From contig JBBPFI010000002.1 of assembly GCA_037974965.1 (NCBI GenBank), positions 2,604,001 to 2,668,000 of the forward strand: a stretch of 64,000 nt of DNA, read 5' to 3'. A program made the position numbers and the translations under genes. The notes beneath the pieces are model-generated. The model was not told the origin of the DNA. It saw nothing but the letters and a program-made list of their open reading frames with translations, and made no database searches. Positions 1 through 64,000 of the stretch are shown one piece after another (positions within the stretch are counted from its first letter, which is position 1; each line of letters opens with the position of its first letter). The stretch comes from Dacryopinax spathularia (Eukaryota > Basidiomycota > Dacrymycetes > Dacrymycetales > Dacrymycetaceae).

Positions 1-1806
1 GCCAGCTCGGTTGCAATTTGTCGCAGTTTGTGCTCAAAACTGTTGGCCTGCTCAGCGAATTCTTGGCGCAAGGCTTCCTTTATCCTGTACGCCTCTGGCA
101 TAAACACGGGCAGCGTTTCCCAACGTAGATACATACTCCCTTATTCGCGCATTGATGGCCCTTGAGCGTTCAGCCTCTGCCTCAACTAATCCCAACCATG
201 CTTCGTCCAGGTCCTTCAAGCACGATGAGTAATTCTGAGGCGCAGTAAAGAGGGCTCACCATCGGACTCAGCCCTATTGGAGGCTCATACGCCCGTAGGT
301 TGTACGTCTTCAGCTTTGTCTGTACGTTGCTGAAAAGAGTGGCCAAGTCCTGCTTTTCTGCGACCCAGGCGCGCTTTGTGGTTTGTTTGTACAGCCGAAA
401 AGCGTTTGACTGAGCTTTGGCATCTTCGTATGTGCCAGTGAAAGGGATAGACGACCAGTCCGCTTGCATGTCTGCTAGCTGTTGTGTGAACTGAAAGATG
501 TCAAGGGGAGACTGCGACAAGAAGCAGATTGCGAACCTGTCGAGCTCGACTTTCGTAATCATTACGGCTAAGCCATACAGAGCGCATCAGCTCGGCAAAC
601 TTTTCAACGCGCCGAGAGACAGTTTCTTGTTGATCTGGGCGTGGGCACAGGTTAGTAGGACTAACGAAAGAGAATCTCGGAGCGTATCACCCATAGAAGA
701 GAACGCATGGAAGTATGATGCAATGTAAGTCATGACACTTCGTTCGTCTGGTGGCCGCGCATCGGCGAGATCTTTAACCTCTAACAATTGCTTGGCAAGC
801 TGAGTTTCCAATCAGGAAGGAAGTATGCACGGCTTACCGGAATGCCAAGATGCTGAGAGGCAACATCGAATGCCAGTTGAATCAAGGTGCGGTTGTCGCT
901 CTAGAGCATCTTTTGAGGAAAACGGAGCATGAGGAGCACTGTCCGCGACGCTTACCTTATCCAGACAGTCGAAATCCAAGAGGTCCGGCCGATGATGGTG
1001 AATAAGTGCACATCTTTCGTTGTTCTGATCAGCAAGATCACCGAGATACCACAACTAGCTTACTGACAATGCCAATCCATCGGACCAACTGTACCCAAAG
1101 TCAACGACGTGAACGTCCGAGTAACCTGCAGTCTTCCGCTGACACCATAATAATAGTCCTTCTTTGGCAGACAGTCCTTCCTCGCTGGAGAACGGTCAGG
1201 AAGTCGCGATCTGCAGAAGGATGGCAGCTTTCCTTATATCGGCTATGGTAAAGCGGAGAATCAGCGTCCAGATCATGCCGAGAATGAGCTTCAGATTTCC
1301 GTCAATAATATCTGGAGGCATTGGAACTTCAGCAGCATTGGGGTGACGTTTTCTGTACCTTCTGGACCGATGTTGGTCAACTTGACGCCGCGGGATCTGA
1401 TGAATTCCAATGCCTTGTTGACGTTTTCGGCCTTTTGTACACGCATCCTTGGAGACTTGTTGTATCGCCCCAGTGATACATCGCCTAATATCAGGACATT
1501 AAACGTTTGCGGTGACGCAGTGTAAGGTAGGAAATGTCACCCATGATTTCCTTGGAGAATCTTAGCATTAATTTTCACCGGTAGTCCTGTGCAGAGCCAT
1601 CTTACCATAAGTTGGATGAGCTTTACCCCGTCAGAGAGATCCTTGACCAGGGAGGTCATCGGCTGATATCCTTGGGACTCGAGTTTGGTGTTGAGCCTGA
1701 GCATCTAGTGTAAGGAAACGTGGAAGGCGCGGGATGGCTGCAGGGTTAACCATTTACAGAATGTTCTCTCTTGAACGTCCCTCGATTGCGTCTCCAGAGA
1801 ATCCAT
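1..1806 (-). CDS. ain1: Alpha-actinin (actin cross-linker), 3' part outside the window
   Basis: This is an actin-bundling protein of the contractile ring and actin patches. The start ATG at 1806-1804 gives [19 protein letters not shown]. An intron opening GTTAAC and closing CTCAG then joins K-W to L-N-T-K-L, the usual opening of the first calponin-homology (CH) domain. Next come [15 protein letters not shown] in CH1, then [17 protein letters not shown] and [18 protein letters not shown] in CH2. Near 180-560 the rod reads [15 protein letters not shown] and [17 protein letters not shown], as in the spectrin-like repeat of fungal alpha-actinins. The C-terminal EF hands must lie beyond position 1. 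At least five introns cut the visible part. It is divergently arranged with the EAF7-like gene, with 235 bp between starts. The two CH domains with this rod fit alpha-actinin better than fimbrin. Confidence 0.9.
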
Positions 1807-2041
1807 GGGAGACCTATTGTCGCACCTGCAATATCTTACCGGAGATGGTGTAAGCAGAACAAGAAAGTCGCAACGCAGCTCCGAGCCTTTCGTTGTTGCA
1901 GACGCGTGTCAGGGACGCACTGTACGCGCGACGCGCCTTTGGTTTGATTCCGGCAGTCAGGGACCTCCCCTTGTTCTCCCATATTCTCAGAGGACCGGTC
2001 TACAGATCTGCACCATCATCGCTTGGCACTACTGACCAGCC

Positions 2042-2878
2042 ATGGAGGAGCATTTAACAGACCGCGAATTTCTCGACTCAGTGCAGGGGGAGATAGCGTT
2101 CTTTCGCGGCGTTTCACAGGCGCGCCCAGTGGGGATGAATCGACATTTCCACATGCTGGCAATCCAGCAACACATAAAGGAGGCGACTAAGCGAGAGATT
2201 GACATAGACGCTCTGTGGGGGAAGCTCCGAAGCCTGTATGACCTGGAAAAGTTGGAGAATATGGTATGCAAATTACTCTGAGGGTCCATCGGGACTGAGT
2301 CTCTCCCCGCTAGGATTTGTCGGAGGAAGATGAATCTCCTCCCAAGATGGACTTGCCCCTCCCGGATAATGCTGAGTTTGTGAACCTAGCGACTCCAACT
2401 ATTCGCAAGATCATATTCCACCCGCATTTTCGAGAAGAGTACTCTCTGCCTCCAGGCGAATACGAATCAATCGCCGCTCAGCGACGGTTGAAAGATACTC
2501 CGAGCTCCGCAGATGAAAGTACAACCCGCCCCTCTCGACGCCACCTGCGATCAAAAGATAGGAACGCGGGTCTGGTGTCTGGGGATAGTGAGAGTAGCGA
2601 CCTGACGGAGGGTGATGGCGACCAGGAGGGAAGAGCAGAGGATGATCAGGGAGGTGCGGTCGCTTTTCTTGCATGAAACTGCAGAGCCTCATACTCCACG
2701 AGATCGCCCTTTACCACCTCGACGAGGCCGACCGCCTGCAAAAGCTCGTAAAGGTGCACAGTCTGTTACAAAGACGCGGGGTGCGCCCAAGATAGAAACC
2801 ATGAAGCGGAGAAAGGTGTGTGGATGTATCCTCTCCATCTGCCGCTCTCACGACGACTTGTCAGCCGCAAAAATAAAT
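2042..2878 (+). CDS. EAF7: Eaf7/MRGBP (CT20 family) subunit of the NuA4 histone acetyltransferase
   Basis: Eaf7 belongs to the NuA4 acetyltransferase complex and the small TINTIN module that acts at transcribed chromatin. Exon 1 from ATG 2042 contains GVSQARPVGMNRHFHML and AIQQHIKEATKREID, followed by LWGKLRSLYDLEKLENM, the typical CT20/EAF7 core. An intron at 2264-2313 (GTATGC to GCTAG) leads to an acidic segment, DLSEEDESPPKMDLPLPDNA, with residues near HFREEYSLPPGEYESIA. A second intron at about 2654-2681 leads to a basic AT-hook-like tail (PPRRGRPPAKARKG). The end is uncertain: a third intron ending at TTGTCAG would stop the protein at 2878, while reading on without it stops at 2977. It converges on the histidine phosphatase. 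Confidence 0.85.
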
Positions 2879-3017
2879 GGGGCCATCGACATGAGTCAGG
2901 CCAGTTACTGCGAATCTTCTGGAAGTTGTTCTGTGCAGATTCAGACAGTGACCGTTACATGGGCGGCTGGCGTATAGCTCCGCATCGGGTGCGGTCCAAA
3001 CTAAGGGGATCTCGCCG

Positions 3018-4276
3018 CTAGGGAAGGAAGAATTCGTGCAAAGTGCGCTGCTTGGCGTCGAATGCAGCACTGCCGATACCTCCAGTCTGCCTCCTCTGTT
3101 AAAGAATTAGGAGAGTACGCGTCGGTGCAGTAGACACAACTGACCAGTTTTTCCAAATGGGAAGTGTAATTCTGTACAGTAATCTGGGCGTGCAGTCTCA
3201 TGCAATGAGAGGCCGATGTGGATCGAGCTGTAGATATTGCAAAGGCGCTGCGCTTGCCTGCTTGAGTTCTCGGCACCTTCGCTTCTGCGTCCTCTGCTTC
3301 ACGAACTCGGCCGTCGTCCTTCAGCCAGTGTCAAATTCATAGATTTCGGTACACATTCTGCTCACCTCGAAACTAACAAGTAATCGAGTCCACCCAGTAT
3401 TACTCAGGCCCGAGCAATAAGGAGTGTCGCATTGCCGGAGACCTCGGCGTCGAAGTAATTCGCTTACAAGCTCCGAGATAAAGATACCGTGTGATATCAT
3501 AACAACGTGGTAATGACCCGCATCCAGCCCTTCGGCCGCATATATGTGTGGCATGATCAGCTCGTCAATGGCTCGAGCCGCGCGATCAGCAACGTCGCCC
3601 CGCGACTCTCCACCCATGAACCTGGTGTCTCTTTCTTGGGCCACCGGGGAATGCCCGTGCGGCGCTGTCCTCAATATCAGTATGATGACGTTTCAGGTTC
3701 TTGCTGACCCACCGAAGTTCGGATGCGCAGCGATCCAGGGTTGCCCTTCAGATATCCCAAAGTTTCTACGGAACTCTGGTCACGAATTATGGGTTGGGCT
3801 CCTGGAGGGGACGTACTGCTCTCTGAGAAGATCGCTCCGTATAATCGATACAGAATCCCCTGCTTGGAAGATCTGCAGCGCGGTGAAGTATGCACGTTGG
3901 AGCGGTGAACTGTAGATTGCTTTGATGTCAAGCGTTGCGAAAGAGACACCCAGAGCTCGGGCTTGCTGCACAACCAGTCACCGGTCGCACGGATCACCGC
4001 GGCACCATGCCTTACGTTCATCCCGTGATTTGATAGTGGAGAGTCTTTCCAACCAGCGCGAATGTGTCTCTGTGATATGAGATAACATCAACAAAAGAAC
4101 CCTGGCGACGAGATGTGGACGGACGACATTGTCTGGCATATTTGAGTCAGAAATGATGAACCTGCATTATCGGATCCATTTACCGGTGGATTCGGCATGT
4201 CGTACCTGAATGGCCCAAAGGTCAGTGGTTATCAAAAATTGGACCGGAACGCACTGACAAGCGTCAACGTAATCAT
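3018..4276 (-). CDS. Phosphoglycerate mutase-like histidine phosphatase
   Basis: A branch-1 histidine phosphatase, which works through a phospho-histidine. The start exon encodes only MITLTL. The next begins VRHAEST, the RHG/RHA catalytic motif, and another supplies GWKDSPLSNHGMN joined to QARALGVSFATL. Then come AIYSSPLQRAYFTALQIF and the second catalytic histidine in VMISHGIFISELVSELL. LSNTGWTRLLVSFE follows. The last exon reads RRQTGGIGSAAFDAKQRTL and HEFFLP, ending at TAG 3020-3018, a tail I know from fungal members of this family. At least six short introns are inferred. The substrate cannot be read; TIGAR-like sugar bisphosphatases and broad phosphatases share this architecture. Its start lies 86 bp from the start of the divergent next gene. 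Confidence 0.85.
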
Positions 4277-4362
4277 AAGAGGTGGCCTGCCTCGAGACCG
4301 TATGAACCAAGGGACCTTGGAGCGGAGCCTGGCCTTGAGTCGAGTGACCAAGTTAAGACCGC

Positions 4363-5238
4363 ATGCATTCCTCCGAAATTTTGGCAATATCGCGCTGTCA
4401 TATCAAAGCATCGCGGTCAGCATTGCTTCTCTTCAGCAGGGCCATTGCTGCAGTTGTAGCGCGACTAAGGTGACGCCCCGGACGGGTCGGTGACCGGAAA
4501 GCTGCTAAACAGTCGCAGATTGGGCTACCTCCTCGATGTACCCTTGACGAAGCCGCAGGCTGATGCACTGCTAAAAGCATTACGGAATGTTAGCGTGCTT
4601 GTTCGCTGATCAACGGCGGAATTGAACGTCGCGTAGGCTGCCACACCGTTTTTCCACACCATCTTTCTTTGGACGTCGGGCGGGGATCAGGCATTCTTCC
4701 TCAATACTTTGATGCTGACAACGGAGCCTGTGCCACCCTCCAGAATATGGCTTCGCTTATCCAGAGGCAGTTACGAGAAGGTCCAACTGATTTACATCAC
4801 TGCAAACCATAGCTGACGATCCCATGCTAGTCTTGCGAGCCGCCTCCTAACCTGCTGCCTGTTCTCAGTCTGTTGCAAGGTATCGCGGCCGAGACCCGAC
4901 ACCGGACCGTTTACTCGCTCAACTGCGATGAGGCGACCGCAGTGGCTCTCGCTGGGTCACTCCTAGAGTACCCAGTTATCTATGTCCCTTTCCCGGACAT
5001 GTTCCTTCAAAATGTCCGTGTTCGAGTATGCACAGTGACGTTACTCGGAGACGCGCAACACACCCTATCGCAATTCTCCTACCCCGGGGATGTTGGCGTT
5101 AAGGGAATTGAGGAGAGATTGTTGACGCGCTACAAAGACCGTCTACATGACACAGTGTGCGAGTGGTCGAACGTACGCGTGTCTTCCTATTCGGGATCGG
5201 AAGTCAGGCTATGTTTATAGGATCGCGTTGCAGCATGA
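4363..5238 (+). CDS. Conserved protein of unknown function, possibly UPF0739/DUF4504-like
   Basis: The start at 4363 gives MHSSEILAISRCHIKAS. An intron from about 4460 to an ATTGGG acceptor continues as RLGYLLDVPLTKPQADALLK. A further exon reads HTIFLWTSGGDQAFFLN, PPSRIWLRLSRGSYEK and VQLIYITANH. The last long exon reads HRTVYSLNCDEATAVALAGS, LLEYPVIYVPFPDMFLQNV, then LLTRYKDRLHDT. A final intron of about 66 nt would add DRVAA and stop at 5238; without it the stop is at 5220. The fold looks like a cytosolic alpha/beta protein, with no signal peptide or membrane segment. The resemblance to vertebrate C1orf74 (UPF0739) is recalled, not searched. The intron after ITANH has no obvious GT donor, so that joint is unresolved. 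Confidence 0.6.
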
Positions 5239-5311
5239 ATATGGGGACTAGGGTATCTATAAAAATGTGGATATGCCAGTATAGTGCGGGTGAAGTACTT
5301 GTCCCGGGGAT

Positions 5312-6458
5312 CTATGCAATCAAACAACCATCCTTCCCACGTCGACTTTGCGTGCCCTCCAAATCCGCTAGCCTTATCCGCTCGGCATCCGTGATGATCT
5401 GGCGTTTGGTAAGAATCCCACCGATCTGGAAGCAACTGCAATACCCCTTTTCTCTGTCTCTCCCTGAGGGCGAGCAGCGTACTCCTCTGCTCCGCTTTTG
5501 CGCGGCTAAGCAGGGGCAGACACAAATCGACGCACCGAGGTCGCAAATAGAGGGGGCGGGGCAAACGAGGACGGCGGTAGCGCGGCAAAGCAAGCAGATG
5601 AGGAAGCAAGCGTCGGTTTCACAACTGCAGATGGCGAGGAAGAAGGCTCGCACCGATCAGCTTTCGAAAAAGGCGTCCTAGTGGATCCTCTCTGCATCCC
5701 ATCTCCAGCGGCTGCCTGTAAGCGTTGCGAGACTAACACGGGCAAGGTGCTGGGCGACGAGTTGTTTCCTTTCGTTGTTACCGGAATTCGTTTTTCAGGA
5801 GCATCTCCGGCGTCCTTGGGCGCGAACAGAGGGATGATGGACCTGCCAGAGTTGGTGGTCTTGGACGCCCTAACAGGCAGGTGTGAAGAAGATGCGGTGC
5901 TGTGTGAGCATGCGTGCGATGCTGGATATCGATGTTGTGGGCAGAACTGCTTAAAGCATGTCTAAAGAGGAAGTTCAGTAATATATTCACGCAAGGCCGG
6001 TGGGCTTTACCGTGTACCTGACAGGTGATGGGCGAAATCAATGGCTTAGTACATTTTCCGTGTGAGCATAACGTGGAAGTCTTCTTGGGGCCACGGGCTC
6101 GGCCTTGAGCCTCACAGTCGGTATCGAAGTGCCGCTCCATCGCCGCCTGGGAGGACAGTCATTCAAGTTTCACAAGGCAAAGCAGAAAAAGACGCACGTT
6201 GGGATCCCCTCCCGCGGGATAGGCTATCGGCACATTACAGAGCGGACACGTGGGAGCCACACGGTTGTGTAAGATTTCATCCCATTTCTCGCAGCGATGT
6301 GCATCTGGACGAAAGTGGGATGAGCAGAAGGTATGCCCGCAGTGCGGGCACTTGATCGGGAGAAAGTCGTTGAGTTTGCAAGAGTCGAGATGGCATGTTG
6401 ATCCAATGAAGAGCAATTCATCGTTGGTCGACTGGTTCGCCATTGGGTCAAAGGCCAT
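5312..6458 (-). CDS. Tandem AN1-type zinc finger protein (ZFAND1/ZFAND2, Cuz1-like)
   Basis: Proteins with two AN1 fingers link stress, often arsenite or misfolding, to the proteasome and Cdc48. Finger 1 reads CHLDSCKLNDFLPIKCPHCG then HTFCSSHFRPDAHRC. After PLCNVPIAYPAGGDPNVR an intron leads to MERHFDTDC and finger 2, CSHGKCTKPLISPITC. Another intron joins this to CFKQFCPQHRYPASHAC, so all zinc ligands are present. A Ser/Ala-rich linker follows, then KAEQRSTLLALRERQRKG, ITDAERIRLADLEG and a C-terminal KDGCLIA ending at 5312. The start is MAFDPMANQ at 6458, with a second in-frame Met at 6443. It converges on the unknown gene ending at 5238. Confidence 0.85.
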
Positions 6459-7277
6459 GCGCAGATGAGATTTGGTAGACAAGTTGTGAGTTGTCGGAAG
6501 AAGGCGCTTCAGGCTTATAAGGTATGGGCAGCGAGACAAGCGCCCGAGGACGCGTCAACCCCCTCGGGACACTTACGTGCGTCGGATATGCGCGGATCGT
6601 CAAGGTGCTTCTGGAAGGGTCTGCTCACGTAAGCACAATCAGTACGGCAGGGCACCGAGCGAACGACTCCGACGCCCACGAGCCTTAAAGTTGCTCCAAT
6701 ACCCACGGCTCATAAGGTTTTTTTTGGCGCGGATAAGACCCTCAAACAACAATAAAAAGAGTTTCAAAAGTTATATAAAAATATTTGCTCATTACAAGTG
6801 CTTAATAAAAGCACATTACAGGCACAGCCACGGTTTTTGGTAAGAATTGCGTCTATCCTTGACATGCCAAATTCTTACTCTTTGGTACCACAACGGATAG
6901 CCCAAATACGGCGGTCAGCTTCCGATCCGATCTATTTTTTTATTTTTTATTTTTTATTTTTTATTTTTTAAAATTCATAGATAGTAGCATACTGGCCCCG
7001 AGCAATTTTAAGGGGAGAGAAAGAGGCCTTATATTAATTTACGACGCGCGACGAGTCGTTTCGTGGGCATCCGAGCTCTGGTGGGTATCCGAGCTCATCC
7101 CGCGCGAAACGTGGGCATCAGAGTCGTTCGCTCCAGGGGCACCCTGCTGCACAGCCTTCCGGAAGCTCTCCTTGGCGGGGCTCAGCGAAAGCGCGGCCAG
7201 CTCGTGGGTGCGGTCACCTCCTCTCGTCGGTCCCACTGCCATTGTCTAGAGACGATATCCCTCTGTTTTGATACACT
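6459..7277. other. Divergent intergenic region between the AN1 gene and cofilin
   Basis: No coding exon was recognised here. About 6715-7060 is clearly richer in A+T than its surroundings. It holds a perfect hairpin GTGCTT-AATAA-AAGCAC (6798-6814), an inverted repeat GTAAGAATT/AATTCTTAC (6840-6848 and 6870-6878) and a T-rich tandem repeat. The part next to cofilin probably contains its promoter and 5' UTR. Confidence 0.6.
6933..6971. repeat. T-rich tandem repeat, about five ATTTTTT units
   Basis: Short T runs are separated by single A residues, giving a roughly 7-8 nt unit repeated about five times. It lies in the upstream region of cofilin. Poly(dT) tracts of this kind keep nucleosomes off fungal promoters, so a promoter role is possible; a plain microsatellite is the alternative. 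Confidence 0.8.
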
Positions 7278-7856
7278 ATGGTATGTCGCCGGTATCCCCT
7301 GCTAGGCTAGTCAGGACCAGGATTGACTTCTCCCAGGCATCTGGCATCACCATCTCCGATGCTTGTTTGACGGCGTACGAGCAGCTGAGGACTGGGAAGC
7401 CGCAGAAGATCAAGTACATCATCCTGCAAGTTTCAGCCGACCTATCCGAAATCGTGGTGGAGAAGACGTCAAATGATCCGGCCTACGAGACTTTCCTTCA
7501 AGACTTGCCCCAGGATCAGTGCAAATGGGCTATCTATGATTTCACTTACGATGTTGAAGGCAGTGAACGGACAAAGATAATCTTGATCTCGTGGTGCGCT
7601 CTCCAGAGGAGCAATCATGTGAAGTACCTTCTGATTTCTGGGGTCAGGACACCGGACGATGCCAAGATTAAGCAGAAGATGATCTACGCCTCCTCGCTGA
7701 GTGCACTGAAGGCCAAACTGGGGTCGGGTGGCATTGCCGGCGAGGTGCAAGGGACCGACTACTCAGAGGTTGCCTACGAGACCAGTGCGTTGACTCTCGT
7801 CTATCTGGTTCTTTGTGCTCACCTACCCTGCAGTACGGAGCAAGTTCCGCAATTGA
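7278..7856 (+). CDS. COF1: Cofilin/ADF, actin-depolymerising factor
   Basis: Cofilin severs and depolymerises actin filaments. The ATG at 7278-7280 is followed at once by an intron (7281-7336, GTATGT to CCCAG). Exon 2 then gives ASGITISDACLTAYEQL, a typical cofilin start with the regulatory serine near the N-terminus. IKYIILQVSADLSEIVVEKT and FLQDLPQDQCKWAIYDF follow. A 57 nt intron inside Trp-Thr joins to TPDDAKIKQKMIYASS, the actin-binding long helix. A last intron leads to IRSKFRN and TGA 7854-7856, after GTDYSEVAYET. Length and order match the usual cofilin of about 140 residues. The three introns and the start directly before an intron are common in fungal cofilins. Confidence 0.95.
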
Positions 7857-8145
7857 TGCCAGTTCGGATGTGACCGCAGGGCCAGTCACTGCGCTGATTT
7901 GCCTCCGTGCTCCCTTGCCCGTTCGCTGGTCGTGCCCGCTGATCGTAGAACCGAGCACGACTCGTGCCGTTGCCTCCTAACTCGAATGAATACGAATGCA
8001 TATGTGTTACCCTTTGCCCCTAGTCTATATAACGAACCCAGCATCTGCCCTCGGCCTAATTTCGCGACCCTGCTGTTTGCTTGGGGGCCGCGCGGCGACG
8101 GCTGCGGACTGCGAGTAAGGACGAAGGGCCGGGCTTCGCCACGGC

Positions 8146-8167
8146 AAGGGCCCGCTGCCGGGCCCTT
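8146..8167. repeat. Perfect GC-rich hairpin
   Basis: AAGGGCCCG, loop CTGC, CGGGCCCTT. The 9 bp stem has no mismatch. It lies about 290 bp beyond the cofilin stop, in DNA with no recognised gene. It could help transcript ending, or be chance in a GC-rich patch. Confidence 0.6.
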
Positions 8168-8500
8168 TCATCTTTCCTTCAGTACACAAGCCCGATAAAA
8201 GAGCTGACGCCCAAGTGTTCTGATAACCATAGATATTAAAAGTAAAGACCTGTGCCGCTGGTCCATTTGGCCTTCTCTCGCTAGCGCTCGCTTGGCACAA
8301 ATGAAGCTTTGCCGCAGGGTGAAATCATCTAGAAGTGGGTTGCAATATGTGGACTTATCTGCAATCATGGGTGGTAAGGGGGTGGCATAGACACAGCAGC
8401 TCGGATAAACCCCGGGTCCTTGAAATTCACTTTTGTGGCTGCACCACTAAGTGACCCCCCCATATTAACCCTCACGGACTGCATCCATGGCGGGCAATAT

Positions 8501-8862
8501 CTATTCAAGACTGACCTCACCCTTCAACCACTTTTGGGTGGCCAAATTCAACACCGATTCATACTGGTAGGCAGATAAACAGGGTCCTCTGCGGCCTGAA
8601 GGCCTGCTGTAGCGCGGTTGCTTGAGGCCATCACCATCGAAACGGCTGCTGCTATGCCAGGGCGGCCTTTCAATTCTAGAGCCATGCAAGTTCAGCTGCA
8701 GCGGATCACGCATGCATTCAGGTGACAGAAACTCCAAGGAGTGATCCAGTCAGTTACTCACACGTAGCTGGGTTTTGCAGTACTCACAGATTGTCGAGTG
8801 ATACACAGGCTTCGTCTTGGGAAATGCAAAAAGGGTCTTTGTGCAGCGACCACACTGCGTCG
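8501..8862 (-). CDS. Possible small gene or gene remnant with two CxxC pairs
   Basis: On the minus strand one segment reads QCGRCTKTLFAFPKTK then PVYHSTICEYCKTQLR. Its two CxxC pairs (near 8842-8853 and 8777-8788) could bind one zinc. A good donor (GTGAGT) follows, and a CTGCAG acceptor 66 nt later opens LNLHGSRIERPPWHSSSRFD, running to a stop near 8501. The 5' end was not found because an in-frame stop lies upstream, so at least one more exon or a broken copy is needed. No family was recognised. The spacing of the cysteine pairs and good splice sites are the only support. Confidence 0.3.
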
Positions 8863-10057
8863 CACTGCATGAAGCTCATCAAGCTTTGTCAATCTCAGAG
8901 CGGAGTGGGGTTTAGGTGCGGGGTGTCCATCTGCTGAAAGCTGCATCCATGCAGCCTGCTTCAGCTAAGACACGGTGTTTCTCATGGTAGTATGGCAATT
9001 GTACTTCATACCACTATGGAACACATGTTTTGCGCACCGCTCATGAAGGCTTGATTCTCTGAGCCACCAATTGCTGCATGATCTGGTTAAACTTGAAACA
9101 AAACCACAGCCACTGCAAGCAGCTCTGCAGCCAACAACACAGAACCCAGGCTATACAGTTACACTAAGACATCAGGATGTGGGCAGTGTAAATGCCATGT
9201 TTCATGCCACACCAGAGGGGTGACATACAAGAGTGTGCACCAGAGCAAGCCACACGCACCGACAGGGTAGCAAGGCCGCGCACAAAGCATTCATCACTTC
9301 TGCTTGGCTGGCATTCAGCTTCCTGTACCGGTGCATCTGCTTGAAAATAGACTGACCCTACATTGCTCTTTTTCCTCAGTCTGCTAGTGCCAACTATCCG
9401 GTTCTTCAACCGCCCACAGCGGTCTTTGTATGGGATGGGGCAGCTTGACAGATCACATAGGAAGAATTCACAAACCTGTTATTGTACAGTCAATGCAGTT
9501 ATGTATACTGTGGTGTTGGCAAATGCAAGTGCAGAGGTGCTTATATCAAGCTATTACTTGTTCACGTGACAAGTTTTGGGCCTCCATCCTAGCACAAGGT
9601 GTAGGGAGTATGCTTATAGTTGTTATTCTGACCAGAGGCTCCATGTTGCCCTCCATAGATGACCTCCGTAAGCCAGCCAGGTATGTAAGATCAGTTTTGC
9701 TCACATACCCTCAGCAATATATACCATGCTTCAATGAAGAGAGCAAGGATCATGGTGTAATAGCAGTAACACATGGGCAGGTCCATCTGCATGTTCACAG
9801 GACTGTGCCAACATTGCAGGCTATGTTTTCAGTTTGACTGGATTGCATTCTTCTTTCATGCAATTCTCCCAGGTCTTCATGACAAATCACACCCTGAGTT
9901 TGCACAGGACGATGGAAATGCATGCTGTGAACCAGGAACATTAAATCTAGTATACCAGCACCATAGCATATAAGTATAGTGCATAAGAAGGAAGCATGTA
10001 TGATATGAGAAGTTATTGTCAGTACAGATTGGCTTGTTGCCACAGTTTGTTAGTTTC

Positions 10058-10149
10058 GATGGTTTGGGAGAGTGGTTAATCCGCTGCCTTTAGGTTTGGT
10101 TGCAAACGGCAGTGCCTTTGGCGCGCGAGTTCGAATCTCGTAACCATCA
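10058..10149 (+). tRNA. tRNA-Leu (anticodon TAG) with a 12 nt intron
   Basis: The acceptor stem GATGGTT/AACCATC is perfect over 7 bp. The T arm is GCGAG-TTCGAAT-CTCGT. The anticodon stem is CTGCC/GGCAG around a 19 nt loop, which is a 7 nt loop plus a 12 nt intron (10095-10106) in the canonical place after position 37. The anticodon is TAG at 10091-10093, reading CUA. The long variable arm (TGCC-TTT-GGCGC) is the class II form expected of leucine tRNAs. Box A-like and box B (GTTCGAATC) promoter elements are internal. Confidence 0.93.
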
Positions 10150-10157
10150 AAAGAACC

Positions 10158-10162
10158 TTTTT
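10158..10162 (+). terminator. RNA polymerase III terminator of tRNA-Leu
   Basis: A TTTTT run lies 9 bases beyond the tRNA, the usual Pol III stop signal. Confidence 0.8.
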
Positions 10163-10430
10163 CTTCGGAATTCGTCGCCTTATTGTATCCGTTCACCAAG
10201 AAGACACTTTAATGATTGAACATGACGGAGCGGCAGGAGAGCGTATACACGGACGTCAACCAGAGACAGCGCTTGGTAGCCCCAAAGGGAGGCGGGACCG
10301 GGTTTGAACGGGAAAGCTCGAGGTATTCTTCAGCCTGTTACAAGCATACAAATCGGACCTTCAGACCTAGAAGTACATGGACCATAGACACGTGAGGCAT
10401 GAACGCTCAGTCGCGCTCGACTTATCGTGG

Positions 10431-10911
10431 CTAAGACTCCTCTGTCTTTGCCGTCGTATCCTTGACCGGGCTGCTGGAAAGGTTGGGTGACGCGGAGAGA
10501 GGCGGATGAGAAGACGGTGGGGATGCGTGTGGGATCCTGGTCATATTGATAAGTTCGGCGTCCGACAGTTCACGACGACTTCTCTGTGCGTACGATTCGG
10601 GGCTTGGGATAGCCGTACCAACAGCATTCTCAGGTGCCACGCCGGCCTTGGAAAGAGCGTAGTCTCCAGAATCAAAATACTTGCGATCCTGGATATATAG
10701 TAAGGCATGACCGAGCATTAGATAACGAAAGCGACGAGCCTTCTGCATCTTCATAAGGACATTCTTGTGATTGGGGAGCTTGCCGTAGAGACTAAACAAC
10801 TTCTTCTCTTCCTCCGTCATAGTCTGGATTAACAGAAGATCAGAAGCGCCTGCAGGGGATAGGACGACAACATACGCTGAGATCCACTTTCTTGCGTTGG
10901 GCAGGCAGCAT
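10431..10911 (-). CDS. IGO1: Endosulfine (Igo1/ENSA/ARPP19 family), PP2A-B55 inhibitor
   Basis: When phosphorylated by Greatwall/Rim15 on the serine of its FDSGDY motif, endosulfine inhibits PP2A-B55 and so controls mitotic entry or quiescence. The start exon gives MLPAQRKKVDLS (ATG 10911-10909). A 52 nt intron (10824-10875) leads to TMTEEEKKLFSLYGKLPN. The core KYFDSGDYALSKAG is intact, including the target serine. Without further splicing the protein has 17 extra residues, starting ARRFRYLMLGHALLYI, just before DRKYFDSGDY. These fit a 51 nt GC-AG intron at 10689-10739 with a CTAAT branch site. Removing it gives VLMKMQKDRKYFDSGDY, close to yeast Igo1. The tail is Ser/Pro-rich with RRELSDAELINM. 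It is divergent from PKC1. Confidence 0.9.
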
Positions 10912-11473
10912 TGTAACGGCAGGATCCGGCTTAAACGAAGAGGTACAATATGCGGTGGTGGTGGAGAGGAGATGCGGTAACGCAGTATGCCTCAAGGAGC
11001 GGACCCCTTCGTAGAGACCAGAGCGGAGGCAATAGTCGGTTTGACCCTCTTGGTAGGTCCCTGACATTATTTGGACGCACCTCGAACGTGGATGGACATG
11101 ACCGTACGCATCAAAGGACCATCATTTGTAAAGAAGGCTTCCCGCGCATCTGCGAAGACCCGAGAGACGAACTCGGAGACGAACTCGGAGTCCAATAATA
11201 ACTCAGATAAATTACTGTAGGGTGGGCGCATTAGTACTACGCACCCTATAGTAGCAACTCCGGACCTTGGGGATGTCTCCTGCGTTAGAAGAGAAGACTC
11301 CGCGTGTCGCCACTGCTGCACAGCCGTTCGCGTCTAACACGGGCCCCTTGCCCAGCTATCGCTGTTGACTTCGACTCTTGGATCTGATCAGTCCTCCGCT
11401 TTAACGATACTGCTCTGCACGTAGCGAGGAATAGGTATTGGGAACGAGAGGACGTATTCTCTAACCTGCAACT
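10912..11473. other. Divergent promoter region between endosulfine and PKC1
   Basis: 562 bp without a recognised gene. It contains a 12 bp tandem duplication, GACGAACTCGGA twice, at about 11166-11189. No TATA box stands out. Confidence 0.5.
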
Positions 11474-15585
<4,112 letters not shown>

Positions 15586-15718
15586 GTCCTCACGGCGATT
15601 TCCAACAGTCTGTGTTGTATTAATGGGTTACTGCGGTCGCTTGTAAATAGATAGAACAGAGAAGCAAGCTGTAAGTCTCACCGTCGCATGATTTGGGAAG
15701 GATGTGTATCATCATTCT

Positions 15719-16034
15719 CTAGTTCACAGGGGCAACACTGGTCTCTTGGGCCCCCATCTCGTCGTTCTTCTGATCTCGCATGAGTTGATGGAACCTTCCC
15801 CATAAGACCGAGATTGTTTCGAATTCTCTCCCAACACCGAGAACCTCTTCCAGCTTCCTGTTCAAGAGGTTGGATGAGGAGAGCAAGTCTTCGAAACTCT
15901 AGAAACGAGCAATTTGAGCTCGACTTCTACTGTGATCACACAAGTGCACCTACCGACGTGATTTCATACACCAGTCGCTCTCTCTCTTTATCGAAATACA
16001 CTAGTTCAACGTCTGTCGTCTGAACGGTATTCAT
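15719..16034 (-). CDS. DAD1: DASH complex subunit Dad1
   Basis: Dad1 is a small subunit of the DASH/Dam1 ring that couples kinetochores to spindle microtubules. Two exons give 86 residues. Exon 1 (16034-15954) encodes MNTVQTTDVELVYFDKERER then LVYEITS. A 55 nt intron (15953-15899, GTAGGT to TCTAG) leads to exon 2: SFEDLLSSSNLLNRKLEEVL, GVGREFETISVLWGRFHQLM, then RDQKND and a short tail ending at TAG 15721-15719. The paired patterns of LNRKLEEV and VGREF..ISVLW match the family (yeast has LNINLESIVNVGKEF and a following LW). It is short and split, so it is easy to miss. It sits between the convergent ends of PKC1 and the RasGEF. Confidence 0.88.
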
Positions 16035-16302
16035 GGCTGATACTTTCGGCAGGACCGCGGTATGGCAATCGATCGTGAAGGTTACATGGGAGCGGTGAGG
16101 ATACCACGCGTCGCGACGCGTGTTCGGCACCATTTGGTTCCGCCGACGCCACCGAGCACTCAACAACAATATAATAATCCCATTACGATACGATAGCGCA
16201 AGACCAGAAATACACACGACGGGGATGAGAGACTGAAGACGGCTCCTTTGCGCAAAAACAAACGTAGTTCGGTTGGAAACCATGGAGCAGGCACCATTGA
16301 TC

Positions 16303-19300
16303 TCACAGGAACCCTGATTCCTGGAGTAGACGGGCCATCCTCTCCTCCTCCCTCTCTCTCGGCTCTCTCTCAAGACTAAGCGGCCAATAGTCGTGCTCCA
16401 CTTCAATTGCATCCAAGCTCTGTTCGATGAACTCGATTATTGCATCCACAGGTATGAGATCATAGGTAGCAGATTGATAACGTTGAATTTCTCGAATGAC
16501 TTGTGACTGCTTCTGCCGCTTGTCGAAGTTAATAACCTTTCCTCCTGCCACCGGAATGAAGTTATTATTCCCATCTTGAATGAAGGTTAAATCCTTGAGA
16601 AATAGTCCTTTGAAGCAGTCAGCACGAGCGAGTGGATCCCGAGAGACAGGTGTAACTGACCGAAAAACGGCACGCAAGGCGGATTGATCGAAGCGAGTAG
16701 CTTTCGATACTCGGCGAAATTTCTGACCGAGTCGATCGTCTTCTCCAGATCGGCGAGGACAGAAGTTGCCTTCTGGTGTACCTGCTCCCAGGACCTGCGC
16801 AATCTGCGTATCGGAGGACAGTTTAGCCCTGCAATCAATGCAGCCATAGTAGAGAAGTTTTTGAGTCGCTTGCATTGCTTGCCATGTACGATCAGACGTG
16901 GACCATTTGAAGCATGCCTGCACGCACCTCGGCGACACTTATCCAATATCGAAGAACACTTGCCCGCTTCTTGACTTCTTCCTTGGCCAAGACCGTATCA
17001 GACACCCATCCAGCCATCTGCATACAGTTCAGCTGTTTTCGTCCTAAACCTCAACGACATGTACCAACCTTATTGCTCATGTTGATGATAGCTTTGATGT
17101 TATCTTCCGACATGGACGTTGTAGGTTTGTCTTTTCCACGCTCCAAGCATTCAGTGGGATGCACGCGATTGAATAACCGGTTCTCCATGATCGTCAGTTG
17201 CCGTGCAAGCTCTATGGGATCAAGCTCATTCAATTTGAACTTCTTGAGACTTTTGGGAAGAATAGAAGGGGGCGGATTCTGTAGCCCATTGGCTGTGTAT
17301 TTCTTGGCCTGAGCCTCGTCGGTCTTCGAGTGGGCAATGTAAGCAAAGCAGAGAAGTTGAAGCCTTGCCGGACTTACCCTCATCTTAATAGTCTGTAGAA
17401 CTTGCATCTTTGGCGCGACCATATCGGGCTCCTGAATACTTTCGGCGAACTCCCTAATTCGGTCCAGAACATGAAGATCCCGCTGGTCTAGTGTCTGAGA
17501 TTGGATAAGTGCCTTCAGAATATTCATCGTCCTGATGAGATATCGGTTACGAGTAACAACTTCAGGTGAAGAAGCGACGAGTACCTAAAACGATATCGCT
17601 TTTGCTTCATCTCTTTCCACTCTGTGAATTGCTCTGGAGTCAAGTTGTCAGGTGGTGGCAGGTTGAAGCGCTTGATTAACTCTGAGACCACCTCGTCCAC
17701 AGTGGCAAAAGACTTGAAGGTCATCAAGAAAGTTTCGTTGAAGGTGGAATCTGCGACAAATGTCAAACAAACTCGAACGTATAGCTGAATTTCTCACTGA
17801 CCCAGTCGGTTGTGGAGGGTCAGATGCTCCACCAGAGCAGGGAGCGTCCCTCCGCGCACGCCAAGGTCAGAGTTTAACAGAATATCAGGCGGTCCGTACA
17901 TCCTTCTCATATATTCAGGCTCGCTCGGGGTGGTCTGGGCGGCAATAGGCGCGTCTGGACCAAGAAGATTCTTCAGCTTCCGTTCTCTCCTAGACATAAC
18001 AGTAGGAGATGCATGATTGTTTCCTAAGACAGTATGCGGATCAGCGAGGTTTCAGCAGTCAAGTAGAACAACTAACTTCTGCTTTCATCCGGTAAGTCAA
18101 AATCTGGATCTGCGGGGTTGACTTCCACCACATGGCCGGCTGTTTGAGCCACCACATCCACGCCTCCAGGTGTATACAAACCATCATCATTGCTGGCGCC
18201 CAGATCGGGCTTCATACCAGTTGATCGAGACCGGCTATCTGGCACAGCCGCAGCGCTGAAAGGATGAATGACCTCTGCTAGCGCATGGTCGGCCTCCTCG
18301 AAAGCCTCTCCTAGCGTCGTCGACGTGTCCCGCGCGGAGGCTATTCCGAACGTAATCGGAACTCCTGCCCCGTGCTCATGAGGATGTTTCACGTGTCTCA
18401 GTGACCGTGAACCAAGGCGACCTGAGCGACCGTTCTGTATCGCCTCAGCTTGGAATGCGATGATGTCCGTCAGCGCAGCTAGAGTCTCCACCAGGTCCGT
18501 CATATCGGACTTCAAAGACGGGATGATGATCAGCATGCTGTGAAGGGAAGCAGCACCAAAAGAGCTCTGCGCATGCAGCAGAAGCTCGGCCCCGTGATCA
18601 TAGACGGTCTGTTTGAGAATTTCGAAGGCTCGCATGAGTTGGCGAGCCCGTCTGACGCTGGATTCGTATTCATCTACAGGACCGGTAATCTCCTGAGGGT
18701 GCATGGTGGAGCCAAGGTTGCCGTCGAAGTCGAGTTCAGAAGCGAGATCCAAGCTTTCCGTGTATTCGAGTAGAGCATTGAGTCGGGAGACGGCAGCCTG
18801 CGATGAGCCCGTAACCTTTAACGAAAGCTCCTGCGGTACAGTCGCACCACCCCGTTCAGCTGGAACCTCGGCTACTACGGGATCCGCCTTCTCAGGCGAC
18901 TCCGTGCGTGGAGCGGAAAGCAACTCAGATTGCTGGCGATACGCCATGGTGACGACCTCCGAGAGATTCGTGAGTTGACGGTCAGCAGAGTTATGCAGTT
19001 CGTTGAGCGCTTGCATGGCCTGGCCATCCAGTGGTCTCGAGTCATGGTTGTCATCTTCAGGGGCGACAAAGCCGTTGCCTTTCCACCTAGCCGCAGCTCC
19101 TCCACCAATGATGCCGGTCCCAATACCGTCTTCAGCGCGACCAGGCGAAAGCGCAGCTCTCAGTCTGTTGTGCACCCGCAATGTATCCACTTTATTCAAC
19201 TCCAATACGAAAGTGATAACGGACTTCTCCAAGTCCTGCGCATCGCGTTCGAGAGCCGCAGCCATCTCCACCTGAGGGCGGTCCGGCAGGGAGTCCGCGG

Positions 19301-20805
19301 CGCGCGACGACAGGATGAGACGAGATAAGTTGGCCGCAACCTTCCGATGGAAACCAGTGAGGGGGTCGGTTGATATGGCCCTGAGGTATTCTGGCGCAGC
19401 CAAAGCTCCAGCCTCATCGACCTCTTCTACATGATGGAGAAGTTTCCCAGATGCCAACAATAAAGCCAGTACTGCGGATGCGGCCTCCGCAACGCGCCCG
19501 GACAAGTGAGGATGAATTTTGCCGTCACGATCCATATCGTAGGACAGGCGTCTCTCACGGACGAAGTCGATTCCATCTCGAGGCGTGCTCGGACTCTCAT
19601 CCATAACAAGGCTTGCCGTGTCGATGACCACTTGAATGGCATCCCGTGCGGACACGGAAAGATCCATCACGAGCTGCGATGCTGTCTCCGGGTTCATCGC
19701 CATTTGCAGATCAAGAGCATATTCTAGGGCTTTCTGTCCATCGACCAGGGGCGCGTCCGGCAAACGTCGAATGGTTCCTGGCCTCGGGCCGGCAGAATAG
19801 GCGCTGTGCGTACTGCTATTCGATGCCAGCAGGGGGATGTTTGTTGCGAAATCATACCCTTTGCTGTACCCCAGTTCGACGAACGCGTCAGGCAAGTTTC
19901 CGCCGTAAAATGGTCCGCCATCGTACAAGCCGGCGAAATCCGTCGCCGCAGAGCTAACTGCTCCACGTTTGGCACCTGAGCCATCCAAATACGGTAGCGC
20001 TCGAAGATCGAACGTGCTCGTTGGATCCAGTATCGGAGACGGCGGAGTCCATCGAACTTCATGGCTAATCGAATTCCAGTAATAATACGCCATGCCATCC
20101 TCTGTCAATTTGCGAATCCATGGCTCAGGAGTACGGGACCGCTGTCCCACCCCGACCGTCTCGGTTACCTTCCCGTTCACACTTTGTGGACGGAATCCGC
20201 CGAAGATCTCGAGCGTATCGGTGCTGGAGCCCAAGATCTCTTCGGAGACCTCTTTGACCAAGTCTGGTGGATCAACTCGCTCCTCGCCAGTGTCGAGATT
20301 GAAATAGTAGATCTACAGGCAAACTTAGGATTTGATCGCAAACCTTGAGTGAAAGTGGACATACGTGGCCAGACTCTGAGATCTTAGGGATCCAGGAGTC
20401 CAAGGATTGGGTAGAGACGGATTGGCTCGTCGACGAGACCAGGTTCATCGAGCTGATCGGCATGCTGGCATCGTCGTGAGACAGCCAGGACATCTTTGGG
20501 TCCGAGTATAATACTGAAGGGGCTCGCGGTGAACCAGCAACATCGTCCTGCCGATCTTGATAGTACCCTTTATCCCCGAACTCTCGCTCCAGTTCGTCTT
20601 CCGGCACCGGGACAACATAATTGCTGGGGAACCAGCCGCGCTCGTCGTTCAGCAAACCGTCCCACCAGCCCGAAGGCAGCTGAGTGAGCACCTCAATGAG
20701 ATCGCCTTTGCGAAAGGTGAGCGAGGATGCATCGTTGGATCGGTAGTCATAGAGCGCCCGCACGAAGAACGTGGCGGGCTCTGTTGCATCGTAGTCGGAG
20801 GCCAT
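16303..20805 (-). CDS. CDC25: Cdc25-type Ras guanine nucleotide exchange factor with SH3 and WW modules
   Basis: This activates Ras by GDP release, upstream of cAMP/PKA signalling. From MASDYD (20805) an SH3 domain reads FFVRALYDYRSNDASSLTF, then GWWDGLLNDERGWFPSNYV. A WW-like unit is split by an intron (SWIPKISESG joined to HIYYFNLDTGEERVDPP). A second, PEPWIRKLTEDGMAYYYWN, has both tryptophans (VRWTPP). A long middle region rich in helices fills 18080-20150. The RasGEF_N domain starts near SRRERKLKNLLG and includes FNETFLMTFKSFATVDEVV. The catalytic CDC25 domain includes DPIELARQLTIMENRLFNRV, MSNK and CFKWSTSDRTWQAMQATQK; later come PVSRDPLARADCFKGLF and PFIGLFLKDL-type residues (FLKDLTFIQDG), NFIPVAGGKVINFDKR, ending RLLQESGFL at 16303. 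The total is near 1,300 residues. The gene name is by orthology in style only. Confidence 0.93.
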
Positions 20806-21257
20806 CGTGATGTAGAGGATGAGTGCGTTCAGGACGGCGAGCGTGTGGCGACCATATGACCCAATCGGACGTCGGGCTTTGGCGGTGCAGGAGAGCCCCG
20901 AGAAGGTGCGGAAGCGGGATTGTACAACTGGTTGCAAAGGTGACTATAATAGGTTCGATGGTCGCGCACAAGGAGAGTGAAAAGCTCTCGTTGGAAAGAG
21001 TAAAAGAGATGTCTGCAACGACAGCGGGGATGAGGTGAGATAGACGATGATGGAAAGGGGCACCGGTTCGCAAGGGTCTGAAGAGGATGCAACGCGGGGT
21101 CAGCGACCGAATCCTCCTACCGTTGCGGTCCCCAGAAGGAAAACAATCGAGAGTCATATTAATCATAGTAAACTCTTGCCCGCCGCCCATACTGTATGCT
21201 CCGAATGTCCGTTAGAGAGTCGGTGGAGAACGTCGATCAGCCATAATCTAACATCCA
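20806..21257. other. Intergenic region, RasGEF promoter and EFL1 3' end
   Basis: Both neighbours are on the minus strand, so this 452 bp holds the RasGEF upstream region and the EFL1 3' UTR. No gene or clear promoter motif was seen. Confidence 0.5.
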
Positions 21258-24200
21258 TTACCGTTTCAAAGTTCGCTGCTTCTCTGCGAATTCAACTATC
21301 TTCTTATCAACGCTCATTCCTTTTCTCTCGCGAACTGCGTCCATGTACAACTTTGCAAGATTGGCTCGGTCAGCCTTCTCCCCCAGATCCTCTAGTTCTT
21401 CTTCTGTTGTAGGGACCCAGAACGGATCCTGATCCAGCATCTCGTACCTGCACTTCCGGTCAGTACCCCTATTCCTGTCAATAAACCGAACCATCGGCAA
21501 GGCATACCCGTGGAATATCAGCTGGGGGCTGGCGGCCCCGCTTGTGCGCTTTCGGATATCGTCTCCAAACCCAAAACTCTCAACGACAGGGAGTAGTGCC
21601 CGGATTGTGAAGAAACTGGTGCCTTCTTTCATTTCTTCTGACACTATGCGGCCTCTTCGCCTGGACACCACGGCGTAGACCTTTCCCAGAACATCGGCTG
21701 CAGAATATGAGTGGATGAGGGCTGGTGATCAGATGGGTAGCTTACTCGAAGCTTGAATATCGCAAGCATACATGGCTAACAGCAACCTGGGACTCCAATC
21801 GAGCATGCCGTTTCGGCATGCCTCTCGCACACCGGTGATAACACTGCCAGTGATTTGAGGCAATCTTGCTCGAATGTCCTCCTTGTCGAGCTCCATTGGA
21901 TCGTAATCAAGGGAATGCAGAACGTAGGCCATCCCCACAACAGGCTCGGCGCACAACGGTCCCTGGTATGCAGCAATTTGAAAGCCGGTTTCCACTGCCG
22001 CATCAAACTGAGTACTCCCTCGCAGTGGTAAAGACTCCAAGTCTGCTGTGACAGGCTGCGGATCGTTCACCGTTCCCTCATGCGTCTCCTTGGCTCTAGA
22101 GCTCGTACGTTTACGGAGTCTTCCATTTCGTTAGCCAAACAGACTTGTATGAGACTATGAAATGGCAAGTGTACGTACGATCTAAAGGCAGTTCCAGCCT
22201 GATCAATCAAGATGCAACTTCCTACTCCCTTTGGTCCAAACGCCCAGATTTTTTCCGACGTTCCGGCCCACTCCGAGCCAGCAGCTAGAAATAGCTCCTC
22301 TAGCTTCGCCCAAAAATCTCTTGGGCGGACGGTGGCGGATATGTCGGTCTCATCTTCCACAATATCGTCCTCCATCAAAAGCGCAACTTCTGAGCTTGAG
22401 CGGTCGCCTATAGAGGTACGGCCCGTGCTCCTGCCGAGTATTTCGCGGATTATTGAGCTATTGGATTGGAGAAAAGCTGTGATGGCGGAGGGTAGGGGAA
22501 TGGCGCGTATTGTGAAGTTCACCAGGTTTTGGGTGGATGTGCCTTTCACCGTGCCTCTCGGCAGGTCCGGATGTTTAGGCTGAGCCATCTCTGTATAGAC
22601 ATCAGACTGGAATCAGTGCTACACATGCGATTGACATACCAGGAGCGCGTATTGCTGTTTCTCGGAAAGGAACAATGGGCTTTGACGCTTGGATGTCGAT
22701 CTTGGCGAACCGCTCACGAAGGTCCTTCAAGCAGCGCTGTTCGCGACCAAGATCAGTGTACAACCGCAGCAAAAGCATGCATACTGACTTCAAGATGGAG
22801 CTCCCCTGCAGTCATAATAACATATTCTCCGGTCTGCTGTTGGAAAGTCTCCACACAGGGATCAGCTTGTGACAACAGGCGGAGTCCTTTGATTAGTTTG
22901 GGCATGTTCGCTTCATGCAGGTTTAGACCAAGCCGGAGGGAAGATGATGAGACGCACCAGGTTCTGTGGGCTCGAGAGCAACTCGCACTATTGGTGCAGT
23001 CTGCAACCCCGTACTTGCAAGATTTACCAAGCAGCACTGGCCTCCCGAAACATCCTCCGTCCGCGACAACACACCAGATGCGGTTGGACTGCACAACGTG
23101 GCGTTTCGCAACACGCTCCCTTCAAGGCCTCCAATGGCGAAGACGTTGCCAGCCTGTACTGTTTCCACAGGTACAAGATCTCGACCCATGATGGTGTACA
23201 AGGATTCCACTTTGACAACATGGATGTGCTTGCTGTTACTCTGATGTCTGAACCCCAGGGACACGTCGAACCTGGGTAAGACGCAAAAAACGGAAACCCC
23301 TCGCTTAAGGGTACCTGAATAAATCCTGGAGAAGCCGAGCAGCGTTTCCGATTCTTCGCTTCCTTGAGCAGCAGATGGGGCCGATGTCCCTTCAGCAGGC
23401 GGCTCTGCTAGATCCCCAGCAATGGGCGCACATCGCTCACCCATGACAGCCGCGTCCCCATGTGCACGCCTCTCTCTGGTTTCCCGACCCCTTTCCCGCA
23501 TCTGCTCTGCGGTCAAAGCGAGCTTTTTGTTTTCGGGCAGCTCGCTCCGTGCGACAGCAAACATTTTGCTGACATACGCTACTACACAAGCCCCGTCGCT
23601 GGGGTCGCATGAGTAGAGATTTTCTTCCAACTTCGACTTCGCTTGCAGTGTCTGTTCGTGCAAGTTGGGGTAGAGGACCTTTGGAAGTCGACTTCTTTGT
23701 GCTACCGAGGGGGGGGGAATAACGTCTACAACGGTTTGGAAGGTGCATGACGACAGGGGCAGCCACTTGGTGAATATTAGCGACAGCAGATGCCGGGAGT
23801 CCTTGGAGTTCAATTCACGGGGCGGGATCTTGAGATTGAGGGTGGAAACAATTTTCTGAACTTTCTCAGGGTTCCTAGAGCAGCCTGGGTCAGCTTGTGG
23901 CATGACCAATGAAATGATATCCTACGGTGTGGTGACGACATTCTGGTAGACAGCCCAGATGTTCTCCAAAACAAACTGAACACAAAGAGGCTTAAGATTC
24001 CTGCCCCTCAACCCTTTGCGACCAACCACCCTCTTTGTCTTCGGGTCCAGGAAAAAATCGCCCCACAGCGTTCGACGAAGGTTCTCCTCCTTGATTCCAA
24101 GCCTTTCGGCGTAGAGTCGCGAGAAGGTACCGAGACGAAAGGCCCAGCCGTCGATTGCTGAGGCGAAGATGACGTTTCCCCGTTCGGGCGCGAAATAAAT

Positions 24201-24945
24201 ATCTTCGTCATCTTTTTCTTGGAATTCCTGGTCAATTGCTTCGCTTCCTGCCGCGTCCTCAAGACCACTTTCCTTGTCCTTTCTCGCTTGGAGTCGTCTT
24301 TCTCGCTCTTCCCGCCAACGCAAGTCATCCTCCATTCTCTCTGATGCGAAGAAACTGCCCATCACGGCATTCACTTGTTCTACAAGTCGTGTCAAGTGAT
24401 GGTGAGCCTCAACGGGCGAAAGCTGAAGTTCGGTTATGAGACGGTCCATCTTGTTAATGACCAAGACAGGTCGCAAGCGATCTTGCCAGGCCTGGCGAAG
24501 AACGGATATCGTTTGTGTGCATACACCTTCCACGGCATCAACGAGAACCAACGCTCCATCGCAGAGGCGTGAGGCAGTCGAAACTTCTATGGAGAAGTCC
24601 ACATGGCCAGGCGTGTCGATTAGATTGATGGTGAAGGCTTCTGTGACACTTGCTTGTTTGTGTGAGACTCGTATATGTCCACAGGGAAAGCACGACAGGA
24701 GACGCACCATCCGAGGCTGTGCGTCTCAGTATTTGGAACCGCAGTGAGATTGCACTGCTTTCCATAGTTATCCCCCGCTCTTGTTCGTCTTCCCTACTAT
24801 CAAGGAAGCGAAGTTTACCGGCCATGCGAGCGGAGATGATATTGTTTGCAGCAAGAAGGGAATCGACGTAGGTGGTTTTGCCATGATCGACATGGCCTGT
24901 GACGGTGATATTCCGCACATGAGCAGGGTCGTTTGTCGAACTCAT
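21258..24945 (-). CDS. EFL1: Elongation factor-like GTPase 1 (ribosome assembly protein 1)
   Basis: Efl1/Ria1 works with the SBDS protein to release Tif6 (eIF6) from pre-60S subunits in the cytoplasm. From ATG 24945-24943 the start reads [20 protein letters not shown], with G1 GHVDHGKTT. The EF2-like RGITM follows, G3 is [11 protein letters not shown] and G4 is VLVINKMDR. An acidic insertion ([20 protein letters not shown] and following) sits inside the G domain, typical of Efl1 and absent from EF2. Domain II has [20 protein letters not shown]. Domains III-V include GELHLEV, and the end reads [13 protein letters not shown] at 21258. About eight introns are inferred. The absence of the diphthamide-domain signature and the presence of the insertion separate it from eEF2. 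It is divergent from HUT1. Confidence 0.94.
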
Positions 24946-25261
24946 GGTGGTCTTAGTATAGGATGTGGATCGTAGTGGTGCGTGCGATCACTGGAACAGG
25001 CGTAGGCGCCCGCCCACCCCGCCACCTGAAAAAGAAGCGCCCGTGGAACCAGCGCGTGAAACGATGTTTTCCTCTGAACCCTGATGACACGTTGTCGTGA
25101 CTACTACTGCACCAAGCACTCCTGGACCCACCACCGGTCGTCTAGTAGTGCCGCTGTGACAGCCAAACAGTCGACGTCCCTCCCGAGCATCTCTCGCTGC
25201 CCCTCGCTGCCCCTTGTCGATTTCTGTACAGTGCCAACGTATAACATACCCCGCCAGAGAC
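24946..25261. other. Divergent promoter region between EFL1 and HUT1
   Basis: 316 bp separate the two start codons. No motif was recognised. Confidence 0.5.
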
Positions 25262-26760
25262 ATGGGAGTAATAAGGTATATTAGACGCTAAGTGGCAGAG
25301 TGGCGTTTGACGGTCTCTTGTTTCTTGGATAGATTGTGTGTGTGCGTTGTTGGCGTGTATGCGATGTTTTTGGTAAGTTGACAGTTAACTCTTCCCAGAT
25401 TCGAAGCTCTGACGGGACGCTTAGATATGGGCGGTAGCTCAAGAGCGATGTACGTGCGTTTCATTACTCCTTGTGGGGCCGCGCCTGATCTGTACTGTCG
25501 AAGTATCGGTGCCATTTGATTCTATTGTTGGCCGCACTGGCGAGAAATTCGAGTCGCCCCTATTTATAAATACCTGCCAGAGCGCCGCTAGCGCCCTTTC
25601 CGCTTTGATATACCTGGCCGCCAGGAGATCCAGTGGAGATGGTCTTGCTGACACCCTCGGTCTGACGACACCTCTACGGCACCGTTCGGGACCTCAAATT
25701 CTCGCTGATGGAGCGTTCGGCGAAAAGGGGCGTACTATGCCTGCCAAATATCCGAGTGGTCAGTCGGGTACTGCGAACGGACATTCGCTCAACCGTGGAC
25801 ATGAGCATCCCGTGGCACGCCGCACAGTGGCGAGGGGACTGTTGTTCCGCTATTTGCAATGCTCAGTGCTCATCACGATCGCTGCCCCTTTTGGTTTTGC
25901 TTCACTGTCGCACATCTCCTATCCGACCATGGTTCTGGCAAAATCATGCAAATTGGTACCCGTCATGATCATGAACGTCCTCCTCTATCGACGAAAATTC
26001 GCCCTTCACAAGTATGTCGTTGTCGCAATGGTGACATTGGGCATTACAATGTTTATGGGGCTCGGCAACTCCAAAGTCAGGAAAGCAAACTCGCAGTCAA
26101 GCACATATGGACTTATCCTCCTTCTCATCAACCTTATCCTCGATGGCGCGACAAATTCGACCCAAGATGAGATCTTCTCCCGATACCGAGTCAATGGCCA
26201 GCAAATGATGTTCTTCATCAACCTATTCAGTACCGTGCTGACGTCTACCTTACTCGTGCTGCCGTTGCCCTTCATCCCGGTCCTGCACCCGACTAATGCC
26301 ACGACGCCCGAAATATTCACTGCGTTGGCATTCATCCGCGACCATCCTACGACCATAGTGCCTCTCGCGCAATATGCCTTTACTGGTGCTTTGGGCCAGC
26401 TCTTTATCTTTGAGACTCTGCAACACTTCGGATCACTTACATTGGTGTACGTATCTGCCCCTGCACCGAGAAATAGCGCCGCCTGACATTTCATGATCAG
26501 AACAATCACCTTGACGCGCAAAATGTTCACCATGATCCTATCTGTTCTCATATATAACCATCGGCTCTCATTGGGACAGTGGGCTGGTGCCGCTGTGGTG
26601 TTCGCGGGCATCGTTTTCGAAGCATGGGTGAAGCGGAAAGGTAGGTTTCCCCTAGAGGCCTGGAGAGGGAATGGGAAAATCCGCTGATTGCTGCGCCTCA
26701 GATATTCATGCCAAGCGCGTATTGCACGAAAAGGAGAAGGCTCGTCTCAAAGTACTATAA
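25262..26760 (+). CDS. HUT1: UDP-galactose transporter, Hut1/SLC35B1 family
   Basis: A nucleotide-sugar (or ATP/ADP) carrier of the ER membrane. The first exon is only MGVI plus part of an Arg codon (25262-25275). Two short exons then give [13 protein letters not shown] and [15 protein letters not shown], the typical first membrane segment and the QER motif. After [20 protein letters not shown] the protein has [20 protein letters not shown] and [19 protein letters not shown], then [24 protein letters not shown], and the final helices [20 protein letters not shown] and [16 protein letters not shown]. The last exon ends [10 protein letters not shown] at TAA 26758-26760, a lysine-rich cytosolic tail that could serve ER retention. 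Eight to ten membrane segments are visible. It converges on the STYX-like gene. Confidence 0.93.
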
Positions 26761-26928
26761 CGGGCAAGTTTAGAGTTGTGGCGCCCTATCACCCAGTACT
26801 TCGCTAGAGGTGCCCTGAGGGGCAAGCGTATAGAACATTTATTACATACTTGATTGTATCAATACAGGTAGTGCATCCCGGCGCAAGGAGAATCCGACAA
26901 GACTGGTATATGAGTGAAGGGGAATGGT

Positions 26929-27879
26929 TCACGCAGCAACATCCATAGCATGGTCTTCGTCATCCTGTTTGTCCATTGGGCCGTGGGGTCGCCTAGAGTT
27001 CCATTCCACTTCATCGTCCTCATCTTCATCCCGCTTCCTACGGTTGCTCATGGTCCGTTCCGGTCGCGGCGGCATTGCCATGATGGCTTTCTGAGCGCGA
27101 TATATCGGTTCGTACTCCTTTAGCTGCGCCATGAAACCGGTATTAGGGCTTATGCAATATCGCTTATTCTGTACATAGTGCAAGGCCTCCTATCATTGCG
27201 GTCAGACCATCCAAAGAAACGGATGCGAACCACGCGTACGGTGTAGGACATGGAATGATGTTGCATGACGAAGAGGATGACAAATGTAGGGGAAAGACTG
27301 ATTCCTCCTGCAGGACAGGGTGAGCGCGCATAACGGAGAGCAAGGGCAACAGGCGAACCATTACAATGTACAAGCACCGTGCCTCCCCCGTTGATGGCAT
27401 CATAGATGAATTGCTTCGGCCTAGCAATAGGGGGACATCACGTTAATCAGATTCGAAAGGTAAATGGCCGATAATCATTTACTTATTGAACATGCTGATG
27501 AGGTTCTGCTCATCATTGTCCACGACGTTAAGCACCATGTACTTGAATCGATCCGGGAAGCGCTCTTTGACAAGGAATGCTTCCTTAGGATCGCGAATAC
27601 AAAGTCTGATGGGAATGCTGAGCATCTACCATATGTCCATAAACACAGGCATACACGTACATATGTGTCACGCCAAGCGAAAGCAACGTGTCAAGGTCTT
27701 TGGAAACTTGGAAAGGACCGAGAAGCAGATGAGGGATGATCTCCTGGCATTCTCTTCGCATCTCGTATCTAACGAAGCAGCATAGGATAAGTGAATGGAT
27801 GGGGGCCGAAGCGAACCAGCGCCTACCGCCATTCTTTGCCTGGTAATGCCGGCATGTCTTGCTGGGAGACGTAGGACAT
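26929..27879 (-). CDS. STYX-like dual-specificity phosphatase homologue, probably inactive
   Basis: The start MSYVSQQDMPALPGKEW (ATG 27879-27877) is spliced to RYEMRRECQEIIPHLLLGPF, then DLDTLLSLGVTHI, LCIRDPKEAFLVKERFPDRF and KYMVLNVVDNDEQNL. The signature exons join to VLVHCNGGISLSPTFVI. In active enzymes the loop is HCxxGxxR; here Cys is kept but the Arg position holds Leu, so phosphate binding should fail. The downstream helix EALHYVQNKRYCISPNTGFM and AQLKEYEPIYRAQ match STYX and related basidiomycete proteins. The C-terminus is charged (RRKRDEDEDDEVEW) and ends at 26929. Such proteins usually hold phosphorylated partners or F-box proteins. Five introns are inferred. Confidence 0.85.
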
Positions 27880-28249
27880 GTATAAAGTACGGAGATGGGA
27901 TACTGTAGGGATGATGACAAAGGTGGATTGGATTTGTACAGAGGACAAGGACCGGGCGAAGGGGAGCCGGAGGAAGAGCCAGAGGAAGGTGATGGTCGTC
28001 GGTCAGGGAGATGAGGCGTAGAGTAGGTAGGCATGGGCCCCGAGTGGCGATTTCCAGGCCAATCCAACGCTTCGGAAGGTCCCCTCCGCCCTCAGCATAG
28101 CCCCAACACAGAAGGCAGGGTGAACGACGACCAGCCTAAGGACCGATACGACTCTTAACCCTCTTTTAGTGCAGTTTACACCAGTATGGCCTGGTCTCCT
28201 CGCGTCTGAGCAAGTACGCATTATTCTGTACCAAGAATCTCCGATATCC
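27880..28249. other. Divergent region between the STYX-like gene and the CobW gene
   Basis: 370 bp without a recognised gene. Purine-rich and GA-rich stretches lie near 27950-28010. It holds both promoters. Confidence 0.5.
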
Positions 28250-29775
28250 ATGGATGTAGAAGACGACCAGGTTCCGTATGCTGTCAAAAAGCTTTGTGCT
28301 TCTCCTGCATTAAAAGTTGTCGGTCAGGGAACTCCTCCCTGCCTCATCCAGCGGAATCGAAAAATGTGAAGATGACCGCCGAGTTCCCCTGACGATCTTG
28401 ACTGGCTATCTGTCGGTGTTCAATTTCGGCTTAGCTGGCAACTAGCTGAGGTCAGGATGACAGGGGCGCCGGAAAGACCACATTACTCAACTATATCTTG
28501 ACCGAAAACCATGGGCGGCGAATAGCTGTCATCATGAACGAATTTGCGGATACGGCAGACATCGAAGGTAGGCATGCAACATTTTTGTTCCACGTTCCTT
28601 TTAACAAGCTTTCGTCATCTCCCCCCCGGCCAGCACGAACTATCAATGTGTCCTCGGATACTGGTCTCGTTGAAGAAGTATTGGAACTCGCAAATGGATG
28701 TTTGTGCTGTTCTGTGAAGGACAGCGGCGCAGCTGCCATCGAGAAACTGATGCGAAAGAAGGGCAAATTCGATTATATTCTTCTCGAGACTACTGGCGTT
28801 GCTGATCCTGGTACCCGATTTCGACGTGGGCCTCTCGGTCTTCCTTCACTGACGCCTAATCCAGGCCCAATAGCTGCTATGTTCTGGCAGAATGAAGAGC
28901 TCGCCTCGGACATCTACTTGGATGGTGTCGTGTGCGTCGTTGACTCCGTGTTCGGCTTGAAGCAACTCCAGGAAAACTGCGAAGGCTCCATAAACGAAGC
29001 CCTAAGGTAGGGCCTTGTAATATGTCCATCATGCTCGCAGGCTGAAAAGTCCCGCTAGGCAAGTAGCCTGTGCCGACGTGGTTCTGATCAATAAGATAGA
29101 CTTGGCAACATCTGATCAGATCGAATCGCTCCGCTCTTTCATCGCGTACGTATGGCTTTGTAGTGTCCGCCGTCAGCTGGTGACTTCGTCTCTAGGGAGA
29201 TCAATCCGATCGTCCCTTGTCTCCTGACACAGCGTGGACTGGTCAAGCTCGATGCGTTGCTAGGCCTTAACGCGTATGAAAGTCTGCCGGCCATGCCGAC
29301 TTCGTTCGAACCCCGCTCTGCCCTATGCCAAGAAGAACAATGTCATGACTCGTCCCACGTCCATAACCATCAGCCGTATCATTCGCGAGGCCTCTCCTCT
29401 TGTATCCTCGATCTTCAGCCTCTTAGTCGTCAGCAGATGGTTCGGTGCGTGCCCAGTCTACAAAGCTTCCAGAAGTCCTGATGGGTGTTTTGTAGGCTAG
29501 ATGAATTCATCCGCGCTCTACTCTGGGAAGGAGTAGTAATCGGAGGCGATGCGGCAGACGATAACAGCCGTGTTGAGATTTTGCGTTGTAAAGGGATATT
29601 CGAATGCGGCGGAAAGCAGTTCATCCTGCAAGGGGTTCGAAACATATACGATATTAACGAGGTAGCAGCAGCAGACAGCATGCTTCAGAAGGGGAAGATC
29701 GCGTTCATCGGAAGGGGGATGCCGGATAGCCGGCTACTTCTCCAATGCTTACAACGGCATCTAATTCTATGCTGA
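28250..29775 (+). CDS. ZNG1: CobW/COG0523 GTPase, ZNG1-like zinc metallochaperone
   Basis: COG0523 proteins use GTP to hand zinc to client enzymes such as methionine aminopeptidase 1. The predicted start is MDVEDDQ at 28250; an intron joins this to [13 protein letters not shown], then [20 protein letters not shown] with the Walker A loop completed across another intron. Next come [35 protein letters not shown] and the metal motif [17 protein letters not shown] (Walker B region), [16 protein letters not shown] and [10 protein letters not shown] (NKxD). The C-terminal CobW_C domain has [27 protein letters not shown] and [15 protein letters not shown], ending at 29775. A His-rich stretch ([12 protein letters not shown]) could bind metal. 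It lies 62 bp before the HIT gene on the same strand. Confidence 0.9.
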
Positions 29776-29837
29776 TAGAACTACTCGTTAGAAAGCGGAA
29801 GATTCTGTGACAAGCGTTCGAGGGAGCGGAGCTTTAC

Positions 29838-30485
29838 ATGAGTGCGCTAAGCCTGTTCCACCCCACGACAGCTATGACCTCCTTCATGATTAACGAGGTG
29901 GTTAGCAAGCAAACACCTCTTAAGTGGTCCACTGATGAGAACTGCCCCTTTTGTGACATCATCGCAAAGAAGCAATCTGCATTCAGAGTCTTGGAGACGG
30001 ATAAGGTCGTCGCCTTCTTAGGTGGGTTCCTCGCTTTGCCGGTTTGTCAATTCTCAATGGGTTTGCACCAAGACATCCTCCCTATTCGACCAGGACATAC
30101 TCTTGTTGTGCCGAAAATACATTGTTCCAGCCTCTCTGATCTACCTGGCTCTTATAGCAGTGCACTGGGAGAGGCCCTGTCCACCGTTGCAAATGCGATA
30201 ACAAAGGGTTGGCCCTCACAACGAGATATATCACTGTTTGCTGAAACGGCGGCTTTAGCAAGCGATCGCTATGGTCTTAATGTGGTCTGCAACCAAGGCT
30301 ACGGCCAGGCAGTACCGCATGTACACTTCCACATCGTACCGGCGCCTCGACTCAACGACGGCGGTCCGGCGTGCACAGTACCAAGGGACCACGAGAGCAT
30401 GGTGCGAGCGGAATATCATCGGCGAGGGGAACTGCAAGAGTCTGTGGGCAGGGAAATGGCCAACAAGATAAAGAGCAAGCTCTAA
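29838..30485 (+). CDS. HIT family nucleotide hydrolase/transferase
   Basis: HIT proteins cleave nucleoside phosphoramidates or dinucleotides with a triad of histidines. Two 3n-length, stop-free introns (about 30021-30068 and 30207-30258) sit inside the frame. With them removed the order is DENCPFCDIIAKKQSAFRVL, VVAFLDILPIRPGHTLVVP, LSTVANAITKASDRYGLNVV, NQGYGQAVPHVHFHIVPAP. The catalytic HxHxH (HVHFH) is present. CPFC may bind zinc, as in HINT-related members. The tail is basic (EMANKIKSKL, stop at 30485). The start may be 29838 (MSALSLF) or the later Met at 29874 (MTSFMINE). Its substrate cannot be assigned. Confidence 0.88.
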   Translation: MSALSLFHPTTAMTSFMINEVVSKQTPLKWSTDENCPFCDIIAKKQSAFRVLETDKVVAFLGGFLALPVCQFSMGLHQDILPIRPGHTLVVPKIHCSSLSDLPGSYSSALGEALSTVANAITKGWPSQRDISLFAETAALASDRYGLNVVCNQGYGQAVPHVHFHIVPAPRLNDGGPACTVPRDHESMVRAEYHRRGELQESVGREMANKIKSKL

Positions 30486-30609
30486 TTCTGGGGATTACGG
30501 CCGTGGATAAGATAGCCAGCAGAGGGTCATGCTACAAAAATCAGGTGGCCATTTCTCCAAACCTGAGCGATACATAAACTTCCTGGTTTGACCTGAGTAT
30601 GGGGCAAGA

Positions 30610-32150
30610 CTACCGCCGTTCGTCCATCCTGGAGTACGGGTCGCGAGGTTCTCGTCTCCAATCCGGTGCATACGAATGTGTCGCTGAGTGATCATCATAA
30701 GCTGGAAGTGCGTGATAGTGAGCGGGCAATGGCGGCAAGGGATGATGGTGCATGGCTGGTGGGAAATATTGATCCCTGGGTGAATGCGGCGAGAAGCGCG
30801 GCTCCCGAGTCGCATGGCGTGGATCTCGCCCATGGAGATGTTCAGGAGAAGGAGATGGGTAAGGCTGGCTGACTGCTGAAGTAGGGTAATCGTAATGCCC
30901 GCTGTTCACTCCTGGCGACACGCGCTGTTCAGCTGCCGGATCGTGCGTGTGCACTGGAGAGTGGATGTGACGATGGTGGTGCAGATGGGAGAACAAATGT
31001 GGGCTGGTCTGTGAGTCCATATCCTCATGCCCAAGGGGTGCATGCTCCTGATGGAATGCTGGATTGAAAGTCGAGTGGTGATGTGGGGCATACGACTGGG
31101 AAGACGTCCGATGTGGAGAGGCCCGCCGATAGGCGCCATTGGTGGCGGAATGCTGCGAATGTGGCTGGAGAGATATGTTGGATGCATGCGATCGTTCGGG
31201 TAGGATACCGTTGATGTGGCCATCCCCGTTGCTGAGCCTGCCCCCTGCTTTCCCCCTTCCCTTTCCCCCCTCCCGCTCCCTGCCTTTCAACTTCTCTCTT
31301 CCGTTGATCCCCGCTTTCTCATTCGCTTCGTGTGGCTCAGCTTCCTCGGACCCCGCCCCGGCTACGAGCAGGTTACCCTTAGCTCTCCTTCTTCCGCCAG
31401 GCAGTCGCGGTTGTGCAGTGGCGGGTGGTTCGGCGAAAAGATCGTTTGGATCAAATTGACTTGCCAGCTCGAGGGCACGAGACAATGTCATTGGGGGCGG
31501 TATAGTGTCTACAAATACAAGGAAGTAGCGTTCATTTCGGGTCGCGCATACCAGAGATCCCTAAATCACACCTTCGAGGAAAGCCAGTTCTTCATGTTGC
31601 GTAGTCCGCACAGCTGTGGCTGCAGGCCAGAAAGTGAGGACGAATATGCGTGTAATGCTGGCATGACGCACCAAGATCGCGCTGCTGCACAGTTGATCGC
31701 TTGTCGCGCTGAGCGTGCTGGTGCCCAGCTTGGGCTAGTCGCTTAATGAACTCTTCCTGCAGCGAAGCGAGGTCAGCTAAGCAGATCATGGACCAAGGGA
31801 TGAAAGCGCATACGGTAGCAACAGAAATGAGGAACTTTTAGTAGGGTGAGATTAGAATTGCGCCATGATTGGGGCGGTGGTTAACTTACCACCGCGTCCT
31901 TGCCACACGTTGACATCTCCTTGTCTGCCTTTAATATCTTTTGAACGCGGGCGACGGGCAGCAGCGTCTTTCCTAAGTCCCTTTCCGACTTTCGTGGCTT
32001 TGGTTTGACCCTTTGTTCTCCTTGATTGAAGCTGGCGGACACGTCTGATGGGTCTATTCCAGTCGCGAGTGCCTGTTCATGGATGGACGAGTCGTGGTCG
32101 TGAAATGCGGGAGAGTGAGGCGCGTCTGGGTGAATGAGCTGTGGGTCCAT
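30610..32150 (-). CDS. Histone-fold protein (CBFD/NF-YC, Dpb3/POLE4-like) with a long His/Pro-rich tail
   Basis: The N-terminus MDPQLIHPDAPHSPAFHDHD leads to KTLLPVARVQKILKADKEMS and GKDAV, the first half of a histone fold. A 21 nt microexon at 31814-31834 encodes FLISVAT. The next exon gives EEFIKRLAQAGHQHAQRDKR and STVQQRDL, then ATAVRTTQHEELAFLEDTIP completes the fold. The gene continues MTLSRALELASQFDPNDLF and a long low-complexity tail rich in His, Pro, Ser and Tyr, ending at 30610. Histone folds of this type pair with an H2B/NF-YB-like partner, in DNA polymerase epsilon, CHRAC or CCAAT factors. The long tail is unlike yeast Dpb3 and suggests a transcription or chromatin role. The family is sure, the complex is not. 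Confidence 0.82.
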
Positions 32151-32460
32151 CGTCTGAGCTGGGTGTGGTATTGGTGGGTGTTAGAAGACGAAGAGGAGAA
32201 GACGTCCTGTGTCCTGGGTTTGGGGGGTTGAGGAAGAGAGGCAGGGGAGCGGGGTGGTGGGAGGACGAGCGAAATGTGAGGAGGGCTGGAATTGTTTGGG
32301 ATTTGAACCAGAAAGGAGGCGGGGCGCGTCTTTGTTTGGCAAAGGGTCGCCGCCCTCTCAGAGAGCTCACACATGACTTTGTCTATAACATGAAATAATT
32401 GCCATTCCTCCTTCCTCAAACTAGTAGCAATATGGACAAGGTTATACAACCGCCTCCACG
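32151..32460. other. Intergenic region upstream of the histone-fold gene
   Basis: 310 bp between two minus-strand genes, with purine-rich plus-strand runs. It probably holds the promoter of the histone-fold gene and the 3' UTR of the C78 peptidase gene. Confidence 0.5.
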
Positions 32461-34419
32461 CTAGTGACCAACCGCACTCGTCACCATTTTGCGCTTTTCC
32501 CTCTCCTCCTCACTCAGCGGCGGCTCCAAAGGAAAGTAGAGCACCTGGTATTCGTCCTTCCGGCTGAGGGAACGCGCGAGTCAGAAGACGACATAGCCAC
32601 AAAAACGGTAATCAAAAAGCATGAAGGGATCTATCTCCTCACCTCAGGCTTTTCAGATTCACCCTCAACGAACTCAACATCAGCTTGATCGTCTTCTCCT
32701 CCACATTATCCACCCGAGCCGACGATGATTGCGGCCCCTTGATACCCCTCGCTCGCTTGGCTAGTCGACTTGGTCCATCATCCTGCGCCCCTCGTTTAGG
32801 AATTTTAGGCATGAAGCCTCCAGAGTCGGGCTGTTCTGGTCCTTCGGATTTTAACGGCACGGGAAAATGCTTTAGGCATGCCTGCCTCACGTTGCCCGGT
32901 AACGCTCTTGTAGGACATTAGTAACCAGCTGCGGTAGATCGACCGGAATCTCACTTTCCAGGATCCAACATGAGTAGAAATATGCCACCCTTCTTGTCTT
33001 GTTCATATCCCAGAATCGTGCGAGAATGCCCTGCGTGCTGTTATCACCTGCTTAGCGCAGTCCTAAGCGCTTGCTCATGACACACCTGGAGAATGATAGG
33101 CAGTTTGTTGGCGATAACCACTGGTGATTGATTTAAGGCATCGAACGCGCTGGCATCCGCCCGTAGGTGTTCTTCAGTGAAGTATTTCTTCACCCATTCT
33201 TGAAGAGCAACAGGGGCTGAACGCAAACGATATAGTGATGAGCAAGCTGAGCTGCAAACACTCGTACCATCGTCGTGCTTGCGAAAATCGACGAGCTGCG
33301 CCCTGCCTGGTAATTCAAGGCGGCATGCATGTTGCAACATTCAATGACACTCACGGGATACCCAGGAAAGAGAAAACGGTCCAGATATCTCGTAGCAGCA
33401 GCAATTCAGCACGCTCGCATTTCATGTGCTGCTTAGTGATCCCATACCTGCTGTTCCGATCCATTTCCGGGTCCCTACAATGTGTCCTTTGAAGTGGGCC
33501 GCGCCTTCACTGTCATATCCTATACAATGCTCAAATACGGCTCCCAGCTTGTCATTCGAAATTGGAATCTTACCGACGCTCCACGCATCTTCCAGCCAAA
33601 GCTGGAATTGTCTTACTCCGGGGCTTGCGCCATTTGAACGAAGAAGAGCAGTGTATGCTGGCTGAATGGTCTGCGTCATCAATGCGGTGCACACCATCAT
33701 GAAATTGCGGTATCTATCGATGGGATTAATTACACGCCAATGCCAAAAGTGAGAAACAAACTACCCGCAACCCCAGAACCTGTCAACTGCAAGCAACTGT
33801 CAACGGCGAACCGATTCACGCTCCGGAAAGACGAACACCACTGGGTCCGGATGTGACACACGCCTTCGTGGCACAGCACTGCCCTGGTGGTCCCACCGAC
33901 ATGATGACTGGCAAGCAAAGATCGTCTCAACATAGGAACAATGCCTTCCTTTTGCGTAAGCTGAGAATATCAGAACTCGTAAGGGAATAAGACCTGGAGT
34001 ACACCACTTTGGAATTTGCACGTTTTCGGGATCCAATGGCGACCAGAACGTGTTCTCTTTGGACAAAATAGCTCCGCGGCTTTTCGAGAACTTCGTAACG
34101 TCGTTGCCCGTATTGATTGATTCTAGAAAGACGTCGTGAGAGACGGCCAGCATGGGCAAAGGCCAGCCTAGCCTGGGTTGTCTGAGAAATGGGCATCATA
34201 ATGCAGCCGCCGTTCTACCGTATCCAGAGGTGCGAGTTCTTCACGGCAGATTTCGCAGGGTGTACTCGACCCCGCTTGGTCTTGATCATGGCCGTCATCC
34301 GACTCTGATTCTCTACTAGAGACATGAAGACGAGGAGCGGCTTCCGCGGAGCCATTTGTATTAGCCAGTCCCAAGAAGTGTCTCTCTTGTTCGGTAAGAT
34401 TGAGGTCGCTCAGACTCAT
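32461..34419 (-). CDS. C78 family cysteine peptidase, ZUP1/ZUFSP-like deubiquitinase
   Basis: ZUP1 cleaves long K63 ubiquitin chains and has a role in genome stability; the C78 fold is shared with UFM1 proteases. From MSLSDLNLTEQERHFLGL (34419) a zinc finger follows, CEICREELAPLDTVERRLHY with DAHF. Then KENTFWSPLDPENVQIPK, WCTPGLIPL, VPMLRRSLLASHHV and a spliced HIRTQWFWGCGYRN, where the Cys is the nucleophile. Later parts read QTIQPAYTALLRSNG, GVRQFQLWLEDAW, VDFRKHDDG and LPIILQHAGHSRTILGYE with the catalytic His, then FLLMLDPGK with the Asp. The tail exons give DQADVEFVEGESEKPE and DEYQVLYFPLEPPLSEEERE, ending at TAG 32461. Fungi generally lack UFM1, so a ubiquitin role is more likely. About nine introns are inferred. 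Confidence 0.88.
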
Positions 34420-34749
34420 AGCAGAGACGATGTACGGTAGAATGCACTGAGGCGGACCAGCGAGCCGTCCGTTGCCGATGAGAATTCAGTGTGTTGGTGG
34501 AGGGATGTTGGGCGTGATTAACCTGCCTAGTTATCGGGGACGGAGGGAGTTGAACGGGAACAAAACGCGTGGGGTTCGCGAACCCGCATTCCCAACCGCG
34601 TGCCCTCACTGCTCGGGCCTCCTCCCACACCTTCATCCCTCTCCTCCCCTTGCCTTGCATCTACCTCGTGCTCAAACGAAATACAGATAGCCCTTCACAA
34701 ATCTTAGCACTCTTTCGTCGAGCATTACCGGCCTCACCACAGCACCATC
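34420..34749. other. Divergent promoter region between the C78 peptidase and beta-tubulin genes
   Basis: 330 bp with pyrimidine-rich stretches (CCTCCTCCC-like) near 34620-34660 on the tubulin side. No gene was seen. Confidence 0.5.
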
Positions 34750-36408
34750 ATGTCCAGAGAAATCGTCAATATTCAGGTTGGCTTCTACGCGCTCTTCGAC
34801 CCCTCTCACCCCACTTACACATCTTGGCAGGTCGGCCAAGCGGGCAACCAAGTCGGTTCCGCATTCTGGCAGATGATCCTGGCGGAGCATGGCTTAGATC
34901 AGAGCGGCGTGGGTCCTGTCATTCAATCCCTTGCCTGCCTATTGATCCCCCATAAAGGTGTATCATGGAGATGACGACCAGAAGATCGCTAGGGTCGGTT
35001 GTCCGCATATGTGTGTTGATATGCTTGCTCACGAGTAGGTCAGGTCGGCGTTTACTTCTCTGAGGCATCCAATCGCAAGTATGTGCCACGGTCATTGCAG
35101 ATTGATCTCGAACCCGCCGTCACGGACAATATCCGATCTGGTCCACTGGGCGAGCTGTTCAGGCCGGATACCTTCGTGACCGGAGACAGCGGTGCAGGAA
35201 ATAACTGGGCAAAAGGCCGTACGCTCCTTCTTCTTATACTTGCCCATCAGAAATTGAGAATGCTCCTAGATTATACCGAGGGCGCGGAGCTTATCGACCA
35301 AATCCTCGATCAGGTCCGGAACCAGTCAGAGAAATGCGACGCGCTGCAGGGGTTCCAAGTCATCCACTCACTAGGTGGAGGTACTGGTGCGGGGTTGGGC
35401 AGTCTTCTTCTTTCCAAGCTGCGGGAGGAGGCACCCGATCGGATGCTCGCTACCTTCTCCATTCTCCCCAGTCCCAAGGTATCCGACACGGTGGTCGAGC
35501 CCTATAATGCCATGCTTTCGCTCCATCAGATTGTCGAGAACAGCGATCTCACTTTCTGTTTGGACAACGAGGCATTGTACGACGCCACCGTTAGGACGCT
35601 AAAGAACCCCGCTCCCACTTTCGCCCACTTAAACGACGTAAGTCGGATTGATCAATACCTTCTTGCGACCACCCTGCTGAATAACTCTTCAGCTCATCGC
35701 TCAAGTCATGTCGGGCGTGAGCACGAGCCTGCGTTTCCCCGGACAGCTCAATGGGGACCTGCGCAAGCTCGCGCTCAATCTGATCCCCTTTCCGCGTCTT
35801 CATTTCCTCGCCCCCGCCTACGCTCCGCTTGTTCCGCCAGGTTCCCAGTCATATCAGTCGCTCTCGGTTCAAGAACTGACGACAGCCCTGTTTGACCGGC
35901 ACAACTTGCTCGTAGCATGTGACCCTCGTTTGGGGAGGTACTTGACGGCTGCTACAATCTACCGGGGGAAGCTGTCTTCTCGTGAGGTGGAGGCATCAGT
36001 GCAGCAGCTGCAGACCAAGAACTCCAGCTCGTTCGTTGAATGGATTCCGGACAACGTGTCGGTGACGCTCTGCTCCGTACCTCCTCTCGGGAAGAAGCAG
36101 GCGGGCGTGTGCTTGGCGAACACGGTCAGTATATTTGCTTTGTGACGTTGTTGGTGTATCTTCTGACATGTGTGCGCCCGTAGACTGCCATCCAGGAGAT
36201 CTTCAAGCGATCCCAAGAACAGTTTGCCGCAATGTTCAAGCGAAAGGCATTCTTGCACTGGTACACGAGCGAGGGCATGGATGAGATGGAGTTCACCGAA
36301 GCCGAGTCCAACGTGATCGATCTGATCAACGAGTACCAGCAGTACCAAGAGGCGACTGCGGAAGAGGAATACGAAGAGGAAGTGGCGGACGAGACTGTCG
36401 AAGAATAA
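34750..36408 (+). CDS. Divergent beta-tubulin paralogue
   Basis: Beta-tubulin forms the microtubule dimer with alpha-tubulin. The start MSREIVNIQ has an extra Ser compared with the usual MREI. A 54 nt intron joins it to [20 protein letters not shown]. Later come [40 protein letters not shown], the GTP loop [73 protein letters not shown], and [18 protein letters not shown]. The end is highly conserved: [20 protein letters not shown] and a long Glu-rich tail ([15 protein letters not shown]), stop at 36408. Where most beta-tubulins have Glu198 (DETFC) this one has Leu (DLTFC). The many changes elsewhere suggest the second tubulin type of basidiomycetes, not the main housekeeping copy. Confidence 0.94.
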
Positions 36409-36894
36409 CGCCAACAGGGAGGGTTCCTGTCTGAATGATTCGTGATTAAGGTCTTGATGACGGATGTACGGATACCCCCATTACTTAGGTTCTTCACTTT
36501 CTCCTTGCTGGTCGAGTAGTTAGGTAATTGTAAGCGCAACATACCTGGTTTGTGTATCGGAGTGTAATGCAGATTGTTAACGCACGGAGGAGCTAAACTA
36601 CGATATGGCGGCGCTGAGTAACTAGTGGTTACTTCTCTTAAGTTATTTATTTAACGTGTCGTTGTTTCGCTGAAGCCGTCTTCGCCACCTGCGCGCTCTT
36701 CATTTAACCCACATTTGTTACCTCCCTTTCGGTTTCCCCGCCTTTGATACCCGATCCTCTGTCCAATAATCCGCATTATCGCTTCTCTTCTCAGCTTCTC
36801 TCTCTCTCTCTCCAAAGTTCATATTTCTGCTTTACTTCTCCCTCCTTCCTCTGCTCCCCGCCGTCGCTCCTCGAATGCTTATTGTCTGCTACCC
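36409..36894. other. Intergenic region with a CT-rich tract
   Basis: It holds the tubulin 3' UTR and the promoter of the next gene. A CT-rich tract with a (TC)n core lies near 36790-36860, a common element near fungal transcription starts. No gene was recognised. Confidence 0.6.
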
Positions 36895-38351
36895 ATGGGC
36901 TTCTTCTCCTCCAGACGCGCAGAATCAGTACCACTCCCAAAAACGCACGATGCGAAACCAATCACCTCAAAATGGTATGGAAAACTGCGAAAGAAGGACT
37001 CGCCTAATACCTCTCCACAACCAAACTCGGATGGATGGATCGAAGTGGCCTCTCCCACGCCGGCGACAGCTCAACGCTCTGCTCCGCCGGTAGCTGCAGA
37101 TCCCGTAACGTCTGTGTCTTCCTGTCTTTCTGCGTCGGGGCGGCGTGCTGAACTTGCAATAGTAGAACGCTCGCTTCACGCCTAAATGAGCTGGCTACTT
37201 CCTATGCGGATGGATTGATCAGGTGCGGATTGCTCTTCCTGTCCTACAACCCAAACCACTGACTAGCACACAGCGACGACGAATACCGCATTCTGCGCCA
37301 AGACATCTTTGAGCGCTATGGAACGGAGAACCAAGCCGGTCATTCCCATCTTCGAGCATCACAGAGAACAGCAAGAGACCCACAGGCATTCAGCCGCTCT
37401 CCTTTGCCCTCATTCACACCTGACATGCCCGTATGGGCAGCCCCCGAGTCTATAACACCGTCTTCGCCGCTTACAGTGTTCAAGAATAGCCTACGCCGCA
37501 CTGCTTCTCGCTCCTCCAACAAATCAGGCTCTGTCCTTCCCAACGCCGACTCGTCGGCCTCCATCTTCTCTTTTCGTTCCAACTCAACCATAACTGTGGC
37601 CAACTCGGCCCGGAACGCCTCATCCAACACACTCTCCACTCAGAACACGCCTCTGGCCCCGAGTCTAAACAAGTCGGCCGACCTCCTCTCCATCTCCTCT
37701 CGCCAATCAGGCGCTCCGTCCATAGCGCCTTCCAGCCGTTCCCGTGCCCCACCCTCTGCTTATCGTGGACAGGTGGCGCCGTCCTGGCCGAGTAACGGTC
37801 CACTGCGACAGACTTTACCCGACAACGACGAGGACAAGTCTGCGGCTCAACTACGTCGGGAGCTGGCTGAGGTTGAGTTGGAGGGAATGAGGGTGCTGGA
37901 AGGGTTTGACGCGAGAGAAGCAATCCTATTAGAGGAGGTGGAGGGGATGCATCTTGGGCTCGGGCTGGGCGTCAGCTTCTCCACTGCTAATGGGGCGAGC
38001 GTCGGTCCCTCGCTACCGCCGGTTGACTCTGCCGCGACTATCAAGCCCCGGAAACGGAACTCGCTGATCGACGTCCTGCCCCTTCGGTCAGCCTTCAAAG
38101 TTCCCGCTCACTTACCAGACTCGTCACTACCTACGCAACATCCGTCCAACCCTCCTCCTCCTCACCTATTACAATCCTCTCCAATAACAGAGGCTGTCCT
38201 GACGGCCCTGGAACCTGATCCCAAACTCGTGGAGGCCCTGGCCGAAGTGAGGAGAAGTCGTGCGCAGGTCAAACACCGCTACGAGGCTCGGATGGCGTAC
38301 CTACGAGCCAAGCTGAAGGGAGCTGAGCTGCACGAGAAGCTTTTGAGATAG
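36895..38351 (+). CDS. Conserved basidiomycete protein with possible N-myristoylation and C-terminal coiled coil
   Basis: No function was recognised. The start MGFFSSRRAESV fits the MGxxxS N-myristoylation pattern, so membrane attachment is possible. KPITSKWYGKLRKK follows, and after an intron RLNELATSYADGLI joins across another intron to SDDEYRILRQDIFERYG, which looks like a short conserved helical module. A long Ser/Pro-rich region spans about 37380-37820. It contains SLRRTASRSSNKSG, a likely PKA- or AGC-type phosphorylation patch. Helical segments AAQLRRELAEVELEGMRVL and LVEALAEVRRSRAQVKHRYE end at YLRAKLKGAELHEKLLR. I recall such ends in basidiomycete proteins of unknown function. It converges on HIS1. 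Confidence 0.75.
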
Positions 38352-38542
38352 TCAGTTCGCAGTGATTGCTTCTCGGTGTTAACTTGTAATAAGCGGTGAT
38401 CGGGGCTGGCCCCGGAACCCGCTCTGCCCACTGTACTTCTAGACACTCACGCGTCTCATCTTTGCGGCTTGAGAGGCACACCGCCATGGCCACAGTGTAT
38501 CGGCGCTACTTTTCAGCCGATTACATTCTACATGCGCGGTCA

Positions 38543-39670
38543 CTACACTCTACAATTGTCAAGGGCGATGATCAGAATATCTGAAGCGCCTATAGCCTCT
38601 AGCCGATCCATGATGTCCGCCACAACCTTCTTCTCAACCATCGAACCTACAGCCACCCAGCCCTCGTCTTCCAGCGGACTCACGGTTGCTGCACGCCTGC
38701 CAGGTGTGATTGCCGTGGCCTCCTTGAGGTGCTTGCGTTCGATATTGTAATTGCACAGCACGTATTTGTTTGCAGCAAGCACACCTGCTATCCGCCTTGT
38801 TATGCGGTCGACCAGGGGTAGGTGCTCCGTCTTCTTGGTTTTGGTGCTGCGGATCAGGACGGCCTCGGAGGCCAGCAACGTCGAGATAGCATGTAAACCG
38901 GCAGCGCGCATCGTCTCACCCGATTCTACATGGTCAATCGTATCAGTACACCGATGCGCCGGTCAACGCTCACAAGAGCATACGACTCACCAACTAGATC
39001 GACGATTCCATCCGCTAGCCCAAGGGCACAAGCTGCTTCCACACTTCCGCCCACATACTCAATCTTCGTCCTCGTTCCCAGCCTCTCATCTAGTTCTCTG
39101 AAATATCTTCCCGCTAGCACCTCAAAGCTGGTCACCACCCTCTTCCCGGCGAGCTGTTCCACCGACTGTATCTGGCCCTTCTCTGGCACCTGCACTTGCA
39201 GCGAGCACTTGCCAAATCCGAGCTGGAGGACCTCTTCGACTAGCGAGCCCATTTCGGACTCGGCTACCATGTCCTGACCGGTGATGCCAAGATCAACATT
39301 GCCTTCGCCGACAAAGCGCGGGATGTCCGCGGCGGGAAGAAAGACTCTGATACGGCAGTACGATGACAGCCATCGGCGAACTAGAGGGTATTAACTTACA
39401 GTGCCACAGGGAAGTTGCGCACCAGGCAGACGTCCAGTCGCTGTGATCTAGTGAACTGGATGTCCGCACCTGTGAAAAACGGATCAGGGGTGCTAGCAAG
39501 CCACCGTATAGTACAACCAGCGTACCATGCAGCAGTTCTAGACACTTGTCGTATAGCCGCCCTACGTGGTCGTCAATCAACTCTTTTCGAGCAGGCTGCG
39601 TCCAATGATGCTCACCCTTCTTCGGAATGGCGAACAGGAGCCTATCTTTTATCGATTCAAAATACTCCAT
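38543..39670 (-). CDS. HIS1: ATP phosphoribosyltransferase (first step of histidine synthesis)
   Basis: It makes phosphoribosyl-ATP from ATP and PRPP and is feedback-inhibited by histidine. From ATG 39670 the start reads MEYFESIKDRLLFAIPKKG; after a 54 nt in-frame intron it continues RLYDKCLELLHG. IPRFVGEGNVDLGITGQDMV and EEVLQLGFGKCSLQVQVPEK follow. KRVVTSFEVLAGRYFRELDE leads to EYVGGSVEAACALGLADGIV, the PRPP-binding region. After an intron, ESGETMRAAGLHAISTLLAS and the regulatory HisG_C domain (ATVSPLEDEGWVAVGSMVEK) end at 38543. Length fits the long, single-chain HisG form of fungi. An earlier TTG in frame (39697) is not needed. Confidence 0.94.
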
Positions 39671-40146
39671 TGACTCTTTTCCCGCGACAGAATCCAAGAA
39701 GAGGCGGCGCGAGCAAACTATGGCAAGGGGAGGATAGGAAAAGCGGTTGTGCTGAGATATGACAGTCTGAACTCTGACACTGGAGAAGCGAAGCAGTCAT
39801 CCAAGTTTCAACGAGTCAGGGTCCTCTGATTTGCACCCCCAACATTCGGCCGACGATGTTCTGTCATATTGGCTGGGTCGCACGTTCACTCCTTCGCTCC
39901 CAGAACCCCAGGCGATTGATAGGAAAATGGTGGACACAATGCTATCATATTGTCGGAAATGAAGGTAACTACCTGATACATAACAACATGAAAGAAGGAG
40001 TTTAGTGGGTGAATCATGCCGGGTCATGGTCCATATAGCGATGGGGTCATAACAAATGGATTTAGGATATTGCTGATGAGGGAAGAATCAAGTCAAGGCG
40101 GCGCGTACACTGAGGCAACGCGAAGAAGGGCAGCGGCCGACTACTT
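39671..40146. other. Intergenic region upstream of HIS1
   Basis: 476 bp between two minus-strand genes. It should contain the HIS1 promoter and the antiporter 3' UTR. I saw no clear TGACTC (Gcn4-type) site upstream of the ATG except GAGTCA-like bases within the first codons' leader near 39672-39677. Confidence 0.4.
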
Positions 40147-43100
40147 TCATTGGCTCCAAAGGGAAAGTAAAATTGCTTTGATCTGCTGGAGCCAGGATGG
40201 GGAAACTACAGCCGCAAAGCTGTCAGTGCGGACTATGGGGAAGCTTATGATCTGGCCGATTTCTGCTCCTACTGGGCGTGTCGGCGCGAAATAGAAGCCC
40301 GCCATCAATACGAGGTAGCTGTCGCAGCGATCAGCATATATTTGGACGGGTAACACCAACCAACGCACCTTAAGATCAACGTGCTACCACGGTGGTAGTT
40401 GCTCTTAGCCTCGATGTAGACATAGGTGAGAAGGAAAATAGAGAGGATGATGGCAATGACGTCCCAGCGAGGGAAAATCAACGTAAATGTATCAGCGATG
40501 TCGCCGACTCTACGTGGATTGTACCAAGCTGAGAAGGCGACCATGGCCGGGATCTGTAGCAGACAGACTTGAAGGGCGTAGGCCGAGCCGATTTCCATGC
40601 TAGGCAGACGAGGGTCAATCTCCGTTGCAACAGACAATCCAGGAAGCGTACCTCAAAGCGATATTGCCATTCATAGCGAATGACATTGCATTCATGAACT
40701 CGGTTGTGTTGGGAACAAGGGCGAAGAGAGTCAGCCCCAAGAACTTTTCGTCTATACCCGAACCCTCCAGGATGACATCCACCACGTCGACCAGAACTTC
40801 GGCAATCGCTGCGTATAATGCGGTACATGCCAGCAGTACGGCAGCGCTAACACCTCTGCTCCACGACGGAGCGTCGTGGCCGCCTTCTGCAGGACCTTCG
40901 TGCTGGCCCATAGCCGTCCTCGGGCGAGCAGGAGACGCAGCTTGCTGATGGCGCAAAGCTGAGACAGTGGCAACAGCCACCGCGCGCGTAAAGTCGTCGG
41001 TCGTCAGATTGGGCGGAAGTGGTAGGGGTTGATGATTTTGATAGTTCGTGGTTGATTTTACAGCTTGATTCACTGTTTCGATGAGGGGCCCGTAGCCGGC
41101 ACCAGGCATCCCGTTTGCTACCGAATTGACGCGGCGATTGGCAACAGGTGAAGCATTTGGAGGGCCAGCTCGGGGGGTGTTCACCGTGCTCGGGCCCTGG
41201 GTAGTGGACCTGTCCGGCTGTCCAACATACGCGCTGCCAATCGTAGTAGCCACACTAGGCCGGCGGGAGATGGGTCTGTGCATGGGAAGAGGCGATTTGG
41301 ATAGCTGCTGATTGACCATTTTGTTGTACACGGAGAGCATACGGCCTGTGGGCGGTGGAGGAGGCTGCGTTGCGCCCTCTAACGGGTGCATAAGCTGTTG
41401 TGGATTCTGCCAGATTTGGGTGGCATGCGTTCGAAGAGAGAACCATAGGCCGATCAGATACGACAGCAGAAGGACTGTGGCGCAGAAGTACATCAGACTC
41501 TTTACGGTCTCTTGATAGAAAGGATCGGTGGTCGGGTCAGGATGTTCGTAAAAACATTGCCGGCACATCCACGGCTGATCAGGCTCACTCCCAGGGAGAC
41601 TTGCAGGGCATCCGACACAGGACAGACGAAACTAAAGCATGCACATAAGACTTAAGCTGATAGTACATGAAAAGACAGCTTACGTTTCCGTATGTCTGGT
41701 AGAACATGGTCGGTGTCAGCGTGCCGATGATAGCCATGATAAGCATAGTGCTGGTGACGCCGGCACTTTTGGCGTTAAACTTCTGCTCCTTTCTTCTGAG
41801 CGCGCCAGAGCACATACTTGCTCCCGGCATCAACAAGACGCCAGCCAGCAAACTGCCTACGATAGAGCCTTCGACCAACAAACCCTTGCCTTGGTTGAGG
41901 GCCATGCCGTACAGAATTATCTCGATGATGGAGCCGAACGTGGCGTTGATGACAGCGCCCATGCCAATGCTGGACTGGGCTGAGATACTGGCGACGGCCA
42001 TGCCGATGAAATATGACAGCGGGATTACGCTGAGGAGCGCAAGAATGAAGATGAGCGGCCGGGAGGCGATGACGTTGAGAAAGGGGGTCGGATTCCGCTC
42101 CCGCATGGGCAGCAATACGAACGCATCGAAGAGAACGAAGAAGACCACAGGCATCAGGTTGACGAACATGATGTTCACGCCACCTATTGTGTATTTGTAG
42201 TATTGCAGGCCGGCAGCGCGATACGTGCAGAGGAGAACGGTCGAGCGCGGGGCACCAGAAGGTGCAGCTTGACCCGCTCGAAGCCTTGTGCGTTTGACGG
42301 TAGTGTGGCTCTCGTTACCCCCGTTCTCAGTTACCACCACGGCAGGCGGCGAGCAGAATCGAATAGAGAGTGGCCTCGTCATCATCAGCTTCACCAGTGC
42401 CCAGTTGAGCTTCGCCATAGGGATGGGCAGAACCATTCCAAAGCAGAGAAGACATATGACCAGCTGGATCGGGGCGATAGCAACCGGATAGAGGGTCCAG
42501 TATACAAGACGGCCCAAGAATTCGCCTGGTTGAGGAGCAGGTGGATATGTTACGGGAGGCGCCCGATCTGGGATGGTATCGTACACTCTCCGTGCCTTCG
42601 ACTTCGTCCCAGGCCGCACGGTAGACTCTGAATCTCTCGTATCGGCGTGTGGCAGGAGTGCCGAGCGTTCTGTTACTGGCGCAGGCCAGTTCGATGTCAT
42701 TGCAGACGGCATGGAAGAAGAACGCGGGTCGGCGAAGAAATCGGTATCTCCATTTTCGGCACCGTCTGGAGCACGGCTACTTTGCGGTTGACCGTCGATC
42801 TCCTCCTCACTTTCGTCGAGATGAGGACTGGGATGGGCTTTGATGGTTCCGGCGGACTCGGACCCACTCCTTGTTCTGGCCGCATACACGGCATTCTCCT
42901 CATCTCTGACCCTACTCCACTCGCGCTCGACCTCGACATCCTCGGGCAGATCGCCTTCAACGTATTTCCCGAAAGGCCAGATGATATACCAGCCCAAACC
43001 CCATATAATCCACGCGTACCGTCTGCCACCGTAGGGTACAACTGCGAGGACGACTGCGACAGCAGTACATACAAGGCCGAGCCACCAGCCGAAAGCGACG

Positions 43101-43783
43101 GCCCAGAAGATATTGCCCGGTGTAATGTGCCGTTCGCGACTAGGGACATTGTGGATAGCCGTCTCTGCATTTCGCGTGACAGTGCGGCTCTTCTTGTAGA
43201 GCGCTGGCTTCCATATAGGAAGGCCAAAGGGGTGTTCAACGTTTATCAAGCTTTGGCGTTCCTTCAAAGTGACAGGATCATCTTCCGTATGACTGGCAAT
43301 GTGCTCTTCAAGAGCTTCGGCTTCATCTGGTGTATTATCATCACCGCCGTCGTCGCCGACTTCGATATCTCGCTCTTCCTGCTCGTTATCCTGCACGTAT
43401 TCGTCGATCATGTCAGTTCCATCTCTGCTGATCCTGGATCCGGTAGTAGCCACACTTGCGCTCCTGTTCAGACGGCGGCGCCGAGCGTTGGGTGCGGAAC
43501 TGGACAGACTGCGTGTGCCCCGGCCGGCACCGCTCGTACTTCGGCCCGAAGGACGACCAGGAGAAGAGGAGCGAGGTTGATAGTGTCTGGGCGAGAAAGG
43601 GGGAAAGTAAGAAGTGCTAGCCGATGTCGGTTGCGTCTCCGACCAACTCTGCGCTGCCTGAGGATGACCGTGGCCATGCCTGTATGCGCCCGGAGTTGGC
43701 GTCTCGCTGGGTGGGATGAAGATCGGCGCTGGTTGTTGATGAGTCTCCGGCGTCGCAGGTGTCTGGCGGTTGTCGTCCTCCAT
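40147..43783 (-). CDS. VNX1: Vacuolar cation/proton antiporter, VNX1/CAX family
   Basis: This family exchanges Na+, K+ or Ca2+ for H+ across the vacuolar or an inner membrane. A long disordered cytosolic N-terminus (MEDDNRQTPATPETHQQPAP and onward) precedes the membrane part. Segments include ITPGNIFWAVAFGWWLGLVC, IAPIQLVICLLCFGMVLPIP, GGVNIMFVNLMPVVFFVLFD and PLIFILALLSVIPLSYFIGM. The Na_Ca exchanger alpha-repeat appears as GMGAVINATFGSIIEIILYG, and the second one around FALVPNTTEFMNAMSFAMNG. Later there are SMEIGSAYALQVCLLQIPAM and VIAIILSIFLLTYVYIEAKS, ending at 40147 after YLVLMAGFYFAPTRP. Length over 1,100 residues and the VNX1-type N-terminal hydrophobic extension separate it from the short Vcx1. 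A Pro/Ala-rich loop splits the two halves. Confidence 0.9.
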
Positions 43784-44705
43784 CGCTCTCTACGGTCGTC
43801 GGTGGTCGATGGTCGATGAAGCAAGTGACCGTATTGAGAAGAGAGAGAGGGTGGGGAGGGAGAGGGGGAAGGGTATAGGAGAGGGTGATGCAGTCAACGC
43901 GCGCATGTGCGTGATGTGCCGCGAAGCCAAGGCACGGCGCCGGGTGCGGGTGCAATCAATGCCGACCGGCCGCAATCATTGGAACCGGCCCTCAACCATC
44001 CAAACGCTTGATCAGCGATGTCATGGTCCGTGCGCCTACAACCCAGTCGAGACACTTTTGTTCTTGTATGCGAAAATCGTGTGTCCTCATCCCCGCCCAT
44101 ATTATGTCTGTTCTTGGGCATAGGTAAAGGTGCGCAGGGCTTACCCCTGAATCCCAATCGCAGCGAAGGTTCTGGTCAGTTGGCCAGCTGAGCTCCGACA
44201 TTACGATGATACAAGGTCTTGACGCGTCAGCGAGACGAATTTCAGCTTGTCCACAAGCGACACCGGGAAAGTGTTGCTTTCAGGTATTCCGGCCCTGAAC
44301 GTGCACATTACATACAGAACGCGGGGTGCAGATATACACGACTGTGGCGCACGAAGTTCCCACTCATCAAACAGCCGTGGAGGGATACATTCCGCTTCTT
44401 CGTTCTTTTGTATGGTGACCGACCACAGTCTAAATGGTGTTTCCCAATTGGAGGGCTGCGTGGTACTGTAGGCTGCTTCGCATACGTGGGCGTACGAGGT
44501 GTCATGGGCAAATGAACGGAGGTCGCAGCGAAAAGTCTTCGAGCGCGCAAGCCAACATTAACCACATTTAATTCAAAGATTACCAAAAAGACAGGCGCCA
44601 GATGCAGGACCCGCGATTCCCGTCCCGCGCGATTCCCGCGTTACGTGCCATCTATTGACAATCATCTGTCCTCAGTGAAAGGAAGTGGGAGAATAGAGCG
44701 TGCGT
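43784..44705. other. Intergenic region between antiporter start and metallothionein end
   Basis: 922 bp, presumably the antiporter promoter and leader. Purine-rich repeats (GAGAGAGAG-like) occur at 43840-43885. Only short open frames of no known type were seen. Confidence 0.5.
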
Positions 44706-44918
44706 TCAGCACTTGCACTCGCCGGGCTGACAGCATATGGTCAGCTCTCGATTGCTTAAGAAGCAAAGTGGATGAACGTACAGCGCAGCCGCAGGAGTCG
44801 CCGCAGTTGCACTGGGACTCGCCGCAGTGGGCATCGACAACGACGGTAATGATAGCCTGAGCAAGACATGGCATTAGCTACATTCCATGAATGAGGGGAA
44901 AGGTAAACTCACAGCCAT
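44706..44918 (-). CDS. Metallothionein-like protein, 33 residues, seven cysteines
   Basis: Metallothioneins bind Cu(I), Zn or Cd through cysteine clusters. Three exons: 44918-44913 (MA), 44856-44782 (25 codons) and 44726-44706 (PGECKC and stop). Introns are 56 and 55 nt with GT-AG ends. The product begins MAAIITVVVDAHCG and ends CNCGDSCGCAPGECKC. Cysteines at 13, 18, 20, 24, 26, 31 and 33 give C-x4-C-x-C-x3-C-x-C-x4-C-x-C, all CxC types, with no aromatic residue and one His. Seven cysteines is also the number in the Neurospora and Agaricus copper metallothioneins, though the spacing here differs. A TATA box lies about 90 bp upstream of the ATG. The split, tiny frame means automatic callers can miss it. 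No other copy was found in the window. Confidence 0.85.
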
Positions 44919-45004
44919 TGGGTTCGATCTGAGGTGTAGGAAGCCAGTTGTTAGGCGGTGTCTTTCGAGAGCGAGATGGGGAGACTGGACGAGGGACGGC
45001 GGGG

Positions 45005-45012
45005 TTTTTATA
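45005..45012 (-). promoter_or_regulatory. TATA box of the metallothionein gene
   Basis: On the minus strand it reads TATAAAAA, 87-94 bp before the start codon. A good TATA box fits a strongly inducible gene. Confidence 0.7.
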
Positions 45013-45123
45013 CCCGTCAACGCTTACATGGGAACCTGGTGCCGGCTCGCAGGTCTCTTGACGGACCAGAAGACATGCGGGAGTCCCGCCGCAGCGCGTC
45101 TTAAGTCCTGCGAAAGGCAATTA

Positions 45124-45130
45124 GTGCGCA
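45124..45130 (-). promoter_or_regulatory. Possible metal-response element upstream of metallothionein
   Basis: TGCGCAC on the minus strand matches the animal MRE core TGCRCNC, about 210 bp upstream of the ATG. The 7 bp match can arise by chance, and fungal copper factors use other sites. Confidence 0.25.
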
Positions 45131-45795
45131 AGATTTTGGGACGCATGAGAACGCCCATCCCACCCCACCGTGCGGACATGGAGCTTAGCATGGTCAGGTG
45201 AACAACGGCGAGGAACGCCTGACAACGTGTCCGACGTGCTTTGCAGTGCGTTGCGGATTACGATTATCGGCCATATGTTTGATCGCACGAACCGAAGACG
45301 AACGTGTAGCCGAGTTGAAAGCCGCCAGCAACGAGAGACCAGCGGAAATACCCTCAGTAACTGTTGGAAGAAGGACACGCACCGGGGAACGTCAGCCGAG
45401 AACCGGTATGAGACATGACACATACAGATACTGGGCCTTTCCAATCTAATCTAAGCGAGAGCTGTTCCGCAGTGCGGCACAAAGGAAAACGGAATGTCAA
45501 AGAATTGCGCTATTTCCAGGATTGCCGCAGCCCCCCCTTCAACTGGAGCCTTCCAGCGGCTTATAGGGACAGTTCCCATAGGATATGAAGCACATGAGGA
45601 TCCTTCAAGAATGTTGCGCGGCGCTTTCCCGTACCGAGAGAAGGGAGATGAAGCGTACCACGAGGGTGGGGCATAACACAGGCAAAACCTCGCTGCTCCG
45701 AAAGGACCGCCTCCACAGCCTTTGTCGAACTGTGGACTATCTTAAGCCCAAGTATATCCGGTCATTCACATACTTACATCGCAATATATCTAAAT

Positions 45796-47309
45796 CTAGA
45801 TCGCTCTGGCCAGATACTCCTCCCGTGCTTTGGCAACGCGCTCGGCGGCCACATCGCCCTCCGGAAGCTCGGGCAGCTTGTAACCGTTCTCCTTGATCTC
45901 CTTAGCAGCGGTGGGATACGCTTCCCATGCATGCTTCTCCGCGTCGTGTCCCAGAAGCCATTCCTCCCTATTCAGTGCGACGCTGTTCGGATCCTGGACA
46001 GCTTTCTTATCGTCTGCCTGGTGCCATTTGTCCCTGTTTGTCTCGCCCGTGCGCTGCGCCTGCCGCACGCGTTGATATCGGATCTTCTCGAATGCCCGGA
46101 TAGCCAGTGGAGCTTCCTCCGGACCGGAGATTTTAAGGTTCACAGCAATGGTCACGCCGTCCTCGATTGCCTGGCTGGCGCCCTGGATGCTGGTGGGAAG
46201 GAAAGGATGTGCGGCATCGCCGATAACAGCGATGCGCGCCTTCTTACTTATCCACGTCGGCAGCGGGTCGCGATACACGAGTTTCCAGTCGACACAGCTG
46301 GGTGCTTTTGAGAGGATGGCCGCACAGCGAGGATCCCAGTCCTCGACGATCTTTAGGACGTCCTCCATCTTCCCAGGGAAGGACCACGACTCCTCGATGT
46401 CGGCCGTATCTTTGTGCGTGATGACCCAGCTGACATCCTTGCCACCCTTGGAGGACGAGGACAGCATGTGAACATCCTTTCCGATCCAGCCATAGAACGC
46501 ATCGCCATCCTTGACGAGGTAGTCGGACAGAGGGTCATCGGCGATGCCGCTCTCCTTGGCGCTGAACCAGGCACGATAGATGGCATATCCGGATGGCTTG
46601 GGCTTGTCGAAGTAGCCCTAGAGGTATCGTCAATGGCCGGGTTCACAACAGATCAAACCCATACTCACCAATACCATCTCCCTAGCCTTCGAGCGTACTC
46701 CGTCTGCACCGATCACGACGTCCGCACTCAACCTCTCCCCATTGCAGACGACGCCAGCCGCGTTCTCGTCCTCCCAGTACTCTGTCACATTCGAGCCGAG
46801 CCGCATATCCACGCCGAGCTGATGAGTATTTCAGTACCGTCCTCAGCAACCGGTCGAAAGTACGCGCACCTCGATAGCATGGTCGAACAGGATCTGGTGC
46901 AGCTCGCCTCGATGGCCATTGTAGCTGTAGCTACCGAACTCCTTCTCGTTCAGCGGCTGGGCGGTAATGAGATCGCCCTTCCATGTATGCAGGTGGAACG
47001 TCTTCAGGTGGGTGCACAGCGGCCAGATTTTATCATGCAGTCCCCAGCGTTCGAATATCCTGCCGGCATTGGGACCGAAGGAAATGATGTCGCCCAGCAC
47101 CTTGAGCGCCGGGAACTTCTCAAGGAGGATGACATCGTGTCCCTGCGCAGACACATCAGCCCCGTCCATCTCATCTTTGGGAGGCAACGCACCTTCAAGC
47201 GCGACTCGATCGCGCATGCCAGTCCTGCAAATCCTGCGCCAACAATGATGATCTTCACGGGCCTGTTACTCTTCTCCGCCCCAGCTCCATTCGTGCCGTT
47301 CGTAGCCAT
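45796..47309 (-). CDS. FAD-dependent monooxygenase 1 (salicylate hydroxylase-like)
   Basis: Class A flavin monooxygenases use NADPH and O2 to hydroxylate aromatic rings. From MATNGTNG (47309) the FAD fold starts [19 protein letters not shown], giving GxGxxG without interruption. After an intron, [40 protein letters not shown] and [15 protein letters not shown] follow. The DG motif is [16 protein letters not shown] and the GD motif [15 protein letters not shown], in one exon. The C-terminus reads EENGY-type residues ([15 protein letters not shown]) and ends EEYLARAI at 45796. Copy 1 keeps introns after the FAD fold (ESRLK), after HAIE and at KAREMVL, but lacks those that copies 2 and 3 have at GAGFG and IGDAA. 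The substrate is unknown; salicylate, phenolics and isoflavonoids are typical for relatives. Confidence 0.9.
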
Positions 47310-48029
47310 TGTAGAAGAACCGAATGTTGAGCTTGGCGAGCTGGACACGAGAGAAGAACCGACTGAATAATGCGACGTTCTCCCTCCCCAGCAGATGCCA
47401 TATACCCCTGCCTACCCTCCTTGCCGCCGCCCGGGGTGCCCTGTGGACAAGGAATAGCCTATACTGTCATGCCGGCCTTAGAGTACTAGTGTGCCGTTCC
47501 CGATCCATCCGCCGGCCCGGAATTATTCAGCTCATGTTCGGCCGGAGAAACGTCGTGGAGTCGGCGGGGACTTCGGTCGTCGTCTAAAAGTGCCTTGTGA
47601 GGGGTAAGCGGGGGTTGCCGATTCTGGTCGTGGCAAGCACGTGAGGGATGCGGGGCTCCGGCCGGACAATCGTTCAACCGCCATACCCCGGATTGCCCGA
47701 TGTTTGTGCTCAGCACCCAATGCAAGAAATTTCTAGGTCGTTGCACAAAGCGCCTGACGCGGTGAAGTGACCATTGGAAAAACATCCATTTCCCCCAACG
47801 ATGGATCGGCGTGAAGTTCATCATATCTCATCATCACCTATCTATATGAAAATGATTCCCGTCTCCCAAATGAAAGCCAACAATAAGGGAACTGAGACGC
47901 ATGAAGGGTAGTAGCGCAAGAGGGAGAGAGTGCAATAAAATCAGTATGATGTGCTCGCTCGAACAGAACGCAAAGGGAAGAAGAGGGAAGATAACATGGA
48001 CAGTATGTCTAATCAACCCAGCGAGTCGC
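47310..48029. other. Intergenic region, monooxygenase 1 promoter and reductase 3' end
   Basis: 720 bp between two minus-strand genes. Apart from the TATA-like box at 47399-47408 nothing was recognised. Confidence 0.5.
47399..47408 (-). promoter_or_regulatory. TATA-like box of monooxygenase 1
   Basis: GGGGTATATG on the minus strand, 90-99 bp upstream of the start codon. Copy 2 has almost the same decamer in the same kind of place. Confidence 0.5.
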
Positions 48030-50443
48030 CTAACTCCAGACATCCAAGAGCAGCCTCGAGCGCTCCTTGAGCAGCTTGAGTTCTGCAGCTCCCTCAACCT
48101 CGGCTGAGCCGCCCTTGCCCTCGCCGAGCATCTTCATCAGCTTGTCCTCCACGTCGTGCGCCATGCCCTTGGCATCACCGCAGATGTAAATGTACGCCTT
48201 CTGCTCCAGGATGGCCTTGGTAAGCACCTCGCGCTGCTCCCAGATAAGGTCCTGCACGTAGACCTTGCTGCCGTCGGGCTTGCGCGGCGTCTCGCGTGAG
48301 AAAGCGGTGTGCATGATGAACTTGCCCTTGAGCTGGTCGGCATAGTAGGGCCACTCGTCGGCGTACAGGAAATCCTGCTTAGACGATCGGCAGCCGTAGA
48401 ACAGCCAGATGTTGCCCCACTCGGCAAGCGCGTCCTCGCCGTTCTTCTCAATGGCGCGCTTGGCGAGCGCAACACGTTCTTGCACAAAGCCGCGGAATGG
48501 TGCGACACCCTGCATATATGCATCAGTCTTGCGCTTTCTCCTCGACAACGTAACCGAACTTACAGTTCCAGGCCCGATCATGATGACCGGCGTCTTCGGG
48601 TTCGTAGGCAGCCTGAACGTGCTCCTCCGCACATGAATAGGCACCTTATACACCTTCTCATGATAATACGCGCTCCTGGGCCCCTCGATCGCATACCTCG
48701 GTGGCATGGAAATGCTCTCAACGCCCTCCTCAGCCATCAGCGGGCTCGTCTCACCGTTATGCGCCATCTTGAGGTTAAGGATGTAGTTCGTGCCCACACC
48801 GAAGACCCACTTGGGGTCCTTCTCGGGATGGTGCGATTTCGCAGCTTGATATTTGAGGACAACGACGGTGATGTGGATCGCGCCGGGGTAGAGCTTGGGC
48901 GAGGAGGAGATGGAGTAGTAGCGCGGCTGGAGACGCGGGATGAGGGAAACGATGAGGTCGAAGGGGATCTTCCATTGGGTGATGGTCTCCGGCTTCGGTG
49001 GTACGCTGAAGTCGGGAGTGGTGGCGGAGGAGACGAGCTGAAGGACTTCGCCCAACTTGAGCGCGCCGTCGGAGACGACTTCGGCATATTTAGCCTTATC
49101 TTGGCTCAGTTGTTGGAGTCGCTCGCCGGCCTCAGGCGTAGGAGCGTACTTCGACAGAGCGGAAAGCGCTTGCCGACCCGCAGTGGCGGAAATGTCGATG
49201 TAGTGCCTCAGCACGGTCTCGTAAGTTGTCGGGACGGGGAAAGGAACTTTGGCGAGCGTAGGGTCGAGGGATTCGATGCTGATGACCGTTTTCCTCCTCT
49301 CCGGCGCACCAAGCCCAAGAACGCAGAGCAAACGGTCCACCTCGATATCGGGGTTCGTGGGCCAGACACCGACGTGGTCACCGTGCTGATACGTCAGGCC
49401 AGAGCCCTCGATATCAAACTCGATATGCACGCAGTTCCTGTCACCGCCAATGGCAAACAGCTCGCGGGCCTCCTTGATCGGCGCTGGGTATGGGTTCTTC
49501 GCATCGTGGATGCCCTTGGTGCGAGTAAGAGCGCGCGCAGACAGCTCGCCGAGGTAGACTTTCTCTTGCGGGAAGTCGTTGTTCAGCTCCGTGACGACAA
49601 AGTCGGCACTGTCGGACCCAGCGCCCTCCTCAACGCCCATCACGCGCGCAAACTCCTCCCACATCCCGTCCTTCCACTCGAGGTAGTCCTCCTCCATACT
49701 CTTATCGTCGTCTCCCTCCCCCCGCGCGCCAATCCGAGTCGCGCCCATCTTCTCGAGCGCAGCATCGAGCTTGCGCGCGATAAGATTGTAGTGCTCGTAC
49801 GTGCGGTTTCCGAGGCCGAAGACGACGTAGCGGAGGTTTGGCAGCGCGTGTTCCCCGCCGGAGAAGGTGAAGCTCTCATCCTCGAGGTTCTCCATCAGGG
49901 TCACGGCGTTGTCGGTAGGCTCGCCCTCGCCGTATGTCGCCATAACAAAAAAGGCAGCGCAGTCCTCGGGGATTTGGTCCAGGTTGTCAAAGTCGTACTC
50001 TTCGGGATCGCACACGAGCGAGGACAGGCCGAACCGGGCTTTGGCCTCCTTCGCCAGCCGGATCGCGTACTCTTCCGCAGTGCCAGTCTGCGAACCATAG
50101 AAGATCACAAGTCGTTTTTTCTAGAGACATGCATATCAGTCGGAGCCACGACAAGGGTCACATATAAGGAACTCACCGTCTCCTTCATCTTCGCTACGAA
50201 ATCCCGTGGGTTCCCACCTCCCACAGCGCCCCCCTTCGCAGCCCCATTCGGTTTCCCATTCAGCGCGGTCTTTGACTGCGATGATCCTCCACCGAAGAAC
50301 GGCAGCTGATCACGGAGGAACCAGATTGCTGCTATTGCTAGTGCGAGGGAGAGGAGGATGATGTCTGATGTTGATAGGGATGCCATAGGGGCTGTGAGGG
50401 TGTCGAGTTGGGGTGGTGGTGGTGATGCGGAAGAGGAGGACAT
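48030..50443 (-). CDS. CPR1: NADPH-cytochrome P450 reductase
   Basis: It passes electrons from NADPH through FAD and FMN to microsomal P450s and other heme partners. An N-terminal anchor (DIILLSLALAIAAIWFLRD) follows MSSSSASPP. After an intron the FMN domain has VIFYGSQTGTAEEYAIRLAK, FFVMATYGEGEPTDNAVTLM and LRYVVFGLGNRTYEHYN. The linker and FAD domain include YQHGDHVGVWPTNP and IPRLQPRYYSISSSPKLYPG with the RxYS FAD motif. An in-frame intron of 54 nt splits GPGT from GVAPFRGFVQER. The NADPH part has IWLFYGCRSSKQDFLYADEW and AYIYICGDAKGMAHDVEDKL, and the chain ends LLLDVWS with the aromatic residue that stacks on FAD. It sits between monooxygenases 1 and 2. Class A monooxygenases do not need it, so the position may mean nothing. 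Confidence 0.95.
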
Positions 50444-52110
50444 GGTCAGTTTTGCTCTGCCACGAAGGGTGTGGTCAAGGTAGAAGGGGAAGAAGGGGAA
50501 GGGAAGTCGCTGGCGACGAGCAGTGAGGGACAGTGGTGGTGGGAGGTGACAAAGGGGAAGAGAGACGAGGAGGGGGGGAGACGTGGAGCGATGAAAAGGG
50601 CCGGAGCTGTCAACGGGGGTTCGCCGGAGCAGAAGGGATACGATGAGGAGACGGGATGGGATAATCGCATGTCACCGCCCATCGGCCAACCCGGCCGGCG
50701 GGGAAGTGCCCCGCTGTGCCCGGCGTACTTAGGCGTATACGTGGTACGCTGATGGTACCCAACCCACTTTTGCGCCGGCTGCAAAACTTCACAATTGAAC
50801 AGGCGCTTACCTGATTCCACGTCAAACGATGTGTGTTGCGCAGATGGGTTTGCGTAACCGCCCAAGTGGGGTCGTAAGTAAGCGGGATAGCGAGTTTCGT
50901 GTTGGGGAGAGTGTGGGGATAGGGAGGGGGGAGAAGGACGATGCGAGGATAGCAAAAGGTGATGCCAACGCAGCTCAGCAAAGGAAGTGGACCCGATCGC
51001 ACGCTATTTCCCCCTTGTGCCACACACAGCACCCTATCGTAAAGGAGCGGGTCGATGGACTACTACTGAAGAGGAACCGGACAGAGTCGGCTGCGGTTCA
51101 TCGTTCTTCCTCACGTGTAATTACACGGGCGCCCGACCTTTGCTCGCCCAACCCGGTCAAACTACCAACTCCGCACCAATATAGTTGTCTCTCAACTTCA
51201 TACACAACCACCAAGCCTGTTACATCATTCATCCAACACGGACTCGTCGATCAAGCCAACTACACCGCCAAGCGCCCTATACCAGCTGCTAACTTACGCT
51301 TTTTATGGAAGGGGAAGGACGTGGAAGCACGCGCCCGGGCGCCCGCCCGACCGCCTCGGCCCGCTTACTTAACCCCGCCCGGGAGCAGCCAAACGCCCAC
51401 AAGCACAGGCTGTAACAGGCTCGACCGCTCCTTTCATCCCCTGCTCATTCATTCTCCCAGACCGCGCCACACGACGTCCTCATGCTCTCTCTTCGCACAA
51501 CTTGCAATATCTTCGCACGTATCCCGCCGGATATGTTGCGCTTTTTCACCTGTTTCGACTGCTGGCTCGCGAGGTCGACAATAGGCTTGGCGTCATTGGT
51601 GACTAGACCATAATCAAGTGCTCCAGGTCGGTGGGACCATCCCGCTCCTCGCCGAAGATCAACCCTATTCTGCTCTGTCCAACATCCATCATCTTCTCGC
51701 CCCTGCTATCGTTTCGAGCAGCAGCCAGCGGCACCGCCCGTATCTTAAAGAAGCAGAAGCTCAGAATTTGGTCGTCGCATCGCATCCATGGCGCCTCGGC
51801 CCCGTTGATCGCTTCGTGCGACCCGATTAGGCACCGCAAGCGCACTCAGCGCCCGCCGTGGGAGCTCCTCACCCTGTCGATCTTTCGCTCTTTCCGCAGC
51901 GCTACGACGCGACGCGATTTAACGCTCGTCTGGCCTGATGCTGATGATCCGCTACATAATGGAGTATGATGCGACTGCTTTGATCTGCTTCATCTTACGC
52001 CATGGTACTTGACTGGAATGCTGGGCTATTGGTAACGCTGTTGATCCTGGATATCAATCAGAAACTACCCTATTCGTGTTGATCTACATCGAGCGTGCGC
52101 TCTATCGCAT
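50444..52110. other. 1.7 kb intergenic region between the reductase and monooxygenase 2
   Basis: A plus-strand open frame of 251 codons here (50829-51584) is low-complexity, Ser/Pro/Arg-rich and lacks splice signals or a known motif, so I leave it out. A 12 bp palindrome GCGCCCGGGCGC lies at 51331-51342 in a very GC-rich patch. The left part is the reductase promoter; the long size suggests a leader intron or heavy regulation. Confidence 0.5.
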
Positions 52111-53857
52111 CTACATCGCCCTAGCCAGATACTCCTCCCTAGCCTTCAACACCCTCTCCCGGGCCTTATCATCCTCCCTCAGCTCCGGCAGCTTATACCC
52201 TTCCTTCCTAATCTTCTCCGCCGTCTCCTCATAATGCTCCTTCGCCCACTGCTCAGCATCGTGGTTCATGATCCACTCCTCGTCTTTCCACCGCACGCTG
52301 TCAGGGTCTTTCTTGGCAGCTTCTTCGTCCGCGTTGTGCCATCTGTCGCGGTTCACTTCGCCGGTGACTTGGGCGTCCCGGACGCGGGTGTAGCGCATTG
52401 CTTCGAAGGCTTGTAGTGCGAGCTGAGCGTCCTTGCGACCTGAGAGGGAGAGGTTGACCGCGATGGTCACGCCGTCTTCGATCGCTTGGCTCGCTCCTTG
52501 CGCGCTTGTCGGCAGGAAGGGGTGCTACATCATCAAATCAAGCGATGAACACTCAATGTCCTGAACAAATGTCCAATTTGGCAACAAGCGAGCACTCACC
52601 GCCGCATCCCCAATCAATGCAATCCTCGCCTTCCGGCTCAGCCAAGTCGGCAGCGGATCACGATACACCAACTTCCAATCGACGCAACTCGGTGCCTTAC
52701 TCAAAATCGCCGCGCACCTCGGATCCCACCCCTCAACAATCTTGAGCACATCCTCCATCTTCCCCGGGAACTGCCAAGACTCCTCGATGTCCGCTTCGTC
52801 CTTGTGCGTTATCACCCAGGACACGTCCTTGCCGCCCTTGGAAGAAGAGGTGAGGAAATGCACGTCTTTGCCGATCCAGCCGTAGAACGCGTCCCCGTCT
52901 TTGACGAGGTAGGAAGAGAGCGGGTCTTCGGCAATCCCGCTGCCTTCGGCTTTGAACCAGGCGCGGTAGACGGCATACCCCGACGGGCGGGGCTTGTCGA
53001 AGTATCCCTACGCCGGATTTGAGCCTCGCTCACGGGATTGCTCTTGACAGAGAATGATGACTTACGAGCACCTTCTCGCGCGCTTTGGACCGGACGCCGT
53101 CGGCGCCGATCACGACGTCTGCCGTGAGTCGCTCGCCGTTCGTCACTACACCAGCAGCGTCGTCCGTCTCCCAGTACTCCGTTACCTGCTGGCCAAACCG
53201 AATGTCGATCCCCATCTGCAAGACCTTGTCAGCCGCACGCCTCAACGTCCCGACCGCGCAAAGGAGGCGACGGGAAGGAACAACGTGAAGAGCGGGCACT
53301 CACGGACTGCGCATGCTCCAACAAGATCTTATGCAACTCCCCCCGATGTCCATTATAATGATGAATCCCATCCTTCCTCGGCTGAATCGGCGTATTATCG
53401 ATCAACTGGCCCGACCACGTATGCAAGTGGAACTGCCTCAAGTGGGTGCAGACGGGCCAGAATTGGTCGTGGAGTCCCCAGCGCTGGAAGATTCGTCCTG
53501 CGTTGGCGCCGAAGGAGATGATGTCGCCGAGGACTTTGAGCTCGGGGAATTTCTCCAGGAGGATGACGTCGTGGCCCTGGGCAGAGGAGGCGGCGTCAGC
53601 ACGTAGAATCGGGGCATGGGCGAACAACACTCATTACCTTCAGCTTGGATTCGACTACGCATGCGAGGCCGGCTGCAGAGGAATATGTTCATCAGAGGGA
53701 CGAGAGCTACACTTGCATGATGGGATTGCATACCAAATCCAGCGCCAACAATGATCATCTTGACCGGATCTTCCGACGCATGTCCGTTCGTGCCATTGGT
53801 AGCAGGAGCAGGAGCAGGAGCAGGAGCAGAAGCAGTACCGTTCGTTTTAGCCATCAT
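52111..53857 (-). CDS. FAD-dependent monooxygenase 2 (salicylate hydroxylase-like)
   Basis: The second copy of the array. The N-terminus has an Ala-Pro repeat coded by GGAGCA-type hexamers (TASAPAPAPAPA), then VKMIIVGAGF. An intron inside GAGF-AG joins to GLACVVESKLK; a second intron splits KLK from [25 protein letters not shown]-type sequence is QRWGLHDQFWPVCTHLRQFH. The DG motif ([19 protein letters not shown]) and GD motif (ARIALIGDAA spliced to HPFLPTS) are intact. The tail is NGY-free here (IRKEGYKLPELREDD) and ends EEYLARAM at 52111. It has all introns seen in either of the other copies: GAGF, KLK, HAQS, KAREKVL and IGDAA. It is closer to copy 3 than to copy 1 by eye. The start could also be the second Met at 53854. 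Confidence 0.9.
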
Positions 53858-54200
53858 TCAGACAAGTCGTCCCAAGTTCCTAGGTATTGCAGCACACTCA
53901 CGCCATCAGATCTCCCGTCTCCAGCTAATATACCCCGCTGGAGCGGATAATAGGTTGACAATGCCAAGGTCACGGGAGGATCAGGGTTTATCAATATCGC
54001 GGCAAAACCGTTCCCTTGTGGGCCCCAACTCTAAACGGAACGACCGGCCTGTAGTTCCCCGCTTACGGCGCAGAGAGACGGCTTCTTTGTGCCTTGCTTC
54101 TTTATGCGTAGCTGCGGGGTTGCCGTTCCGGCAGAGAGTGGTACACTATGCACATGACGGTTCCATCTAAGGTCTAAGGATACATGCGTCTCCTGTCTCT
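53858..54200. other. Intergenic region between monooxygenases 2 and 3
   Basis: 343 bp. It holds the promoter of copy 2 and the 3' UTR of copy 3. No gene was seen. Confidence 0.5.
53927..53936 (-). promoter_or_regulatory. TATA-like box of monooxygenase 2
   Basis: GGGGTATATT on the minus strand, 70-79 bp upstream of the start, nearly the same decamer as copy 1. Confidence 0.5.
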
Positions 54201-55716
54201 TCACATCGCCCGGGCGAGGTATTCCTCCCGGGCCTTCATCACCCTCTCCTTCGCCTTATCGTCGTCCGGTAGCTCAGGCAGCTTATATCCGTTCTCCTGG
54301 ATATCCTTTGCCGCTTCCGCATAATGCTCGAACGCGTACGTCTCGGCGTTGTGGCCCATGATCCACTCTTCGTTGAACAGTTTGACCGAGTCGGGGTTCT
54401 TCTTCACCTCCTCGTCGTCTGCATTATGCCATTTGTCTCGGTTTGTCTCGCCCGTCACTTGGGTCTTCCGGACACGCTCGTACCGCATCTTCTCGAAGGC
54501 CTGTAGCGCTAGTTGCGCATTCTTCTTGCCTGCGAGCTTGAGGTTGACAGCGATCGTAACGCCATCTTCAATGGCTTGAGAAGCGCCTTGTGCGCTTGTT
54601 GGCAGGAACGGGTGCTGCAATGCCAGGTCAGCGAGATGATGCCAGACTACAGTGAGTAGTGCTCACAGCAGCATCACCAATTAGAGCAATCCTCGCTTTG
54701 CGGCTGAGCCAAGTCGGCAATGGGTCTCGATATACCAGCTTCCAATCCACGCAGCTAGGTGCCTTCGATAGGATGGCAGCGCATCTTGGATCCCAATCCT
54801 CAACAATCTTCAGCACATCCTCCATCTTCCCCGGGAACTGCCATGATTCCTCGATGTCTGCCTCGTCTTTGTGTGTGATGACCCAGCTTACATCCTTGCC
54901 CCCTTTAGAGGACGAGCAGAGGAAGTGGACGTCTTTGCCGATCCAGCCGTAGAATGCGTCGCCATCTTTTACGAGATAGTTCGACATGGGATCTTCATCG
55001 ATACCACTGCCCTTTGCTGTGAACCATGCTCGGTACACAGCATACCCGGATGGGCGAGGCTTGTCGAAGTAGCCCTGAAGTGGTAATTAGCGTATGTCGA
55101 CTAAGGTGTCTTCTAGCGAAACTTACCAAGACCTTCTCACGAGCTTTGGAGCGAACACCATCTGCACCAATAACGACATCCGCAGACAGACGTTCACCAT
55201 TCACGACAACCCCAGCCTCATCATCCGTCTCCCAGTATTCCGTTACCTGCTGACCGAAACGAACATCAATGCCCAGAGTATTGATGGCGTGATCGATCAG
55301 GATGGCGTGCAGCTCCCCTCGGTGACCATTGTACTGATACGCGCCGAACCTCTTCTCCTCCAGCGGTTGGGCGGATATGAGGTCGCCCTTCCATGTATGC
55401 AAGTGGAACATCTTCAGGTGTGTGCAGATGGGCCAGAAGCGCTCGTGCAGACCCCAGCGCTCGAATATGCGGCCTGCGTTGGCACCGAAGGAGATAATGT
55501 CGCCTAGGATCTTCATCTCGGGGAACTTCTCCAGCAGGATGACATCGTGTCCCTTCAGCTTGGACTCGATGGCACATGCAAGACCAGCTAGTCATCATGT
55601 CAGTTGAGAAGCTTGAGTGTATATGCAGGTCTTTGCGCACCAAACCCAGCTCCAACAATGATGAGCTTCACCTTCTCCTCATTTGCATTTCCGTTGGTGC
55701 CATTAGTGGAAGCCAT
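54201..55716 (-). CDS. FAD-dependent monooxygenase 3 (salicylate hydroxylase-like)
   Basis: The third copy. MASTNGTNGNANEEKVKLII (55716) opens the FAD fold; one intron splits GAGF from [17 protein letters not shown], so the second intron of copies 1 and 2 is missing. [19 protein letters not shown] and HRGELHAILIDHAINTLGID run on without the intron the others have at that place. [19 protein letters not shown] and a spliced [21 protein letters not shown] keep the DG and GD motifs. The tail reads [20 protein letters not shown] and ends EEYLARAM at 54201. The FAD and NADPH motifs look intact, so it should be active. A TATA box lies about 70 bp upstream. Confidence 0.9.
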
Positions 55717-56180
55717 GTGGAAGAGGTCGAACTAAGAGCGATGTCGTGGACGACAAGCGAGCTCGCTGTTCCTCCATCTTGTATATACGGCGAAATAGGC
55801 GGTCGACGTCGGCGGGTAATTCAGCCTATCGTGGAATGGTGCGGGGTCACGATGGAATAAGGGTTTCCCCAGGTTGTGGCTAAACGTAATCCCCGTCATA
55901 TTTCTCCGTTTGGTCCGGGGTAACTATTTCCGTCGCATCGTGTCGCCACAGCCGTAAATTGCGATCCTGACCGCATGGTCGCCCATGGAGGTGGAGAAGG
56001 CGGCATAGGCTGGCATTATCCGCGTCTAATGATCGACTAAGTGTCCGCAGAGCTAGCTGGATATTGATACATGTATAGCAAATCATACGATAGACCCAAG
56101 AAAATGAAGTTGCGAAAAGCTCAGAGATGACGAACAAAAATACCCATAGTTGATAAGAAAGGGGCTTGCAGGGCTTTAGT
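55717..56180. other. Intergenic region, monooxygenase 3 promoter and histidine kinase 3' end
   Basis: 464 bp between two minus-strand genes. Nothing beyond the TATA box was recognised. Confidence 0.5.
55781..55787 (-). promoter_or_regulatory. TATA box of monooxygenase 3
   Basis: TATATAC on the minus strand, 65-71 bp upstream of the start codon. Confidence 0.5.
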
Positions 56181-59100
56181 TCAGCTTGGCAGGTCCCCAC
56201 TTTCGATCCACTTCAGCAATGCCGCCCGCAAGTCCTCCATGAGCAATGGCTTAGGCAAGAACTGATCCGCGCCTGCGCCCTCGCATTCCTCACGGGACTC
56301 GGAGGACACGTTGGCGGTGAGAGCGATGATTGGCAGATGCACATGTTCCGAATCGGAGGCCTCTAATGCCCTTATCCTTCGCGTGCATTCAAATCCGTTC
56401 ATGACCGGCATCCTAAAACGTGTCAACGTCGAAAGACAGACCACGGTTAAGAGGAGCTTACTGGCAGTCCATCAATACCAACGCGTACCTCGTCCTGTTC
56501 GCCGTGACCAGGTCGAGCGCAATCTTCCCGTTTTCGGCTACTTCAACCTTGTAGTGCAACTTGTGCAGCATGCGAATCCCAAGCTTTTGGTTGACCAGAT
56601 TATCCTCAACAAGGAGGATGCAAGGCTTCCGCCTTTCATTCTCGCTCTTCACATCCTCAGATTCCGCTTCAGACCCACTAACTGGTTTGATGGGCGTCAG
56701 AGGTCGGGATGATGACGACCAGGACGGCGCAGGGGACGATGCTCTCGAAGATGGTCTCGACGAGGCTCGGCTCCAGCCGCTATCACTGTCTTGGAAATGC
56801 ACCTTCCTCGACCTGGTCTCATTTTCCGGTCCGCGAATGACGCTCTGCAGCGGGTCCAGCGCCCTCATAACCTGATCCAACGATTCGCTATGCGGCGAAT
56901 GGCGAAGCTCAGGAGAGTCAAAAGGACTGAGCTGATCAGGCTGGACAAGAACCGGCGAAATGCGCGTGTCGACTTCCGCCGGAGGAGTGGGCATTGGTGC
57001 TGGCGCTGCTGCTATCGGTTTCTCGTCCACTCGGGATCCTAGTTTCTCCAATGCCGCTAGGCTCAGCGGCTTCTCCTCTGACTTTGGGATACCGAGCCGC
57101 AGTTTCACTTCGAGCTCGTGTAGTACAAGCGGTCGCTGAGCCAGGACGATCCGACCAGCGTCCTTTAACGTCGACATCGTTCGCAAGCCGAAATCTGTGC
57201 CAACCTCGTCGCATACGATGAACGCAGCCACGCTTGAGCCTCTGCCTTGCAGACCCATGACATACTGGTACAGCCATGGCGCGGACGCAAGGCATTCGAT
57301 GTCTATCCAGAGCCTCTCGGCTTTTGTCAAGGACGGTTGGTTGTGTCGTGCAGCATGCGTAAGCTCGATCGCTCGTATTGTAAAGCCACGGGGAGTGAAG
57401 TGATTCCGGATGAGCTCGAAAGTTTTCTTCGATCGAACGGCGACGGACAGGTTGAGCGTTCCTGTTGGCGGTTTGGGCAACGGTAGAAGGGTGATGGGCT
57501 CGTCCTTCCTGACAAGTCCAGGTAGCCGGACTGTAAACTCGCTTCCCGAGATCACATCTCTCCCATGGCTTCGACGGGTAACGAGATCGATCGTCCCGCC
57601 CATCCGCTCACAGAGCTGTTTGCTGATCGCGAGTCCCAGCCCAGCACCAGTATGACTCCGAGTGAGGCTCGTGTCTGCTTGACGGAAGGGCTCGAATATG
57701 GCCTGGGTCATTTCTGGGGAGATGCCAATGCCTGTATCTTTTACGCTTATGGCCAGAGTTGGGATTGTCTCTGGTGCATGCGGAGGTTCGACGCAGAACC
57801 GAACGAGGACATAGCCCTCCTCCGTGAATTTCAGAGCGTTGCTGCACTGCCGTTAGTACTACACAGGAATGGAGCGCGAAGACGCGCACGCACCTGATCA
57901 GGTTCATCACCACCCTCGTAATGTACACCTCGTCAACATAGCACGTCTGAGGAACATTCTCCTCCACAAACAACATGAGCTCCACATTTTTCTCCCCTGG
58001 AAGGCTAATAGCAAGGTGCCCACCACCACCCTTCCCCTCCGTCTGCGCAGCCAGACGACGCATGTCCGCTTCGCTCATCCTGTGCGGAAGAGCGCACGAA
58101 TGGACGATGCGTAGAGCGAGGGTTCGGATGTTGATTTCTACCGGTCGGGCGTTGCTCTCTTTCGCGCCTTTCTCGAGTTTGGAGAAGTCGAGCACGTTGC
58201 TGGCCAATGGTCAATATACATAACACTTGCTAGTACTTCGTTAACTCACTTGGTGATGAGCTGAATGGAATGACATCCCATGCGGATGGCCTCCAGGTAG
58301 GTCGTCTGCTCCTCCGTAAGGTTGGTGTGCAGTAGCAGATCCGTATATCCCGAGATCGCATGCAGCGGTGTCTATGACAAAATCAGCTTTCCGTCAGTCT
58401 CACAGCACAAAGGTACATAGGCACGTACCCGAATCTCGTGGCTCGCCACGCTGATGAACTCGCTCTTCAGCCTATTAGCCCGCTCGAACGCCTCCCGCTC
58501 TGCGATGACCTTCCACAGCGTCCGCTTCGTCATAATCATATCCGCCAGCCTGTCCCTGCTCTGCGTCACAAGATGTGCAAGCATAGCATAGCTTATCAGG
58601 CACGTCACGGTTCCCACGATGAGGATCATGAGCGGCAAGTCCGGCGGGACCGACTCCGAATTATGCGGGGGCGAGCGGGTCGTATAAAATGTGCCGGAGG
58701 CCATGCCCACGTAGTGCATTGCACTCACACCCGCCGAAGCGAGGGTAGAGAAGACAGTCTGTTCGGTGAAATTCGGCTCCATCGGCACTGTCACTTGAGA
58801 GTGAACATTCATCCCCGTGCTCTCTGCGCTCAAGAAAGGAGGGGGACGTACTGTACACAATGGCGATGATGCATATTGCCCACGCTACCAGGAAACTGCA
58901 GATGACAAGCCGGTAGTCCCACTCTATCCAGCCGTCCATGCGCATGCTCCACATGCCGGAATAGTGCATCGCACATACTGTCACGCCCATTAGGGCACCT
59001 TTGATGACGACCATCCCTGTGAGGCTGAACCAGAGTGCCCAGGCGTTGCGACCCAGGATCGTATTCCCCAGCCAGAGACTGGAAATCAGCTCTCTTCGTG

Positions 59101-60145
59101 CTTGCTGTGCGCTTTGTAGGGAGGAGTCGAGGTATGCGCTCCGACCTGCGAGATCGGAATTGGCGGACATCGTATCGGAGGAACTGCGTGAGCTTCGCTC
59201 ATTAAGTAAGGGGAGGCTGATGGAGCTGTCGGAAGCTGAGGTCGGAGCTGAGGTGGTAGAAGCAGAAATATCGGACACTTCTCCACTAAGCACCTGTCGG
59301 AGCGAGAGTGCAGGTCGAGGAGGGGTGCGTGCGGGTTGCACTGGGGACGAGCCTGGGGTCGCAACAGGTGCAGGGTTCGCTGCTGGTTCGGAGGAGGGGT
59401 CGACATACGGAGGGAGCAGCACGTCCACATTCGACACTTGAGGGGAAGTAGGGTCGGATGGAGGATCAGGATAGATACTCGGCCTTCGTCGGAGTCCAGC
59501 TTCTCCACGGGTCGGCGTGCTTGCGCCAGTACCACTCGGCCTTGGCGATCCTGCACCGACAAGAGGCATGCCATCGTCCGACTCATGTGAGCTCACAGGC
59601 GAGTAGCCCCATTCTGGTATAAGTTCTCGCAGCTTGTCGAGCAGGGGCGAATAGTCGATCTCTCGCACGAGGATCTCGTATGCGAATGTGAAGAACGTGG
59701 CGCCTATCGCGATTGCCGCCGACGCTAGGGTCATTGGGATGTCGTACCGTATCGGGATTCCTATTGACATCGCACTGCATACTCATCAACTGTGCTCTCA
59801 GCATTCTGGCAGTGGAGTGAGTGCTTACAGCATAGAGACAAAATGCATCGCCCATATCCCCGTGCCTCCAAAACTGACACTAGCAACAGCGATCCAGCCC
59901 AACTTGCGCCAGATCTTCGTCGTCGTAGGGACCTGGCACATCAGCTGAGTAGTCGTATAGCTGCCCAGGACCGAGACTGCATAAGACCCTATGACGAGCG
60001 GGATGGACCATCTTCGTTGCAGAAGGTAGATGGGCAGAGAGGCTTTGATGATCGGTGTTGTTGTTGCGGTGGTTGAGGCGATGTCTGTTAGATTTGTTGG
60101 CAGCGCAGCGCGGGCGAGATCGAGCGCCAACGCTGCGGGTGCCAT
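56181..60145 (-). CDS. Hybrid histidine kinase with an N-terminal MHYT membrane sensor
   Basis: MHYT domains are seven-helix membrane sensors, proposed to bind copper and sense O2, CO or NO. From MAPAALALDLARA (60145) the helices carry repeated motifs: IWAMHFVSML, VCAMHYSGMWSM and SAMHYVGMASGTFY. A Ser/Pro-rich loop (59100-59600) splits the domain. The kinase part has FERANRLKSEFISVASHEIR, spliced to TPLHAISGYTDLLLHTNL, so the phospho-accepting His is present. The ATP lid reads DTGIGISPEMTQAIFEPF and SHTGAGLGLAISKQL. A receiver domain follows: ILLVEDNLVNQKLGIRMLHK, YALVLMDCQ and a spliced MPVMNGFECTRRIRALE, with the Asp present, and FLPKPLLMEDL holds the Lys. It stops at 56181. Output should pass through a Ypd1-type phosphotransfer protein. 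Confidence 0.93.
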
Positions 60146-61550
60146 GATTTATTGCTGATAGCCTTTTTACGAGGTTCCAAACCCCCGGTGCGAGATTTTG
60201 GCCAGGGTGCAGTAACGGGTGAACAACAAAATGCCTCCTACTGCCAACCAGCGGTACTGTACGATCGACAGAGCATAGGAAGTTCAGCAGTAATAATCGT
60301 AGGCTTGTGTCTTTGAAAGTCCCAAGACTGTGGAGAAAGGTACGCTTGGTCGTAGGTGACTACGCGTTGCTGATTCGCGTGGCGAAGTGCCGTATCAAGA
60401 AGCTTTTGGAGCGTCCGAATCACGAAGCAGAAGCAGGATGATGTCAACAGCCTACGAGCGAAGCTGATCTTTGGAGCCACTCAAAACCAGAACACGGGCG
60501 AAGTAAAGAAGCACGTGTGGTTTCCGGCGGTTGGTGGTGCGATGTCCGTTTTGACAATGCCGTAATGGCAGGAAAGCGTGAGATTCGGCGGTGTTCCCAC
60601 TTTGAGATCGACCTGATCGCTGTTCGCCGTCGTGGGGTGGGAAAGAAAGAGGAATCCAAAAGCGCCAGGCTGTTCGCCTGCTCAGCCGACCTTAACAGTA
60701 ATTTGCAAACGGCATCCTTTTCCGTTTTACGCTGTCTCCTGGGCATGAACAACAAGCGCGGTAACGGATTGTCTGGCACGTCCATACAAATGGCACGCGG
60801 AATGGAAAGACAAGTGAGGATACCCTTGTCCCGGACTCTATCGGTCCATTCAATCGGGCGTCCCTGAGCTGTGTAAGCGGCGTATCAGCCGGCATATGGA
60901 CCCCGAAAAGATACCGCACGTCGGCCATAAGCCTTCTTCTTCTTAAGGACCGGCGGTCAATGCCGCGCCGACCTTCAACTGCAGTCCCCCGGTCCGGGTC
61001 TTTCTCCCTAGCTGGCAGCAACGTAAGAAACTACATAAGCAGTTCATTATCGCGAATGGAGAGCCAGTCAAGGCGCTTGGAGGCCGTGCTACAGGACGGC
61101 ATATCTGCAACTGAAGGATGAAAACACTGAATCTTCTCCTACCACTCAACTACACGGACGGTCTCGTCGAAGCATCTAGCAACCGTCGTCGTCCGAGAAG
61201 AATACCGAATAAAGAACCTAAGATGACCTCACCACTGCTTCCCAGAACATCCGCAATCACGCAACCTACTAATCCTCCACTGTCCTGCCAATCCACAATC
61301 GACGATATACAGCTGTCAAACCAGTCTTGCGAAGCATTCGCATTCCAGCGTCTCGGCCAAGGACAAAGCGATGGAGAACAGTCAACAACAACAGCAGATT
61401 GCATTCATTCACTTGATTTTTCTTTCACCCTTTTGACTTCTCATACAGCATAATTGCACAGTAGAACGCTTTCTACACCCGTCAACCACTTGACCATTTA
61501 GCCCCGTTAACCCCTTCAACCACTGATAGTGCTCGATATGCATGAGGCAT
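60146..61550. other. 1.4 kb intergenic region between the histidine kinase and SOD1
   Basis: It should contain the kinase promoter and the SOD1 3' UTR. Several open frames of 60-116 codons lie on both strands, but none shows a motif, intron pattern or a good start. No tRNA was found. Confidence 0.5.
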
Positions 61551-62183
61551 TTACGCGGCGATGCCTGCATATGTTGTCAGCGAATGTTTGGAAGATGTGA
61601 TGGGGAAGACGGCGTACCGATAACACCGCAAGCGGCACGGCCACCAGCGTTGCCAGTCTTAAGCGACTCCTCATGGCCGCCCTTGCCGAGATCGTCAGTG
61701 CCGGCGTGGATGACGATCGTGCGGCCGATGATGGACAGCGGGCCGGTGAGGCTCATGTGCGAGTCGGTGATGTTCACCGTCGCCTTGCCCGTCGAGTCGG
61801 TGTCGACGTTGCCGAGGTCACCGACGTGCCTCTCGGCGTCGGTAGGGCCACCGTGGTTCTTCTTGAACGGGTTGAAGTGCGGGCCAGCGGAGACGCAGCC
61901 GTTGGTGTTGTCACCGAGCTCGCTATACGCGACACAAAGTCAGTATATGCGGTGCTTTTAAATGAAGCAGAAAGGGGACGCACTGGACATGGAAGCCGCG
62001 CTTGGCGGATGGGTCGAGGTTGAAGATCTCACCGGAGATCTTGACCGGAGCAGACTCGGACTCCTGCTCGAAGGTGATCACGCCCTTGACGGGAGAGTCG
62101 CCACGGAGGACAGCAACAGCCTAAACGCCGCAGTCAGCAGCTGCATGCACCCAGCCAGCTCAGTCGAAACCAACCTTGACCAT
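61551..62183 (-). CDS. SOD1: Cu/Zn superoxide dismutase
   Basis: It converts superoxide to O2 and H2O2 in the cytosol. MVK (ATG 62183-62181) is followed by an intron, then [20 protein letters not shown]. Next come [17 protein letters not shown] spliced to [58 protein letters not shown] and [20 protein letters not shown]. The copper histidines (HVH, HF in PHFNP, IHAG) and zinc ligands (PHF, HGG, ERHVGD) are all present, as are both disulfide cysteines (NGC and AACGVIG). A last intron puts GIAA and TAA (61553-61551) at the end. Length is near the usual 154 residues. Copper supply ties it, in principle, to the metallothionein 17 kb away, but that is inference. Confidence 0.96.
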
Positions 62184-62781
62184 GATGATAGATGTATGCG
62201 GTTGAGTTAGTGGTGGTAGTGAACGGTGAGTAGCAGCAGCAAGTAACTGTAATGAGGTGGATGCGCTGGTCAGTCGCTCTCAGACCCATTCGAGTGGGTC
62301 CATCATGCGCTCTTATATGTCATCCGTCGCTGGCTAAAATCCCGCAATGCGTGATCCCGCGGACTTGCGTCATCACCCGGCCCAATCATCGTGCGTCCCC
62401 GTATGGGTCCATGGGCCAGCCCATTCCATTTCCGCCTCCACTGCTCCTGCCTCACGGTCGGAGCGTAAGCAGGTGTAGATTATCAGAGGTACATAGGCGC
62501 AAGGTAGATGAATGACTACTACTGGTAACTACCCGAGGTACTTTGGCTTTGCTCGTAGGACGATGACGGCCGCAGGATGCTCCTCCGCGGTCAACGCCGC
62601 GGATCTTCCGTTTAGCCGATGAGCTCGCTGTTCTGCGGCCGAAGTCCCTTGTTGGTGCTCTCTGGTCACCCAAAGGCAACCAAATGCTAAAGGGCTCCAA
62701 CATCCATTGAGAGGGACGAAAGCCATGGTGTCCCAGTCGGTACTGGCAACATCTTGGATGCTGCTATCGGGTGAAGAGGAA
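62184..62781. other. Intergenic region, SOD1 promoter and CHL1 3' end
   Basis: 598 bp between two minus-strand genes. No gene or clear element was seen. Confidence 0.5.
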
Positions 62782-64000
62782 CTACCCCGTCCGTTTCGCC
62801 CGATAAAACGCTCCAAGATGCTTGACGGCCACACCAAACGTGTCCGCGACCGTGAGCTCCTGGTCGATCCACCTGGGCAACTTCCTCCTAATCTGCGCCG
62901 ACGCATACCGCTTGTCAAGCAAGACCAACGCTGCCCAGTCATTCTTGTGCCTGATCGCTCGTCCGATCGACTGGTTGACGGCTTTCATGCAGAGGTTCTC
63001 GTAGAGCTCTATGCCGGCATCTCGTCCTCCTCCCCCCGCGCCAGGTTGCGGGCGAGCAACCTCGCGGACGTACTTCATGCGCTCTTTGAGTTCTGCTGAA
63101 CCGAGGTTCGCATATGGCAGGCCGACTACGACGACAGCGCGAGCGAGGGAATCGGAGAAGTTGAGCCCTTCGGATAGCTTGGCGCCCACGACGGCGAACA
63201 ACAGCGCGCCGCCCTTCTTTTGTGAAGGGTACGCTGTATCACTGGAGGCCGGCTCGATAGCAGCTGCATAGTCTCGTAGGACCTCTTCGACGCTGCCGGT
63301 CTCTTGTGGTTCGTAGAAGAGCTGGAATGCTGTCAGTACGAGCGGACTCTGCGATGGGATGTCGACGCACCTTTTTCTTGGTCGCCATCTTAGCAAGCGT
63401 TCCGTCGCTCGACCACATTTCTTTGATCTGGTTCAAGAACCCATAGGAGGGCATGAAGACGACCATCCCATCCGGCACCAGGCTGAGCAGATTCAGGAGC
63501 GTCTGCCCAAGCTCTTCAGCCTGGATTATATCCTGCTCAGCGCGAGATGGCGTTGGGATGTGATGAGCGTACCATCGCCTTGTCTCCTCTTGAGTTGAAC
63601 TTGAAGGACAGCTCTCTGCCTTTTGGACCGGCGCAGAGGGCGACGGCGGTGAGGTTCTCTTTGGCGATGACATGTCCGCAGGAGAATGTCGCGAATCGGC
63701 TCTTCGTCAGCTGGGGGAAGAGCTGGGTTCTGAAATCGCTGATCTGTGCAACTGTCAGGACCATGAACCTTCCTGCATGTGTTGGACCCACCGGCTCCAT
63801 AGTTCCACCAGCGAGGACAACAGCTCTCGCCTCGTCAACTACTTCCTTGAAGTGACGTGATGGGTTCAGAAGCTGGTACCGAAGCGTGACAACCGTCTTG
63901 CCGTCCGTTGTTGACTTCGATATGTGTATCCGCCCGTCCTCGTCGTTGTTCATCAAGGCCAGCAGGAACGACTCCACCGCATGAAGAGGAGGATTGCCGG
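62782..64000 (-). CDS. CHL1: Chl1/DDX11 iron-sulfur DNA helicase, C-terminal part
   Basis: Chl1 is a superfamily 2 XPD-like 5'-3' helicase needed for sister chromatid cohesion. The window holds its C-terminal half; the Fe-S cluster and first helicase motifs lie beyond 64000. Visible parts read HISKSTTDGKTVVTLRYQLL, ARAVVLAGGTMEPV (a motif III-like TGGT region), the fungal SCGHVIAKENLTAVAL, and LLNLLSLVPDGMVVFMPSYG. Helicase box V/VI is ALLFAVVGAKLSEGLNFSD, then VVVVGLPYANLGSAELKERM and NLCMKAVNQSIGRAIRHKND, with the arginine finger QSIGRAIRH. It ends FYRAKRTG at 62782. CHVI and NQSIGRAIRH with LPYAN are the features that point to Chl1 and not Rad3 or Rtel1. Confidence 0.9.

Follow-up and report, generated by a model that had tools for sequence, protein, structure and literature searches.

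On its minus strand, the window (the whole 64-kb stretch of DNA that was analysed) carries between 44918 and 44706 what is very probably a real three-exon gene for a metallothionein-like peptide, a reading supported both by its structure and by the spacing of its cysteines. Exon 1 (44913..44918) consists of the six nucleotides ATGGCT (Met-Ala) and is followed by a 56-nt intron 1 (44857..44912; GTGAGT..CAG), a 75-nt exon 2 (44782..44856) encoding AIITVVVDAHCGESQCNCGDSCGCA with five of the seven cysteines, a 55-nt intron 2 (44727..44781; GTACGT..CAG, with CTGAC close to its 3' end) and a 21-nt exon 3 (44706..44726) that supplies PGECKC and the TGA stop. All of these features, on the minus strand, were read from the sequence, the splice borders being predicted from GT-AG sequence and not from RNA. 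Together the exons (6 + 75 + 21 nt) give a 102-nt frame, and the predicted spliced product, MAAIITVVVDAHCGESQCNCGDSCGCAPGECKC, is 33 residues long and contains seven cysteines in the pattern C-x4-C-x-C-x3-C-x-C-x4-C-x-C, which spans residues 13-33. It begins with a 12-residue, Cys-free N-terminal arm, MAAIITVVVDAH, the first cysteine being residue 13. On re-reading, the minus strand gave the same coordinates, the same two introns, the same frame of 102 nt and product of 33 residues, and the same seven-cysteine spacing as the earlier note had proposed. The 12 Cys-free residues of the arm were likewise recovered, but the string quoted for them, IITVVVDAHCG, has 11 letters and already includes the first cysteine.

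DNA and protein searches uncovered at least three further copies in the same genome, i.e. at least four in all. One of them is localized on contig 2, 31 kb from the gene at 44706..44918, and two lie 7 kb apart on contig 1; the paralogs, at least four in number, form two loosely linked pairs. Three of the four copies served as queries in the protein searches (E <= 10), whose counts are lower bounds; each query returned at least four matches (four of the four candidates scored), in the same four places every time. When spliced by hand, all four copies display three exons, a 75-nt exon 2, phase-0 GT-AG introns (50-92 nt) and an identical heptaCys motif, and in all four intron 2 is placed after the same codon of the cysteine motif (CGC plus one residue). 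Exon 1 reads ATGGCT in three copies and is reduced to a bare ATG in the fourth. The predicted products have 33, 33, 36 and 33 residues, and the identity of the 33-, 36- and 33-residue paralogs to the product of 44706..44918 is 82, 67 and 53%, respectively. Alignment of the four sequences reveals 13 invariant columns (M1, V9, A11, H12, C13, G14, C18, C20, C24, G25, C26, C31 and C33), among them all seven cysteine columns, and a V-[DN]-A-H-C-G stretch is kept in every copy. When relatives were sought outside this genome, 44 stretches of viral contigs and 54 of prokaryote genomes fitted a peptide pattern, none of which was confirmed by tblastn at E <= 1e-3.

The identity of exon 2 over the six pairs of copies ranges from 0.67 to 0.80. 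In the closest pair the differences fall mainly on third codon positions (2, 3 and 10 at first, second and third positions), with six synonymous against five nonsynonymous codon changes. The corresponding counts are 3 against 8 and 5 against 9 for the pairs with the third copy, and 1 synonymous against 10, 13 or 14 nonsynonymous for the pairs with the fourth. Since nonsynonymous changes predominate among the changed codons of five of the six pairs, constraint outside the cysteines appears to be loose. The likeness of the introns was scored in 12 comparisons against 100 letter shuffles: three exceeded every shuffle (both introns of copies a and c, and intron 2 of c and d), two equalled the shuffle maximum at two decimals (intron 2 of b and c, and of b and d) and the remaining seven fell below it.

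The free choice of splice sites might itself put together a Cys-rich stretch. With at most two introns of 40-120 nt permitted, a 421-nt stretch offers 617 possible readings, 45 of which contain at least six cysteines, and 12 of these 45 use donors like those of the proposed gene model. Against this, the 64-kb window contains the in-frame core C-x4-C-x-C-x3-C-x-C at a single place, the metallothionein gene, and the same five-Cys core turned up in only one of 200 dinucleotide-preserving shuffles of the window; three paralogs, moreover, share the structure and the cysteine spacing. A chance origin of the pattern is unlikely given the shuffles together with three further genome copies of the same exon number and spacing, the comparison among paralogs being the stronger evidence of the two, and assembly of the peptide by unconstrained splice-site choice is scarcely credible. 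A second alternative concerns the start of the gene and would leave the metallothionein reading unaffected. Translation could begin at the ATG at 44874, within the proposed intron 1, so that a single intron would remain and the product would have 37 residues and eight cysteines, with MPCLAQ preceding AIITVVVDAHCG. The frame is indeed open from this ATG, and the nearest paralog likewise has an in-frame ATG at -18; however, the extra N-terminal residues differ between the two (MPCLAQ versus MLRGTQ), and in the other two paralogs a stop lies in frame at -3, just ahead of exon 2, which means that an upstream exon 1 is needed there. Three of the four copies also retain ATGGCT with a GT donor after it, and the metallothionein gene AcMT2 has three exons (PMC12508003). 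The internal start is therefore highly improbable.

The earlier note had also taken a box upstream of the gene as support for a real, inducible gene. The box is present: a TATA box, TATAAAAA, lies at 45012-45005 (45005..45012, minus strand) and begins 94 nt upstream of the ATG. TATA-like sites begin at -98, -88 and -87 in the paralogs, these patterns having been picked post hoc, with no shuffle control. Such sites in four copies fit real promoters but say nothing on inducibility, for which a TATA box alone is no proof. Nine known motifs, including Ace1-like, MRE (TGCRCNC), Mac1-type and STRE, were sought in the 500 bp that precede each of the four copies and scored against 100 shuffle sets; none of the nine was enriched, the observed sum being reached by at least 40 of the 100 sets for every motif. 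A 9-mer, CCGGCTCGC, is shared by three of the four upstream stretches, while 60 shuffle sets contained on average 0.07 such 9-mers and at most one, and its only exact match in the 64-kb window is at the metallothionein gene. It is no more than a weak lead, because its positions are scattered (-132, -124 and -367), one is on the other strand, and the fourth promoter lacks it.

Two copper-fist (PF00649) matches exceed the cut-off in the genome, L008 (G000:C10:49895) and L009 (G000:C10:42872), separated by about 7 kb on contig 10 and in opposite orientation. Downstream of one of them, in another frame, lies a Cys-rich stretch, CSCGFTCSCPGCAEH, presumably joined to the copper-fist frame by splicing; we take it to resemble the copper-sensing motif of Ace1/Mac1/Cuf1. 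No such stretch was found beside the other match in the same scan, with three frames read.

The product of 44706..44918 and its nearest paralog have no match in Pfam, and the other two copies reach 20.2 and 19.2 bits with Metallothio_6 (PF05522), under the cut-off of 23; none of the four copies matches NCBIfam, and neither the single sequence nor the four-sequence profile matches PDB. With two of four copies lacking a Pfam match and an exon 1 of only 3-6 nt, such genes can escape annotation. The genome profile search also returned 54 matches to DUF6533, all over the cut-off, and 11 to CxC2, seven of them over it. We take both to be families rich in basidiomycetes, and the counts fit a basidiomycete host; neither had a match in 14 control genomes, a set that offers no fungal comparison. 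PDB matches of Prp8, CPR and a laccase came without organism names and gave no placement of the host. Of the DUF6533 matches, 34 are concentrated in a stretch of about 0.5 Mb on contig 5 (G000:C5:1183807-1655290), a large local expansion in which one row gives an open frame of 21533 aa, an implausible length.

Other features of the window and the genome were recorded alongside. Near the metallothionein gene, on the minus strand, lie the frames of three FAD-monooxygenase-like genes, similar to one another by eye, at 45796-46617, 52525-53007 and 54201-55591; only 54995-55591 matches Pfam FAD_binding_3, and three other scanned stretches match nothing. Downstream of the metallothionein gene, at 40615-43789 on the minus strand, are two cation-exchanger frames (Na_Ca_ex in both, YccF in one), with no evidence of a functional tie to the metallothionein. 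The splicing factor Prp8 is normally single-copy. In this genome a single long copy is accompanied by two more matches (the three being L010, G000:C5:936337; L011, G000:C1:2535304; L012, G000:C8:313327); the two additional ones, in open frames of 565 aa and 571 aa, look nearly identical to one another by eye and may be a gene fragment captured on a repeat.

The gene at 44706..44918, which has at least three paralogs in the genome, very likely encodes a short agaricomycete-type heptaCys metallothionein. In the absence of metal, so short a metallothionein is not expected to adopt a meaningful fold. The predicted 33-residue peptide would use the thiolates of its seven cysteines to wrap Cu(I) and/or Cd(II), and such chelation would buffer or detoxify these ions in the cytosol; the AsMT1 proteins of Amanita strobiliformis have been reported to be cytosolic (PMC5924815). 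A short Cys-rich peptide might instead serve another role, for instance as a metal chaperone or redox buffer, and the V-[DN]-A-H-C-G stretch, conserved in all four copies and without an assigned role, leaves some room for this. Size, cysteine spacing and exon number nevertheless fit metallothioneins for which protection of yeast from Cd and Cu has been reported (PMC12508003), so that a role other than detoxification seems improbable. The same stretch, located at the end of the arm and conserved among the four copies, is the one basis for the further idea that the arm itself is functional, its invariant histidine acting as an eighth metal ligand and the beta-branched stretch before that histidine in pairing or localisation, and that the copies constitute a separate subclass with a preference for another metal. 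This idea is doubtful, and a detoxifying metallothionein of the described type is the reading that we retain.

How such a peptide relates to known fungal metallothioneins depends on the class chosen for comparison. The earlier note regarded the cysteine spacing as unusual and held that the seven-Cys metallothioneins known from fungi are shorter and have their first cysteine very close to the start. The latter description fits the Cu-metallothioneins of Neurospora crassa and Agaricus bisporus (family 8), which have 26 residues and the pattern X2-[CXC]-X5-[CXC]-X3-[CXC]-X2-C-X3 (PMC4755600). The present peptide resembles them in being short, with seven cysteines and CxC pairs, but its spacing departs from their pattern and its first cysteine is residue 13, whereas theirs is residue 3 (PMC4755600). 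A seven-Cys unit is also shared with CnMT1, CnMT2 and TmMT of Cryptococcus and Tremella; those proteins, however, have 122-257 residues with repeated units, and the TmMT gene consists of 10 short exons (PMC4755600), in contrast to the single unit found here.

What this description overlooks is a second class, of 32-35 residues, in which the motif is C-terminal and there is room for a Cys-free arm (PMC12508003). According to the Agaricus crocodilinus study, agaricomycete metallothioneins carry a C-terminal heptaCys motif, C-x4-C-x-C-x2,3-C-x-C-x4-C-x-C (PMC12508003). The spacing of all four copies matches this motif, and is thus a published hallmark of agaricomycete metallothioneins rather than an oddity. 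Table 1 of the same study lists nine short members, 32-35 residues long (AcMT2, AsMT2, CcMT1, CcMT2, LbMT1, PiMT1, PaMT1, ShMT1 and ShMT2), and marks every one of them as protective for yeast exposed to Cd and Cu (PMC12508003). The product of 44706..44918, with 33 residues, falls within this range, whereas one paralog, with 36, is one residue above the published 35. A 21-residue motif in a protein of 32-35 residues leaves 11-14 others by arithmetic, so that an arm of 12 Cys-free residues, as found here, is to be expected for the class. AcMT2 itself has 32 residues, seven cysteines, three exons and introns of about 50 bp (PMC12508003); the present gene likewise has three exons, with predicted introns of 56 and 55 nt. 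Duplicate genes, too, are known from several of those species (PMC12508003).

Assignment to the agaricomycete type thus rests on spacing, size and exon number; on these grounds the gene would add to an already described class, and its spacing is not new in itself. One genome study reported that metallothionein sequences of the mycorrhizal type were not found in two wood-decay fungi, and allowed for either absence or divergence (PMC9320278). Such absences would be better probed by searching for the 75-nt exon that carries the heptaCys core. With the copies described here, at least four short metallothionein genes would join the described fungal class, with the same C-terminal seven-cysteine spacing as its published members.
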